Below, one piece after another: positions 1 through 64,000 of a DNA stretch of 64,000 bases; the stretch's first letter is position 1, and every line of letters starts with the position of its first letter. Made by a program: the position numbers and the translations under genes. Source of the stretch: Undibacterium sp. Jales W-56 (GTDB taxonomy: Bacteria; Pseudomonadota; Gammaproteobacteria; Burkholderiales; Burkholderiaceae_D). The notes under the pieces were generated by a model, which was given only the letters and a program-made list of their open reading frames with translations, made no database searches and was not told where the DNA came from. The stretch is taken from contig NZ_JAJLQW010000001.1 of NCBI RefSeq assembly GCF_025548535.1, forward strand, positions 1,054,001-1,118,000, in the 5' to 3' direction.

Positions 1-489
1 TACACTTTCTTTGTCGTGGGACAGTATCCAGGCAACGACGATATTGATGGCAAGGCCAATGCTCGCCACCAACATGACCGCGCCGCCTTGCACAGGTTCT
101 GGGTGTGACAGCCTTTGTGCCGCTTCAAATACGATCCATCCGACGACCGCCAGCATGACCAGGCCGTTGACGAATGCCGCCAAGGCTTCTGCGCGGCCAA
201 AGCCGAACGAATTCTTTGCGGTCGGCGGGCGTTTGGCGATCATTTGCGCAAGCAATGCCAGTCCCAATGCCGCTGCGTCCGTCACCATATGACCGGCATC
301 GGAGATCAGTGCCAATGAATTTGACCAGAAGCCGAAGCCGACTTCAACGAAGGCGAAGCTCAAGGTCAGACCGAGTGCCCATGCGAGGATTTTTTGGCTG
401 CGATTTTCAAAAAAATGCTGATGCTGTGCATCGCCACGACGATGGGCGTGTAGATGATCGCTTTTTTGCGGGGATGTTTTTGAGTGCAT
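1..489 (-). CDS. Cation diffusion facilitator efflux protein (partial)
   Basis: Only the first 163 codons are present; the gene runs off the left edge. The N-terminus is His-rich (HLHAHRRGDAQHQHFF), followed by hydrophobic helices. The second helix region reads SLALISDAGHMVTDAAAL, which holds the HxxxD metal site of cation diffusion facilitators; the stretch FGFGRAEALAAFVNG after the next loop is also typical. These inner-membrane antiporters export Zn2+, Co2+, Cd2+ or related ions in exchange for protons. The start is the ATG at 489, because an in-frame TAG lies just upstream; no clear ribosome binding site is seen. Which metal it carries cannot be told from this fragment (czcD, zitB or dmeF type). 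Confidence 0.85.
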   Translation of the reverse strand, partial: MHSKTSPQKSDHLHAHRRGDAQHQHFFENRSQKILAWALGLTLSFAFVEVGFGFWSNSLALISDAGHMVTDAAALGLALLAQMIAKRPPTAKNSFGFGRAEALAAFVNGLVMLAVVGWIVFEAAQRLSHPEPVQGGAVMLVASIGLAINIVVAWILSHDKESV

Positions 490-646
490 GAGGTAAGGGG
501 AGTTTGAATGCGATAACTATCGCCAGTGTAATCGTGATAAGCGACAAGGTGGTGAAAGCCCCCAGTAGATTCAGGGACGTTGGGAAATTCCGGCGAGTGT
601 TGCATCGCAAGAATCTTGGAAAATAAATAAAAATACAGAAAAGGTG

Positions 647-675
647 TTTACGTTTTCGCCTTGGTTTGCTATAGT
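647..675 (+). promoter_or_regulatory. Promoter of tRNA-Val
   Basis: A -35 like TTTACG (647-652) and a -10 TATAGT (670-675) are separated by 17 nt. A GC-rich stretch (CTCGGC) follows, as is common at stable-RNA promoters under stringent control. The predicted start is about 5 nt before the mature tRNA. Confidence 0.55.
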
Positions 676-686
676 CTCGGCTCTTC

Positions 687-763
687 GGGCGGTTAGTTCA
701 GCTGGTTAGAATACTTGGTCGACATCCAAGGGGTCGCAGATTCGAATTCTGCACCGCCCACCA
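687..763 (+). tRNA. tRNA-Val (GAC)
   Basis: A complete cloverleaf can be drawn. The acceptor stem GGGCGGT pairs with ACCGCCC, the anticodon stem CTTGG with CCAAG, and the seven-base loop TCGACAT gives anticodon GAC, which reads valine GUC/GUU. The T-arm has GTTCGAATTC-like pairing around TTCGAAT, and the 3' CCA is encoded (761-763). It lies directly upstream of the thrS leader. Confidence 0.95.
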
Positions 764-820
764 GAATTTTTATCATGCAACGTGCAGCGTTGCTACATAG
801 ATAAGAGCGAGAAAGGCATC

Positions 821-871
821 ATGGTTATGACACCGCGAACTACGAGCACAGCAATTTGTGAGCGACGTTAG
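821..871 (+). CDS. thrS leader peptide, threonine-rich
   Basis: A 16-codon frame reads MVMTPRTTSTAICERR and stops at TAG 869-871. Four of its 16 residues are threonine (codons ACA 830, ACT 839, ACG 842, ACA 848). A purine-rich site (GAAAGG, 811-816) precedes the ATG at 821; the ATG at 827 is an alternative start. It ends 36 nt before an intrinsic terminator that lies just ahead of thrS. Position, length and codon content match the leader peptides of ribosome-mediated attenuators. I infer that it senses charged tRNA-Thr. In E. coli thrS is instead controlled at translation by an operator that mimics tRNA, so this would be a different solution. Confidence 0.75.
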   Translation: MVMTPRTTSTAICERR

Positions 872-917
872 TCGAGGGTCTTTTTCGTTTGTAATTTTTG
901 AAAAAAACGCGGCTAGC
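839..917 (+). promoter_or_regulatory. thrS attenuator: competing RNA helices
   Basis: Three mutually exclusive helices can be drawn by eye. (1) A pause-type helix pairs ACTACG (839-844, the double-Thr codons) with CGTTAGT (866-872) with one bulge. (2) An antiterminator pairs GTTAGTCG (867-874) with CGGCTAGC (910-917), eight contiguous pairs including two G-U. (3) The terminator pairs 907-912 with 918-923. A ribosome stalled at the Thr codons would cover 839-850 and free 867-874 to form the antiterminator. A ribosome reaching the stop codon (869-871) would cover that segment and let the terminator form. This is the logic of the E. coli pheST and his attenuators. Confidence 0.65.
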
Positions 918-930
918 CCGCGTTTTTTTT
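907..930 (+). terminator. Intrinsic terminator in the thrS leader
   Basis: Stem ACGCGG (907-912) pairs with CCGCGT (918-923) around the loop CTAGC, followed by eight T (923-930). It sits 73 nt before the thrS start codon and downstream of the Thr-rich peptide, so it is probably an attenuator as well as the end of the tRNA-Val transcript. Confidence 0.85.
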
Positions 931-1003
931 CGTCCGCATTTTCTGATATTTCTTTTTGAACATTGTAGGTATTCGGCAAACATTGCCGGCATGGAGACTT
1001 AAA

Positions 1004-2914
1004 ATGGTTTCAGTTCGACTTCCCGATGGTTCTCAGCGTCAATTCGACGCCCCTGTCACTGTAGCGCAGGTGGCTGCCAGTATCGGTGCCGGTCTGGCGA
1101 AAGCGGCATTGGCAGGCAAGGTGGACGGCAAATTGGTGGATACCTCGTTTTTGATTTCCACTGACGTCGATCTGTCTATCGTGACAGATAAAGACCCGGA
1201 TGGCCTGGAAGTCATTCGCCATTCGACTGCGCATTTGCTGGCCTATGCGGTGAAAGAACTGTTCCCGGATGCCCAGGTGACGATCGGTCCGGTGATCGAC
1301 AACGGCTTTTACTATGACTTTTCTTATAAGCGTCCATTCACGCCCGATGATCTGGTTGCGATAGAAAAGAAAATGCAGGAATTGGCAAAGAAAGATGAGC
1401 CAGTCATTCGCAAGGTATTGCCGCGCGATGAGGCGGTGGCTTACTTTAAGTCGATCGGCGAAGCCTATAAAGCGGAAATCATTGCATCGATTCCAGCGGA
1501 TCAGGATGTGTCGCTTTACACCGAAGGCAATTTCACCGATCTGTGCCGCGGCCCGCATGTGCCTTCGACTGGCAAATTGAAAATATTCAAGCTGATGAAG
1601 CTGGCCGGCGCTTACTGGCGCGGTGATTCGAAAAACGAGATGCTGCAACGCGTGTACGGCACCGCATTCGCGAAAAAGGAAGATCAGGAAGCCTATCTGC
1701 ACATGCTGGAAGAAGCGGAAAAGCGCGATCATCGCAAACTGGGCAAGGCATTGGATTTGTTCCATTTCCAGGACGAGGCGCCGGGCCTGGTATTTTGGCA
1801 TGCGAAGGGCTGGACCATATGGCAGCAGGTCGAGCAATACATGCGCAAGGTGTACCAGGATTGCGGTTATCAGGAAGTCAAGGGGCCGCAGATTCTCGAC
1901 AGCAGCCTTTGGGGTAAGACCGGGCACTGGGATAACTATAAAGACAATATGTTTATCACCGAATCGGAAAACCGTTCATATGCGTTAAAGCCTATGAATT
2001 GTCCGGGTCATGTGCAGATTTTCAATTCTGGCATGAAGAGTTACCGCGATCTGCCGCTGCGTTTCGGCGAATTTGGTCAATGCCACCGCAATGAGCCTTC
2101 CGGTGCTTTGCACGGCATTATGCGGGTACGCGGCTTTACCCAGGACGATGGCCATATTTTCTGTACTGAAGAGCAAATTCAGTCCGAGGTGATGGGTTTC
2201 CATCCGCAGGCGATGAAAGTGTATGCGGATTTCGGCTTTACCAATATTGCGATCAAGCTGGCTTTGCGTCCGGAAAACCGTATCGGCAGCGATGAAGTCT
2301 GGGACAGGGCTGAGGAAACTCTGCGTGCGGGCTTGCGTGCCTGCGGCGTCAGCGAATGGGAAGAATTGCCCGGCGAAGGTGCGTTCTACGGTCCGAAGGT
2401 CGAGTACCATCTCAAGGATAGCCTCGGTCGTCCTTGGCAGGTCGGGACTATGCAGGTCGACTTCTTCATGCCGGGTCGCCTTGATGCGGAATATGTCGCC
2501 GACGACAATAGTCGCAAAGTGCCGGTGATGCTGCACCGTGCGATTGTCGGTTCGCTGGAGCGTTTTATCGGAATGTTGATAGAAAATCATGCCGGTGCGA
2601 TGCCGGTATGGTTGGCGCCAGTGCAGGTTTCTGTTTTGAATATCTCCGAATCACAGGCTGAATATGCGAAATCCGTTGCAGAAAACCTGAAGAAACAAGG
2701 GTTTAGAGTGCACACCGATTTGCGTAATGAGAAAATAACCTATAAAATACGCGAGCATTCAATGCAGAAGCTACCTTATATCATCGTCATCGGTGATAAG
2801 GAGCGGGATGCAAACACCGTGGCTGTGCGTACGCGTGGCAATCTGGACCTGGGTGTAATGACCCAAGATGCTTTCTTAGAACGTCTGAAAAACGACATCG
2901 CTACGAAGGCTTAA
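1004..2914 (+). CDS. thrS: Threonyl-tRNA synthetase
   Basis: It charges tRNA-Thr with threonine in the cytoplasm. At 636 residues it has the normal bacterial length and domain order: TGS domain (about 1-65), editing domain, class II catalytic core and C-terminal anticodon-binding domain. The zinc ligands that bind threonine are visible as C333 (NCPGH), H384 (DDGHIF) and H511 (MLHRAIVG), nearly the same positions as in E. coli. The start is the ATG at 1004, with GGAG 7 nt upstream; the frame stays open further upstream but has no site there. It heads the thrS-infC-rpmI-rplT group and is preceded by a Thr-rich leader peptide and attenuator hairpin. Confidence 0.97.
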
Positions 2915-2971
2915 CCAGATAGACCAGCGACAAAGCACAGCCAATTTATTTAATTTTTGAAGGAAACTGCA

Positions 2972-3493
2972 ATAGCTACTGACAAGTCACATCGCATCAA
3001 CGGTGAAATTACAGCGCCAGAAGTGCGCTTATCCGGCGTTGAAAACGAGCCATTAGGCATCGTTAAACTAGTTGAAGCCTTTCGTTTAGCGGAAGAGGCC
3101 AATGTTGATTTAGTGGAGATTGCGCCAACTGCGCAACCACCAGTTTGCCGTCTGATGGACTACGGCAAATTCAAGTACCAAGAGCAAAAGAAGGCGCACG
3201 AAGCCAAACTGAAGCAAAAGGTCATTCTGGTCAAGGAAGTCAAATTCCGTCCTGGTACCGATGATGGCGATTACAACATTAAGTTGCGTAATCTGACCAA
3301 GTTCCTGGACGATGGCGACAAGACTAAAATCACTTTGCGCTTCCGCGGTCGTGAAATGGCGCATCAGGAAATCGGCATGCGCATGCTGGAGCGCTTGAAG
3401 CTGGACTTGGAACCTTACGGCCAGGTTGAGCAGTTTCCCAAGATGGAAGGTCGTCAGATGATCATGATTCTGGCACCGAAGAAAAAGAAATAA
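2972..3493 (+). CDS. infC: Translation initiation factor IF-3 (ATA start)
   Basis: IF-3 binds the 30S subunit, prevents premature 50S joining and checks the start codon. The product (173 residues) begins (M)[12 protein letters not shown] and keeps the family signatures [36 protein letters not shown] and [13 protein letters not shown]. The initiation codon appears to be ATA at 2972-2974: it has AAGGA at 2960-2964, 7 nt upstream, and gives the N-terminus expected in related bacteria. The only standard alternative, TTG at 2957, overlaps that site and has only A/T-rich sequence before it. A non-AUG start fits the known autoregulation of infC, where IF-3 rejects its own rare start codon (AUU in E. 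coli). Confidence 0.92.
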
Positions 3494-3620
3494 GATTTGT
3501 GAAGATCACTGATGTAAGACGGTGATTTTTGCGATGAGTATGGACTCGATTCCATGCTCCAACAAGTGAGAGTAGGCATCCAAGTGCATCGTAATCGTTG
3601 CCACCTACAATCATGTTAAA

Positions 3621-3650
3621 AAGGAACTGTCCTAAACAGACAGGTGTTTT
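3621..3650 (+). promoter_or_regulatory. Hairpin between two candidate ribosome sites of rpmI
   Basis: CTGTC (3627-3631) pairs with GACAG (3639-3643). AAGGA lies just before the stem (3621-3625), and AGGTG (3642-3646) lies partly in its 3' arm. Folding would hide the near site and bring the far site within about 8 nt of the rpmI ATG. It could take part in L20-type autoregulation of rpmI-rplT, but that is inference. Confidence 0.35.
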
Positions 3651-3848
3651 ATGCCTAAAATGAAAACAAAAAGCTCTGCCAAGAAGCGCTTTCGCGTTCG
3701 CCCAGGTGGAACTGTTAAATGTGGTCACGCTTTCAAACGTCATATCTTGACTAAGAAAACAACCAAGAACAAACGCCAATTGCGCGGTATCACGAACGTT
3801 AATGCAGCAGACGTCACATCCGTCATGCGCATGATGCCAACAGCTTAA
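3651..3848 (+). CDS. rpmI: 50S ribosomal protein L35
   Basis: A 65-residue, very basic protein beginning [23 protein letters not shown], with the L35 core [16 protein letters not shown]. It is a late-assembling component of the large ribosomal subunit. It lies between infC and rplT, the universal order. The 157-nt gap after infC is longer than usual in an operon and holds a small hairpin at the rpmI start. It probably shares autoregulation by L20. Confidence 0.97.
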
Positions 3849-3875
3849 CCTCTACTCACTATTTAAGGAGTTACT

Positions 3876-4235
3876 ATGCCTAGAGTAAAACGTGGGGTTA
3901 CAGCTCGTGCCCGTCATAAGAAAGTTCTCGATTTAGCCAAAGGCTATCGTGGTCGCCGTAGCAAGGTATACCGTATTGCCAAGCAAGCAGTTATGCGTGC
4001 CGGTCAATATGCATACCGTGATCGTCGTAACAAGAAACGTGTATTCCGCGCTTTGTGGATCACGCGTATCAATGCAGCTAGTCGTCAACACGGCCTGACC
4101 TACAGCGTGTTCATGAATGGTCTGAAAAAAGCCTCTATCGAACTGGATCGTAAAGTCCTGGCCGATATGGCAGTGACTGACAAACCGGCATTCGCTGCGA
4201 TTGTTAATCAAGTTAAGGCCAACCTGGCAGCGTAA
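3876..4235 (+). CDS. rplT: 50S ribosomal protein L20
   Basis: 119 residues beginning [55 protein letters not shown], the invariant L20 N-terminal arm that binds 23S rRNA. It is needed for early assembly of the 50S subunit, and in other bacteria it represses rpmI-rplT translation. AAGGAG lies 7 nt before the ATG. The gene is followed by a terminator-like hairpin ahead of pheS. Confidence 0.97.
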
Positions 4236-4289
4236 TTGTTAGGTGCGGTTTGCTCGCTGGATTCCGGCTGGGCAATGCCGCAATATGAG

Positions 4290-4326
4290 CGGGGCAGAGG
4301 TTGAATCCTGTGCCCCGTTTTATTTT
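4290..4326 (+). terminator. Terminator between rplT and pheS
   Basis: CGGGGCA (4290-4296) pairs with TGCCCCG (4311-4317); AGG/CCT adds three inner pairs, and TTTTATTTT follows. It lies 40 nt before pheS. I looked for a Phe-rich leader peptide here, as in E. coli pheM, and found none. Confidence 0.75.
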
Positions 4327-4365
4327 CAGTAGTCAAATTTCAGCTTCCCCTTCGGGAATAATCGC

Positions 4366-5382
4366 ATGAACCCCTTAGATCATCTTGTAATTCAAGCGCG
4401 CGCAGATTTCGCTGCCGCTCATGACGCTGCTGCACTGGAAAATGCCAAGGCACTTTATCTTGGAAAAACCGGCCAGATTACAGAGCAAATGAAAAGTCTG
4501 GGCAAGTTGGCGCCGGATGAGCGTAAAGCACAAGGCGCGATTATTAATGCCGTAAAAGAACAAATAGAATCTTTGCTGACAGAGCGTCGCGACGCTTTGT
4601 CGAATGCGCAAATGCAGTCTCGCCTGAACGCTGAGGCCATTGATGTCAGCCTGCCTGGCCGTGGTCGTGGCATCGGCGGCATTCATCCTGTGATGCGCAC
4701 CTGGCAAAGAGTGGAAGAAATTTTCCGCTCGATCGGTTTCGATGTCGCAGATGGCCCTGAAATCGAAAACGACTGGACTAATTTCACGGCGCTGAACAGC
4801 CCGGAAAATCATCCTGCGCGCTCCATGCAGGACACGTTTTATATCGATGGGAATGACAGCGCCGGCAAACCATTGCTGCTGCGCACGCATACCAGTCCGA
4901 TGCAAGTGCGTTACGCACGCATGAACCAGCCGCCGATTAAAGTGATTGCGCCCGGACGTACTTATCGCGTCGACAGCGACGCGACCCATTCTCCTATGTT
5001 TCATCAGGTCGAAGGTTTATGGATCGATGAGAACATCAGCTTTGCCGACTTAAAAGGCGTCTATCTGAATTTCGTCAAAGCGTTCTTTGAGACTGATGAT
5101 CTGCAAGTACGCTTCCGTCCTTCTTATTTCCCGTTCACAGAGCCTTCCGCAGAGATCGATATCGCCTTTGGCAGCGGTCCATTGAAAGGGCGCTGGCTGG
5201 AAGTATCGGGTTCCGGCCAGGTGCATCCAACGGTGATCAGAAACATGGGATTGGATCCTGAAAAATACATAGGCTTCGCTTTCGGCTCGGGTTTAGAGCG
5301 CCTGGCGATGTTGCGCTACGGGATCAATGATCTGCGTCTGTTTTACGAAGGCGATCTGAGATTCTTAAAGCAGTTTAACTAA
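4366..5382 (+). CDS. pheS: Phenylalanyl-tRNA synthetase alpha subunit
   Basis: Catalytic subunit of the (alpha-beta)2 enzyme that charges tRNA-Phe. It has 338 residues, the normal length. The N-terminal 85 residues form the coiled-coil tRNA-binding arm. The class II core follows with [17 protein letters not shown], the HPAR-containing motif [16 protein letters not shown], motif 2 ([25 protein letters not shown]) and motif 3 ([18 protein letters not shown]). The start at 4366 has only a weak CGGGAA site. It is paired with pheT 96 nt downstream. Confidence 0.97.
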
Positions 5383-5478
5383 TCGCTGTTGCATGCAGCG
5401 CATTGTGCCTTGCATCTGATGGATCACATTTACGGTACGTTAATCGTACTCATCGTCGAATTTCTACACGGCTGAATT

Positions 5479-7905
5479 ATGCAATTTTCTGAAAACTGGT
5501 TACGCACCATGGTTGATCCGAAGATGTCTTCGGATGAATTGTCCCATTTACTGACAATGTCAGGATTGGAAGTCGAAGAAGTGGAAGCGGTCGCGCCACC
5601 TTTTAGCAATGTGGTTGTCGCCGAGATTCGCGAAATCGCCAAGCATCCAGATGCTGACCGCCTGAATGTATGCCAGGTCGATGTCGGTACCGGCACTCTG
5701 TTGAATATCGTGTGCGGTGCGCCGAATGTTCGCGTCGGCATGAAGGTGCCCTGCGCTATGGCCGGAGCCGTCTTGCCGCCGGGTGCAGATGGTAAGCCAT
5801 TTGAAATCAAGGTCGGTAAATTGCGTGGCGTCGAATCGCAAGGCATGCTGTGTTCCGCGCGTGAATTGAAATTATCGGAAGATCACGGCGGCCTGTTGGA
5901 TTTGCCGGCGGACGCGCCGGTCGGCCAGAATTTCCGCGATTATTATCAACTGAATGATCTTAAATTTACCATCAAGCTGACGCCGAACAAAGCCGATTGT
6001 TTGTCCGTACTGGGTGTGGCTCGTGAAGTTTCTGCGCTGACTGGGACACCTTTAGTCGTCCCGCAAATTCATCCTGTCGCGGTCACTTTGCAAGAAATCT
6101 TGCCGGTAAAAATTTCTGCACCGGATTTATGCGGTCGCTTCAGCGGGCGCGTCATCCGCGGTGTGAATGCGAAAGCGGCGACGCCAGAATGGATGAAACA
6201 GCGTCTGGAGCGCAGCGGCCAGCGCCCGATTTCCGCATTGGTTGATATTTCCAATTATGTGATGCTGGAGTTGGGACGTCCGACGCATGTATTTGATCTT
6301 GATAAAATTCACGGCGGACTGGATGTGCGTTGGGGTAAAGCAGGGGAGTCGCTAAAACTCTTGAATGGCAATACCGTCAGTATCGATCCGTGGGTTGGCG
6401 TGATTGCAGATGACAAAGAAATTGAGTCTCTGGCCGGCATCATGGGCGGCGACTCAACCGCAGTCAACCTGGATACGCAAAATATTTATCTTGAAGCGGC
6501 GTTCTGGTGGCCGCAATCGATACAAGGCCGGGCTCGTAAATACAATTTTTCTACCGATGCCGCACATCGTTTTGAGCGCGGCGTTGATTATGCAACTACT
6601 GTTGAGCATATCGAGCGCATCACCGCATTGATCGTCGAGATTTGCGGTGGTTCTGCGCAAGTGAAGGTTGGTCCGGTGGATGATCAGACCGTGAATTTGC
6701 CGCAACGTCCTGCAGTGCGCTTGCGTACTGCGCGTGCTGTCAAAATCATTGGTGTCGCGCTGGATGATCCGCAAATCGCTGATATTTTTACTCGCCTGGG
6801 ATTGGCTTTTACCCAGGTCCCCGGTGAATTTTTGGTGACGCCGCCAAGCTATCGTTTTGATATAGAGATTGAAGAAGATTTGATCGAAGAGGTCGCACGC
6901 GTGTACGGCTTTGAGAATATTCCGGCCTTGCCGCCAGTTGCTGCAAACGCCATGCTGATCGCGCCGGAGAATCATCGCTCTTTGTTCACGCTACGCCGTC
7001 AAATTGCCGACCTCGATTATCAGGAAGTCGTCAATTACAGCTTTGTCGAGGCCGCATGGGAAAAAGATTTTGCCGGCAACGATGCGCCGGTTAAACTATT
7101 GAATCCGATTGCCAGTCAAATGAGTGTCATGCGCTCAGGTCTGATCGGTAGTCTGGTGGCTAATGCGCGTTACAACCTGAATCGTAAAATCAATCGCATT
7201 CGTATTTTTGAAATTGGTGCAGTCTACCTGCGCGATACGAGTATTCCTGACGGCCCATTAACCGTCGCCGGCTACGATCAGCCGAAGCGTATTGCCGCAT
7301 TGGCCTATGGCCCGGTCGCAGATGAGCAATGGGGTCAAGCGACGCGCAATGTTGATTTTTTCGACGTCAAAGCGGATCTGGAAGCCTTGTTTGCGCCGAA
7401 AGTATTGCGTTTTTCTAAGGCTGAACACGTGGCATTGCATCCGGGGCGTTCGGCAAGCATAGAATGTGAAGGTCAATTCGTCGGTATGATCGGTGAGTTG
7501 CATCCTCGCTTGCAGCAAAAATATGATTTGCCTCTGGCGCCGGTTGTGTTTGAAATTAATACCCAGGCTTTGCAAGCAATTCAATTACCCGTTCATAAGG
7601 AAATTTCAAAATTCCAGATGGTGACTCGCGATATGGCCCTGCAAGTAAAACAGGCGGTTGCGGCACAAGATTTGCTTGATGTATTCCATCACGAAGCAGC
7701 TAATAACGAAACATGTAAAATCTTGCAAGCCGTTGTTTTATTTGATGAATATCGTGGCAAGGGCTTGGAATCCGATGAAAAAAGTCTTGCTTTCCGCTTT
7801 AGCTTGCAAGATACTCAAAGTACGTTGCAAGACGATAAAGTCGAAGCAGCAATGGCGGCTTTTTTGGCAGCGGCAACGGCTAAATTTTCTGCTAAGTTAC
7901 GTTAA
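5479..7905 (+). CDS. pheT: Phenylalanyl-tRNA synthetase beta subunit
   Basis: Large, 808-residue subunit of PheRS, of normal length. It holds the EMAP/OB tRNA-binding domain (about 40-150, with [27 protein letters not shown]), the B3/B4 editing domain (about 215-380, with [11 protein letters not shown]), the B5 domain ([25 protein letters not shown]-like stretch near 450-475), a catalytic-like core and a C-terminal anticodon-binding FDX domain. It recognises tRNA-Phe and removes mischarged tyrosine. Upstream gene pheS and downstream ihfA are in the usual order. Confidence 0.97.
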
Positions 7906-8010
7906 CAATCCGGCGCAACTCAGTTGAATTAATAAAAATTATTACGATCATATTTTGCATAGATGCTTAAAATGATCGGGTTGAATTTCAGTAGGTAGGA
8001 TAAAAACATA

Positions 8011-8424
8011 ATGAATGAACTGACTTCCGCAGAACTGCAATCGGTTCTCGATGCAGATTTGAATCGGGCGATGCGAGAAGCCAAGGCGCGCTCGCAAGCG
8101 GAAAAGGAATTGCCGACTTTGACGAAGGCAGAGTTGGCAGAGCTCCTGTTTGAACAAGTCGGTTTGAACAAACGTGAAGCCAAAGATATGGTGGAAACCT
8201 TCTTTGACGAAATACGCGATGCACTGGAAAGAGGCGAGGCGGTCAAGTTGTCCGGTTTCGGTAATTTCCAGTTGCGTGACAAACCTCAGCGCCCCGGACG
8301 TAATCCAAAAACGGGTGAAGAAATTCCTATTACCGCACGTCGTGTCGTGACTTTCCATGCCAGCCAGAAGCTCAAAGGCATGGTCGACTCCGTAGGTAAT
8401 CAACCTCTTGCACATGCTGCCTGA
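8011..8424 (+). CDS. ihfA: Integration host factor alpha subunit
   Basis: DNA-bending nucleoid protein that acts as a heterodimer with IhfB. The conserved HU/IHF fold begins at about residue 37 ([33 protein letters not shown]) and includes [45 protein letters not shown], with the DNA-intercalating proline in RPGRNPKTG. The 137-residue length exceeds the usual 100 because of an N-terminal extension that is characteristic of Burkholderiales. Its place after pheT is conserved widely, and a MerR-type gene follows 8 nt later. Confidence 0.96.
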
Positions 8425-8432
8425 ATTTCCTT

Positions 8433-8804
8433 ATGAGTGAAATCAAGTTAGACGCGTTTGTGTTGCCGCCGATTCCTGCGAAGCGTTACTTCACGATTGG
8501 CGAAGTGAGCGAATTATGCGGTGTCAAACCGCATGTGCTGCGCTATTGGGAACAAGAGTTCACTCAACTGAAGCCAGTAAAACGACGCGGCAATCGTCGT
8601 TATTATCAGCATCATGAAGTCTTGCTGATACGCCGCATTCGCGAGCTGTTGTACGAGCAGGGATTCACGATTAATGGCGCACGCAACAAACTGAACATGC
8701 ATGCAGCAATCAATGATGAAATTGCTGATGTAGAGGCAGCACCGATCAATCTTTTGCAGATTCGCAATGAATTGCATGCCGTATTGAATTTGCTGAAACG
8801 TTAA
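8433..8804 (+). CDS. MerR-family transcriptional regulator
   Basis: A 123-residue DNA-binding protein. The MerR helix-turn-helix and wing span about residues 18-90: KRYFTIGEVSELCGVKPHVLRYWEQEFTQLKPVKRRGNRRYYQHHEVLLIRRIRELLYEQGFTI. No cysteine cluster or effector domain follows, so it is not a metal sensor of the classic kind. A short MerR protein directly after ihfA is a conserved neighbour in beta- and gammaproteobacteria, where its targets are mostly unknown. The 8-nt gap to ihfA implies co-transcription. Confidence 0.9.
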   Translation: MSEIKLDAFVLPPIPAKRYFTIGEVSELCGVKPHVLRYWEQEFTQLKPVKRRGNRRYYQHHEVLLIRRIRELLYEQGFTINGARNKLNMHAAINDEIADVEAAPINLLQIRNELHAVLNLLKR

Positions 8805-8858
8805 CGCTGATTAGTCTGCTCAATTTATATTGTTGAAAGCATTACTTCAACATGATCA

Positions 8859-8898
8859 ACAGGCGATGATTGATGATGCAATCGTCGCCTGTTTTTTT
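8859..8898 (+). terminator. Strong terminator closing the thrS-to-merR operon
   Basis: A 14-bp stem (8859-8872 with 8879-8892) has one G-U pair and the loop ATGATG, and ends in TTTTTTT. It follows the merR-type gene by 55 nt. Confidence 0.9.
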
Positions 8899-9153
8899 AT
8901 CGGGCTTTCGTTATTGTTTGCCTGATTTATTAGTCTTAAGGTTCTTTGGCTGTTCACTAGGACATCGCGAGTGTACGCAAGGCGTTCCAATTTCATCGAC
9001 GGCAAGCCTGGATCCTGGTTACATCGCCAGGACAATGATGCGACTACCAAATTTGTCGTATGATGCATTTCGTCAAAATTAATTTTTTTGAATCGAAACA
9101 ATTATTTGAAGAAATGCGCACAAGCGCCGTCAATAAGAATTTGGAGCGAATCA
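8899..9153. other. Intergenic region before the methyltransferase gene
   Basis: About 250 nt after the terminator with no credible gene. It must hold the promoter of the methyltransferase-like gene, but I could not place one convincingly. Short frames here lack ribosome sites. Confidence 0.5.
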
Positions 9154-10017
9154 ATGAATACAATGAAATCCCAGTCACCACAAAAACTAGGCCGACTTAT
9201 CGCGCTCGGTTGGATGTTATTTGCCGCCGTTCAAACTTCCAGTCTGATGGCGGCTGAAACAGACCAGCCCTTGGAAAAAGCAATCAGCGGAAGCTGGCGT
9301 TCCGACGAGAACCGAGCCCGCGATCAATTTCGTCATCCTAAGCAAACGCTGGAATTTTTCGGCGTAAGAGCCGATGCGCGAGTTATCGAAATTACGCCGG
9401 GCGGTGCAGCCTGGTATGCTGAAATTCTCGCTCCATTGTTAAAAGAGCGCGGCCAGTATATCGCTGCGAATGCAAGTAGCAACAAGGCATCAACGGGAGC
9501 TATCGCTTATTACAATAAGATTAAAGCTGCGCAGGAAAAGAAATTTGCAGCCGATCCAGAACGCTATAGCAAAGTGCAGGTTATCAACTTCGATCCTGCT
9601 GCACCGCAGCTGGGAGCCGCAAACTCCGCCGACTTTGTGCTGACCTTCCGTAATGTTCACAATTGGGTTGCCGGCCACAGTGAGGCGAACATGTTCAAAG
9701 CCATATTTGATGTCCTCAAACCGGGCGGTGTGTTGGGCGTCATCGATCATCGCGCCAAAGCAGGTAAAAACCTGGATATGCAGCTTATAGACTCAGGTTA
9801 TTTGCCGGAAGATTATGTGATTAGCCTGGCGCAGCAGGCTGGATTTACATTGCTGGCAAAAAGTGAAATCAACGCCAATCCTAAAGATACCCGCGACTAT
9901 CCAAAAGGCGTCTGGACTTTGCCGCCGACTTATGCCGAGGGGGCAAAGGATAGAGAAAAATATGCAGCGATAGGAGAAAGCGACCGCTTTACTTTGCGAT
10001 TCGTGAAGCCGGACTGA
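9154..10017 (+). CDS. Exported SAM-methyltransferase-like protein
   Basis: 287 residues starting MNTMKSQSPQKLGRLIALGWMLFAAVQTSSLMAA, a clear signal peptide that ends near AAE; GGAG lies 7 nt before the ATG at 9154. The mature part has a Rossmann-type methyltransferase fold with motif I altered to VIEITPGGAAWYAEILAP, motif IV-like DFVLTFRNVHNWV and the later FDVLKPGGVLGVIDHR. It resembles the family of predicted methyltransferases in COG4798. An exported SAM-dependent enzyme is odd because SAM is cytoplasmic, so another activity or substrate is possible. It stands alone between the ihfA operon and the tRNA-Asn genes. Confidence 0.8.
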   Translation: MNTMKSQSPQKLGRLIALGWMLFAAVQTSSLMAAETDQPLEKAISGSWRSDENRARDQFRHPKQTLEFFGVRADARVIEITPGGAAWYAEILAPLLKERGQYIAANASSNKASTGAIAYYNKIKAAQEKKFAADPERYSKVQVINFDPAAPQLGAANSADFVLTFRNVHNWVAGHSEANMFKAIFDVLKPGGVLGVIDHRAKAGKNLDMQLIDSGYLPEDYVISLAQQAGFTLLAKSEINANPKDTRDYPKGVWTLPPTYAEGAKDREKYAAIGESDRFTLRFVKPD

Positions 10018-10130
10018 TAAGCGCTGAGTGATTTGAGGTACCGGCAACAAGAGCAAGCACCTGTATTGCGATCTTTTTGTCGGATGTCAGACGCTTAAAG
10101 GACTTGCTGGGCTGATCTGCCGACACAAAG

Positions 10131-10163
10131 AAAAAGGCCTGATTAAAATTTAATCAGGCCTTT
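10131..10163 (-). terminator. Terminator of the tRNA-Asn pair
   Basis: A 15-bp palindromic stem (10133-10147 with 10149-10163) has a run of T on the minus strand beyond it (10131-10135). Its position just after the leftward-transcribed tRNA fits termination. Confidence 0.8.
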
Positions 10164-10169
10164 ATATCT

Positions 10170-10245
10170 TGGCTCCCCGACCTGGACTCGAACCAGGGAC
10201 CTGCGGATTAACAGTCCGTCGCTCTACCAACTGAGCTATCAGGGA
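10170..10245 (-). tRNA. tRNA-Asn (GTT), copy 1
   Basis: Reading the minus strand, TCCCTGA pairs with TCGGGGA (acceptor, one G-U), the anticodon loop is CTGTTAA with anticodon GTT, TTCGAGTC forms the T-loop, and CCA is encoded. It differs from copy 2 by one D-loop base (A to G on the plus strand in TACCAACTG versus TACCGACTG). Confidence 0.95.
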
Positions 10246-10306
10246 ATAGAAGAAATGATGATCTTCGTTAAACTTTTTACTTATACTGCGGGTACTTTGA
10301 ATTCTG

Positions 10307-10382
10307 TGGCTCCCCGACCTGGACTCGAACCAGGGACCTGCGGATTAACAGTCCGTCGCTCTACCGACTGAGCTATCAGGGA
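10307..10382 (-). tRNA. tRNA-Asn (GTT), copy 2
   Basis: A near-identical second copy lies 61 nt upstream of copy 1 in the direction of transcription, with the same acceptor, anticodon and encoded CCA. Both are probably processed from one transcript that ends at the palindrome at 10133-10163. Confidence 0.95.
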
Positions 10383-10460
10383 ACAGAGACAAAGATTATA
10401 TGCGCTTTTACCTGAGCTGTCAAAATTTTTCTATTGGCAAATGCCTGTTCAGCCCGCAGC

Positions 10461-10497
10461 AAATATGAAAACGGAGCCGTGTTCCGTTTTCATATTT
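10461..10497 (-). terminator. Terminator of the aminotransferase gene
   Basis: A 15-bp perfect stem (10461-10475 with 10483-10497) encloses a 7-nt loop. The A/T-rich outer arms give a T tract in either direction. It follows the aminotransferase stop by 15 nt and separates it from the tRNA-Asn genes. Confidence 0.85.
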
Positions 10498-10511
10498 TGA
10501 GCAATGACAAC

Positions 10512-11726
10512 TCAGAGTACCTTGGCAATCGCGTCGATCACCGCATCAATATTGCGGTTGTTGAGCGCGGCGACGCAGATGCGGCCAGTGTCAACCGCGT
10601 AGATGGAATTATTGTCGCGCAGTTTTTCTACTTGCTCTTTGGTCAGGCCAGAATAAGAGAACATGCCGCGCTGTTGCGTCACAAAGTCAAAATTGTGAGC
10701 AGGTGCTTTTGCTTTGAGTTTCGCAACAAATGCCGTGCGCATTTCACGGATGCGCACGCGCATGCCTGCCAGCTCTTCTTCCCACAATTGACGCAGTTCC
10801 GGCGTTGCCAGAACTGTGGCCACCACTTGGCCGCCGTGGATTGGCGGATTCGAGTAGTTGGTACGGATGACGCGCTTCAATTGCGACATGATGCGCGCAG
10901 CTTCTTCTGCACTCGAGGCTGCGATGCTCAGCGCACCGACGCGTTCGCCGTACAAAGAGAAGGATTTGGAGAAAGAGTTGGAGACAAATAGCGCACCACC
11001 GGCTTCAGCAAAGCGACGTACCACTTTGCCATCGGATTCAATGCCATCGCCAAAACCCTGGTAAGCCATATCCAGGAACGGTATCAGCTTGCGCTGGGTG
11101 ACTACCTCAATCACTTGCGTCCATTGCGCATCGTTCAGATCGGCGCCAGTCGGATTGTGGCAGCAAGCGTGTAACAACACGATAGAGCCTTCTGCCATGG
11201 TTGTGAGTGCGCCTAGCATGCCGTCAAAATTAACGCCTTTAGTGACCGCGTCGTAGTAAGGATAGGCATTGACCACGAAGCCTGCCGATTCAAACAGGGC
11301 GCGATGGTTTTCCCAGCTAGGATCGCTGATCCAAACCTGTGCGTCCGGTGCGAAGCGTTTCAGGAAATCCGCGCCGAGTTTCAATGCGCCGGTGCCGCCG
11401 ATGGCTTGCGCCGTGAGAGCACGTTTTTCTACGACAACCGCGCTATCTGCGCCGAATACCAGTTCTTGCACGGCTTTATCGTATGCGGCCAGACCTTCGA
11501 TCGGCAAATAAGTGCGCGGGGCAAATTTTTCCATCAGAATCGCTTCTGCTTTTTTGACGCACTCCAGCAGCGGTACTTTGCCGTTGTCATCGTAGTAGAC
11601 GCCAACGCCGAGATTCACTTTTGCCGGATTTTTGTCCGCATTAAAGCCTTCGGTGATGCCTAATATCGGGTCGCGTGGGGCCATTTCGATGGCGGAGAAC
11701 AGGGAGGAAGAAACAGGAGCGTTCAT
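10512..11726 (-). CDS. tyrB: Aromatic/aspartate aminotransferase
   Basis: A PLP enzyme of the class I AspC/TyrB group with 404 residues, the usual length. It transfers amino groups between aspartate, tyrosine or phenylalanine and 2-oxoglutarate. The PLP lysine is K254 in SNSFSKSFSLYGERVG. HACCHNPTGADL and IPFLDMAYQGFGDG also match the family, and the C-terminal GMFSYSGLTKEQV holds the region that contacts substrate. Aspartate versus aromatic preference cannot be read from sequence, so aspC is the alternative name. It is divergent from uvrB, with only a short shared promoter region. Confidence 0.88.
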   Translation of the reverse strand: MNAPVSSSLFSAIEMAPRDPILGITEGFNADKNPAKVNLGVGVYYDDNGKVPLLECVKKAEAILMEKFAPRTYLPIEGLAAYDKAVQELVFGADSAVVVEKRALTAQAIGGTGALKLGADFLKRFAPDAQVWISDPSWENHRALFESAGFVVNAYPYYDAVTKGVNFDGMLGALTTMAEGSIVLLHACCHNPTGADLNDAQWTQVIEVVTQRKLIPFLDMAYQGFGDGIESDGKVVRRFAEAGGALFVSNSFSKSFSLYGERVGALSIAASSAEEAARIMSQLKRVIRTNYSNPPIHGGQVVATVLATPELRQLWEEELAGMRVRIREMRTAFVAKLKAKAPAHNFDFVTQQRGMFSYSGLTKEQVEKLRDNNSIYAVDTGRICVAALNNRNIDAVIDAIAKVL

Positions 11727-11778
11727 CGTGATAATATGAAAAATTAGCCGTCAATTTTCTGACAGTGAGGTTGGAATA

Positions 11779-13965
11779 ATGCCAATTGGTAACAATCTGG
11801 TCATGCCTGAAATTTCAACTATCCATTCTAACAAAGGTAAGCGACTCATGGCTGTAGCATCGACAATTTCTGCTGAAAATAATAGCAACGCCGGTATTCT
11901 GGATGAGGCGAAGTTTGTGAGTTTTCCAGAATCGCCGTTTCAGTTATATCAACCATTTCCGCCTGCGGGCGACCAGCCGACTGCGATTGCCAAGCTGGTT
12001 GAAGGCATCGATGACGGTTTGTTTTTCCAGACCCTGCTCGGCGTGACAGGGTCTGGTAAGACCTACACGATGGCCAATGTGATTGCGCGCAGCGGCCGTC
12101 CAGCGATCATTTTTGCGCCGAATAAAACCCTGGCGGCGCAACTGTATAGCGAATTCCGCGAATTCTTTCCGCGTAATGCAGTGGAGTATTTTGTCAGTTA
12201 CTACGATTACTACCAGCCGGAGGCTTACGTGCCGCAGCGCGATCTGTTTATCGAGAAAGATTCCGCCATCAATGAGCATATCGAGCAGATGCGTCTGTCC
12301 TGCACCAAATCATTGATGGAGCGGCGCGATGTCGTCATCGTGGCGACGGTGTCGGCGATTTACGGTATCGGTAACCCGAACGAATATCACAAGATGATCC
12401 TGACCCTGCGCGCCAAGGACAAGATCAGCCAGCGCGAGGTCATTGCACGCCTGATCCAGATGCAATACACGCGTAATGAAATCGACTTTGGCCGCGGCAC
12501 TTTCCGCGTGCGCGGCGACACCATCGACATCTTCCCGGCAGAACATGCCGAGCTCGCGGTGCGGGTCGACATGTTCGATGATGAAATCGACAACCTGCAA
12601 TTGTTCGATCCGCTCACCGGTCGTGTGAAACAAAAAATCCCTCGCTTCACGGTATACCCCGGTTCGCATTACGTGACCCCACGTGAGACCGTATTGCGGG
12701 CGGTCGAGACGATTAAAGAAGAGCTGCGGGAGCGGCTTGAGTTCTTCCGTAAAGAAAATAAGCTGATCGAAGAGCAGCGTATCGAGCAGCGCACCCGCTT
12801 CGATCTGGAAATGATGGCGGAGATCGGTTTTACCAAAGGAATTGAAAATTATTCGCGCCATCTGAGCGGTGCCAAGCCCGGCGATCCGCCGCCGACGCTG
12901 GTCGATTATCTGCCCGCCGATGCGCTGATGTTTTTGGACGAATCGCATGTGCTGACCGGACAATTAAACGGCATGTACAACGGCGACAGGGCGCGTAAAA
13001 CCAATCTGGTCGATTACGGCTTCCGCCTGCCATCGGCACTGGACAACCGCCCGCTCAAGTTTGCCGAATTCGAGAGCAAGATGCGCCAGACCGTCTTCGT
13101 ATCCGCCACGCCGGCTGAATACGAAAAGCAGCACGCGGATCAAGTCGTCGAACAGGTCGTGCGGCCAACCGGCTTGGTCGATCCCATGATAGAAGTGCGC
13201 CCCGCCTTGACCCAGGTCGATGATCTGATGAACGAGATCACGCTGCGCGTCAGCAAAAATGAACGTGTTTTGGTCACGACGCTGACCAAACGCATGTCGG
13301 AACAACTGACCGAATTTTTGAGCGATAACGGTATCAAAGTCCGTTATCTGCACAGCGATATCGACACGGTAGAGCGGGTTGAGATCATCCGCGATTTACG
13401 TCTCGGTACCTTCGATGTACTGGTTGGCATTAACTTGCTGCGCGAAGGTCTGGATATTCCAGAAGTCTCGCTGGTGGCGATCCTGGATGCCGATAAAGAA
13501 GGCTTCTTGCGTTCAGAACGCAGCCTGATCCAGACCATCGGCCGCTCCGCCCGTAACCTGAACGGCATGGCGATACTGTACGGCGATAAAATCACCGACT
13601 CGATGCGGCGCGCCATCGACGAAACAGAACGCCGCCGCACCAAGCAGGTTGCGTTCAACCTGGCGAATAACATCACGCCGGTCGGCATCAAAAAACACAT
13701 CAAAGAATTGATCGACGGCGTCTACAATCCGCAAGAAGCCAGGCAAGAACTGGAAATAGCGCAAGAACATGCGCGCTACGAAGTCATGAGCGAAAAACAA
13801 ATCAGCCGCGAAATCAAGCGCCTCGAAAAACTCATGCTCGACCATGCCAAAAATCTAGAGTTCGAAAAAGCTGCCCAAGTCCGCGATCAGTTATCGCATG
13901 TCAAGGAACTGGTCTTTGGCGCGGGCGGCAGTGATAATGTGCTGACGCTGAATGTTAAAAATTGA
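11779..13965 (+). CDS. uvrB: UvrABC excision nuclease subunit B
   Basis: Damage-verifying helicase-like subunit of nucleotide excision repair. Motifs run in order: [15 protein letters not shown], Walker [11 protein letters not shown], the beta-hairpin region [26 protein letters not shown] (DEAD-box equivalent), [14 protein letters not shown], and [42 protein letters not shown]. The C-terminal UVR motif ([31 protein letters not shown]) binds UvrC. At 728 residues from the first ATG it is longer than usual. The ATG at 11848 would give 705 residues and leave a 121-nt promoter region, and is an equally good start. Confidence 0.95.
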
Positions 13966-13974
13966 AATAGATTT

Positions 13975-14032
13975 CGCAGTGTTTATGCGGCTTGCAGGCC
14001 AAAAAACCTCTGAAAGCCGCATAGATATTGCG
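13975..14032. repeat. 58-nt palindromic repeat, copy 1
   Basis: A two-stem hairpin. The outer stem pairs 13975-13983 with 14024-14032 (three G-U pairs); the inner stem ATGCGGCTT pairs perfectly with AAGCCGCAT. Copies at 26654-26711 and 49112-49169 have exactly the same length and the same core. Here it lies between the convergent ends of uvrB and the J-domain operon, where it could also act as a bidirectional terminator. Confidence 0.8.
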
Positions 14033-14061
14033 GAATGTAATTTGATAATCCAAAAATCAAT

Positions 14062-15273
14062 TTATTTCTTCGGCTTCTCGATATCGCAATGCTTGTCCAG
14101 AAAGCGTAGCGCACCGCTGAAGGTGTTGTCCCAGTCGTCGAGCAGGTAGGCGTCGGCTTCTTGTACGAAATCGTCCCATTCTTCTAACAGGCTTTCCTGC
14201 TTTTCATGCGGAGCGGCGCTGTTGATGAACGCGATGGCGAGTTCCGGGTGGAAGCCGTCTTTGCGGATTTTTTTGACCAGGGTTTTGGCGTTGGCTTCGG
14301 TGATCACGGTCTTCGGTGTGGCGCCTGCAGCGATGCAGAAAAACAGGGTAAGCAGGGCGTAGACGTCGGTCTTGCCTTTGGTCAGTTTGGTCCATTCTTT
14401 AGAAACCAGCGCATCGTATTCGGCGCTGTCTTCCATCTCGTAATCGCGGATGAAATAGCGATCCTTGAGTTCAAATACCACGGTATCCAGGGGCAGATCC
14501 GGATTCAGGATTTTAGGTAAATCATGTGCATGAATTTCTTGCGCAATCCGCTCGGCAATCGCTTGATAATCGGCTGGTATTGCATCGAGAGTATTCTTGC
14601 TCCGTTTAGTGACCTTGCCTTTTTTACGCACGGCATCGACCAGTTTGGCGAACTCAACTTGATTGACTAAAGTTTCGTCGGATTTTCCCAAGATGCGTAG
14701 CAGCATGGCGGTGCGGATTACTGAGCCGGCATCGGCATCTTGCTCTTGCAGCGAGGAGCGCGAGACGTCTAATTGTTCGCCGAACCAGTATGCCGCCGCA
14801 ATTTCAATCGCATTGGCCTGGCGTTGGGCGAGTACCTTCAGGTAATCGGTGTCGCCTTCTTTGCGTGACCAGATATCCAGAAAATCTTCGACACGGCCTT
14901 TTTCTTCCCTGCCGAGCAAAGCGTATTCAGGCAGGGAGAACAAGGCTTTGAGCAAGCCGGAGCCGCCGCGTGACAGTGTCAAAAAGGTATTGTCGCTGAT
15001 CATTTTTGCGGCCAGGCCGAGATCGCCTTGGGTGCTTTGCCTGAGATACAGACTGACCAGATTGACGATGCGTTTTTGCGCCATATCGATTTCTGGCCGC
15101 AGGTATTTACTGCCAAAGGCTTCGGCGATTTGCACCATGCCTTTGGGTGCTTCATTTTCGATTGCGCTGATTTTGGCGGGCGTGATGATGCCTTGTTGCA
15201 CGCCGTAGCGCAGTGCACTTTCAAAAAAAGGGCGATTGTCTAAGGTGGCGACTTGGAATGAGCTGTCTGACAT
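14062..15273 (-). CDS. Unrecognised helical protein, end of J-domain operon
   Basis: I do not recognise this 403-residue protein. It is rich in helices, charged, without signal peptide or membrane segments, and ends in a lysine-rich tail (CDIEKPKK). Cys is nearly absent. Visible landmarks are PFFESALRYGVQQGIITPAKI near the start and GFHPELAIAFINSAAPHEKQESLLEEWDDFVQEADAYLLDDWDNTF near the end. The start is taken as the ATG at 15273 (MSDSSFQVATLDNRP). The frame is open upstream to 15384, but that part overlaps the preceding gene and has unlike composition. It is the last gene of a four-gene minus-strand operon headed by a J-domain protein, which suggests a role tied to Hsp70. Confidence 0.8.
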   Translation of the reverse strand: MSDSSFQVATLDNRPFFESALRYGVQQGIITPAKISAIENEAPKGMVQIAEAFGSKYLRPEIDMAQKRIVNLVSLYLRQSTQGDLGLAAKMISDNTFLTLSRGGSGLLKALFSLPEYALLGREEKGRVEDFLDIWSRKEGDTDYLKVLAQRQANAIEIAAAYWFGEQLDVSRSSLQEQDADAGSVIRTAMLLRILGKSDETLVNQVEFAKLVDAVRKKGKVTKRSKNTLDAIPADYQAIAERIAQEIHAHDLPKILNPDLPLDTVVFELKDRYFIRDYEMEDSAEYDALVSKEWTKLTKGKTDVYALLTLFFCIAAGATPKTVITEANAKTLVKKIRKDGFHPELAIAFINSAAPHEKQESLLEEWDDFVQEADAYLLDDWDNTFSGALRFLDKHCDIEKPKK

Positions 15274-15310
15274 AGGATTCTGTGGGGTCAACATTGGCAG
15301 GCTGGCTTCA

Positions 15311-16075
15311 TTACAGCGCAGACTCTTCATCATCCTTGTCGTCGCCATCGTCATTATTCGGCTTGTCGTGCTCATCTTCTTCATCGTCTTCCGCCAATTC
15401 GGCCGCGGCGGATTGCAGGCTGGCTTTGTAACGGGCGCGCAGCTTCATCATCACTTCACGGAAAATTTCAGGCAGTTCGTAGCGCAGCAGATAGGTGACT
15501 TCCATCCAGTCGTGATCGACCAGATTCGCCATGTCGGACGAGGCGCCGCGCGGTTCTTCGTCGCGGCTGAGATTCATCAGGTCATCATCAATCGCCTGCA
15601 CCCTGGCATCGTCGCCGTAGTGGAACAGGTCGAATGTCGCATAGCGATAAAAATGCTCGACCATTTCCACCCGGTCGTACAGGTAATCGACCAGCGCATC
15701 GTAGCCGCCGTCGACCTCGGCAATCTCATACAGGAATTCTGCCGGATCGCCACCTTCGCGAAAGATCACGGAGTTGACCATGCTGCGCAATTGCTCATGC
15801 GTCTGGTCGCCATAGCGACGCTCCAGCACGACTGCCTGGGCGAATTGTTCCGGCGTCACCAGCAGGTTCACCAGCGATTCTTTCGATGCATCGTATTCGC
15901 GGATAATCGCGAGTAAATCTTTGGCGGGGAATTCATCCAGCGCCGCGACCAGGGCTTTGTCACCCTCGGTTTCTGCCAGTGTGGCCAGTGCCGATTCGGC
16001 GCCGACGATGTCGCCGACTTTGACCAGGTTTTGTGCTTCAATCAGTGCCGGGTAGTGCATTTTTGTATTTTCCAT
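15311..16075 (-). CDS. Unrecognised acidic helical protein with Asp/Glu tail
   Basis: 254 residues, strongly acidic, cytoplasmic by appearance. About residues 1-220 look like helical pairs. A segment reading EFPAKDLLAIIREYDASKESLVNLLVTPEQF recalls the repeated LPxxDL...TPEQ pattern of DUF6178 proteins; this is a weak resemblance from memory, not a family call. The last 35 residues are an almost pure Asp/Glu tail (LAEDDEEDEHDK, then DDGDDKDDEES). The gene starts 5 nt after the stop of the gene before it, with AAGGA overlapping that gene's end, so the two are translated together. Confidence 0.8.
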   Translation of the reverse strand: MENTKMHYPALIEAQNLVKVGDIVGAESALATLAETEGDKALVAALDEFPAKDLLAIIREYDASKESLVNLLVTPEQFAQAVVLERRYGDQTHEQLRSMVNSVIFREGGDPAEFLYEIAEVDGGYDALVDYLYDRVEMVEHFYRYATFDLFHYGDDARVQAIDDDLMNLSRDEEPRGASSDMANLVDHDWMEVTYLLRYELPEIFREVMMKLRARYKASLQSAAAELAEDDEEDEHDKPNNDDGDDKDDEESAL

Positions 16076-16080
16076 CTTGC

Positions 16081-16659
16081 TTAATCCTTACGGTCAAAAC
16101 CTTGTTCTGCTAAAAAGTCTGCGCCAGCTTCTTCGAGGTCGTAGCCATCTTCGCTGTCGCCGTCGTCCATATCGTTGCGCACACCGTGCACATCATGTAC
16201 GCCATCGTCTTCCTGCCCGGACTCTTCATCCTGATCGTCGTCCGCCACTGAGGGGCTGTTGGCGCGTGACAGTTTACTTTTATTCAGATATTCGAGTGCG
16301 GCAGCGATCACCATGAATTGTTCGCCGTCGGCATGTTGCAGCACAATTTTGCTCAAGCTCTCGGCCCACGGCTCCAGCCGCAGATGCTTGGACAGCTCGG
16401 GCCACGGCGTCAGTTGGTTCAATGGCCTGGAGAGCAGCAATTCAATTTTTAAAGGATTCAGATATTTGAATGCGTCGTGAAAAGCGACGGCAACCATTTC
16501 GGGATTGCTTTTCATCATCGACAGCAAAAACGGTACTTGTTCGCGTTTTTCTTTCAGACGATGCCGCAAGATATCCTTGCCTTCGGAGTCGCTGGTTAAA
16601 TCTTCCAGTTCTGAGTCGTACACCGACTGGAGTTCTTGAAAATACTGGGAAAGTTTCAC
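16081..16659 (-). CDS. Unrecognised acidic protein overlapping the J-domain gene
   Basis: 192 residues from a GTG at 16659, with AGGAG 8 nt upstream. The start codon overlaps the TGA of the J-domain gene by 4 nt (GTGA), which points to coupled translation. Residues 1-125 appear helical (MKLSQYFQELQSVYDSELEDL; REQVPFLLSMMKSNPEMVAVAFHDAFKYLNP). From about 138 on it is acidic and low in complexity (DDDQDEESGQEDDG, DMDDGDSEDGYDLEE), ending in ADFLAEQGFDRKD. I do not recognise the family. It could be a dedicated partner or client adaptor of the J-domain protein. Confidence 0.8.
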   Translation of the reverse strand: MKLSQYFQELQSVYDSELEDLTSDSEGKDILRHRLKEKREQVPFLLSMMKSNPEMVAVAFHDAFKYLNPLKIELLLSRPLNQLTPWPELSKHLRLEPWAESLSKIVLQHADGEQFMVIAAALEYLNKSKLSRANSPSVADDDQDEESGQEDDGVHDVHGVRNDMDDGDSEDGYDLEEAGADFLAEQGFDRKD

Positions 16660-16934
16660 TGCAATACTCCTGATAAATAATTTTTCCAGATCTCGCTGGC
16701 GGTCTCCAGCGGATCGTCGAGCAAATTACGGCGACGGTTTTCATCGTAAGCGGCACGCGCTGCTTCATCGGATAAAACGTCGTAGGCTTCTTTGCAATCG
16801 TGGAATTTTTGTGGCGCCAGGGCAGAGTTGTTGCGGTCCGGATGGAACTCAGCTGCCTTTTGACGGAAAGCTTTTTTTACCTCGGCTAGTGTCGCGGTGC
16901 TCGCGATCCCAAGAACAAAATAGTAATCTTTCAT
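16656..16934 (-). CDS. Minimal J-domain co-chaperone
   Basis: 92 residues starting MKDYYFVLGIASTATLAEVKKAFRQKAAEFHPDRN. It is a complete J-domain with the HPD motif at 31-33, followed by ...EAYDVLSDEAARAAYDENRRR and a 25-residue tail. The G/F region, zinc finger and C-terminal domains of DnaJ are all missing. J-domains stimulate the ATPase of an Hsp70 (DnaK type) and bring it to a client; specificity must come from elsewhere, plausibly from the three proteins encoded downstream. The start at 16934 is chosen because it places DYYxxLG at the very N-terminus; the frame extends upstream to 16994. It heads the operon. Confidence 0.92.
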   Translation of the reverse strand: MKDYYFVLGIASTATLAEVKKAFRQKAAEFHPDRNNSALAPQKFHDCKEAYDVLSDEAARAAYDENRRRNLLDDPLETASEIWKNYLSGVLQ

Positions 16935-17086
16935 GCAATCTCGTGTTGGGTGGGTGAATGTCGATGTGTCCCGCAGGACACCACAAATCACCACTGGTAA
17001 ATAACCCTACATCATACCATTTTTACTGTGCCAACCCTTTTTCAGCCGGGTTTCGGCTGAGAATACGCCTCGTGATTGGCCGGTAG

Positions 17087-17773
17087 TTAGTGGAGTTGGC
17101 CGCCGGTTTCTACGATATCGGTCTTGACGTCGATTGCAGTTTGGATTGCGGTCTGTATGCCTTTGATCATGGCGTCTAAGGGTATGCTGGGTGTGCCCGG
17201 GTAAGCAGAAACCTGTTCGGGCAGGTAAGGAAGGTGAACGAAGCCGCCGCGTACCGGTGGCCGTGTTCTGGCGTTGCGATTTTTCTGCGCGATGATATGC
17301 ATCAATCCGAAAAAAACATGGTTGCAGACAAAGGTGCCTGCGGTGTTGGAGACGGCTGCCGCAATGCCTGCGCCGCTGATCTGACGGACGATGGCCTTGA
17401 TCGGCAGGCTGGAAAAATAAGCGGCAGGTGCTTTTGCAATGATAGCCTGGTCAATCGGCTGCTGATCCGCGTTATCCGGAATTCGGGCGTCATCCAGATT
17501 AATCGCTATTCGTTCCAGCGAGATATCCGTTCTGCCGCCAGCTTGTCCAAGGCAAATGATGAGCGAGGGCTTGATGTCATCCATCGCTTGCTGCAGGCTG
17601 TTGATGGCCTCGTGAAATACGCAGGGCAGTTGGCGCGCCACGACGGTAGCGTCACCGTATTGCCAGCCGTCCAGCGCCTTGGCGACTTCCCAGGATGGAT
17701 TGATGGCCTGATCCTCGAATGGGTCGAATCCGGTCACTAAGACAGGTATTGGGAGGGCTTTGCTCTTGTCCAT
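17087..17773 (-). CDS. pcp: Pyroglutamyl-peptidase I
   Basis: A C15 cysteine peptidase of 228 residues that removes N-terminal pyroglutamate from peptides. It opens with VLVTGFDPFEDQAINPSWEVAKALDG, the family signature. The catalytic Glu region is RIAINLDDARIPDN, the Cys lies in SNTAGTFVCNHVFFGLMH, and the catalytic His in RGGFVHLPYLPEQ. It lies downstream of the OPT peptide transporter on the same strand, separated by a terminator, so a link to peptide use is plausible but not operonic. Confidence 0.93.
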   Translation of the reverse strand: MDKSKALPIPVLVTGFDPFEDQAINPSWEVAKALDGWQYGDATVVARQLPCVFHEAINSLQQAMDDIKPSLIICLGQAGGRTDISLERIAINLDDARIPDNADQQPIDQAIIAKAPAAYFSSLPIKAIVRQISGAGIAAAVSNTAGTFVCNHVFFGLMHIIAQKNRNARTRPPVRGGFVHLPYLPEQVSAYPGTPSIPLDAMIKGIQTAIQTAIDVKTDIVETGGQLH

Positions 17774-17821
17774 GGAGATTTTCTTGTAAGTTGCACTGAT
17801 AAAGCTGATGCCAAAACAAAC

Positions 17822-17855
17822 AAAAAGAGCTTAAACGCAGTCAACGTTTAAGCTC
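17822..17855 (-). terminator. Terminator of the OPT transporter gene
   Basis: An 11-bp perfect stem (17827-17837 with 17845-17855) around a 7-nt loop. On the minus strand it is followed by TTTTTG. It lies 62 nt after the stop of the OPT gene. Confidence 0.85.
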
Positions 17856-17916
17856 CTTTGATCCAATCACTGCTTATTTGCCTAACTGGCTAGGTCTGTA
17901 GATCCAGTAATCCAGT

Positions 17917-20184
<2,268 letters not shown>

Positions 20185-20360
20185 TTGTTGTACCTTGTGT
20201 TTAGTCAAAAGTAAGCTGGCAGGCATTGTGTGCCGCAGGCATGAGTAGTCAGTAACAGTCTGTTTGCTTATTGCCATAGACTATTTGCTAATCGGGCATT
20301 ATGCGGTGAATTGCTCGCGCTGCGCAAGGGCGTAGCGGCTTACAGGGCATAGACCGGGAT

Positions 20361-21638
20361 TTAAACTTCTTGCCTGTTTAAATTTGGCAACACTGTGATG
20401 CCGCGAATGATGGGATTGCGCCAGGCAATGAGGGTAAGCAGCAGCGCGCCAAGACCGGCAAAGCCCAGCGAGTAGCGCAAGCCGAGATGCTCGCCCATCC
20501 AGCCGCCGATCAGGGCACCGGGACCAGCGGGTAGCAAAATCAGCCAGCGCATGGTGGACGTCATGCGTCCCAGCATGGGTTCAGGCGTCACGGCCTGACG
20601 CAAGGCCAGGAAATTAATAAAAATCAGCACGCCGCCGATCGAAAAACAAATCAGCATAAACGCGAAGGCGGCGATGCCCCAATGATTCAAGGGCGCAATC
20701 GCCAGCAAAGACCAGCCCACCGCACAGATCGCGATCCCCAGTACCATGCAAGGCCCGGGTCCGATGTCGCGGCTGATGCGATTGCCATAAATACTCGCGA
20801 TCACAGTGCCGATGCCCATGCCCATATAACTCAGGCCAACCGCCTGTTCGGATAAACCCAGCAGGCGCGTGGCAAACAGGATTTGCACGACCAACGCCGC
20901 GTTGTAGCAAAGCTGCCAGCCGCCGACCGTCAATGCCAGGACGATGAGCAGGCGTTTATTCGAGACAAAGCTGATGCCTGCCTTCAGATCGCGCCAGAAA
21001 TGCGCGTCTTCTCTGACCGGACGCACTTCCTTGATCTCAATGCCGCGCAAAATACCGGCGGAACTCAGCAATAGCAACGCGTCCGTCAATAGCGCCAGCG
21101 GCGCACCCATCAGGTTGATCAGGCCGCCGGCTGCGGCCGGACCGGCGACTTCTGCGCCCGAGGTCGCCAGGGCATTTTTTGCATGCGCCTCAATCAGGCG
21201 TTCTCTCGGGACGATCTGGGTCAGCACGATTTGCGCGGCAGTTCCCGCAGTCGTGTTGACCGCGCCGATCACAAAGCCGACCATATACAGCCAGAACATC
21301 GTCAGCGACCCCAGCCACCAGACCAAAGGCACGCTGGCAACAGCGATCGCCAGCAAGGTCTCGCCAACAAAATACACCGGCAATTTACGCACCCGGTCCA
21401 GCCATACGCCTGAAGGCAGGGACAGTAGCACAAAGGGCAGGGTTTCCATGAAAGTCAGCACGCCCATTTGCGTCGGACTCGCATGCATCAGCACGGCCGC
21501 GGTCAGCGGCAAGGCCAGCATCGTGACCTGCGCACCGAACGAACTGATCAGGATCGATGTCCACAAGCGACGATAGACTAGGTCGCGCAGCAGATCTTTC
21601 GGATGGAGATTTAATTTGTCTAGCAAAGTTTTTATCAT
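20361..21638 (-). CDS. MFS exporter, EntS-like
   Basis: A 12-helix major facilitator protein. The N-terminal YRRLWTSILISSFGAQVTMLALPLTAAVLM and the motif-A-like LSLPSGVWLDRVRKLP place it with the enterobactin exporter/MFS_3 group, which mostly exports siderophores, macrolides or unknown small molecules. About 425 residues from the ATG at 21638; ATG 21656 and GTG 21674 are alternatives in frame, and none has a clear ribosome site. A 9-bp inverted repeat lies immediately upstream of the GTG. No siderophore genes are nearby, so the substrate is not known. Confidence 0.85.
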   Translation of the reverse strand: MIKTLLDKLNLHPKDLLRDLVYRRLWTSILISSFGAQVTMLALPLTAAVLMHASPTQMGVLTFMETLPFVLLSLPSGVWLDRVRKLPVYFVGETLLAIAVASVPLVWWLGSLTMFWLYMVGFVIGAVNTTAGTAAQIVLTQIVPRERLIEAHAKNALATSGAEVAGPAAAGGLINLMGAPLALLTDALLLLSSAGILRGIEIKEVRPVREDAHFWRDLKAGISFVSNKRLLIVLALTVGGWQLCYNAALVVQILFATRLLGLSEQAVGLSYMGMGIGTVIASIYGNRISRDIGPGPCMVLGIAICAVGWSLLAIAPLNHWGIAAFAFMLICFSIGGVLIFINFLALRQAVTPEPMLGRMTSTMRWLILLPAGPGALIGGWMGEHLGLRYSLGFAGLGALLLTLIAWRNPIIRGITVLPNLNRQEV

Positions 21639-21679
21639 TTTTTTATTGCAGTACATCGCGTGAATGTAATGCACATACT

Positions 21680-21706
21680 CATCAGGCGATTGCCTGACGC
21701 CTGATG
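21680..21706. promoter_or_regulatory. Inverted repeat upstream of the MFS gene
   Basis: CATCAGGCG (21680-21688) and CGCCTGATG (21698-21706) are perfect inverted arms. A nested TCAGGC/GCCTGA (21682-21687, 21692-21697) forms a second, competing hairpin. It could be an operator for the divergent genes or a leader hairpin of the MFS gene. Confidence 0.4.
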
Positions 21707-21911
21707 GACTATCTTTATCAAGGAATTTTGAGATACTGCAATGGCACCGGCGGCAGAATGAGGTGTTTTAAAACTCTCAGAATCACGCCGCTCATCACAC
21801 GGTTTACAATGAGTGAATCAGCTTATGCATCTTACACAGATTTTTATCCCGAAAGATGGAGTGCAGAGCAAAAAATTAGTTCCCCAAGAATAGGTAAAAC
21901 AGGTAAAAAAG

Positions 21912-22805
21912 ATGTTTGAAAAACCGATAGTCATGCTTGACTTTGAGACGTCCGGCATGAGTCCCGAGCAAGGTGGGCGCGTCACCGAGGTCGCGGCCTT
22001 ACGCATTGTAGGCAACCAGATCGTCGATCGCTATGTGTCGCTGGTCAATTGTCATATCCGGATTTCGCCGTTCATTACTGAATTAACCGGCATCACACAA
22101 GCGATGCTGAATAAGGCACCGCCCGCGTCGGAAGTGATCCCGGAGCTGGTCGAATTCATCGGCAACGATACTTTGGCCGCCCACAATGCCAGCTTCGATG
22201 AAAAATTTTTGCAGGCAGAGAGCGATCGCCTGGGTTTGTGGCCCAGTTACGACGGCGTGGTCTGTTCCGTCAAATTGTCGCGCAGGATGTTTCCAGGTTT
22301 GAGCAGTTATTCGCTGGGACGACTGGCGTCGAGTCTGGGCATTCGCTTTCATGGCGCGGCGCACCGGGCAGAAGCGGATGCGGAAGTGTCCGCGCATTTA
22401 TTGCTGCGCATCGCCGAGAAATTGCGCAAGGATTACGATATCCTGCAAGTCGATCCGCGCTTGCTGCAGGAAATCAATAAGCTGACAGCAGCCAAGGTAC
22501 CTGCTTACTTAAAAAAACTCACAACCAAACCGGTAAGCAGTCCGGCCGGGATCGAGATCAGGCATCCATCATCTGGCACTAAAAATCATCAGTCACAACG
22601 CTATCGCCATTACAAAGGCGGGATTTATGAATTCATTTGCGAGGCCATCCACGAGGCTGACCTGACGCCAGTGGTGGTCTATCGTGCGCAAAACGGCAGT
22701 GTCTGGACCCGTAATCGCGAAGTGTTTTTTGAGAAAATTGACTTGAATGGCGTCATGACACCGAGATTTACCTTGCTCGAAGAGGGTAATGAACCGGGAA
22801 AATAG
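21912..22805 (+). CDS. DEDDh 3'-5' exonuclease fused to DUF1653
   Basis: A 297-residue two-domain protein. Residues 1-165 are a DnaQ-type exonuclease with Exo I MLDFETSG (D10, E12), Exo II LAAHNASFDEKFL and Exo III HRAEADAEV. The C-terminal part (about 232-290) reads RYRHYKGGIYEFICEAIHEADLTPVVVYRAQNGSVWTRNREVFFEKIDLNGVMTPRF, a full DUF1653 domain, which is usually a free-standing small protein of unknown function. The domains are joined by a helical and a Lys/Ser-rich linker. It is not the Pol III epsilon subunit itself, since the clamp-binding tail differs; it is more likely a repair or RNA/DNA trimming enzyme. It is monocistronic and divergent from the MFS gene. Confidence 0.88.
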   Translation: MFEKPIVMLDFETSGMSPEQGGRVTEVAALRIVGNQIVDRYVSLVNCHIRISPFITELTGITQAMLNKAPPASEVIPELVEFIGNDTLAAHNASFDEKFLQAESDRLGLWPSYDGVVCSVKLSRRMFPGLSSYSLGRLASSLGIRFHGAAHRAEADAEVSAHLLLRIAEKLRKDYDILQVDPRLLQEINKLTAAKVPAYLKKLTTKPVSSPAGIEIRHPSSGTKNHQSQRYRHYKGGIYEFICEAIHEADLTPVVVYRAQNGSVWTRNREVFFEKIDLNGVMTPRFTLLEEGNEPGK

Positions 22806-22958
22806 ATGAAGATTTTTCGTTAGCGGCAGCGGCATGCCGGTGTCAGAATGCAGAATGCGTTTAATGACTTGCACTGTCCTTAACAAAATCAGGCGACAGC
22901 AAAACATGCGAGAATGAAAATCTTGTTTTTCCTCCTTTACTTTTTACCGAAAACTTCT

Positions 22959-23768
22959 ATGTTGAAAACACGTCTGGCCCCGGCACTACTTTTTTCCCTG
23001 ATGCAGGTTTGTTTGTCGGTCAGCGCGCAAGAGGTAGTGCGACTTTCGACAACGACCAGTACCGAGAATTCGGGTTTGCTTAAGGCAATATTGCCGGAGT
23101 TCGAAAGCAGGTCACATACTAAAGTCCAGGTGATTTCGGTCGGAACGGGAAAAGCCCTGGAGCTGGCGAAAAACGGTGATGTCGATGTGACGCTGGTGCA
23201 TGCGCGGGCGGCGGAGGATAAATTTATAGCCGACGGGCACGGGGTGAATCGGCGCGATGTGATGTATAACGATTTCATCATTGTCGGACCGGTCGAGGAT
23301 CCGGCAGGCGTCAAAGCCAGTCGCGATGTGGTGGCGGCCTTGCGCAAAATCACGACGGCCAAAGCAAAATTTATTTCCCGGGGAGATAATTCCGGCACCG
23401 ACCAGATGGAGCAGGCGTATTGGAAAGAAGCGGGTACTAAGCCCGCCGGCAGCGCCTATGTCTCCGCAGGTCTGGGTATGGGCGAGGTATTGACGATGGC
23501 AGCGCAATTACAAGCTTACACGCTGACGGACCGGGCGACTTACGGTGCGTATAAAGCGAAAACCGGCCTGGCAGTATTGGTGGAAGGCGACCCCAAAATG
23601 TTCAACCCCTACGGCATCATCGCGGTCAATCCAGCCAAATACAAGGACATCAATTTTCGTGGTGCGAATGCGCTGATTGAGTGGATGACCTCGGCTGAGG
23701 GACAAAAGAAAATTGCCGAATTTAAAGTCGATGGGCAGCAATTGTTTTTCCCGTCGTACAAGAAGTAG
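22959..23768 (+). CDS. Tungstate/molybdate-type periplasmic binding protein
   Basis: 269 residues with a signal peptide (MLKTRLAPALLFSLMQVCLSVSAQ). The mature N-terminus VVRLSTTTSTENSGLLKAILPEFE, then VGTGKALELAKNGDVDVTLVHA and FISRGDNSGTDQMEQAYW, match TupA-like tungstate-binding proteins (the TTTST-NSGLL signature). No ABC permease or ATPase gene adjoins it, so it is an orphan component here. It lies 115 nt before a molybdenum-hydroxylase gene pair, which supports a role in oxyanion capture. The frame is open to an ATG at 22914, which would put a second hydrophobic stretch in front; I prefer 22959. Confidence 0.85.
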   Translation: MLKTRLAPALLFSLMQVCLSVSAQEVVRLSTTTSTENSGLLKAILPEFESRSHTKVQVISVGTGKALELAKNGDVDVTLVHARAAEDKFIADGHGVNRRDVMYNDFIIVGPVEDPAGVKASRDVVAALRKITTAKAKFISRGDNSGTDQMEQAYWKEAGTKPAGSAYVSAGLGMGEVLTMAAQLQAYTLTDRATYGAYKAKTGLAVLVEGDPKMFNPYGIIAVNPAKYKDINFRGANALIEWMTSAEGQKKIAEFKVDGQQLFFPSYKK

Positions 23769-23883
23769 CGACGACGGGAAGAATCCGGTTTTCATTGGGT
23801 ATTGTTGTAAATGCGTGTATTCGCAGTAGATGTGCCGTACTAAAACGGGTCAAGTTGACACAAAACAAATCAGGGAGACAAAG

Positions 23884-24351
23884 ATGGGTATCGGTTTCAA
23901 TATCAATGGCAAGTCAGTATCGTCCAGTTCCGAAGTGGACACGCCGCTACTGTGGGTGATTCGCGATGAACTCGGTCTGACGGGAACTAAATTCGGCTGC
24001 GGTGCTGCCTTGTGCGGCGCTTGTACCGTGCATCTCGATGGCGTGCCGATACGTTCTTGTCAGACCCCTGTGTCTTCGGTTGCCGGCAAAAAAGTCGCTA
24101 CGGTGGAGTCGCTGTCTGCGGACAATACCCATGTATTGCAAAAGGCCTGGATTGCGCATGATGTACCGCAATGCGGTTATTGCCAGTCGGGTCAGTTGAT
24201 GAGTGCCGCCGCCTTGCTCGCCTCGAACAAAAATCCTAGCGATACCGATATCGACAACGCCATGAGCGGCAACATCTGCCGCTGTGGCACCTACAACCGT
24301 ATTCGCGCTGCGATCAAGTCTGCCGCAGCCGAAATGCGTAAGACAGCTTAA
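23884..24351 (+). CDS. (2Fe-2S) subunit of an IorAB-like molybdenum hydroxylase
   Basis: 155 residues. The plant-type ferredoxin domain has [15 protein letters not shown], and the second, helical cluster domain has [16 protein letters not shown] and NICRCGTY. The two 2Fe-2S clusters pass electrons from the molybdenum site of the partner subunit. The family includes isoquinoline 1-oxidoreductase alpha and related aldehyde dehydrogenases. The start is the ATG at 23884 with GGGAGA upstream. The large subunit begins 11 nt after its stop. It has no signal peptide and would be exported in complex with the Tat-targeted partner. Confidence 0.92.
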
Positions 24352-24361
24352 GGAGCGCGCC

Positions 24362-26500
24362 ATGACAACGACAAGACGCGATTTTCTTAAAACTTCCGCA
24401 CTGGCTGGCGGCGGCCTGATGATGGGTATCAGCTTGCCTGCTGCAGTCGGGGTCAGCGAAGCGCAAGCGGCCGGCACCGTATATACGCCGAATGCCTGGG
24501 TGCATATTGCCGACGACAATACGATTACTTTGATCTCGGCCCGTTCCGAGATGGGGCAGGGGGTCTATACATCGATGCCGATGTTGATCGCCGAAGAACT
24601 CGATGTCGATCTGAAAAAAATCAAGGTCGATATTGCGCCGCCGGATGCGGTGTACGTGAATGCTTTGCTGGGCGCACAGATCACCGGCGGCTCCACATCG
24701 GTGCGCGATGCCTGGGAAAAGCTGCGTATCGGCGGTGCCCAGGTCAGGATGATGCTGGTATCTGCCGCAGCGCAAAAATGGGGTGTTGATGCCAGTAAAT
24801 TGACGACCGCCAACGGCATGGTCAACGGTCCTGATGGCAAGCAGGCCAGCTATGGCGAACTAGCAGCGGCAGCGGCGAAATTACCGGTACCTAAAGACGT
24901 GGTGTTGAAAGACCCCAAAGACTTTAAGATCATCGGCAAAGCGACCAGGCGTCTCGATACCCCGAACAAAGTCAATGGCAAAACCCAATACGGTATTGAT
25001 GTGACCTTGCCGGGCATGGTGTATGCGTCGCTCGAACAATGCCCGGTGATTGGCGGCACCGTGAAAAGTGTCGACGCGACCAAAGCGCGCAGCATGCCTG
25101 GCGTGATTGACGTGGTACAAATTCCTGACGGTGTTGCGGTTGTCGCGAACAGCTACTGGCGAGCCAAAAAGGCCCGTGAAACCCTGATCGTGCAGTGGGA
25201 TGAAGGTAGCGTCGCCAAGATCAATAATGCCACTATGATGGAAGGCATCCGGGCTGCCTCAGCGAGCGGCAAAAAGATCAATATCAAGAAGACCGGCGGC
25301 GATGTCGATGCCGCGATCAAGGGTGCCGCAAAAACGCTGCAGGCCGAATACAGCTCGCCGTTGCTGGCGCATGCGACGCTGGAGCCGATGAACTTTACCG
25401 CCGATTTTAAAGACGGTAAATGCCTGCTGATCGGGCCGACGCAATTCCAGCAGGGCGCACAAGGCGCGGTCGCTGCCGCGCTGGGAATTAAGCCTGAAGA
25501 CATCACCCTGAAAACCACCTTCCTCGGCGGAGGTTTTGGTCGTCGCCTGGAGCTGGATTTTATCGTGCAGGCCGCACAAATTTCCAAGGCGGTCGGTAAG
25601 CCGGTCAAATTATTGTGGACTCGCGAAGATGACACGACCCATGATTTTTATCGCCCTATGGCGCTGAATCGCCTGTCGGCAGGATTGGATGCGAGCGGTA
25701 AACCAGTCGGCCTGAAGTTTGAACTGACCTCGCAATCAATAACCCAGCGTGCCTTCGGCTTGCCGAAAGATACGCTTGATCCTTTCATGGCGGAAGCCTC
25801 AGTCGTACCCTACGATATTCCGAATATGACGCAGGATATGGTCATCCACGATGCAGGTTTGCGGGTCGGTTACTGGCGTTCAGTCAGCCATGCTTTGAAT
25901 GCTTTCCCGAATGAGAGCTTTGTCGATGAAATGGCCAAGGCGGCGGGCAAGGATCCTTACACCTATCGCATGTCGCTACTGGACAAGCAGCCGCGTTTTG
26001 CGAATGTCCTGAAGCAGGCGGCGGCCAAGGCAGGCTGGGGCAAACCTTTGCCAGCCGGGCACAAACAGGGCATCGCGTTGATGGAAGGCTACGACACCTA
26101 CATGGCACAAATCGCCGAGATCTCGGTCAATAAAGCGCATGAGATCAAAGTGCATAAAGTCACCGTGGTTGCGGATCTTGGGCACATGGTCAATCCGGAT
26201 ACGGTCGAAGCGCAGATTCAATCGAGCATCGCCTTCGGTTTGACGGCGGCTTTGTATGGCGAGGTGACGCTGGTGGATGGTCGCGTTCAGCAAACCAATT
26301 TCCATAACTACCCGATCTTGCGCATGAATGAGATGCCGAAGATCAATGTCACGCTGGTGCAAAGCAAGGAAAAACCGGGCGGCATCGGCGAACCTGCCAC
26401 CGCCTTGATCGGGCCGGCGGTAGCGAACGCCTTGTTTGCGGCCACGGGCAAGCGTGTGCGCAGCTTGCCGCTGACGCCGGAAAAAATCGCCAGGGCGTGA
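24362..26500 (+). CDS. Molybdopterin-binding subunit, IorB-like (aldehyde/isoquinoline oxidoreductase)
   Basis: 712 residues of the xanthine oxidase family. The twin-arginine signal TTRRDFLKTSALAGGGLMMGI targets it folded to the periplasm. Family stretches include SARSEMGQGVYTSMPMLIAEEL, PLLAHATLEPMNFTADF, FLGGGFGRRLELDF, GYWRSVSHALNAFPNESFVDE and the C-terminal GGIGEPATALIGPAVANALF with the catalytic glutamate. AAGGAG lies before the ATG at 24362. Together with the gene before it this forms a two-subunit oxidoreductase for aldehydes or N-heterocycles; the real substrate cannot be told. No cytochrome c subunit gene is next to it. Confidence 0.92.
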   Translation: MTTTRRDFLKTSALAGGGLMMGISLPAAVGVSEAQAAGTVYTPNAWVHIADDNTITLISARSEMGQGVYTSMPMLIAEELDVDLKKIKVDIAPPDAVYVNALLGAQITGGSTSVRDAWEKLRIGGAQVRMMLVSAAAQKWGVDASKLTTANGMVNGPDGKQASYGELAAAAAKLPVPKDVVLKDPKDFKIIGKATRRLDTPNKVNGKTQYGIDVTLPGMVYASLEQCPVIGGTVKSVDATKARSMPGVIDVVQIPDGVAVVANSYWRAKKARETLIVQWDEGSVAKINNATMMEGIRAASASGKKINIKKTGGDVDAAIKGAAKTLQAEYSSPLLAHATLEPMNFTADFKDGKCLLIGPTQFQQGAQGAVAAALGIKPEDITLKTTFLGGGFGRRLELDFIVQAAQISKAVGKPVKLLWTREDDTTHDFYRPMALNRLSAGLDASGKPVGLKFELTSQSITQRAFGLPKDTLDPFMAEASVVPYDIPNMTQDMVIHDAGLRVGYWRSVSHALNAFPNESFVDEMAKAAGKDPYTYRMSLLDKQPRFANVLKQAAAKAGWGKPLPAGHKQGIALMEGYDTYMAQIAEISVNKAHEIKVHKVTVVADLGHMVNPDTVEAQIQSSIAFGLTAALYGEVTLVDGRVQQTNFHNYPILRMNEMPKINVTLVQSKEKPGGIGEPATALIGPAVANALFAATGKRVRSLPLTPEKIARA

Positions 26501-26512
26501 TGCTTTGGTAAA

Positions 26513-26551
26513 AATTCTCCTTGCGATTAAGCAGGCAACGCAAGGAGAATT
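26513..26551 (-). terminator. 13-bp perfect hairpin after the iorB-like gene
   Basis: AATTCTCCTTGCG (26513-26525) pairs fully with CGCAAGGAGAATT (26539-26551) around a 13-nt loop. The T run lies on the minus-strand side, so as an intrinsic terminator it points left. On the plus strand it would only be a stable 3' end. Confidence 0.5.
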
Positions 26552-26653
26552 GTTGCAAATAGGTGTCAGTGGGCCTAATGCCGTTCAGTTAAACCGTCAA
26601 CGTAAAGTCGTCATCCCTGCGCCGGTATTTTTAGAAGTTGTCATCAATAACCA

Positions 26654-26711
26654 CGCAGTATTCATGCGGCTTGCAGAGCATTTTTGACCTGCAAGCCGCT
26701 TCAATACTGCG
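26654..26711. repeat. 58-nt palindromic repeat, copy 2
   Basis: The best-formed copy: the outer stem CGCAGTATT pairs perfectly with AATACTGCG, and the inner GCGGCTTGCAG with CTGCAAGCCGC. It lies between the iorB-like gene and xdhC, 19 nt before the xdhC start. Confidence 0.8.
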
Positions 26712-26729
26712 GTATCTAGCTGAGTCATC

Positions 26730-27749
26730 ATGGATAGCATCGATTTAGAAGTACTCAAAGCATGTGATCGCTGGACGCAAGCCGGGTTGAAATGCCAACT
26801 GGTGACGGTCATCAAAACCTGGGGATCCAGCCCGCGTCCGGAAGGGGCGATGCTGGTCATTTGCGAAGATGGACAAGTGGTGGGATCGGTTTCCGGCGGC
26901 TGTATCGAAGACGATTTGATCGAGCGGGTCAGGAACGAAGGCATACAAAGAACCCTGCCTGAAATCGTCACCTACGGCATCACCGCCGACGAAGCGCATC
27001 GCTTTGGCCTGCCCTGCGGCGGCACCCTGCAACTGGCGCTCGAACCTATATCGGCACATAGCCGTATCGCAGAATTACTGCAGCGTCTGGGCCAACATCA
27101 ATTGCTGGCCCGCCGGCTCGATTTGCGCACCGGCGAAGTGCGGCTCGATCAGGCCAGTTCCGGCATGAGCCTGCAGATTTCCACTACCGCACTCACCACC
27201 ATCCACGGTCCGCGCTGGCGCTTGCTGATCATCGGGGCCGGGCAATTATCGCGCTTTTTGGCGAGCATCGCGGTCGGGATGGATTATCACGTCACCGTCT
27301 GCGATCCGCGCGAGGAATACCGGGCCGGTTGGCAAGTCGACGGCGTGCAAGTCGTGCATGCGATGCCGGACGATCTGGTGATCGAGATGCGATTAGACAG
27401 CCGCAGCGCCGTCGTCGCGCTGACCCATGATCCCAAATTAGACGATCTCGCTTTGATGGAAGCGCTCAAATCGGAGGCGTTTTATGTCGGCGCCATCGGC
27501 TCCAGATCGAACAACGCCAAACGCCGCGAGCGTCTTAAGGAATTCGCTGTGACAGATGCCGAACTGGCCAAACTCCACGGCCCGATCGGTTTGTATATCG
27601 GCAGCAAAACGCCTGCCGAGATCGCGATCTCTATCCTCGCCGAGCTGACCGCGGTGAAAAATAATATTCATTTGCCGCTTGAAGTACAGGTCGAACATGC
27701 GAAAAAAGTCGCATTGCAATTACCGGCAGCACCTGTTTGCGGGGTGTGA
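26730..27749 (+). CDS. xdhC: XdhC/CoxI-family molybdoenzyme maturation protein
   Basis: 339 residues. The N-terminal XdhC_CoxI domain has [40 protein letters not shown] and [21 protein letters not shown]; the C-terminal Rossmann domain has [19 protein letters not shown] and [19 protein letters not shown]. XdhC proteins bind the molybdenum cofactor, promote its sulfuration and hand it to xanthine-oxidase-type enzymes. The gene follows the iorAB-like pair on the same strand, so that pair is the likely client, and the orphan large subunit at 50400 could be another. Confidence 0.92.
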
Positions 27750-27897
27750 GCCGGGTAGCTCGTGTTGTCATCGGAATTTAAAACTTCTGCTAAAAACCGA
27801 ATTTTTCAACGCAAATTCGCGTAAAATCTCACCGAAAATGCAACAAGGCGGTTTTTCTGATCCAGCGAGGAAGACGCCCTTCACTAAGGTAGAGAAT

Positions 27898-28464
27898 ATG
27901 AGCATCAAAGCAGACAAATGGATACGCCGCATGGCGCAAGAGCACGCCATGATCGAGCCTTTCGAACCGGGCCAGGTTCGTACCCGCGGCGAAGAGAAAA
28001 TCGTCAGCTACGGGACCTCGTCGTACGGTTACGACATCCGCTGTGCCGATGAATTCAAGATTTTTACGAATATCAACAGCACGATCGTCGATCCCAAGAA
28101 TTTTGATGAAAAATCCTTCGTGGATTTTAAAGGCGATGTGTGCATCATTCCGCCCAATTCATTTGCCCTGGCCAGGACCGTGGAATACTTCCGCATTCCA
28201 CGCAGTGTACTGACCATCTGCCTGGGTAAATCGACCTATGCCCGTTGCGGCATCATTGTGAACGTGACGCCGTTCGAGCCTGAATGGGAAGGTTACGTGA
28301 CTTTGGAATTTTCCAACACGACGCCGCTGCCAGCAAAAATTTATGCAGGCGAGGGCTGCGCCCAGGTCTTGTTCTTCGAGAGCGACGAGATTTGCGAAAC
28401 CTCTTACAAAGATCGCGGCGGCAAGTACCAGGGACAGCAAGGCGTGACGTTGCCTAAGGCTTAG
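27898..28464 (+). CDS. dcd: dCTP deaminase
   Basis: It makes dUTP from dCTP for thymidylate synthesis. 188 residues, [28 protein letters not shown], of the homotrimeric dUTPase-like fold. Signatures: [65 protein letters not shown], with the catalytic Glu in the [14 protein letters not shown] segment. The start at 27898 has AAGG 8 nt upstream; an open frame further upstream overlaps xdhC and is not used. A terminator follows directly. Confidence 0.95.
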
Positions 28465-28472
28465 CAGTAGCG

Positions 28473-28501
28473 CCTGCCCGCTATCATGCTGGCAGGTTTT
28501 T
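28473..28501 (+). terminator. Terminator of dcd
   Basis: CCTGCC (28473-28478) pairs with GGCAGG (28491-28496), followed by TTTTT, 8 nt after the dcd stop. Confidence 0.7.
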
Positions 28502-28528
28502 CATTCGCGTTCCGTCAATTGCATTGCT

Positions 28529-29080
28529 CTAGCTTTTAATCCACGGCGCCAGCGCCTGGCGCAAGCCGGCCTCGCTATACCCATGCATGACTTCGCCATC
28601 GATGACGATTAAAGGGACGCCGCCACCGCCTAGTTTTTTATGCCCTTCATAACCCTCTGTGGTTTTTTCCGTATCCAGATCGGTATAGGCAATGTCATTC
28701 GCTTTAAAGAATTCACGGGCGGCAGCGCAATAACCGCACCAGGTCGTGCCGTATAAAATCACCACCGGCTGTTGCATGGCTTGGTTGCTATCGCCCACTT
28801 GCTGAGCGTGCGCATTGTGTTTGCCAGCGAATCTGTGTATGGGTTTGAGCTGCCATAGTGCAGCACTGATCAGGAACGCAATAAGCAGCCATTTCCAGAG
28901 CGCTGAATTATCCCTGTCCGCACTGGCCCCACTATTTGCGCTGGTTACCGGCTTGAATAAAGTAGGGCTGCCGGTATCGCCCGCTTTGGTATAGACGACC
29001 TGACATGCAGGACATTGCCAGGCAGGGCCGTTGTCAGACGCTTTGCGGATGTAGCTGCAATTGGGGCAAATTTGGGTCAT
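28529..29080 (-). CDS. Membrane-anchored glutaredoxin with N-terminal zinc ribbon
   Basis: 183 residues in three parts. Residues 1-35 form a zinc ribbon (C5-x2-C8 and C23-x2-C26); residues about 60-80 are a transmembrane helix (ALWKWLLIAFLISAALW); from about 105 on there is a glutaredoxin/thioredoxin domain with active site TTWCGYC and GGGGVPLIVIDGEVMHGYSE. By the positive-inside rule the placement of the redox domain is unclear; it may face the periplasm or the cytoplasm. The build is a disulfide reductase tethered to the membrane. It is convergent with dcd. Confidence 0.85.
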   Translation of the reverse strand: MTQICPNCSYIRKASDNGPAWQCPACQVVYTKAGDTGSPTLFKPVTSANSGASADRDNSALWKWLLIAFLISAALWQLKPIHRFAGKHNAHAQQVGDSNQAMQQPVVILYGTTWCGYCAAAREFFKANDIAYTDLDTEKTTEGYEGHKKLGGGGVPLIVIDGEVMHGYSEAGLRQALAPWIKS

Positions 29081-29178
29081 GACGGAGTACCGGTAAATTT
29101 TTTCTCATCATAACGCAAGACCGGTCCGGATCAAGTCCATTTTTATGCGGATATGGGGATTTCAGTTCGCCAGATTTT

Positions 29179-30132
29179 TTAGCGATGTTCGCCCGGCGGC
29201 TCTGCGTAAGCCGTGCGCCAGACGCGGCGGAATTGTCTGGCGGAGCCGAAGCCCGCTGCCTGCGCGACCTGTTCTATCGGCCAGTTGGTTTGCGTCAGCA
29301 ACTTGCTGGCAAGCGACAGACGCAGGCTGCTGATGTAATCTTGCACAGAAATCTGCGCATGCGATTTGAACAAGCGAGTCAGATGGCGGGTGCTGGTGCA
29401 GGCGATGGTCGCCAGCAACGGCAGGCTCCATGCATAGTCAGGTTGCTGGATAATCGCCTCCTGCACTTTATGCACGATGGGATGAATATGATTGCGATGC
29501 ATTAGCCACGGCGATAGTTGCGGATCCGATCCGGCGCGCCGCATATACACCACCATATTGCGCGCCACCGCGGTGGCTGCCAGCGGACCGGCTAACTCAC
29601 TGATGAGTTGCAGTGCCAGATCAATTCCCGCGGTGACGCCCGCACTGGTACTGATATTGTCATGCTGGACGTAGAGACGATTTTCTTCAACGCGGATAGA
29701 GCTGTCGATCTGCGCCAGCTCCCGGCAATGATCGTGATGGGTAGTCGCTGCATGACCCGCCAATAATCCGGCATGCGCCGCCAGCAACGCTCCTGAGCAG
29801 ATGCATACCAGCCGGTTCGTCGTTTTGACATGCTGACGCAGCCAGCGTATGCAAATTTGCTCATGCTCTTCCTGATAGGGGAAATCCATGCCGACCAAAC
29901 CGGGCAAGACAATAATCGCGTCTGCTTCGACTTGCCTGGGCAAAGGCAGCAAAGGACTCAATTGCAGTCCCGTCGAACAAATGATTTGTTCCAGGGGACT
30001 GATGAATCTCAACTCAAATCGCATCTCTTGCTGATAACGGTTCGCGAATAAAAAGGCATCTGCAGGACCCGCCAGATCGATCAGTAACGTATCTGGCAAC
30101 AGCAAAAAATACACCATCTGCTTACGCATCAT
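29179..30132 (-). CDS. GlxA-type AraC-family transcriptional regulator
   Basis: 317 residues. The N-terminal DJ-1/PfpI-like amidotransferase-fold domain (about 1-190) has VYFLLLPDTLLIDLAGPADAF and the nucleophile-elbow region VCICSGALLAAHAGLL; the C-terminal AraC helix-turn-helix pair (about 215-310) has IACTSTRHLTRLFKSHAQISVQDYISSLRLSLASKLL and IEQVAQAAGFGSARQFRRVWR. Such regulators respond to small metabolites. Its ATG shares one base with the stop of the EamA gene upstream, so both are on one message and the regulator probably controls that exporter. Confidence 0.9.
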   Translation of the reverse strand: MMRKQMVYFLLLPDTLLIDLAGPADAFLFANRYQQEMRFELRFISPLEQIICSTGLQLSPLLPLPRQVEADAIIVLPGLVGMDFPYQEEHEQICIRWLRQHVKTTNRLVCICSGALLAAHAGLLAGHAATTHHDHCRELAQIDSSIRVEENRLYVQHDNISTSAGVTAGIDLALQLISELAGPLAATAVARNMVVYMRRAGSDPQLSPWLMHRNHIHPIVHKVQEAIIQQPDYAWSLPLLATIACTSTRHLTRLFKSHAQISVQDYISSLRLSLASKLLTQTNWPIEQVAQAAGFGSARQFRRVWRTAYAEPPGEHR

Positions 30133-31046
30133 CAGGTCGCAAATAAGACGCGGACACGGTCCAGCAAACGCGCACCAAACACATTAATCAGCAAGCCGCA
30201 CATCACGATCAAGGCACCCATGATTTGCAAAGGCCGCAATGCCTCACCCAGCAAAATCCAGGCAGCGGTCAGGCCAATGACGGGCACCATCAGGGTCAGG
30301 GGCGCCACCATATGCGTCGGCAGGCTAGACAATAAGCGCCCCCATAAAGTGTAGCCAATCAAGGTCGCCGCCACTGCCAGATAAACAATCGTCAGCGCAG
30401 AAGATAAGCTCATATTGCTCAGGCTATGCACGATCACCTCGCCGCCCTCGAAAACAAGCGACAGCAATAAGAAAGGAATGATGGGAATCAAGGCGCTCCA
30501 GGACACCAGGCTTAGTACCGCAGTCGGACCAATCTTTTTATTGATCACATTACCGCTCGCCCAAGAGAAGGCGGCACAGATCGTCAATACAAATCCTAAT
30601 AAAGTCACCTGACTCGCCGAATTGGCCATACTCGCGCTGCCCAGAAGTATCAGGCCGGCACTGGCGACCAACATCCCGATCAGATTGCTGGGACGCAGTT
30701 TGTCGCCGAATACCAGCGCCGACAGACCCACCGTAAAGAATGCCTGTGCCTGTAATACCAGCGATGCCAAACCTGCCGGCATACCGACCGCCATGGCGGA
30801 AAACAAAAAAGCAAATTGTCCGAGACTGATGGTCAACGCATACGCAGCCAGTAATTTGAATGGCACCTTAGGGCGCGGCAAAAACAAGATCGCCGGAAAA
30901 GCCACCAGGATAAAACGCAATGCGCCCATTAAAAATGGCGGAATCCCTTTCAAACCAATTTTAATCACGACAAAATTCATCCCCCATAAAAACACAACAA
31001 TCAATGCAGTCAATAAATGACGGGTACTAAGGACGTTTTTAGACAT
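30132..31046 (-). CDS. EamA/DMT-family transporter
   Basis: 304 residues with ten hydrophobic helices in two EamA repeats. Repeat 1 begins LLTALIVVFLWGMNFVVIKIGLKGIPPFLMGALRF, and repeat 2 begins LGFVLTICAAFSWASGNVINKKIG. Proteins of this kind export amino acids, purines or other metabolites. The start is the ATG at 31046 (MSKNVLSTRHLL); the frame upstream to 31109 adds a non-hydrophobic, unlikely N-terminus. It is followed by a GlxA-type regulator with 1-nt overlap. Confidence 0.88.
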   Translation of the reverse strand: MSKNVLSTRHLLTALIVVFLWGMNFVVIKIGLKGIPPFLMGALRFILVAFPAILFLPRPKVPFKLLAAYALTISLGQFAFLFSAMAVGMPAGLASLVLQAQAFFTVGLSALVFGDKLRPSNLIGMLVASAGLILLGSASMANSASQVTLLGFVLTICAAFSWASGNVINKKIGPTAVLSLVSWSALIPIIPFLLLSLVFEGGEVIVHSLSNMSLSSALTIVYLAVAATLIGYTLWGRLLSSLPTHMVAPLTLMVPVIGLTAAWILLGEALRPLQIMGALIVMCGLLINVFGARLLDRVRVLFAT

Positions 31047-31141
31047 GGGAAATGAAATAAGTAATCGATGTGAGTAATAAGCAAGATGGCATTGATGGTC
31101 GCAGGGCAAAGACTTGAATCAGCTTACAACAAAATCATGAA

Positions 31142-31375
31142 TCAGGTTTTGCGCCGGTGTACCCGCTCTTGCGAGGCCGGAAAGTTTGCCAGTTTATTCG
31201 CAGGCCGAATCGGTCGTGCCACCAGATTGCCTCCGCAATTCGGGCAAATGCCACGGTATACCTGCTCAGTACAGCTTGCGCAAAACGTGCATTCAAAGCT
31301 GCAGATGCGTGCATCCTGAGAATCCGGTGGCAGATCGCAATCGCAGTGTTCACAATTCGGGCGCAGTTGCAGCAT
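31142..31375 (-). CDS. DUF1272 zinc-ribbon protein
   Basis: 77 residues, MLQLRPNCEHCDCDLPPDSQDARICSFECTFCASCTEQVYRGICPNCGGNLVARPIRPA. The paired Cys motifs CxxC, CxxC and CPNCGG form two zinc-binding sites, the exact layout of DUF1272. Function of the family is not known. It lies upstream of the EamA gene on the same strand (95-nt gap) and divergent from the 2OG oxygenase gene. Confidence 0.88.
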   Translation of the reverse strand: MLQLRPNCEHCDCDLPPDSQDARICSFECTFCASCTEQVYRGICPNCGGNLVARPIRPANKLANFPASQERVHRRKT

Positions 31376-31661
31376 GATTTTTCCTGAATAAAGGGCTGAA
31401 GATGCGACCAGAATAGCACGCTCATTTGAAAAAAACTGTTCGCACTGGGACCAAATGCGGACGTTTTAGGACATTTGTTGAAATGATTGGATAAACCGCT
31501 TGCTATCAACGTTACTATGGGGTTGGCGTGTATCGGTAAACCGATTCATGACCAATCTGATGGACAGTAAATAACTCGCATCGCCACGCACCGCCAGATT
31601 GCTTTCAGAGCGCTTCCGATATCTCTATAAAGAAAAATAATTCCATGCTGTTAGCCATTAA

Positions 31662-32309
31662 GTGAGCATCGCTCTCAAGCACGATGACTCGCCATCCACC
31701 ATGCCGGACGAGTTAATCAATCATCTCGTTGAGCACGGCTGGGCGCGCCAGGCAATTTTTCTCGGAACGGATTTAACCCTGGCATTGGCCGCAGAGTGTC
31801 GGGGACTGAGCGATCAAAAGCTATTGCGCATTGCCAAGACGGGGCGCGTAGCAAAGTCGGACACACATGTACAAACGCAAGCAAAAACAGAAGCGCAATT
31901 CCGCAGTGATCAGATCAGTTGGTTAACTGCCGGACAGTCATTGGCCTGCGATCAATATCTGCTGTTAATGGAGTCGTTGCGCCAGCGATTGAACCGCGAT
32001 TTGTTCCTGGGCTTGGATGATTACGAAAGCCATTTCGCTTTTTATGCGCCGGGCGCATTCTACGCGCAACATCGGGATCGCTTTCAAGACGATGACCGTC
32101 GCACGATATCGGTCGTCATTTACCTGAATCAAGACTGGCAGACGGAGCAGGGCGGCGCATTGCGCTTGCACCTGAACGAGTCAGAGTCTCTGGACATTGC
32201 GCCCGAAGCGAGCAGCATGATCCTATTTTTGTCCGCGAGCATGTTGCATGAGGTATTGCCAGCGACGCGCGACAGATTATCGCTGGCTGGTTGGTTTCGG
32301 CGGAGGTAA
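31662..32309 (+). CDS. 2-oxoglutarate/Fe(II) prolyl-hydroxylase-like oxygenase
   Basis: 215 residues of the P4Hc/SM-20 group. The iron ligands are visible as H137-x-D139 in YAQHRDRF and H196 in SASMLHEVLP, and the 2-oxoglutarate arginine as RLSLAGWFRRR near the C-terminus. The build suggests protein (prolyl) hydroxylation; bacterial relatives modify EF-Tu, but that target is only an analogy. The start is a GTG at 31662 without a clear ribosome site; ATG 31701 is possible. Confidence 0.85.
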   Translation: MSIALKHDDSPSTMPDELINHLVEHGWARQAIFLGTDLTLALAAECRGLSDQKLLRIAKTGRVAKSDTHVQTQAKTEAQFRSDQISWLTAGQSLACDQYLLLMESLRQRLNRDLFLGLDDYESHFAFYAPGAFYAQHRDRFQDDDRRTISVVIYLNQDWQTEQGGALRLHLNESESLDIAPEASSMILFLSASMLHEVLPATRDRLSLAGWFRRR

Positions 32310-32429
32310 GGTGAAAACGGTTTTTCTCGGTTGGTATTTTTAACGTAGACGATAACCTGCAGCTGGCGTGCGTAGCGCTTAAGTTGTCCAGCGGGTTGTT
32401 CGGTTAGGGTTCGTCTCCGCGCACCATAT

Positions 32430-32849
32430 TTACTTTTGGAACCAAGATAATAGTGGGAGATTGCCAAAGACCAGTACGGTGAAGAAGATCGCTGGGGCAG
32501 TCAAGAATGCCACGTGGCGAGGAATTTCTCTCCAAACAGGGTACTTGTGTTGTAAATAGTTTAATTCTGAAATAACACGCGGATCATTTGTTTCGCGTTT
32601 AAGATCCTTCAAAGCACGTAGCGACGGAGGAATGTTTTGGAAGGCGTGACAGTACATTGGAACAATAATGAACAAACATAGGAGCGCAGGACGTTGTGGC
32701 GACTTAAATTGAAGACAAGTCAGAGCAAGACCCATCGTGGTGACGGCGAAGACCCAATTGAGCCACTCCTTTTGCGCATTTGCCTCGCGAACGTACTCAT
32801 GGTCCTTGATAAGACGTTCTGAATCTTGGGACTGCATAAGGCTTGGCAT
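32430..32849 (-). CDS. Unrecognised three-helix membrane protein
   Basis: 139 residues with three hydrophobic segments (about 29-50, 54-70 and 112-130) and an N-terminus rich in charged residues (SQDSERLIKDHEYVREANAQKEW). AAGGAG lies 7 nt before the ATG at 32849, which supports a real gene. I do not recognise the family. It sits in a stretch clearly more AT-rich than its surroundings (about 32310-33290) and has no functional neighbours on its strand, so it may have been acquired. Confidence 0.65.
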   Translation of the reverse strand: MPSLMQSQDSERLIKDHEYVREANAQKEWLNWVFAVTTMGLALTCLQFKSPQRPALLCLFIIVPMYCHAFQNIPPSLRALKDLKRETNDPRVISELNYLQHKYPVWREIPRHVAFLTAPAIFFTVLVFGNLPLLSWFQK

Positions 32850-33286
32850 CGAATTCTCCTTGGAAGTTCTAACCTGTTTTAATGTGCAAATGGTAAATTA
32901 ACAGAATGTTAAATCAGTTGAAATTAACTCTACATCGTTGAAAACCTTTATCCAGTAAGACCTTCATTTGATGTTCTGATTTTATACAGTTTAACAGCGA
33001 GAGCACGATTGTGATGTAATTGATAGCATATGTTTCACCATTGCGCATTCCTCGTAAACCGAAATTCATGTCAGGTACTTGCGTAATTAGATAGATTGTT
33101 TTCACTATGCAGCTGATTCAACGCATACGTGATCAGTGCTTGAAGCGGTGCATGCGCAGACCAAGCTTCCTGAAGTATTTATGATCATTGTTACACCAGT
33201 AAAATACAAATTATTAAATCAGCATCAATTTCAAATGCATTTCGCACGAGACTCGTTACCCGAATAACCGTGAAGAAATTAAAACC
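32850..33286. other. AT-rich intergenic region
   Basis: 437 nt with no credible gene. A 63-codon minus-strand frame from a GTG at 33105 has no ribosome site and is probably chance. Base composition is AT-rich relative to neighbours. I see no repeats or attachment site. Confidence 0.5.
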
Positions 33287-33679
33287 ATGTCCTCTCACAT
33301 CTTCATCGGCATCACAGATTTTCCACGAGCACTTACGTTTTATTCCGCGTTGATGGATGTACTGGGTTTGCAATTGAAATTTTGCGATCCCGGCAAGCCT
33401 TGGGCGGGCTGGATGTCTCCGTTTGCTGCTCGTCCGCTTTTATTGATTGGCCGACCTTTTAACGGTGAAGTTGCTGCGGCGGGCAATGGGCAGATGATCG
33501 CTTTGTCAGCGTCTGACCGGGCTGCGGTTGAGCGTGCTTATCATGTTGCTTTGGTGTCTGGCGGTATTTGCGAAGGCGCTCCCGGCTTGCGGCCTGAGTA
33601 TCATGCCGACTATTACGGTGCGTATTTTCGTGATCCTGACGGCAATAAGATTTGTGTTTGTTGCCATGAACCGGCATGA
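33287..33679 (+). CDS. VOC-family (glyoxalase-like) protein
   Basis: 130 residues, MSSHIFIGITDFPRALTFYSALMDVLGLQLKFCD, with the second half ending YYGAYFRDPDGNKICVCCHEP. This is the beta-alpha-beta3 fold of the vicinal oxygen chelate superfamily with the common FRDPDGNKI signature. The metal ligands of true glyoxalase I are not all evident. Function (lyase, dioxygenase or resistance protein) is unknown. It ends about 80 nt before the leuA promoter. Confidence 0.85.
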   Translation: MSSHIFIGITDFPRALTFYSALMDVLGLQLKFCDPGKPWAGWMSPFAARPLLLIGRPFNGEVAAAGNGQMIALSASDRAAVERAYHVALVSGGICEGAPGLRPEYHADYYGAYFRDPDGNKICVCCHEPA

Positions 33680-33763
33680 GCAACGATCAGCAACCTTACT
33701 TGGCAACCCCACTTCGCCAGAGCGGCGGCGCTAAGTCATTTCCGTCATTGTTGCTGTCTGCTA

Positions 33764-33793
33764 TTGACAGCCGGGCGCATCGTCGCCTACATT
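33764..33793 (+). promoter_or_regulatory. Likely promoter of the leuA transcript
   Basis: A perfect -35 TTGACA (33764-33769) is followed after 18 nt by TACATT (33788-33793). The predicted start, near 33800, coincides with the ATG of the first leader peptide, so that peptide could be read from an almost leaderless 5' end. Confidence 0.6.
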
Positions 33794-33799
33794 AGTGGC

Positions 33800-33904
33800 A
33801 TGTATTCCGCACAATCTCAATCCCTACCAGTTCTATCGCACGGCGCCGGCACTCTGCTAGCGCTGTTGCTACTAGCTGCGCCGCTACTACGCGCTGTTCA
33901 GTAA
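33800..33904 (+). CDS. leuA leader peptide 1, leucine-rich
   Basis: 34 codons from ATG 33800 to TAA 33902. Ten codons are leucine, seven of them the CTA codon (codons 9, 12, 20, 24, 25, 29, 30); codons 19-30 read LLALLLLAAPLL. Use of rare CTA codons is the hallmark of leuA attenuator leaders. It lies upstream of a second such peptide and then leuA. I infer a ribosome-stalling sensor of charged tRNA-Leu. I did not find a strong intrinsic terminator right after it; the nearest hairpin is the small GTGCTCAGGCAC at 33932-33943. Confidence 0.7.
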   Translation: MYSAQSQSLPVLSHGAGTLLALLLLAAPLLRAVQ

Positions 33905-33985
33905 TTCTCCCTCGCTGTTGCTGTATCTCCGGTGCTCAGGCACTAAATCCAAACAAAATAGTCCGAAGTTGTAGAAAGCTGGCAC

Positions 33986-34096
33986 ATGCACTTTAAGTCC
34001 CTACTCGTAATGCTCATCTCCGGCGATGTCATCGCTGTGATGATCTTTGCGCGTGCGCTAGCTCTACTACCACTACCGACCGGTTGCCTGGCCTAG
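33986..34096 (+). CDS. leuA leader peptide 2, branched-chain-rich
   Basis: 36 codons from ATG 33986 to TAG 34094. Eight Leu (five CTA: codons 6, 25, 27, 28, 30), three Val and three Ile codons; codons 22-31 read ARALALLPLP. A later in-frame ATG at 34010 is an alternative start. It ends 104 nt before leuA. Tandem placement behind leader 1, with similar CTA clusters, suggests duplication or a two-stage switch. Confidence 0.7.
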   Translation: MHFKSLLVMLISGDVIAVMIFARALALLPLPTGCLA

Positions 34097-34128
34097 TGTT
34101 CCGTGGCCGTCAGGTAGCCTGGTGCCAC
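34085..34128 (+). promoter_or_regulatory. Competing hairpins at the end of leader 2
   Basis: GTGGC (34103-34107) pairs with GCCAC (34124-34128), with an inner CAGG/CCTG (34111-34114, 34118-34121). Alternatively TGCCTG (34085-34090) pairs with CAGGTA (34111-34116). The two are mutually exclusive, and the second involves bases that a ribosome at the leader-2 stop would cover. No T run follows, so control may be translational or Rho-dependent. Confidence 0.4.
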
Positions 34129-34199
34129 AACAGTTTCTCCCCGATTCAAAATTCTCGCTTTACCAAAATTGACCCGCATTGACCATAATAGGACTCATC

Positions 34200-35906
34200 A
34201 TGATGTTGACTAATCCAGCAGCGAAGTACCGCGCCTTTCCACCCGTGCAATTGACCAACCGTACCTGGCCAGACAAAGTGATTACCCGTCCGCCGATCTG
34301 GATGAGCACCGATCTGCGTGATGGTAATCAGGCTTTGATCGAGCCGATGAGCCCTGAGAAAAAATTACGATTCTTCGAGATGCTGGTACAGATCGGTTTG
34401 AAAGAAATTGAAGTCGGTTTTCCGTCGGCGTCGCAAACCGATTTTGATTTTGTCCGCAAGCTGATCGATGAAAACCGCATTCCCGACGATGTCACGATCA
34501 TCGTGCTGACCCAGTCGCGCGATGAATTGATCCGTCGCACCGTGGAATCGGTGGTCGGTGCAAAACAGGCGATTATCCATTTGTATAATTCCATCGCACC
34601 GGCCTTCCGCCGCATCGTGTTTGGCATGTCGCGTGAGGAGATTAAGGCGATTGCCGTCAACGGTACCAAGCTCGTGAAAGAACTAGTCGCGCAACATCCT
34701 GAGACCAGATGGGGCTTTGAATATTCGCCAGAATCCTTCAGTCTGACCGAACTCGATTTCTCCAAGAACGTCTGCGATGCGGTGTCCGAAGTCTGGCAGC
34801 CGACGCCGCATAACAAAATGATTTTCAACTTGCCGTCGACCGTCGAATCGAGCACGCCGAATGTGTATGCCGATCAGATCGAATGGATGCATCGCAAACT
34901 GGCGCGTCGCGATTCCATCATCATCAGCGTGCATCCGCATAATGATCGCGGCACGGCAGTCGCCTCCGCCGAGCTGGCCGTGATGGCCGGTGCGGATCGG
35001 GTCGAAGGCTGTTTGTTCGGCAACGGCGAGCGCACCGGCAATGTCGATCTGGTGACCTTGGCCTTGAATCTCTATACCCAGGGCGTACATCCCGGCCTGG
35101 ATTTTTCCGACATCGATCTGGTGCGTCAGTGTGTCGAAGACTGTAACCAGTTGCCGGTGCATCCGCGCCACCCTTATGTCGGCGACCTGGTGTACACCGC
35201 CTTCTCCGGCTCGCATCAGGATGCGATCAAAAAAGGGTTTGCCCAGCAAAAGCCGGATGGGCTGTGGGAAGTCCCGTATTTGCCTATCGATCCGGCCGAT
35301 CTCGGCCGCAGCTACGATGCCGTTATTCGCGTGAACAGCCAGTCTGGCAAAGGCGGCATGGCGTATTTGCTGGAACAGGATTACGGTTTGTCTCTGCCGC
35401 GTCGTTTGCAGATCGAGTTCAGCCGTGCGGTGCAGGTTGCGGCCGATGCCAGCGGTAAGGAAATTGTCTCCAGCGATATCTATGCGATTTTTAAACGTGA
35501 ATATCTCGACCAGTTCGCACCGTATGTTTATGTCGGTCATCGCATGAGCGAAGATACGGCGCAGGCCGAGTCAGTGCAGATCGAAGTCGATATTACGCAT
35601 CATGGAAAACCTGCGACCTTGCGCGGTAAGGGTAACGGGCCGATTGATGCGTTCGTGAATGCGCTGGGATTGAATATCAAACTCATGGATTATCACGAAC
35701 ATGCGATCAGCTCCGGTGCCGATGCGCAGGCGGCTTGCTACGTCGAGTTGCGCGTTGATCAGGGTGCGACCCAGTTCGGCGCTGCCTTGGATGGCAATAT
35801 CGTGCGGGCCTCGTTCAAGGCCGTGATCAGTGCGGTCAATCGCAGCCGGGTGGCGACGCCAGCGTTGGTCGCGCCCGAGGTCGGTGAGGCAGCTGCTGTA
35901 GTTTGA
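34200..35906 (+). CDS. leuA: 2-isopropylmalate synthase
   Basis: First committed enzyme of leucine synthesis: acetyl-CoA plus 2-oxoisovalerate. 568 residues of the longer LeuA2 type. The HMGL-like TIM barrel has [18 protein letters not shown] (metal and substrate binding), [51 protein letters not shown], and the C-terminal regulatory LeuA dimer domain follows (about 430-560), which binds leucine for feedback inhibition. The start is the ATG at 34200 with AGGA 6 nt upstream. Two Leu-codon-rich leader peptides precede it, so both enzyme activity and expression probably respond to leucine. Confidence 0.96.
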
Positions 35907-36067
35907 ATTGGGAATTAATGCATCTAAGAGTGCAGCTAAACCTGTTATTTGCTGTGCCAATTGATTTGGTGTAGCAAATATCAGGCTTATTTTTCGTTTG
36001 AACTGTTTGATCGATATAAAATTTGGCTATGATGAGTGCCACCTCCATCACCCTCTGCTAATCGATC

Positions 36068-36949
36068 ATGCGCAGTTATTCCTACCGGCTATTGAATGTG
36101 TTTGCTGAAACCACCTTCGGCGGCAATCCTTTATGCGTGTTTGAACAGGCGGCAGGCTTGAGTGATGCAGAAATGCAGGCGCTGGCTTTGCAATTCAATT
36201 TGTCTGAAACGGTATTCATTCTGCCGTCCGATAAAGCCACGGCGCGCATGAGGATATTTACCAGCGCTACCGAAATGCCGTTTGCCGGGCATCCGACTTT
36301 GGGAGCGGCGCATGTGGCCAGCGAGCTTTTCGGTCAATCACAGGACAGCGTGACGCTGGAATGCAAGGCCGGCGTGATTGCGGTGCGGTTGGCGCAAGAT
36401 ATCTGGACATTTGCCGCACTCGCTAACGGTGCGCCGCAAGTTCTGTCTTGCGAGCTATCGGGGCAGCAAGTCGCCCGTATTTTCGGTTTGGCTGAACAGG
36501 ATTTATTGGGTGAGCCTGTGTGGATCAACACCGGGACGGATCAGTTATTGATTGCGCTTAAAACAGTCGATGCCGTGCGGCGCGCCCAGCCGGATGGTTC
36601 GCAGCTGATGCAGTGGCCGCCGAATAGCCTGGGCCGCAGGGTCGCCTATCTGTTTGCGTTCGATGAGGTGGCGCAAGCCAGTGCCGGACGCATGCGGCTG
36701 ATCTCGCGCTACTTTTTCGTCAAGCCGGGCGGCGGTGTCAATGAGGATCCCGGCACCGGTTCCGCCTGCGCCAATCTGGGCGGCTGGTGGATCGCTGATG
36801 GACGGGATTTGCCGGCGAGTTTGGCGATCTCTCAGGGTGAGCAAGTGCAGCGGGCCTGCCAGTTGTATCTCGACATCAGCGCAGAGCGCCAGATCAAGGT
36901 CGGTGGCAAGGTGCGGGAGATAGGGCGCGGCGTGATTAACCTGCCCTAG
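36068..36949 (+). CDS. PhzF-family isomerase/epimerase
   Basis: 293 residues with the PhzF signature at the start, YRLLNVFAETTFGGNPLCVFEQAAGLSDAEMQALALQFNLSETVFILP, and the matching second-half motif GGGVNEDPGTGSACANLGGWW. The fold is that of diaminopimelate epimerase. PhzF itself isomerises a phenazine precursor, but no phenazine genes are present and most homologues have unknown substrates. It stands between leuA and moeA without tight linkage to either. Confidence 0.9.
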   Translation: MRSYSYRLLNVFAETTFGGNPLCVFEQAAGLSDAEMQALALQFNLSETVFILPSDKATARMRIFTSATEMPFAGHPTLGAAHVASELFGQSQDSVTLECKAGVIAVRLAQDIWTFAALANGAPQVLSCELSGQQVARIFGLAEQDLLGEPVWINTGTDQLLIALKTVDAVRRAQPDGSQLMQWPPNSLGRRVAYLFAFDEVAQASAGRMRLISRYFFVKPGGGVNEDPGTGSACANLGGWWIADGRDLPASLAISQGEQVQRACQLYLDISAERQIKVGGKVREIGRGVINLP

Positions 36950-37044
36950 CCTAGAAATAGCGTGATCGTTATACAATCTAGTTCATCGAACATCCATCGA
37001 CTACCTTGCCTGTTCAAAGTTGACGGGCCGCTTACAGATTCTTT

Positions 37045-38286
37045 ATGACGACTAAAAAACCGATGTTGAGTGTTGCCGAGGCACTCGATTTTTTATTAAA
37101 CGCTGCAAAACCGATTAGCGGGACGCAGCAGGTGCCGACCCTGGCGGCGCATGGCCGTGTGCTGGCACAGGCGCAGCAATCGCAATTGCACGTGCCGCCT
37201 ATGGATAATACGCAGATGGACGGCTATGCCGTGCGCGCCGCCGATTGCGTCAGCGGGCATGCGCGTTTGCGGGTGTCGCAACGGGTGCCGGCCGGACACA
37301 TGGCCGATCCTTTGGCGCCGGGTACTGCAGCACGCATATTTACCGGGGCGATGATACCCGCCGGTGCCGATGCGGTCGTGATGCAGGAGCAATGCCTTGT
37401 CGAGGGCGATATGGTGACCGTATCGCATGCGCCGGTAGCCGGTGAATGGATCCGTCGCCAGGGGGAGGATATCCGTGCCGGAGCGACTATCCTGACTGCC
37501 GGTACCCGTTTGCGTGCGCAAGAATTAGGACTGGCGGCATCGGTGGGGCTGGCGCAACTGCCGGTCTTGCGCAAGCTGAGAGTCGCGGTGTTTTTTACCG
37601 GCGATGAATTAACGATGCCGGGCGAGCCTTTAAAGCCGGGTGCAATCTATAATTCGAACCGCTTTACCTTGACTGGTTTGCTGGAAAACATGGGTTGCGA
37701 GATTAGCGACTACGGTATCGTACCGGATCAGTTGCAGGCCACGCGCGATACCCTGCGTCTGGCGGCACAGGAGCATGACCTGATCATTACTTCCGGCGGC
37801 GTATCGGTCGGTGAAGAAGATCACATCAAGCCTGCGGTCGAAGCCGAAGGGCGTTTGAATATGTGGCAGATCGCGGTCAAGCCCGGCAAGCCGCTGGCGT
37901 TTGGCGAAGTCTATGTCGCGGGCAGCCACGACGATGGCGGCAAGTCGGCATTCTTCCTCGGCTTGCCGGGTAATCCTGTCTCCAGTTTCGTGACCTTTTT
38001 GCTGTTCGTGCGACCTTTCATCCTGGCGCTGCAGGGGGTGCCGGATGTGCAGCCGCAAGCGTATGTGATGCGGGCTGATTTTGCCTGGACTAAACCCGAT
38101 CGGCGCAATGAATTTTTGCGTGTCAAAATCAATCCCGATGGCGGCCTTGACCTGTTCGCGAATCAGAGTTCGGCGGTGCTGACCTCAACCGTTTGGGGCG
38201 ATGGCATGATAGACGTGGCGCCGGGGCAGGTGATCGCGCCGGGTGACCCGGTGCGCTTTATTCCGTTTACGAGTCTGATGTCTTGA
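37045..38286 (+). CDS. moeA: Molybdopterin molybdotransferase
   Basis: It inserts molybdate into adenylated molybdopterin, the last step of molybdenum cofactor synthesis. 413 residues with VPPMDNTQMDGYAVRAADC, RIFTGAMIPAGADAVVMQE, the MoCF-binding domain with ITSGGVSVGEEDHIKPAVE and KPGKPLAFG, and GLPGNPVSSFVTF. It is followed 28 nt later by moaD and then moaE, so this is a cofactor operon; the window holds several clients (23884-26500 and 50400-52688). Confidence 0.95.
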   Translation: MTTKKPMLSVAEALDFLLNAAKPISGTQQVPTLAAHGRVLAQAQQSQLHVPPMDNTQMDGYAVRAADCVSGHARLRVSQRVPAGHMADPLAPGTAARIFTGAMIPAGADAVVMQEQCLVEGDMVTVSHAPVAGEWIRRQGEDIRAGATILTAGTRLRAQELGLAASVGLAQLPVLRKLRVAVFFTGDELTMPGEPLKPGAIYNSNRFTLTGLLENMGCEISDYGIVPDQLQATRDTLRLAAQEHDLIITSGGVSVGEEDHIKPAVEAEGRLNMWQIAVKPGKPLAFGEVYVAGSHDDGGKSAFFLGLPGNPVSSFVTFLLFVRPFILALQGVPDVQPQAYVMRADFAWTKPDRRNEFLRVKINPDGGLDLFANQSSAVLTSTVWGDGMIDVAPGQVIAPGDPVRFIPFTSLMS

Positions 38287-38314
38287 CCTGTTGCAGTTAT
38301 TTTGCATTCTGTAT

Positions 38315-38572
38315 ATGAAAATTCAATTACGTTTTTTTGCCAGTATCCGCGAGAAACTCGCCACCTCCGAAGAACTGGTGACCTTGCCCGATAGCGTTCA
38401 CACCGTCGGTGATGTGCGCCGCTGGCTGATCGCCCGTGGCGATGTCTGGGCGGAGGCCTTGGCCGAGGGACGTGCTTTGCGCATGGCCTATAACCAGCAG
38501 ATGACCGACGCGGCGACCTTGATTGATGAGGGTGGCGAAGTCGCGTTTTTCCCACCTGTCACGGGCGGATAA
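38315..38572 (+). CDS. moaD: Molybdopterin synthase small subunit
   Basis: 85 residues with a ubiquitin-like fold and the essential C-terminal diglycine (FFPPVTGG), which is thiocarboxylated and donates sulfur to precursor Z. The start is the ATG at 38315 (MKIQLRFFASIREKLA); an in-frame ATG-like start at 38291 adds a poor N-terminus. It lies 5 nt before moaE, its partner subunit. Confidence 0.95.
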   Translation: MKIQLRFFASIREKLATSEELVTLPDSVHTVGDVRRWLIARGDVWAEALAEGRALRMAYNQQMTDAATLIDEGGEVAFFPPVTGG

Positions 38573-38577
38573 GCACG

Positions 38578-39039
38578 ATGGCTGTTTTTGTCCAAACTGA
38601 AGATTTTGATGTCAGCGCCGAGCTGGCGAAACTGCGTGCAGGCAAACCGGCGATCGGTGCGCTGGTGAGTTTTGTCGGTCTCGTGCGTGACCTGAATGAC
38701 GGTCTCGATGTGCAGGCGATGGAGCTTGAGCATTATCCGGGCATGACAGAAAAATCCCTGGAAGACATTGTGCAGCAGGCAGGACAGCGCTGGCAATTGC
38801 TCGATACGCTGGTGATCCACCGGGTGGGTGTATTGCAACCGCTGGAGCAGATCGTGTTGGTCGCGGTGGCTTCTGCGCATCGCGGCGAAGCATTTGCGGC
38901 CTGCGAGTTCATCATGGATTATCTGAAAACGCAGGCGCCGTTTTGGAAAAAAGAACAAACCCCGCAAGGTGCGCGCTGGGTCGATGCGCGCGACGCGGAT
39001 GACCAGGCTTTGCATAAATGGGGCAGCAGTGAGAAATGA
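38578..39039 (+). CDS. moaE: Molybdopterin synthase catalytic subunit
   Basis: 153 residues. Family motifs: IGALVSFVGLVRDLNDG, LEHYPGMTEKSLEDI, IHRVGVLQPLEQIVLVAVASAHRGEAFAACEFIMDYLKTQAPFWKKE, with the catalytic lysines in the last stretch. With MoaD it converts cyclic pyranopterin monophosphate to molybdopterin. Confidence 0.96.
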   Translation: MAVFVQTEDFDVSAELAKLRAGKPAIGALVSFVGLVRDLNDGLDVQAMELEHYPGMTEKSLEDIVQQAGQRWQLLDTLVIHRVGVLQPLEQIVLVAVASAHRGEAFAACEFIMDYLKTQAPFWKKEQTPQGARWVDARDADDQALHKWGSSEK

Positions 39040-39078
39040 GCGTGCGGTGAGTTTGACTAATTCCGGCAAGGAGTCTGC

Positions 39079-39465
39079 ATGAATGGATGGGGTTTTCTGG
39101 CGGTGGGGGCAGGCGCTGCGCTCGGTGCTTGGCTGCGCTGGGCGCTGGGCGTCTCGCTCAACACCGTGTTTTTACACGTGCCGGTCGGTACGCTGATTGC
39201 CAATCTCGGCGGCGGCTATCTGATCGGTATCTGCGTCGCGTTTTTTTCGGCACATCCGCATGTGTCACAGGAGTGGCGCTTGCTGCTGGTGACGGGTTTC
39301 CTCGGTGGCTTGACCACGTTTTCGACCTTTTCTGCCGAAGCGATGAGCTTGTTGCAGCGCGGCGATTATGGGTGGGCAGTGGCGCATAGCGGCTTGCATC
39401 TGATCGGCTCGATTATTTTTTGCTTCGCTGGGTTTGCGACCTGGCGTGCCTTGTCTGCTGCATGA
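39079..39465 (+). CDS. fluC: Fluoride ion channel
   Basis: 128 residues with four transmembrane helices (also called CrcB). The channel signatures are [30 protein letters not shown], and [18 protein letters not shown] with the sodium-site and polar-track residues. It exports fluoride as a dual-topology dimer. It starts 39 nt after moaE on the same strand; AAGGAG (39069-39074) precedes the ATG. I saw no fluoride riboswitch. Confidence 0.95.
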
Positions 39466-39597
39466 AAAATAGAGTTAATGGGGAGTATGTGCAAAAATAG
39501 GCGTGTATCCGCAACCATATCCTAGTTAATTTTTAATACTCTTACCCAGTATGTATTCAGGCGTATGCTGAAGTAAGAACTCAAATTTCAGGTAATT

Positions 39598-40557
39598 ATG
39601 TCGAATTTCACTTTATTTCCAGCGATTGAACCTTACCAGACCGGCACCTTGAAGGTCGATGAGTTGCATACCCTGTATTGGGAGGAATGCGGCAATCCCG
39701 ATGGACAGCCCGTCCTGTTCTTGCACGGCGGACCCGGTGGCGGCACCTCGCCTTCCCATCGTCGCTTCTTTGACCCGGCCCACTATCGCATCGTCTTGTT
39801 CGATCAGCGCGGCGCAGGCAAATCGACTCCGCTGGGCGAGTATCGCAATAATACGACCCAGCTCCTGATCGACGACATCGAAAAAATCCGCACAATGCTG
39901 GGTATTCCCGCATGGCTGGTATTCGGCGGCTCCTGGGGTTCGACCCTGGCGCTGGCGTATGGCGAAGCGCACCCCGAGCGTTGTCTGGGTTTTATTTTGC
40001 GCGGTATTTTCTTGTGCACCAGGGCCGAGGTTGACTGGTTCGTGAACGGCATGGGAAATTTTTATCCTGAGGTGCATCAGCGTTTTGCCGAAGCGATTCC
40101 TGGTGAAGAGCGCGGTGATTTATTGAAGGCGTATGTAAAACGCCTGTTTTGCGATGATCCGGCGATTTACATGGAAGCGGCGCGGAACTGGAGCCGCTAT
40201 GAGGGTTCCTGCCTGTTCCTGGTGCCTCAGCCGCAAGCCATCGAAGACTTTGAATCGGATGCAGTGAGTCTGGGGATCGGTCGATTAGAGGCGCATTACA
40301 TGCGGCATGGCGCCTTCATGGAAGAGGATCAGTTGATCCGGCAGATAGGCAGGATCCGTCATTTGCCCGCAGTGATCGTGCATGGACGCTACGATGTGAT
40401 CTGCCCGCCAAGGTCGGCCTATCGCCTGCATCAGGCCTGGCCGGAAGCCGCTTACCATGTCATCGGCGATGCTGGTCATTCCGCGATGGAGCCGGGTATT
40501 AGCAGTATGCTGGTGAAGGCGACCGAAGATTTTAAAACCACCCAGCAATTTTCATAG
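39598..40557 (+). CDS. pip: Proline iminopeptidase
   Basis: An S33 alpha/beta hydrolase of 319 residues that releases N-terminal proline from peptides. The oxyanion motif HGGPGGGTSPSHRRFFDPAHYRIVLFDQRGAGKS, nucleophile elbow VFGGSWGSTLALAY, the acid-bearing VIVHGRYDVICPP and the late His (DAGHSAM) are all present. No signal peptide, so it is cytoplasmic. The 132-nt gap after fluC suggests its own promoter. Confidence 0.94.
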   Translation: MSNFTLFPAIEPYQTGTLKVDELHTLYWEECGNPDGQPVLFLHGGPGGGTSPSHRRFFDPAHYRIVLFDQRGAGKSTPLGEYRNNTTQLLIDDIEKIRTMLGIPAWLVFGGSWGSTLALAYGEAHPERCLGFILRGIFLCTRAEVDWFVNGMGNFYPEVHQRFAEAIPGEERGDLLKAYVKRLFCDDPAIYMEAARNWSRYEGSCLFLVPQPQAIEDFESDAVSLGIGRLEAHYMRHGAFMEEDQLIRQIGRIRHLPAVIVHGRYDVICPPRSAYRLHQAWPEAAYHVIGDAGHSAMEPGISSMLVKATEDFKTTQQFS

Positions 40558-40681
40558 CGATTGCCTGCGTACTGGCGGGCTAAGTAATTCAGCAAGCGTG
40601 GGGTGCGTTCCACGCACCGAATATATATGCACGTTTTGATTAGGTGGGACCTTTATCAACTGGATCCAATATCGCCTCCGC

Positions 40682-41227
40682 TCAATTCAATCGATGCGCC
40701 GGTAGCGCATTCTGATCTGTTACCGGCATTTCCAATTCAAACCCCCAATCCGCTTCGGTCACCGCGGTTTGCAGCAATTTGCAAAACGCGTGCAGAACCA
40801 CCGGCGTCAGATTGATGCTAAAGCCAGTGTCCGTCAGCGGCACGAATTCAAATTGGATAGGCTGATCCTGTTGCACATGGATCTGTATCGTCTCCAGCAA
40901 TAACGGTGTTTCACCCAGCGGCCAGGTCTGGACTTGCTCTTGATAGGGCGTGCTGAAACCGCCATTTTGTTCTAGCAGGACAACTGAAGATTGATGTTCC
41001 ATCTGCACAATATCTTTGCTGAACATCGCCGACGCGGGTTGATTGATCGCCACTTGCTTACTCATGGATTCCAGCATTGCGGGCCACAGACGCATGGTAA
41101 TCCGACGCGTCAAAAAGCAACGAATCTCTTGACGCGCCTGATCTGCCGCGGCGTCGTTAAATGAAAATTTCGCCAGCAAGCGATCTTGTCCAGGCTGATA
41201 ATGTACGTGAATCTGATGTAATTCCAT
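40682..41227 (-). CDS. Unrecognised soluble protein
   Basis: 181 residues, MELHQIHVHYQPGQDRLLAKFSFNDAAADQARQEIRCFLTRRITMRLWPAMLESMSKQVAI. A mixed alpha/beta, acidic, cytoplasmic protein with no Cys pairs, signal or membrane helix; the C-terminal half looks like beta strands followed by a helix (LLLETIQIHVQQDQPIQFEFVPL, then SINLTPVVLHAFCKLLQTAVTEADWGFELEM). I do not recognise the family. The start at 41227 has AAAGAG close by; the frame is open to 41248. It is divergent from clpB, with 159 nt between. Confidence 0.7.
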   Translation of the reverse strand: MELHQIHVHYQPGQDRLLAKFSFNDAAADQARQEIRCFLTRRITMRLWPAMLESMSKQVAINQPASAMFSKDIVQMEHQSSVVLLEQNGGFSTPYQEQVQTWPLGETPLLLETIQIHVQQDQPIQFEFVPLTDTGFSINLTPVVLHAFCKLLQTAVTEADWGFELEMPVTDQNALPAHRLN

Positions 41228-41288
41228 AAACTCTTTGATCTGTCGCAAACAAAGTTGATTTTATTCTTGCCGGCTCTTTTTTTATACG

Positions 41289-41317
41289 CTTGAAATTGCT
41301 TCTGCTGCCCCAAACTT
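41289..41317 (+). promoter_or_regulatory. Sigma-32-type heat-shock promoter of clpB
   Basis: CTTGAAA (41289-41295) matches the sigma-32 -35 element exactly, and CCCCAAACTT (41308-41317) closely matches its -10 (CCCCATNT), with a 12-nt spacer. The start would be about 60 nt before the clpB ATG. Confidence 0.75.
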
Positions 41318-41386
41318 CCTTAGTAATCAACCATTTGGACCAATTGCTTCTGCGCGAGCTGATCGCCGGAATCTCAGGAGAAAACG

Positions 41387-43966
41387 ATGCGACTCGATAA
41401 ACTCACGACAAAATTACAGGAAGCGCTGGCTGATGCGCAAAGTCAGGCTGTCGGCAATGATAACCAATACATAGAGCCGGTGCATGTCTTGCTGGCGCTG
41501 ATTAATCAGGATGATGGCGGCAGTCGCTCTTTATTGCAACGGGCCGGTGTGAATGTGCCGGCACTGAGCAATGCCTTGAAGAGCGCATTGGATCGCCTGG
41601 CAAAAGTCACGGGAAACGATGGCCAGGTGCAGATTGGCCGCGAACTCATGGGCTTGCTGAACCTGGCAGACAAGGAAGCCCAGAAACGTGGCGATGAATT
41701 CCTCGCCAGCGAAATGGTCTTGCTCGCCCTGGCCGATGATAAATCCGAAGCCGGCAAGTTAGCCCGTGAGAATGGCTTGTCACGCAAGTCGCTGGAAGCC
41801 GCCATTGCAGCGGTGCGCGGCGGCGCTAACGTCAATTCGCAAGAGGCGGAGGGACAGCGCGAAGCGCTCAAAAAATATACGCTCGACCTGACCGAGCGTG
41901 CCCGTCTAGGCAAGCTCGATCCCGTGATCGGTCGCGATGATGAGATTCGTCGCGCGATCCAGGTATTGCAACGTCGCAGCAAAAATAATCCGGTCCTGAT
42001 CGGTGAGCCGGGCGTCGGTAAAACCGCGATTGTCGAAGGGCTCGCGCAACGTATTGTGAATGGTGAAGTGCCGGATAGCCTGAAGTCCAAGCGCGTGTTG
42101 TCGCTCGATATGGCGGCTTTGCTCGCCGGCGCTAAATTCCGTGGCGAATTTGAAGAGCGTCTCAAAGCGGTGCTCAAAGAAATCGCGCTGGACGAAGGAC
42201 AAACCATCGTCTTCATCGATGAGCTGCACACCATGGTCGGCGCAGGCAAGGCCGAGGGTGCGATGGATGCCGGCAATATGCTCAAGCCCGCACTGGCGCG
42301 CGGCGAACTGCATTGCGTCGGTGCGACCACGCTCGATGAGTATCGTAAATACATAGAAAAGGATGCCGCGCTCGAACGCCGCTTCCAGAAAATCATCGTT
42401 GACGAACCTAGTGTCGAGGCGACGATTGCGATTTTGCGCGGCCTGCAAGAAAAGTACGAAGTTCATCATGGCGTCGATATTACCGACCCGGCGATTATCG
42501 CTGCGGCGGAGTTGTCGCACCGCTATATCACAGACCGTTTTTTGCCTGACAAGGCCATCGATCTGATTGACGAAGCCGCGGCAAAAATCAAGATTGAAAT
42601 TGACTCCAAACCCGAGCTCATGGACAAGCTCGATCGTCGCCTGATCCAGTTGAAAATCGAGCGCGAAGCGGTGAAGAAAGAAAAAGACGAAGGCTCGAAA
42701 AAACGCCTGGTGCTGATCGAAGACGAAATCAATAAATTATCGCGTGAATATGCGGATCTGGAAGAAATCTGGAAATCCGAAAAAGCCACTGTCCAAGGCA
42801 GTACCCATATCAAGGAAGAGATAGAAAAGATCCGCCTGCAAATGGAGGATGCCAAACGTCGCGGCGACTGGCAGACCATGTCCGAATTGCAGTACGGTCG
42901 CTTGCCCGAACTGGAAGCGCAACTGAAACAGGCAGATGCAAACCAGACCAATAACCAGGGCAAGATGAAACTCTTGCGTACCCAGGTCGGCGCCGAAGAG
43001 ATCGCTGAAATCGTGTCGCGGGCCACGGGTATTCCCGTCTCGCGCATGATGCAGGGAGAACGCGAGAAACTCCTGCATATGGAAGAGGAATTACATAAGC
43101 GTGTGGTCGGGCAGGATGAGGCTATCGGCGCAGTCTCGGACGCGATCCGCCGTTCCCGCGCCGGCCTGGGCGATCCGGGTCGGCCGTATGGATCGTTCTT
43201 GTTCCTCGGCCCGACAGGGGTCGGTAAAACCGAGTTGTGCAAGGCGCTTGCCGGCTTCATGTTCGATACCGAGGAATCCCTGATTCGCATCGATATGAGT
43301 GAATTCATGGAGAAGCATTCTGTCGCACGCCTGATCGGTGCGCCTCCGGGCTATGTCGGCTACGAAGAGGGCGGTTATCTGACCGAAGCCGTGCGTCGCA
43401 AACCCTACAGCGTGATCTTGCTCGATGAGGTCGAAAAAGCGCATCACGATGTGTTTAACGTCTTGCTGCAAGTGCTCGACGATGGCCGCATGACCGATGG
43501 ACAGGGGCGTACCGTCGATTTTAAAAATACGGTGATAGTCATGACCTCGAATCTCGGCTCGCACCAGATTCAGGCCATGGAGGATAGCGACCCCAGCGTC
43601 ATCAAGATGGCCGTGATGGGCGAAGTGAAAGCACATTTCCGGCCCGAGTTCGTTAACCGGATTGATGAGATCGTGGTATTCCATGCACTCGATGCAAAAA
43701 ATATCGGCGCCATTGCGAGAATCCAGTTGCATGAACTTGAGCAACGTCTGGTGCAGATGGAGATGGGTTTGCAAGTCAGCGACGCTGCTTTGCAGAAAAT
43801 CGCCGAGGCCGGTTTCGATCCCGTGTATGGCGCGCGGCCATTGAAACGGGCGATACAGCAAGAGATAGAAAATCCTTTATCGAAGATGCTGCTGCAAGGT
43901 AAGTTCGGACCGAAAGATGTGATACAGGTCGATGTTGAGCAAGGTCATCTTGTGTTCAATAAATAG
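41387..43966 (+). CDS. clpB: ATP-dependent disaggregase ClpB
   Basis: A hexameric AAA+ chaperone that pulls proteins out of aggregates together with DnaK/DnaJ/GrpE. 859 residues, the normal length. The N-terminal double Clp repeat (1-145) is followed by AAA-1 with Walker A GEPGVGKT from residue 206, the coiled-coil middle domain (about 405-525, very Lys/Glu-rich), AAA-2 with GPTGVGKTE from residue 608, and the small C-terminal domain. AGGAG (41376-41380) lies before the ATG. A sigma-32 promoter lies upstream. The J-domain operon at 14062-16934 is another possible chaperone component in the window. Confidence 0.97.
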
Positions 43967-44275
43967 GGAGATGGGATGCTTGCCCGGAAGAGGGGTGAGT
44001 ATCCTATTTCTTTGTCGGTCAAGTTTTGCCAATTGAATATTGCTTACCTGTCATATAGGTTTTTACTGTCAATCAACAAAATTAAACCAGATTGGTATCG
44101 GGGAAAAATCATTGTCGTTCATGGGTATGCAAGAGGATGTTCGATGATAAAACCCGCCTGACAGCAAAATCTTATTCTGCCTGACAGATTCCAGCACTTA
44201 TAATTTCCCCTCAACATGAATTGAAGTGCCAAAATCAAAACAGGATGCGTCAGTGGAATAAGGTAAAATCTCGTC
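43967..44275. other. Intergenic region between clpB and dnaX
   Basis: 309 nt. A 61-codon frame from the ATG at 43976 has GGGAG 5 nt upstream but an unconvincing sequence. I looked for the 4.5S SRP RNA that often lies before dnaX; its conserved GGAAGCAGCC core is absent. The dnaX promoter must be here but is not obvious. Confidence 0.5.
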
Positions 44276-46618
44276 ATGTCATATCAAGTTCTCGCCCGAA
44301 AATATCGCCCCAAAAGCTTTCAAACGCTGGTTGGGCAAGAGCACGTGGTTCGTGCCTTATCTCATGCTTTGGAGCAGCAAAGGCTGCACCATGCGTATCT
44401 GTTCACGGGTACTCGCGGAGTCGGCAAAACCACGCTCTCGCGTATTCTCGCCAAATCCTTTAATTGCCGGGGCGTTGATGGCAATGGCGGCATCACTGCC
44501 CATCCTTGCGGTGTCTGTGAAGCCTGTACGGCGATTGATGCCGGACGTTTTGTGGACTATATCGAAATGGATGCCGCATCGAATCGTGGCGTCGATGAAA
44601 TGGCGTCCCTGCTGGAGCAGGCAGTATACGCACCGTCGAATGCGCGCTTCAAGGTCTACATGATCGACGAGGTGCACATGCTGACCAACCATGCCTTCAA
44701 CTCGATGTTGAAGACCCTGGAAGAACCGCCTGAGCATGTCAAGTTCATCCTGGCGACCACCGATCCGCAAAAAATTCCCGTTACTGTCTTATCCCGCTGC
44801 CTGCAATTCAATTTGAAACAGATGCCGCCCGGACATATCGTCTCGCATCTGGAAAATATCCTCGGACAAGAACACATCGACTTTGAAGTACCGGCGCTAC
44901 GCTTGCTGGCGCAAGGAGCGCATGGTTCCATGCGTGACGCCTTGTCGCTGACTGACCAATCGATCGCTTATGCCGCCGGCAAAGTCACGCTGGAAGCGGT
45001 GCAAGGCATGTTGGGCGCATTGGATCAATCGTATTTGATACGCTTGCTGGATGCCCTGGCAATCAAGGACGGTCAGGCATTACTCGATGTCGCCGATGAA
45101 ATGGCGGCACGTAGCCTGTCCTATAAAGCGGCGTTACAAGATTTAGGCAGTTTGCTGCATCAGATTGCGATTGCGCAAATGGTGCCTGAGGCGGTCGCCG
45201 ACGATGTTCCTGAGCGCGAGGATGTATTGCGACTGGCGACTTTGTTTGGCAAAGAAGAAATTCAATTGTTTTACCAGATCGCCGTGCATGGCCGTAATGA
45301 ACTGGCGCTGGCGCCGGATGAGTATGCCGGTTTTAGCATGACTCTATTGCGTTTGCTGGCGTTCCGGCCATCGGATAGCGAGGTAAGCGGTTCTGGCGCT
45401 GGTGGTTCAGGCGCTGCTCCGGCAGGTCGCGCACCCCAGCGTCCCGCGCCGCCGGTGATGTCTGCCTCTGTTCAGCCATCGAGCCAAGCCATCGCTCAGG
45501 CGTCTGCTGTAAGTCAAGCTGTAACCAAGGCTTCATCAGATGCGTTTGCTCCGGTAGTGAAAACTGCTGCAGGCTTTGCTGGCGCATCGGATTCACCGGT
45601 GCAGGTCGCGCTTTCTCCAGTATCTTCTGTAGTGGCATCGGTAGTTGCTTTAGCCCCTGCGCCGGAATCCATTGCTAATGTAACTCCTTCTGTAATTCCC
45701 GTAGCTCCAGCCGCCCCGCCGGTACCGCCTGCTGTGCCCGCCATGTCGGCAAGAGCAGCAGCATTGGCTGCCGCAGGCTTGAATAAATCAACGGCAGGAA
45801 GTCGTGCAGCCGCAGCCAGGGCTGCTTCGTCCCAGCCTGCTGTTCCCGTTCCGGCAACTGTGGCCGCGCCACTATCGATGGCGGCAACCCAGTCAGTCGC
45901 CGCACCGGCAGCACCGCTTGCTCAAGTCAAAGCGGCGAGTCCGGCTGCAGCGATGAACGACATGCCGCCTCCCTGGGATGAAGACATGATGGCGGCAAGC
46001 TATGCAACTACGGCGGATGAGCCGCCAGCGCAGTTCCATGCCGGTCCATTTGACGATGATTTTGCGCCGGCTGACCTGGCGGTCCGCGCCCCGGTAGCGC
46101 CGCGGCAAACTCCTGCCGCCGGTAAATCGGCAGAGGCTTTGCTAGCACCTGACATGCCTGCGTCGGCGACGGTAGCTGCCGGGCCTGCCGAACAGCTGGT
46201 GCGATCGGCTGAATTGATGCCGATCCCCGAATTGAACTGGGACGGCCATTGGCCGAATCTGGCGGCGAGCCTGCCTATGCGCGGGGTAGCGCAACAGTTA
46301 GCGCAGCAAAGTGAATTGATCCAATGTCAGATCAACGGCAATACCTTCGTGTTTCAATTGCGCGTGCCTTTGCAGACTTTATTGTCGTCTGGCAGCGTAG
46401 AGAAATTAGAGATGGCATTAGTCGAGCGTTTTGCAAAGCCGGTCAAGGTAGAAACCAAAATCGGCGCGGTTGAACAGACTGCGAATGCGCAGGCGCTGGC
46501 AGAGCGTGCGGAGCGCCAGCAGCGGGCAGAAAAATCGATACAAAGCGATTCCTTCATACAGAGTTTAATGCGAGAATTCGGCGCGACAATCGTGACGGGC
46601 AGTATCAAACCGATCTGA
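44276..46618 (+). CDS. dnaX: DNA polymerase III subunits gamma/tau
   Basis: Clamp-loader ATPase of 780 residues. AAA+ domain with MSYQVLARKYRPKSFQTLVGQEHVVRALSHALEQ, Walker A GTRGVGKTT from residue 45, zinc-binding Cys cluster (NCRG...HPCGVCEACTAI), DEVHM and sensor-1 TTDPQKIPVTVLSRCLQF. A long Ala/Pro/Val-rich linker (about 370-640) leads to the C-terminal tau domain (ELNWDGHWPNLAASLPMRGVAQQLAQQSEL...), which binds the alpha subunit and DnaB. No run of A suited to the E. coli-type frameshift occurs in the linker, so a separate gamma form is not evident. ybaB and recR follow, the usual order. Confidence 0.96.
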   Translation: MSYQVLARKYRPKSFQTLVGQEHVVRALSHALEQQRLHHAYLFTGTRGVGKTTLSRILAKSFNCRGVDGNGGITAHPCGVCEACTAIDAGRFVDYIEMDAASNRGVDEMASLLEQAVYAPSNARFKVYMIDEVHMLTNHAFNSMLKTLEEPPEHVKFILATTDPQKIPVTVLSRCLQFNLKQMPPGHIVSHLENILGQEHIDFEVPALRLLAQGAHGSMRDALSLTDQSIAYAAGKVTLEAVQGMLGALDQSYLIRLLDALAIKDGQALLDVADEMAARSLSYKAALQDLGSLLHQIAIAQMVPEAVADDVPEREDVLRLATLFGKEEIQLFYQIAVHGRNELALAPDEYAGFSMTLLRLLAFRPSDSEVSGSGAGGSGAAPAGRAPQRPAPPVMSASVQPSSQAIAQASAVSQAVTKASSDAFAPVVKTAAGFAGASDSPVQVALSPVSSVVASVVALAPAPESIANVTPSVIPVAPAAPPVPPAVPAMSARAAALAAAGLNKSTAGSRAAAARAASSQPAVPVPATVAAPLSMAATQSVAAPAAPLAQVKAASPAAAMNDMPPPWDEDMMAASYATTADEPPAQFHAGPFDDDFAPADLAVRAPVAPRQTPAAGKSAEALLAPDMPASATVAAGPAEQLVRSAELMPIPELNWDGHWPNLAASLPMRGVAQQLAQQSELIQCQINGNTFVFQLRVPLQTLLSSGSVEKLEMALVERFAKPVKVETKIGAVEQTANAQALAERAERQQRAEKSIQSDSFIQSLMREFGATIVTGSIKPI

Positions 46619-46695
46619 TTGGGCCGGCTTGCAGCAAATAACTGCACCAGACACAGATTTGTCAACATTTTTGAAATTGTTTTAGGAGAAGTAGC

Positions 46696-47022
46696 ATGAT
46701 GAAGAATCAACTCGCAGGCTTGATGAAGCAAGCGCAAGCAATGCAAGACAATATGAAAAAAGCCCAGGATCAACTGGCCTTGGTCGAAGTCGAGGGCCAA
46801 TCCGGCGCCGGCCTGGTCAAAGTGGTCATGACCTGCAAAAACGATGTCAAGCGCGTCACGATTGATCCGTCCTTACTGGGCGATGACAAAGACATGCTGG
46901 AAGATCTGGTTGCTGCTGCATTCAACGATGCAGTGCGTAAAGCAGAAGCGACTTCGGCTGAAAAAATGTCGGCATTGACCGCCGGCATGCCAATGCCGCC
47001 TGGCTTCAAGATGCCATTCTGA
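46696..47022 (+). CDS. ybaB: YbaB/EbfC nucleoid-associated protein
   Basis: 108 residues, [62 protein letters not shown] tweezer-like dimer with a beta sheet and coiled-coil helices that binds DNA. AGGAG lies before the ATG pair at 46696. Position between dnaX and recR is conserved and suggests a link with recombination repair. Confidence 0.95.
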
Positions 47023-47042
47023 TGTAATTTTATGCGTTGAAT

Positions 47043-47076
47043 CTTGCGGAGAGCTTGCTCTCTGCGCTACCGCAAG
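47043..47076. repeat. Inverted repeat between ybaB and recR
   Basis: CTTGCGG (47043-47049) pairs with CCGCAAG (47070-47076); a nested AGAG/CTCT lies directly inside the 5' arm. No T run follows. It is not a member of the 58-nt repeat family, although its outer arm also begins around TTGCGG. Confidence 0.5.
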
Positions 47077-47163
47077 TCACCCAAACGGCACAAGCAAGAC
47101 GCCGATCCGCCGCAAAATTTTGTATTCCCTTCCCGCTCATAACCTACAGCCACTTTCTCCTAC

Positions 47164-47760
47164 GTGAAACCCCAGACCAGTCTTGAAATCCTCGCAGAAG
47201 CCTTGCGTCGCCTGCCCGGCGTCGGTCCGAAGTCGGCGCAGCGCATGGCTTACCATCTGCTGCAGCACGACCGCGATGGCGCGGCGCAATTGGGACGGGC
47301 ATTGATGCAGGCGGTTGAAAAAATTCATCACTGCGCGATGTGCAATACCTTTACCGAAAACGACGTGTGCGAAACCTGTCTTGACCCTGAGCGCGACGCC
47401 TCCTTGCTGTGCGTGGTGGAGACGCCGTCGGATCAGATGATGATAGAGCAGACCATGATGTATAAAGGCCTGTACTTTGTTTTGATGGGACGCTTGTCGC
47501 CTCTGGATGGCGTCGGCCCCAAAGATATTCATCTTGAGAAGCTGATCGTCCGGGCAACGGACGGCCTGGTGAGCGAGGTGGTGCTCGCCACTAATTTCAC
47601 CAATGAAGGCGAGGCGACTGCGCATTACATCGGTGAGATGCTGAAGGCGCGAGGCCTCAAAGCCAGCCGCCTGGCGCGCGGCGTACCGGTTGGCGGCGAG
47701 CTTGAATACGTCGATGCCGGCACGATTGCCCGTGCTATGTTAGACCGTCGTACTACTTAA
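47164..47760 (+). CDS. recR: Recombination protein RecR
   Basis: 198 residues from a GTG at 47164. Helix-hairpin-helix ([20 protein letters not shown]), C4 zinc finger ([16 protein letters not shown]), Toprim domain ([16 protein letters not shown]...[16 protein letters not shown]) and C-terminal [15 protein letters not shown] region with Walker-B-like end. It acts with RecO, and RecF where present, to load RecA at gaps. The start codon lacks a good ribosome site. The CoA-transferase gene begins 4 nt after its stop, so the two are co-transcribed. Confidence 0.96.
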
Positions 47761-47764
47761 ACTT

Positions 47765-49018
47765 ATGACTGAGTCCGCAGAGAAAAAATCTTCAGGTCCC
47801 TTGGCAGGCATCAAAGTATTGGAATTGGGTACGCTGATTGCCGGTCCGTTCTGCGCGCGTATGCTGGCGGAATTCGGTGCGGAAGTGATCAAGATAGAGT
47901 CGCCCGACGGCGGTGATCCGCTACGTCAATGGCGCGTCCTGAAAGACGGTACTTCATTATGGTGGAGCGTTCAGGCGCGTAACAAGAAAAGTCTTACGCT
48001 CAATCTGAAGCAAGCGCAGGCGCAGGCGATCGCGCGGCGTCTGGCGCTCGATGCGGACATTATTATCGAAAACTACCGGCCCGGCGTGCTGGAAAAGTGG
48101 CAGCTTGGTTACGACAGCCTGAAAGCAATTAATCCGGCGACCATCATGGTGCGTTTGTCGGGATACGGTCAGACTGGGCCGATGAGGGATTTGCCGGGTT
48201 TTGGCGCGATTGGCGAATCCATGGGCGGCTTGCGTTATGTCTCCGGTCATCCGGATCGCCCGCCTGTGCGCGTCGGTATCTCGATAGGGGATTCGGTCGC
48301 TGCTTTACACGGCGTGATTGGCGGCATGATGGCCTTGCGTCATCGCGATGCAACCGGTGGCCGCTGGAATGGCAAGCAAGGTGCCGATTGCGTTGCAGGG
48401 CAGGGGCAGATGGTCGATGTGGCCTTGTATGAATCCGTCTTCAATCTGATGGAATCACTGGTGCCGGAATTTGATCATGCCGGTGTGGTGCGCGAACGCA
48501 CAGGCGGTGCTCTGCCGGGGATCGTACCCTCGAATACTTACACGACAGGCGATGGCGAGAATATCGTCATTGCAGGCAACGGCGATGCGATTTTCAAGCG
48601 CTTGATGACAGCGATTGAGCGGGACGATATGGCAAATGATCCTGGCCTGGCCCGCAATGATGGCCGGGTACCCCGTACTGCGGAAATCGATGCAGCAATC
48701 AGTGCATGGTGTCAGCGACAAACGATAGACGGCGCTCTCACTATGTTGCAAAAAGCCGATGTGCCGGTAGGGAAAATTTATTCTGTCCGCGACATGATGG
48801 GCGACCCGCAGTTTCTGGCGCGGAATATGTTTGAGCAACATGCATTTGCCGACGGCACGCCGGTGAAATTGCCGGCAATCTCGCCGAAGATGTCCGAGAC
48901 GCCTGGGCAAACCAATTGGCTGGGGCCGACGCTGGGCCAGCATAATCGGGAGCTATTGCGGCAGCTTGGTTATACAGAGTCCGAGATAGATCAGTTAGAA
49001 CACGACAAGATTATTTAA
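47765..49018 (+). CDS. CaiB/BaiF-family CoA-transferase
   Basis: 417 residues of class III CoA-transferase. LAGIKVLELGTLIAGPFCARMLAEFGAEVIKIESPDGGDPLRQWR, NKKSLTLNLKQAQAQAIARRLALDADIIIENYRPGVLEKWQLGYD (the catalytic Asp follows in the family) and VALYESVFNLMESL are typical. It transfers CoA between organic acids, but the substrate pair is not evident; homologues act on succinate, oxalate, formate or carnitine. It is joined to recR by a 4-nt gap, which says more about transcription than about function. Confidence 0.9.
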   Translation: MTESAEKKSSGPLAGIKVLELGTLIAGPFCARMLAEFGAEVIKIESPDGGDPLRQWRVLKDGTSLWWSVQARNKKSLTLNLKQAQAQAIARRLALDADIIIENYRPGVLEKWQLGYDSLKAINPATIMVRLSGYGQTGPMRDLPGFGAIGESMGGLRYVSGHPDRPPVRVGISIGDSVAALHGVIGGMMALRHRDATGGRWNGKQGADCVAGQGQMVDVALYESVFNLMESLVPEFDHAGVVRERTGGALPGIVPSNTYTTGDGENIVIAGNGDAIFKRLMTAIERDDMANDPGLARNDGRVPRTAEIDAAISAWCQRQTIDGALTMLQKADVPVGKIYSVRDMMGDPQFLARNMFEQHAFADGTPVKLPAISPKMSETPGQTNWLGPTLGQHNRELLRQLGYTESEIDQLEHDKII

Positions 49019-49111
49019 TAGGACTTACGCAACAACCAAAGCCACTCACCACCGAGACACGGAGAAAAGCAAGATGAACTGCTTCCATGCATGTGGATAT
49101 CAAAACGAATC

Positions 49112-49169
49112 CGCAAGCCGGGTGCGGCTGTTGGCGCGAAATGCCTCTGAAAGCCGCATCCAGCTTGCG
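49112..49169. repeat. 58-nt palindromic repeat, copy 3
   Basis: Outer stem CGCAAGC pairs with GCTTGCG; inner TGCGGCT pairs with AGCCGCA. It has the same length as the other two copies, and its outer-stem differences from them are compensated on the other arm. It lies in the gap after the CoA-transferase gene. Confidence 0.8.
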
Positions 49170-49240
49170 GGTTCAATGTAAACAGTCGCAAGCAGCTTGC
49201 CGTCTTGCATAAACCCTACTTAACAAAGCAAAGGCATAGG

Positions 49241-49390
49241 ATGAATCGTCAATTTTTTAAACAATTTGCTATCGCGTTAGTGCTGTTTTTACTGGGCTAC
49301 TTTACTTTCAATAGTAAATTGTTTGCGCAGGATTTGATCAGTCAATCGGCGGGGACAGAGATCGTCTTGCTTGCCGATATAAGAAGCTAA
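49241..49390 (+). CDS. Small exported or membrane peptide
   Basis: 49 residues, MNRQFFKQFAIALVLFLLGYFTFNSKLFAQDLISQ..., ending ADIRS. A basic N-terminus, a 15-residue hydrophobic core and an FAQ-D junction look like a signal peptide with a short mature part. AAAGG and TAGG lie upstream of the ATG at 49241. I do not recognise it. It could be a real small protein or a remnant of a longer secreted one. It is convergent with marC. Confidence 0.45.
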   Translation: MNRQFFKQFAIALVLFLLGYFTFNSKLFAQDLISQSAGTEIVLLADIRS

Positions 49391-49396
49391 TCCCGA

Positions 49397-49999
49397 TCAG
49401 GATAGGGTTTTCAGATAATCCCGAATGCCTGCGAGCAGCATCTCTACCGATGCGGCAGTCAGGATCAATCCCATCAGGCGCTCAAACGCAGTCATCACGC
49501 GTTTGCCCAGTACCCGCTGCATGCGTTCGGCGCTTAATAACACCACCAGCCATACCACCGCGACTGACGTCAGTGCGGCCACATGCACCGCTATATCTAA
49601 TTTGCTGCTCGATGAAAACAAGAGTACGGTAGCCAAGGCCGAGGGACCTGCCAGTGCAGGAATGGCGAGCGGTACGATGAAAGGCTCGTGATCCTCTTCG
49701 ACATCTCCAAAAATTCCCCCTTCTTGCGGGAACACCATACGCAACGCGATCAAGAATAAAATCACACCGCCGCCGATGCGCAGCGAGGCATCCGACAATT
49801 GCATCGCCGTCAAAAAATGCCTGCCAAAAAACATAAACAGCAGCAATAACGCAAAAGCAATCGCACATTCACGTACCACGACACGCCAGCGTCGCTCAGG
49901 CGAAACATGGGAAAGTGCGCTGACAAAAATCGGAACATTGCCAAAAGGATCGGTGACCAGGGTCAGCAGGATGAAGGATTGAATGAAATCTTGCGTCAT
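49397..49999 (-). CDS. MarC-family integral membrane protein
   Basis: 200 residues with six hydrophobic helices: MTQDFIQSFILLTLVTDPFGNVPIFVSAL (family DPFGNxPIF motif), LRIGGGVILFLIALRMVF and PFIVPLAIPALAGPSALATVLLF. MarC/UPF0056 proteins are inner-membrane proteins of unsettled function; the link to multiple antibiotic resistance has not held up. The start is the ATG at 49999; an open frame upstream to 50119 does not look coding. Confidence 0.88.
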   Translation of the reverse strand: MTQDFIQSFILLTLVTDPFGNVPIFVSALSHVSPERRWRVVVRECAIAFALLLLFMFFGRHFLTAMQLSDASLRIGGGVILFLIALRMVFPQEGGIFGDVEEDHEPFIVPLAIPALAGPSALATVLLFSSSSKLDIAVHVAALTSVAVVWLVVLLSAERMQRVLGKRVMTAFERLMGLILTAASVEMLLAGIRDYLKTLS

Positions 50000-50152
50000 A
50001 TTTTTGTTCGCTTTGATGTCGTTGATGTGTCCGTAAAGCATCGTATGTGAATTGCCAAAGCCATTCAAGCGAATTGTAGAAATCGCGTTACTATTGCGGT
50101 AATCGGCCGCTTCCGGCACGCCCGCATTATTTTGAAACAGGTTATAGCTGAA

Positions 50153-50344
50153 ATGACGACTGAAAAAAAAGAACGCCCTGATACGCCATGCGTCGCGGTG
50201 TGTTCAACCACCTTCGATGATGTTTGCAGAGGCTGCGGCAGGACGGTGGCTGAAGTGGCTGAATGGGTGTTTATGACGCAGCAGCAGAAAGAGCTCGTGT
50301 GGCAGAGGATTTTGTCCGAGGGCTATCCGCGCCGGAATACCTGA
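50153..50344 (+). CDS. DUF1289 protein
   Basis: 63 residues. PDTPCVAVCSTTFDDVCRGCGRTVAEVAEWVFMTQQQKELVWQRI shows the DUF1289 pattern: four Cys (C-x3-C ... C-x2-C) and a central CRGCGRT followed by an EVAEW helix. Likely a small zinc- or iron-binding protein. It ends 55 nt before the orphan IorB-like gene on the same strand. The start at ATG 50153 is preferred to a TTG at 50132. Confidence 0.85.
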   Translation: MTTEKKERPDTPCVAVCSTTFDDVCRGCGRTVAEVAEWVFMTQQQKELVWQRILSEGYPRRNT

Positions 50345-50399
50345 CCGGCTAAGCAGGCCATACGAATCAATAAAAAATCACAATCACGGAGACATCGCT

Positions 50400-52688
50400 A
50401 TGGCAGAAGCACAAGCAGAGGCAAAAGCGGAACCAAAAAAGAAATCGCGTCGGCGTTTTATTTTAGGGGGGCTCGGCGTTGCGGGCGCGCTGGTTGTCGG
50501 CTGGGGATTTACGCCGCCGCGTCAACGGCTGCGCAGCACTCACGCTTTGCCTGTGGTCAACGATGAAGTCAGTTTGAACGGCTGGATCAAGATTGCCAGG
50601 GATGGCAGTGTCACTGTTGCCATGCACAAGAGCGAGATGGGGCAGGGAATTCATACGGCTTTGCAAATGCTGATCGCCGAGGAGCTTGATGTGCCACTGC
50701 ATATGGTCAAGCCCATGCATGCGCCTATTGACAAAATTTATGGCAACGTTGCCATGCTTGCCGATGGCTTGCCATTTCATCCCGACGATACTGGAAGCAT
50801 AAAAAATGGCGCTCGCTGGATGACGGCGAAATTTGCTCGCGAGTTGGGTCTTCAGGTCACTGGCGGGTCGTCCAGCGTCAAAGACTCCTGGGTGCCCATG
50901 CGCGAGGCGGGTGCTACCGCCCGGGCGATGTTGCTTGCAGCGGCCGCGCAGGATTGGGGCGTACCTGCCGACCAATGTAAAACGCGTGATGGTAAAGTCA
51001 TCCATGCTTCGGGCAAAAGTGCCGGTTATGGTGAGTTGGCTGCCAAGGCGGCCAATGCGACGCCGGGTGAAATACGTTTAAAAGAACCCAAAGAATTTAC
51101 CGTCATCGGCACGCCGCAATCGCGTACCGATTCTGCAGCGAAGGTCAATGGCAGCGCTATCTTCGGCATTGATGTACGTCCTCCCGGCCTGTTGTATGCG
51201 GCAATTAAAATGAGCCCGACCATCGGTGGCAGCGTCAAAAAAATCAATACGGATGCAATCAAGCCCCTGGGCGATGCGGTTCAAATCATCGATTTGCAAA
51301 ACGCCAATCCTGCCAATCCGGTCGCCGGCGTCGTCGTGGTTGGAAAAAACTACTGGAGCGCAAAAAAAGCCTTGCTTGCCCTGCCGATAGAATGGAATGC
51401 CGGGGTTAACACGAGTTTGTCCTCCGCCGATATTTTCAAAGAATTAGGAAATAAACTCGATAGCGAATCTGGTTTTACCTATCATCAGCAAGGCGATCTG
51501 AGTTCCCTGTCTTCTGCTGCGAAAACCATCAAAGCGGAGTATCGTGCGCCGTTTTTAGCGCATGCCACGATGGAGCCGATCAATTGCACCGCGCAATTTA
51601 AAGACGGCAAGCTTGATCTCTGGGTTTCAACGCAAGTTCCGAGTATTGCGGTCGATGTGGCTGCCAAAATCGCCAATATCTCGTCGGATAAGGTAGCCCT
51701 GCATATGACATACCTCGGCGGCGGCTTCGGCCGTCGGCTGGAGGTGGATATGGTGGTGCAGGCGGTGACGGTGGCGCTGCAAACCAAGGGCTTGCCGGTC
51801 CAGTTAATCTGGACCAGGGAAGAAGATATGACGCATGACATGTATCGTCCTGCTGCTCTGGCTCGTTTTAACGCCACAGTGGATGTGAATGGCGTGGTGA
51901 CTGCTTATGATAATAAGTCAGCGTCAGGTTCGGTCACGCAGCAAGTGTTGCAGCGTACGTTTGGCCTGCCCGGCGCGGGTCCGGATAAGACCACGGCGGA
52001 GGGCGAGTTCGATATGCCTTACGAATTCCCCAATCAAAAAATCGCGCATGTGATCGTTCCTACGGTGGTGCCATTGGGATATTGGCGCTCTGTCGGACAT
52101 TCCCATAATGCCTTCTTCAAAGAGAGTTTTATCGATGAATTGGCGCATGCCGCGGGAAAGAGTCCGCTTGATTTCCGGCGTGCTTTATTAGGCCGGCATC
52201 CGCGCTATCTGAGGGTGCTGGACGCTGCTGCGAACAAGGCAGGACCGGTACCGGAAGGGCGTGCGCATGGCCTGGCCTTGCATCAGTCGTTCGGCTCGAT
52301 TGTGGCGCAGGTTGCTGAAGTATCGATCAAAGACCAGCAGATTCAAGTGCATAAAGTGACTTGTGCGGTTGATTGCGGTATTGCGGTCAATCCCAATATC
52401 ATCATGCAGCAAATCGAATCGGCAATTATCTTTGGCCTGAGCGCGGCATTGTATGGCGAGGTCACGATTAAAGCCGGTCAGGTTGAACAGAGCAACTTCC
52501 ATGATTATCCCGTGCTCAGAATGAATGAAGCGCCGGAAATTCAAACCGTCATTATTGCCAGTGCAGAACCGCCGGAAGGAATCGGCGAACCAGGCACCCC
52601 GCCCATCGCACCAGCGGTTGCGAATGCGGTGTTTTTACTCACGGGACAACGTCTCAGAAGCCTGCCCCTGCGGCTAGAAAATAGTTAA
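50400..52688 (+). CDS. Orphan IorB-like molybdopterin-binding oxidoreductase
   Basis: 762 residues of the xanthine oxidase family, a paralogue of the gene at 24362. A long Ala/Glu/Lys N-terminus leads to a twin-arginine signal (KSRRRFILGGLGVAGALVVGWGF). Then SLNGWIKIARDGSVTVAMHKSEMGQGIHTALQMLIAEEL, APFLAHATMEPINCTAQF, YLGGGFGRRLEVDM, LGYWRSVGHSHNAFFKESFIDE and EGIGEPGTPPIAPAVANAVF (catalytic Glu region). An insert of about 35 residues (KIYGNVAMLADGLPFHPDD...) sets it apart. No 2Fe-2S subunit gene adjoins it, so it must borrow one or take electrons elsewhere. GGAGA precedes the ATG. Confidence 0.9.
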   Translation: MAEAQAEAKAEPKKKSRRRFILGGLGVAGALVVGWGFTPPRQRLRSTHALPVVNDEVSLNGWIKIARDGSVTVAMHKSEMGQGIHTALQMLIAEELDVPLHMVKPMHAPIDKIYGNVAMLADGLPFHPDDTGSIKNGARWMTAKFARELGLQVTGGSSSVKDSWVPMREAGATARAMLLAAAAQDWGVPADQCKTRDGKVIHASGKSAGYGELAAKAANATPGEIRLKEPKEFTVIGTPQSRTDSAAKVNGSAIFGIDVRPPGLLYAAIKMSPTIGGSVKKINTDAIKPLGDAVQIIDLQNANPANPVAGVVVVGKNYWSAKKALLALPIEWNAGVNTSLSSADIFKELGNKLDSESGFTYHQQGDLSSLSSAAKTIKAEYRAPFLAHATMEPINCTAQFKDGKLDLWVSTQVPSIAVDVAAKIANISSDKVALHMTYLGGGFGRRLEVDMVVQAVTVALQTKGLPVQLIWTREEDMTHDMYRPAALARFNATVDVNGVVTAYDNKSASGSVTQQVLQRTFGLPGAGPDKTTAEGEFDMPYEFPNQKIAHVIVPTVVPLGYWRSVGHSHNAFFKESFIDELAHAAGKSPLDFRRALLGRHPRYLRVLDAAANKAGPVPEGRAHGLALHQSFGSIVAQVAEVSIKDQQIQVHKVTCAVDCGIAVNPNIIMQQIESAIIFGLSAALYGEVTIKAGQVEQSNFHDYPVLRMNEAPEIQTVIIASAEPPEGIGEPGTPPIAPAVANAVFLLTGQRLRSLPLRLENS

Positions 52689-55034
<2,346 letters not shown>

Positions 55035-55066
55035 TCGCATATATTCACTTCTTTAACAGGTAAGTC

Positions 55067-55096
55067 ATCCCGCTCTGCATGAGCGGGATTTTTTTT
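55067..55096 (+). terminator. Terminator of the M4 protease gene
   Basis: A 9-bp perfect stem (ATCCCGCTC, 55067-55075, with GAGCGGGAT, 55081-55089), loop TGCAT, then eight T. It separates the protease gene from the gsp operon. Confidence 0.92.
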
Positions 55097-55236
55097 GAGT
55101 GGCATTGAGTATCGCTTGCGTTGTGATCCGATCTGATTACCGAAATTTTTTGGTTATAGCTTTTGAAATTGCTAGCTAACTTCTGTGAACAGATTTGCTG
55201 CATAATGTATTCGGTGACATTTTCGTGGGATAGCTT

Positions 55237-55285
55237 ATTGATGTGAGTGTGTCCTCTGCTCATCGGATAATTGAGTCACATCAAT
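55237..55285. promoter_or_regulatory. Widely spaced inverted repeat upstream of gspG
   Basis: ATTGATGTGA (55237-55246) and TCACATCAAT (55276-55285) are perfect 10-bp inverted arms 29 nt apart. A TATAAT (55317-55322) lies 31 nt further on, shortly before gspG. This looks like an operator for the secretion operon. The half sites resemble CRP/FNR-type halves (TGTGA, TTGAT), but the spacing is far too wide for one such dimer. Confidence 0.45.
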
Positions 55286-55335
55286 TTTTAGACATGTTTT
55301 GCTGAGTTTACGATCTTTATAATTTATTTCTCTCT

Positions 55336-55815
55336 ATGAACCACTATTCTGATATCCAAAGTAATTTAAATCGCCAACCGACCCGATTCCGAAAGTTAGT
55401 CAACAGTGGATTTACCTTGATTGAGATCATGGTGGTTGTGGTGATCATGGGGATTTTGGCTGCATTGGTTGTGCCGAAATTGATGGGGCGCACGGACGAC
55501 GCCCGCATCGCTGCTGCAAAACAAGATATTTCCACCTTGATGCAGGCACTGAAACTCTATCGCCTGGACAATCAGCGTTATCCAACGACGGAGCAAGGCT
55601 TGCAAGCCTTGATCGTCAAGCCGACTAGCGGACCGGCAGCAAATGGCTGGAAAACCGGTGGCTACATCGATAAATTACCAAAAGACCCATGGGGTAATCC
55701 TTATCAATACCTGTCACCTGGCATCAAAGGAGAGGTCGATATCTTCTCATTGGGGGCAGATGGTCAGCTCGGTGGCACTGGTAACGATGCCGACATCGGT
55801 TCCTGGGATCAATAA
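55336..55815 (+). CDS. gspG: Type II secretion major pseudopilin GspG
   Basis: 159 residues; the main subunit of the T2SS pseudopilus. The prepilin peptidase site and hydrophobic helix are NSGFTLIEIMVVVVIMGILAALVVPKLMGRTDDARIAAAKQDI, with E5 of the mature chain present. The calcium-binding C-terminal part has YPTTEQGLQALIVKPTSGP, DPWGNPYQYLSPG and FSLGADGQLGGTGNDADIGSW. It is the first gene of the gsp operon. The leader before the cleavage site is unusually long (about 24 residues); no closer start with a better site is evident. Confidence 0.96.
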   Translation: MNHYSDIQSNLNRQPTRFRKLVNSGFTLIEIMVVVVIMGILAALVVPKLMGRTDDARIAAAKQDISTLMQALKLYRLDNQRYPTTEQGLQALIVKPTSGPAANGWKTGGYIDKLPKDPWGNPYQYLSPGIKGEVDIFSLGADGQLGGTGNDADIGSWDQ

Positions 55816-55823
55816 GGATCGTA

Positions 55824-56309
55824 GTGCAAGCTTCTCCAGGTTTTACTTCGCGCAATGACGCAGGCTTTACGCTGCTTGAGTTGTTGGTGGTATTGGTCAT
55901 CGCAGGCATCATGCTGGGCGCGGTGTCGTTCAACGCCATGCAAAGTAGCCGGCAGCGACTGCAAACCGACGCGCAAAGAATTGCGGTATTGCTCCAGTTG
56001 GCGCGCGAAGAGGCGATCGTGCGCAACAGACCGATCGCTTTTGAAGCCGATCAAAATCTATATCACTTCCTGGTTCGTAATGAATTAAGCTGGGAACCGC
56101 TACGCGATGTAGATATGTTGCGTGAACGCGAATTTGTCATGAACCCGGTGCAACTCACCATCAGTCCTGCGGCGAATATTGATAATGCGGGTTTGCGCAT
56201 TATTTTTGGCCGGGAGCCAGTCGATAAACCCTTCGTCTTAAGTATGAGTGTCGGTGAAGATCAGGTATTCATACGGGCAGATGGCATCGGCCATTTTCTG
56301 GTGGAGTGA
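55824..56309 (+). CDS. gspH: Type II secretion minor pseudopilin GspH
   Basis: 161 residues from a GTG with AAGGA upstream. The prepilin-type N-terminus is NDAGFTLLELLVVLVIAGIMLGAV, and the soluble part ends FVLSMSVGEDQVFIRADGIGHFLVE. GspH joins the pseudopilus and is thought to contact the growing tip or shaft. It lies 8 nt after gspG. Confidence 0.9.
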   Translation: MQASPGFTSRNDAGFTLLELLVVLVIAGIMLGAVSFNAMQSSRQRLQTDAQRIAVLLQLAREEAIVRNRPIAFEADQNLYHFLVRNELSWEPLRDVDMLREREFVMNPVQLTISPAANIDNAGLRIIFGREPVDKPFVLSMSVGEDQVFIRADGIGHFLVE

Positions 56310-56310
56310 T

Positions 56311-56712
56311 ATGAGACGCCACTATTCCGTGAAAGCAACGCACTTTAACCCATCCTCTGGATTCACTTTGCTGGAGGTGCTGGTTGCGCTGGTCATTGTC
56401 GGCACCGCGCTTGGCGCCAGCTTGCGGGCAATCGGCAGTTTGACCCAGAACAGTAATGATTTACGTGCATCGATGATGGCGAGCTGGTCCGCTGAAAACC
56501 GTTTGGCGCAAATCCGGCTTAGTAGTGAATGGCCGGCTTTGGGCGAACGTTCTTTCCCCTGTCCGCAAGGCGAATTGAATCTGGTTTGCGAAGAGCATGT
56601 GCTAAGCACACCTAACCCCTTGTTTCGCCGAGTAGAGGTATATGTTTTTGATGCCGCCCATGCGGAACGCCGTATTGTCAAGTTGACGCAAGTGGTGCCC
56701 AATGCGCTCTGA
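56311..56712 (+). CDS. gspI: Type II secretion minor pseudopilin GspI
   Basis: 133 residues, MRRHYSVKATHFNPSSGFTLLEVLVALVIVGTALGASLRAIGSLTQN. Part of the GspI-J-K tip complex that starts pseudopilus assembly. The family's Cys pair is present (FPCPQGELNLVC). The start is the ATG at 56311 with GGAG in the end of gspH, 1 nt after its stop. It overlaps gspJ by 11 nt. Confidence 0.92.
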   Translation: MRRHYSVKATHFNPSSGFTLLEVLVALVIVGTALGASLRAIGSLTQNSNDLRASMMASWSAENRLAQIRLSSEWPALGERSFPCPQGELNLVCEEHVLSTPNPLFRRVEVYVFDAAHAERRIVKLTQVVPNAL

Positions 56713-57355
56713 AAAAAAACAATCGGGCTTCACATTAATAGAATTATTGGTCGCCATCACCATTTTGGCGATCGTCGCGGTACTTGGCTGGCGCGGACTC
56801 GATAGCATCGTCAGGGCGCGAATTGGATTGACCAATGAACTCGAGCAATCGCGCGGTACGCAAATCAGTTTTGCCCAACTTGAAAATGATTGCGCGCATC
56901 TGGCCGGAGTCGATCTGTTGGCGACACATGAGAGCCTCCGTGCATCCCAGCAAAGTTTGTTTTTGATCCGCACCGTATTTGACGATAATCAGCCTTTGCG
57001 TTTGCAGGTAGTCGCTTATCGCTTGCTTGATGGTGTCCTGACGCGACGTGAATCGAGTGCGACCCGGGATTTAAAACAGCTGGATGCCGATTGGCAAAGT
57101 GCCTTGAATGAAACGGATGCCATGCCCGTTGTGGTACTGCAAAATGAGGTCGCATCGATTGCGATGCGCACCTGGAATAAAGATGAAAATGGCTGGCGGG
57201 TTGCCGGGACCGATATTGACAGCTCTCGCAATACCGCAGGCACGACTGGCGGCGCGGGCAAACCGATACCGCTCAAAAGCGGTCTGGAAATGTCTCTGCA
57301 ATTGCGCGGCAGGGAGCATGCGATGTTGAAGGTATTTTTATTGGGGGCTGCGTGA
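56702..57355 (+). CDS. gspJ: Type II secretion minor pseudopilin GspJ
   Basis: 217 residues; prepilin motif KKQSGFTLIELLVAITILAIVAVLGWRGLDSIVRARIGLTNELEQSRGTQISFAQLENDCAHLAGV. Member of the tip complex with GspI and GspK. It overlaps gspI by 11 nt and gspK by 4 nt, which implies coupled translation. Confidence 0.93.
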   Translation: MRSEKKQSGFTLIELLVAITILAIVAVLGWRGLDSIVRARIGLTNELEQSRGTQISFAQLENDCAHLAGVDLLATHESLRASQQSLFLIRTVFDDNQPLRLQVVAYRLLDGVLTRRESSATRDLKQLDADWQSALNETDAMPVVVLQNEVASIAMRTWNKDENGWRVAGTDIDSSRNTAGTTGGAGKPIPLKSGLEMSLQLRGREHAMLKVFLLGAA

Positions 57356-58389
57356 GAAACAGTCGCCAAAAACAAGCCGGTGTGGCGGTGGTAACTGCCT
57401 TATTGTTGACTACACTGGCCATTACGATAGTCGCCAGCCTGTTCTGGCAACAGCAGGTACAAGTCCGTTCTATCGAAAACCAACGGCTTCAATTGCAAAA
57501 AAAATGGGTGCTGCGTGGCGCGCTTGACTGGGCGCGCCTGATTTTGCGGGAAGATGGGCGTGGCCGTAAAGTAGATCACCTGAAAGAGGCATGGGCCACC
57601 AATCTGGCAGAAACCCGGCTCGATGAATATGTGGAAAATGGTCGCGCCGATACCGAGGCTAGCGAGGCGACCTTGTCTGGCCAGATCAGCGATGCGCAAG
57701 CACGATTTAATTTGAATAATCTGGCGACAGACGGCGTGGTCAATCCTAAGGCCGTGCTGGCGTTTCAGCGGTTGTTAAACAACATTCATTTGGAGAGTTC
57801 TTTAGCTTCCGCAACTGCCGATGTCATTGCAGCATCCCAGCCGAAAAAAAAATCGGTGGCAAATAACAATACGGGTAAGAGTCCGAATAATTCAGCAGAA
57901 GGCGGTGGCTCAAATCCAACAGTTACAACGAATACCGCAAGTAATGCCAATCAGACATCGACAGACATCGTTCCTGAAGTACAATTCTTGCGCTTTACTC
58001 AGATCGATGATTTGTTATCGGTTACCGGATTTAATGCGGAGATCCTGGCAAAGCTAAGGGATTTTGTGGTTGTGTTGCCGCGCACCACCAAATTGAATGT
58101 CAATACAGCATCGGCAGAAGTGTTGGCGGCATGCATTTCATCGCTGTCGATGTCGGATGCGGCAGCGATTGTCGCCAGCCGGGATAGAGCTGAATTTCTA
58201 GATATATCTGATTTCAAGCAAAGATTTGCGGATAAACTTGCGAATCTTGCAGAGGGTGAGATTGCTGTATTTACCGAGTTTTTTATTGTCTCCGGCAAGA
58301 TCAGGTTAAGTAGGTCATTTTTAAACTTTAATTCCCTGATAGAGCGTAATGAAACTGTGACGAAAATTATTTGGATACGCGAATTGTAG
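57352..58389 (+). CDS. gspK: Type II secretion minor pseudopilin GspK
   Basis: 345 residues from a GTG. The N-terminal helix QAGVAVVTALLLTTLAITIVASLFWQQQ follows the GspK pattern, which lacks the Glu at mature position 5; GspK is the outermost tip subunit. The helical SAM-like domain (about 95-290) is interrupted by an Asn/Ser/Thr-rich low-complexity insert (about 160-205), and LNVNTASAEVLAACISSLSMSDAAAIVASRD is typical. Confidence 0.92.
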   Translation: MRNSRQKQAGVAVVTALLLTTLAITIVASLFWQQQVQVRSIENQRLQLQKKWVLRGALDWARLILREDGRGRKVDHLKEAWATNLAETRLDEYVENGRADTEASEATLSGQISDAQARFNLNNLATDGVVNPKAVLAFQRLLNNIHLESSLASATADVIAASQPKKKSVANNNTGKSPNNSAEGGGSNPTVTTNTASNANQTSTDIVPEVQFLRFTQIDDLLSVTGFNAEILAKLRDFVVVLPRTTKLNVNTASAEVLAACISSLSMSDAAAIVASRDRAEFLDISDFKQRFADKLANLAEGEIAVFTEFFIVSGKIRLSRSFLNFNSLIERNETVTKIIWIREL

Positions 58390-58463
58390 ATAAAGCGCTG
58401 GTAGTTTTAGCAGTTGGACCATCATGATGCGCGAGCTGAATTGCGCAGATAGAAAAATAGATT

Positions 58464-59753
58464 ATGGCAAGTACACTGTACATATTGTTACCTTCAAAAG
58501 TCACTGCCCAGGCGACAGCGGACTGGACTCATTCACCCAGACCGTTCGCAGCGCTGTCTGCCAACGGCACGATAGAGCAGCAAGGCTGCCAGACGCTGAG
58601 CCAGCTAAAACCGACCTTGATGCAAGTACGGCAGGTTGTGCTGTTGCTGGCGGCCGGTGACGTGAGTTTGTTGCAGGCGAAGGTACCGCCGATGGCTGCG
58701 TCAAAATTGCGCATGTCCTTACCCAATCTGCTGGAAGATCAATTATCTACGGAAGCGTCCGAGGTGATTTTGCAACCGGTCAGCATTGTTGACGGAATTT
58801 GTACGGTGGCCGCAGTTGATAAAGCCTGGATGGAATCAGTCAACCGGACTTTATTGGCCTTCGGGGCCAAAAAAGTCCATGCCTATCCATCCCAGATGGC
58901 AATGGAATATCGTGCCGGTGCGACCAGCGTCCTGCTGGATCATGAAAACGCGATCATAGAATTTGCGGCACACCGGTTTGACGGCTCATATATCGGACTG
59001 GGTCTGGGACTGGATCAGACGATTTCAACGGATGCCGGGCAGCAGGCGGCCGGCGTGTTCGAGTCTTTGCAAGCGCTTAGCCTATTCGTGCCAGAGTCAG
59101 AAGTAACCGTCTACCTGGATGTCAAAGCGCAGGAAGCATTTCAACAGGCGCTAACGCAGGATGCCGGCCTCTCTCAACGCCTTACCCTGCAAGCGCTTAA
59201 TTGGAAACACCGTATCGCCGGACTCGATGCAAACACGCCGGATTTGCTGGCCGGGATCAGCGCGCTCAACCAGTCTTCAGTCGATTGGCGTACCTGGCGT
59301 TGGCCTTTGGGTTTGGGATTGGCGGCTTTACTCATCAATATGATTGGCCTGAATATTGAATGGTGGTCATTAAAACGCGAGGCGCAAGCACTGACTGCCT
59401 CTATGACCCAAGCCTATCGTTCAGCCTATCCCAAAGAGTCTGTGATTATTGACCCGCTGGCGCAAATGCAGCAAAAAATCAGTGTCGCAAAAAAATTGTC
59501 GGGTCAATCGTCACCGGATGATTTCGTAGTCCTGGCGGCCCAGTTCGCACAGGTGTGGGATCGCCTTGCACCGAATGTTCCGGGAGCCAGCGTGTTAGGT
59601 CTGGAGTACAGAGAGCGCAATTTATTCGTCAGGACCAGATCCTTTAATGCAGCTGATCAGTTAAAAACGTCCTTGCAAGAACAGGCGCTGATGCTGGTCT
59701 CATTCAAGGATGGAATTTTGCAAATTAAACCGGTTTCAGGGAGCCCGAAATGA
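58464..59753 (+). CDS. gspL: Type II secretion assembly protein GspL
   Basis: 429 residues. The cytoplasmic actin-like part (about 1-270) binds GspE; one transmembrane helix (WPLGLGLAALLINMIGLNI) and a periplasmic ferredoxin-like part follow. GspL links the ATPase to the inner-membrane platform. It starts 74 nt after gspK, the largest gap in the operon, and overlaps gspM by 4 nt. Confidence 0.9.
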   Translation: MASTLYILLPSKVTAQATADWTHSPRPFAALSANGTIEQQGCQTLSQLKPTLMQVRQVVLLLAAGDVSLLQAKVPPMAASKLRMSLPNLLEDQLSTEASEVILQPVSIVDGICTVAAVDKAWMESVNRTLLAFGAKKVHAYPSQMAMEYRAGATSVLLDHENAIIEFAAHRFDGSYIGLGLGLDQTISTDAGQQAAGVFESLQALSLFVPESEVTVYLDVKAQEAFQQALTQDAGLSQRLTLQALNWKHRIAGLDANTPDLLAGISALNQSSVDWRTWRWPLGLGLAALLINMIGLNIEWWSLKREAQALTASMTQAYRSAYPKESVIIDPLAQMQQKISVAKKLSGQSSPDDFVVLAAQFAQVWDRLAPNVPGASVLGLEYRERNLFVRTRSFNAADQLKTSLQEQALMLVSFKDGILQIKPVSGSPK

Positions 59754-60253
59754 AAGCTGTTGGGTTGATGGATACGATCTCTTCCTATGTGCAACAACTG
59801 GAAACGCGCGAGCGTCGTATGCTCTTGCTCGGTGTCGCCAGTATCGTCGCAGCGTTGCTGTATTTTGTCGGAATTGATCCAGCCTGGTCGGGGAAAAAAC
59901 AACTGCAAAAAGCCATTCCGCAATTAAAGCAGCAAGTTGCCGAGATGGACGTGTTGAGTAAACAAAGCGCCCAATTGGGTACTGTCATGGCGGAAAATGT
60001 GGATGCCGTCTCGCGCGAGATGGTCGAACTATCCTTATCGCGCCGTGGTTTAAAGGCGCAAAATTTGTCGGTGTCGGATGATATTGTCAGGTTGCAGATC
60101 TCTGCTGCCGCTTATCCCAGCTTGATGGAGTGGCTGTTGGAGGTGCAAAAATCGAGCAGGCTGACCGTGGAAGAATCGAAATTGACGGCATTAGCTGAGA
60201 GCGGCCAGGTCAGTGCCGTACTCACGATGAAGCAGCAAAAGAATACCCTGTGA
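59750..60253 (+). CDS. gspM: Type II secretion protein GspM
   Basis: 167 residues. A short cytoplasmic N-terminus (SSYVQQLETRERRMLLLG), a transmembrane helix (VASIVAALLYFVGI) and a periplasmic coiled-coil plus ferredoxin-like domain (GLKAQNLSVSDDIVRLQISAAAYPSLMEWLLEVQKSSRLTVEESKLTAL). It partners GspL in the platform. The start ATG overlaps the gspL stop. Confidence 0.9.
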   Translation: MKAVGLMDTISSYVQQLETRERRMLLLGVASIVAALLYFVGIDPAWSGKKQLQKAIPQLKQQVAEMDVLSKQSAQLGTVMAENVDAVSREMVELSLSRRGLKAQNLSVSDDIVRLQISAAAYPSLMEWLLEVQKSSRLTVEESKLTALAESGQVSAVLTMKQQKNTL

Positions 60254-60254
60254 G

Positions 60255-61034
60255 ATGATGAAGATAAAGAAATTCATCTGGATTCTTGCCGCTTTTCTTA
60301 GCGTGATATTGACCGTGCTGGTGTTTTTGCCGGCAAGCTGGATGGCTTTGTTGGTCGAAAAACAGACCTCGGGACGCATTAGTCTGGGAGATGCGCAAGG
60401 CAGCTTTTGGCGTGGCTCTGCATTTATTGGCGGCGCCCCAAGCGGCAACGCCGCGCTGACGCCCTTGCTGCCAGGACGGTTTACCTGGCGTATTTCGCCT
60501 TTTTTATTGCTGGGGCAGCTGGATGTGAGCGTCGAGAATCAGGCAGCGCTTTCGCAGCCTGTGACGCTCTCGGGTAATCTCTCGCAATGGACCGTCAGTA
60601 GCGCCAGCTTAATGATTCCGCCCGAGCGTTTAGAAGGGTTGGGCGCACCTTTGAATACGATTGGGCCATCAGGACAATTGCGTTTGTCCTGGAACAGCCT
60701 GCAATTTAATCGGCAGGGCGCAAAGCTCGACATTATCGGCGCTATGCGCCTTGAGATGAATGAGATGGCATCGCGTTTGTCGGCGATTAAACCACTCGGC
60801 AGTTATTTGCTGACCTTCGATTGGAAAGGTCAGTCCGCTGATCTGGCGCTGAATACCGGCAAAGGGCCTTTGTTGTTGAGCGGCGTTGGCGGTTTGCGCG
60901 ATGGACGATTTCAATTTTCCGGCAAGGCAATGGCAGAAAAAGGGCAGGAAGACAGGTTGGCAAATTTGTTGAATTTGCTTGGGCAGCGCCGTAGGGATGG
61001 CGATAAGGATGTTATAGCGTTAGAGTTCAAATGA
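60255..61034 (+). CDS. gspN: Type II secretion protein GspN
   Basis: 259 residues. One N-terminal hydrophobic helix (FIWILAAFLSVILTVLVFLPASWMALLV) is followed by a beta-rich periplasmic part (GRISLGDAQGSFWRGSAFIGG..., FTWRISPFLLLGQLDVSVEN). GspN is an accessory protein found in only some type II systems. It starts 1 nt after gspM and overlaps gspD by 4 nt. Confidence 0.88.
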   Translation: MMKIKKFIWILAAFLSVILTVLVFLPASWMALLVEKQTSGRISLGDAQGSFWRGSAFIGGAPSGNAALTPLLPGRFTWRISPFLLLGQLDVSVENQAALSQPVTLSGNLSQWTVSSASLMIPPERLEGLGAPLNTIGPSGQLRLSWNSLQFNRQGAKLDIIGAMRLEMNEMASRLSAIKPLGSYLLTFDWKGQSADLALNTGKGPLLLSGVGGLRDGRFQFSGKAMAEKGQEDRLANLLNLLGQRRRDGDKDVIALEFK

Positions 61035-63181
61035 GAAAAAATCCATTGAAAGCAAGATCTGCGATGAATGTATCGGTACAACATGGCGTCAATTTACGCC
61101 GACTTCCCCTGGTTGCTCTATTGAGTGCAACCCTTTTATGTTCTGGTTCTCTTCCTGTGTATGCGCAGGATCCCGGGCAAAATACTGCCGCGCTGAATTT
61201 TGTCGGTGCCGATATTGAGTCGGTGGTCAAGGCGATCGGCCACTATACCGGTGTGACGTTCATCATCGATCCGCGGGTGAAAGGGCAGATTAATCTGGTG
61301 TCGGAAAAGCCCTTAACCAAAGATCAGGCCTTCAAGCTGTTGACATCCAGCCTGCGCCTGCAAGGTTATTCGGTGGTGACGGGCGACGGTTATTCAAAAG
61401 TCGTACCTGAGTCCGATGCCAAATTACAGGCGGGTCCTATTCAGGCCGAATCGCTGAAGGGCGACCAGGTTGCGACGCAGATCTATCGCCTGAACTATGA
61501 ATCCGCCAACAATATTGTGACTGTGCTGCGACCACTGATTTCGCCGAATAACACCATCAATGCCAATCCGGGTAATAACTCCGTCGTGATTACCGACTAT
61601 GCCGACAATATCAAACGCCTGACCAAGATCATCAATGCGCTCGATGTTCCCGCCTCAAACGATGTCGACGTCATTCCGGTCAAACATGCGATTGCCAGCG
61701 ACCTGGCGGCGATGGTAGCCAAGCTGACAGAAACTGCCGGCCCGTCGGCCGATGGCGGACGTGCGGTTTTGCTGGCCGATCCGCGCACCAATTCCATCAT
61801 GATCAAGGCGCCCTCAAGTGCCCGCGGTAATTTGCTGAAATCCTTGATCGCCAAACTGGATCAGCCAACGACCTTGCCTGGCAATGTCCACGTGGTCTAC
61901 CTGAAAAATGCTGAGGCGGTGAAATTAGCGCAAACATTGCGCTCCATTTATACGCAAGACAGTTCTTTGCCGACCAGTTCCGGCTCAACGCTGTCCTCCA
62001 ATTCTTCTCCGGCAATGGGCGCGAATACCGGTGCTACTGGCGGCCTGACTTCATCGGCCTCAAACACGCCAAGCGCTGCCAGCGGCAGTAATAGCGCCAG
62101 CAGTTTATCCTCGGGCGGAGCGGGTGGCTTTATTCAGGCTGATGCCGCTACTAATACGCTCATTATTACCGCGAGCGACGCTGTGTATCGCAATTTACGC
62201 GGCGTCATCGATCAACTCGATGCCCGGCGTGCGCAAGTGTATGTCGAGGCTTTAATTGTAGAAATCAAAGCCAATAAGGAAAACGAGTTCGGTATCCAGT
62301 GGCTAGGATTGTCAGGCGATAAAAACAGCGATTACCGGGTTGGTGGCAGCACTTCATTCCAGGCCGCGGTGCCCGGTAATAACCTGGCGTCTTTAATCGC
62401 CGGTAAAGGCTCGGTTCTCCCAGGTGCCGGATTGACACTAGGCTTGTTTAAACAAGTCAATGGCCAGTTGGGGTTGGGGGCGCTCGCACATGCACTAGAG
62501 TCGAATGGCAACGGTAATGTTTTATCGATTCCTACATTGATTACGCTGGATAACGAAGAAGCCAAAATCAGTGTCGGGCAAAACGTTCCATTCATTACCG
62601 GGCAATATGCCTCGACAGGATCCACTGGCGGTAGCGGTGTCAATCCCTTTACGACGGTTGAGCGCAAAGACGTCGGTCTGTTATTGAAGGTTAAACCGCA
62701 GATATCCGATGGCGGCACGATAAAAATGAATATCTACCAAGAGGTATCCAATGTAGATAAAACGGTCGTGAACACGTCCGGGTTAATTACCAACAAAAGC
62801 GTGATTGAGTCGAATGTGCTGGTCGATGACGGCCAAATCATCGCGCTCGGCGGTTTGATGAAAGATACCACTGACGACTCCAATGAAGGCGTTCCTTTGC
62901 TGAGCGAAATCCCGGTTTTAGGTAATTTATTCAAATATCAAACCAAGTCGCGCGGCAAAACGAGCCTGATGATTTTTATCCGCCCGATCGTCATCCGCAA
63001 TGCGGAGCAAAGCAATAATGTCTCTTTAGATCGTTACGATTATATGCGTGCACAAATTGCACCGACCAAGCAGGCCGATGCGACTGCGTTGCTGCCAGAG
63101 ATAGAGAAAGGCAAACTATTTAAGGCCCCCGCCGCCGGATCGGTTGATAAATCTAAGACCGATAGCAAAGAGAGTAAATAA
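61031..63181 (+). CDS. gspD: Type II secretion secretin GspD
   Basis: 716 residues; forms the outer-membrane pore. A signal peptide ends near VYAQ; N0 (ALNFVGADIESVVKAIGHYTGVTFIIDPRVKGQINLVS), N1-N3 repeats (NIVTVLRPLISPNNTINANPGNNSVVITDYADNIKRL) and the secretin domain (VYVEALIVEIKANKENEFGIQW ... VPFITGQYASTGSTGGSGVNPFTTVERKDVGLLLKVKPQISDGGTIKMNIYQEVSNV ... GGLMKDTTDDSNEGVPLLSEIPVLGNLFKYQ) are in order. A Ser/Gly/Ala-rich insert (about 315-360) lies in N3. The C-terminus is Lys/Ser-rich; no S-domain for a pilotin is evident. gspD follows gspN, unlike the gspC-D-E order of enterics. Confidence 0.96.
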   Translation: MRKNPLKARSAMNVSVQHGVNLRRLPLVALLSATLLCSGSLPVYAQDPGQNTAALNFVGADIESVVKAIGHYTGVTFIIDPRVKGQINLVSEKPLTKDQAFKLLTSSLRLQGYSVVTGDGYSKVVPESDAKLQAGPIQAESLKGDQVATQIYRLNYESANNIVTVLRPLISPNNTINANPGNNSVVITDYADNIKRLTKIINALDVPASNDVDVIPVKHAIASDLAAMVAKLTETAGPSADGGRAVLLADPRTNSIMIKAPSSARGNLLKSLIAKLDQPTTLPGNVHVVYLKNAEAVKLAQTLRSIYTQDSSLPTSSGSTLSSNSSPAMGANTGATGGLTSSASNTPSAASGSNSASSLSSGGAGGFIQADAATNTLIITASDAVYRNLRGVIDQLDARRAQVYVEALIVEIKANKENEFGIQWLGLSGDKNSDYRVGGSTSFQAAVPGNNLASLIAGKGSVLPGAGLTLGLFKQVNGQLGLGALAHALESNGNGNVLSIPTLITLDNEEAKISVGQNVPFITGQYASTGSTGGSGVNPFTTVERKDVGLLLKVKPQISDGGTIKMNIYQEVSNVDKTVVNTSGLITNKSVIESNVLVDDGQIIALGGLMKDTTDDSNEGVPLLSEIPVLGNLFKYQTKSRGKTSLMIFIRPIVIRNAEQSNNVSLDRYDYMRAQIAPTKQADATALLPEIEKGKLFKAPAAGSVDKSKTDSKESK

Positions 63182-63185
63182 GAGC

Positions 63186-64000
63186 ATGCTAGAGAACCGC
63201 TTACTGCCTTACGCATTTGCGCGTGATTTTTCGGTGCTGGCAAGTCGTGATCTGACCAAGGAAAGCGCGTCGGTAGAACTCGCGGTCTCAACCGAGACCA
63301 AGCCTGCTGCCATCGCTGAGGTTGGCCGCCGCTTTGGCCGGATTAAATTGCAGGTGATGCCGCACACGGATTTATTGGATTTGATCGCCAAGGCGTATGC
63401 GGGTTCCGGCGGCGATGCGGCTGATGTGGTGGGCGAAGTTGAATCGGATCTTGATTTGGCAAAGCTGATGTCGGATATGCCGGCGATCGAAGATTTGCTG
63501 GAGTCGGCCGATGACGCGCCAGTGATTCGCATGATCAATGCCTTACTGACGCAGGCCTTAAGAGACGGTGCCTCGGATATCCATATCGAGCCTTTTGAGC
63601 AAATTTCTGTCGTGCGTTTTCGGATTGATGGTTCTTTACGCGATGTCGTTCGCCCAAAAAAGGGCATTCATGCTTCATTGATTTCCCGTATCAAAATCAT
63701 GGCGCAACTCGACATCGCCGAAAAACGCTTGCCGCAAGATGGCCGTATCACCTTGCGTATCGGTGGCAAGCCCGTCGATGTGCGCGTCTCTACTTTGCCA
63801 ACCGGTCATGGCGAACGTGCGGTATTGCGTTTGCTCGATAAAGAGGCCGGCCGTCTCGATTTAAGCAAGCTGGGTATGAGCGATGACGTGTTGCCGCAAT
63901 TTGATAAATTGATCGCCCAGCCGCATGGCATCGTGCTGGTGACAGGGCCAACCGGTTCGGGCAAGACCACCACCCTGTATGCCGCCTTATCGCGTATCAA
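63186..64000 (+). CDS. gspE: Type II secretion ATPase GspE (partial)
   Basis: The first 271 codons are present; the gene runs off the right edge. The N1E-like region comes first (ENRLLPYAFARDFSVLA ... LQVMPHTDLLDLIAKAYAG), then the GspE core with NALLTQALRDGASDIHIEPFEQISVVRFRIDGSLRDV, RIKIMAQLDIAEKRLPQDGRI and Walker A GPTGSGKTTTLYAAL from residue 254. It powers pseudopilus assembly. It starts 4 nt after gspD. Confidence 0.95.
   Translation, partial: MLENRLLPYAFARDFSVLASRDLTKESASVELAVSTETKPAAIAEVGRRFGRIKLQVMPHTDLLDLIAKAYAGSGGDAADVVGEVESDLDLAKLMSDMPAIEDLLESADDAPVIRMINALLTQALRDGASDIHIEPFEQISVVRFRIDGSLRDVVRPKKGIHASLISRIKIMAQLDIAEKRLPQDGRITLRIGGKPVDVRVSTLPTGHGERAVLRLLDKEAGRLDLSKLGMSDDVLPQFDKLIAQPHGIVLVTGPTGSGKTTTLYAALSRI

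Follow-up and report, generated by a model that had tools for sequence, protein, structure and literature searches.

The window analysed here, a stretch of 64,000 nucleotides from Undibacterium sp. Jales W-56 (contig NZ_JAJLQW010000001.1), contains an open reading frame with threonine codons and a terminator between a tRNA-Val gene and thrS, at the positions given in the original prediction, which was made from the sequence of this DNA. The distance from the terminator to thrS is 77 nt, and the best named relatives of the encoded threonyl-tRNA synthetase (ThrRS) belong to Undibacterium species (89-92% identity). The features of the locus are as follows:

647..675, + strand: promoter-like match of the sigma-70 type (TTTACG-17-TATAGT), for tRNA-Val and probably also for leader and thrS
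687..763, + strand: tRNA-Val(GAC), identified with ARAGORN
802..817, + strand: ribosome-binding region TAAGAGCGAGAAAGGC, near-invariant in the home-family alignment A1
813-816, + strand: Shine-Dalgarno core AAGG, inside the ribosome-binding region
823..840, + strand: 18-nt block GGTTATGACACCGCGAAC, conserved at the nucleotide level including synonymous sites
827..871, + strand: leader ORF MTPRTTSTAICERR with stop codon TAG (869-871), its start and Thr codons conserved among relatives
830, 839, 842, 848, + strand: Thr codons of the leader ORF
836..844, + strand: region 1 CGAACUACG, overlapping Thr codons, partner of region 2 in the fold of 836-874 (-7.8 kcal/mol)
867..874, + strand: region 2a GUUAGUCG, partner of region 1 or region 3a according to the pairing in A1
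878..890, + strand: region 2b GUCUUUUUCGUUU, partner of 805-817 (ribosome-binding region) or 899-905 (antiterminator) in the MFE fold
899..917, + strand: region 3, the 3' side of a two-part antiterminator (899-905 and 910-917) in the fold
904..930, + strand: intrinsic terminator AAAACGCGG-CUAGC-CCGCGUUUU with a T run at 923-930
1004..2914, + strand: ORF of thrS, threonyl-tRNA synthetase (636 aa), the putative controlled gene

Two observations concern the genes behind thrS. The infC gene (IF3; window 2960-3493) has no ATG or GTG at the expected start and seems to begin at ATA (about 2972, GGAAACTGCAATAGCTACTGAC); IF3 genes commonly have rare start codons. Between rplT and pheS, at 4290-4330 of the window, there is a second terminator-like hairpin (GGGGCAGAG...CTGTGCCCCGTTTTATTTT), near which no Phe-rich leader was obvious by eye.

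The leader had been described as a 16-codon peptide with four Thr codons. The Thr codons are present, but the leader is likely shorter: the codon at position 821 is CTG, TTG or CGG in nearly all relatives, so that ATG 821 is unconserved, and GGTT-ATG at 823-829 is invariant among them. The start was therefore placed at ATG 827, which most likely gives a leader of 14 codons. As in other amino-acid leader-peptide attenuators, a short, putatively translatable ORF is thus found with a ribosome-binding site upstream; its start is invariant in 90 leaders, and the Shine-Dalgarno region and the ATG are conserved in A1. At the local Thr frequency of 5.2%, at least four Thr in 13 codons are expected by chance with P = 0.0035. 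Thr accounts for 31% of the residues in 112 distinct leaders, as opposed to 5.2% in the long ORFs of the window; when the leaders are read in the two remaining frames, its share is 2% and 12%. Codon 6 encodes Thr in 77 of these leaders (ACG 22, ACA 21, ACC 24, ACT 10) and codon 7 in 78, and since the third base is free, selection acts on threonine itself. Thr runs are also kept in otherwise unlike peptides, such as MFFPLARTTTRNFRPMSR (Achromobacter), MFKRTTTTRTSR (Vogesella), MTTTRTTRRHQ (Paenalcaligenes) and MTPRTLTETTSERR (Burkholderia). Aligning the thrS upstream regions, the check suggested for conserved Thr codons, hence showed an ORF that is enriched in these codons and conserved at the amino-acid level, with the exceptions described below.

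The comparative set comprised 170 thrS upstream regions of Burkholderiales (Oxalobacteraceae, Burkholderiaceae, Comamonadaceae, Alcaligenaceae and others). A Thr-bearing leader was found in about 140 of them, 134 by an automatic rule (a CG[AG]-AC[TG] core and at least two Thr) and six on inspection (L056, L063, L078, L111, L142, L153). Because the rule required this core, it biases any count of the Arg-Thr pair; the leaders from inspection and from distant loci are not all of this form. A covariance model built from A1 matched in 49 of 300 genomes of the order and gave only one marginal match outside it. One region of the set (L080, CALPOM020000171.1) is binned as Thermoflexus hugenholtzii, but its thrS is 74% identical to that of Undibacterium, which is probably a binning error.

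A homologous leader that keeps the terminator and lacks Thr codons had been named as the case that would speak against attenuation, and it occurs once. In this locus (L023, genome G027) the leader reads MRIFLYMVSMLLPKRC, and a region 2-like sequence and the terminator are kept, which may reflect decay or a change of specificity. The leader stop codon is lost in L024, and in L032 (G042) the leader and regions 1-2 are deleted, with the ribosome-binding site joined directly to the terminator hairpin. In the distant families of L186, L187, L191 and L192, the leaders contain few Thr or none beyond the two in MTPRT. Polynucleobacter, Limnohabitans-like and some Nitrosomonadales-like genomes have retained a terminator but no leader, and leaderless relatives mostly have no region 2 either. 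A leaderless terminator-like hairpin lies 16-65 nt before thrS in Limnohabitans-like (L071, L073, L084, L106) and Polynucleobacter-like (L048-L052, L062) loci.

Three competing helices had been proposed by eye, and all three were found, two of them with a larger extent than described. The pause helix, given as 839-844 with 866-872, reaches 836-844:867-874. The antiterminator, given as eight pairs including two G-U between 867-874 and 910-917, is longer and continues inward with 881-887:899-905. In the terminator, 908-912:918-922 was confirmed, and A-U pairs extend the arms to 904-912:918-926. The predicted energies are -7.8 kcal/mol for the pause helix and -12.7 kcal/mol for both the antiterminator and the terminator, which are thus equal. 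Folded by itself, 821-935 barely outperforms shuffled sequences (z -1.7), so that the case rests on comparison and not on folding energy. In A1, the pairing of region 1 has 94.3% of cells paired and that of region 2a with 910-917 has 95.9%, as opposed to 12-48% when slid; all eight outer antiterminator pairs are present in 45 of 64 sequences and seven in 17. Mutual exclusion of the pause helix or antiterminator with the terminator was seen both in the window and in nearly all relatives from the home family, and an intrinsic terminator between the ORF and thrS is near-universal among the relatives.

Covariation, proposed as a further check, was not above column-shuffled controls for either helix in the home-family alignment, where it is uninformative because the helices are nearly invariant. 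In other lineages, however, the pairing is re-made with new sequences: the terminator sequence has changed there, and region 2 pairs anew with the changed version. Examples of the region 2:3 pairing are UCGAGG:CCUCGA (Burkholderia), GUCGAGG:CCUCGAC (Pandoraea), CGAGG:CCUUG (Cupriavidus) and GUUCGCGC:GCGCGGAC (Acidovorax). The leader stop lies earlier (TGA or TAA, 5-6 nt upstream) in Janthinobacterium, Rugamonas, Pseudoduganella and others, and the region 2 sequence GACGCTAGTCG persists there downstream of the ORF and in a different frame. When the middle region was shuffled, pairing of one and the same segment with both region 1 and region 3 exceeded the shuffles in Acidovorax (p 0.007-0.02) and Rubrivivax/Roseateles (p 0.02-0.05) and was not significant in the home family or Burkholderia; combined over clade medians, p was 0.02. 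A duplex-energy swap test between clades for the region 2:3 pairing was discarded, as it is confounded by differences in GC content and length of the terminator arms.

When 764-1003 is folded, a helix forms between the Shine-Dalgarno region (805-817) and 878-890. Compared with shuffled spacers, this helix gave p = 0.005 in the window and a mean z of -1.4 in the home family and was weaker elsewhere; it stands out in the window and in some clades, and in most clades the median is not significant. In Burkholderia and Cupriavidus the Shine-Dalgarno context differs and the spacer matches it, e.g., AAGGCGAA with UUCGCCUU. By itself, the spacer folded no better than shuffles (mean z -0.3), because its U-rich and A-rich stretches pair anyway. 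According to this predicted fold, the helix may be a way of shutting the ribosome site of the leader when it is untranslated.

The promoter-like match at 647..675 is the only one in 600-1200, where 0.6 would be expected by chance. A tRNA-Val gene lies upstream in 79 of the 134 leader-bearing relatives found by the rule, at 24-130 nt (median 52) from the tRNA end to the leader ATG. The shortest of these gaps (24-37 nt) leave no space for a separate promoter, and tRNA-Val, leader and thrS are therefore probably one transcript; judged from this arrangement, they would be co-transcribed from the tRNA-Val promoter. Where the tRNA is absent, promoter-like sequence was seen by eye directly upstream of the leader, e.g., in L046 and L019.

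Taken together, the anatomy of the locus, the Thr residues conserved as amino acids and the mutually exclusive pairings that divergent lineages have retained support the peptide-based attenuation of thrS that had been predicted, and we consider a leader-peptide transcription attenuator that controls thrS by the supply of charged tRNA-Thr to be the most probable reading (probability roughly 0.85). Transcription would begin at the tRNA-Val promoter and pass through the leader. With plentiful Thr-tRNA, the ribosome would get to the stop codon at 869-871 and mask region 2, so that the terminator at 904-930 could form and the transcript would end after tRNA-Val and the leader. With scarce Thr-tRNA, the ribosome would stall at the Thr codons (830-850) and mask region 1; region 2 would then pair with region 3, no terminator would form, and RNA polymerase would continue into thrS and possibly also into infC-rpmI-rplT behind it. 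If the leader is untranslated, the pairing of region 1 with region 2 and of region 2b with the Shine-Dalgarno region would keep the system off.

Besides the constraint at the amino-acid level on the Thr run, a second one is visible at the nucleotide level on the start block. In 90 leaders almost every base of the 18-nt block is fixed, synonymous positions included, and this comprises leader codons 2-4 (ACA CCG CGA) and the preceding GGTT. With one mismatch allowed, 115 of 145 family genomes contain it a single time, as opposed to a handful of matches for the reversed-pattern control; in the order it is present in 46 of 399 genomes, which span at least eight families. All eleven distant loci examined are situated upstream of thrS. 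The peptide and the region 1 helix do not account for all of this conservation in at least eight families. A second RNA-level input besides stalling at Thr codons, acting via the block and the ribosome-site region, is conceivable, if rather unlikely: the block might be bound by a protein or RNA or have a special initiation property, and the transcript of tRNA-Val, leader and thrS might couple tRNA supply, leader translation and synthetase level.

The same conservation would also suit a protein, ThrRS or another, that binds the 5' block for autoregulation as known from E. coli ThrRS, with the peptide being secondary, since it exceeds what the peptide and the helices need. However, a protein-binding site would not need Thr codons 6-7 to be kept as amino acids, the Thr run persists where the block is lost (Achromobacter, Vogesella and Pandoraea, as do the Thr codons in Paenalcaligenes), and there is no Rfam match at the locus, which makes such autoregulation very improbable. 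The chances are slightly better, though still poor, that the terminator merely ends the tRNA-Val transcript and that thrS is expressed by constant partial read-through past an incidental short ORF. Some relatives indeed have tRNA-Val and a terminator without a leader (Polynucleobacter L048, L049, L051 and L062, and also L128), but 55 of the 134 leader-bearing relatives have no upstream tRNA, and an incidental ORF leaves the amino-acid-level conservation of Thr, the strong ribosome site and region 2 unaccounted for.

Least likely of all is that the leader senses arginine or general translation speed instead of threonine. Arg, too, is enriched, at 20% of the residues in the leaders, and there is hardly any variation in the CGA codon that precedes the Thr run. 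However, the C-terminal Arg codons are a consequence of region 2 (GCGACGCUAG) and are missing from leaders with a moved stop codon, L063 and L193 keep Thr codons without a CGA-Thr pair, and the putatively regulated gene is thrS.

Such an attenuator adds a mode of control for the universal and essential thrS across a large order with soil, plant-associated and clinical genera, in which one lineage uses a peptide attenuator while the control of thrS takes other forms in other bacteria. The losses, the moved stop codon and the re-made pairings make the evolution of an attenuator readable, and the arrangement points to a single transcript for a tRNA gene and a synthetase gene. While this type of switch is known, a leader-peptide attenuator on thrS in Burkholderiales is provisionally regarded as new: in the open-access literature no paper was found that links thrS to a leader peptide in Betaproteobacteria. 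A study by Lopatovskaya et al. from 2010 reportedly deals with the attenuation of aminoacyl-tRNA synthesis operons and may already mention a thrS leader.

In E. coli, the pheST attenuator with its pheM leader is a Phe-sensing leader-peptide attenuator before pheS. It likewise controls a synthetase gene in the same operon type (thrS-infC-rpmI-rplT-pheS-pheT), whereas the locus described here is putatively Thr-sensing and lies before thrS. The E. coli thrS operator acts on translation through ThrRS binding and the T-box of Gram-positive thrS genes binds tRNA directly; both share with the reading proposed for this locus the control of thrS by charging or synthetase level and differ in that no peptide is involved. 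A T-box riboswitch covariance model had no match at the locus. Peptide-based attenuation was originally presented as a third design for thrS, which is too strong, because a Thr leader before thrS was proposed earlier for Streptomyces lividans (thrL, 18 residues with two Thr, transcribed leaderless; PMC8079986). Both are proposed Thr-containing leaders before thrS, but that of S. lividans belongs to the Actinobacteria, is unrelated in sequence, and its termination is unclear (PMC8079986). Rfam searches at gathering and relaxed thresholds gave nothing relevant at the locus, and Thr_leader (RF00506) had no match at the gathering score or at E up to 10. With the amino-acid leader-peptide attenuators of Proteobacteria (trp, his, leu, ilv and the thr leader RF00506), the locus nevertheless has in common a short ORF with many codons for the regulating amino acid, a pause helix, an antiterminator helix and an intrinsic terminator before the gene; it differs from them in that it would control an aminoacyl-tRNA synthetase gene, has a two-part antiterminator and is probably transcribed behind a tRNA gene.
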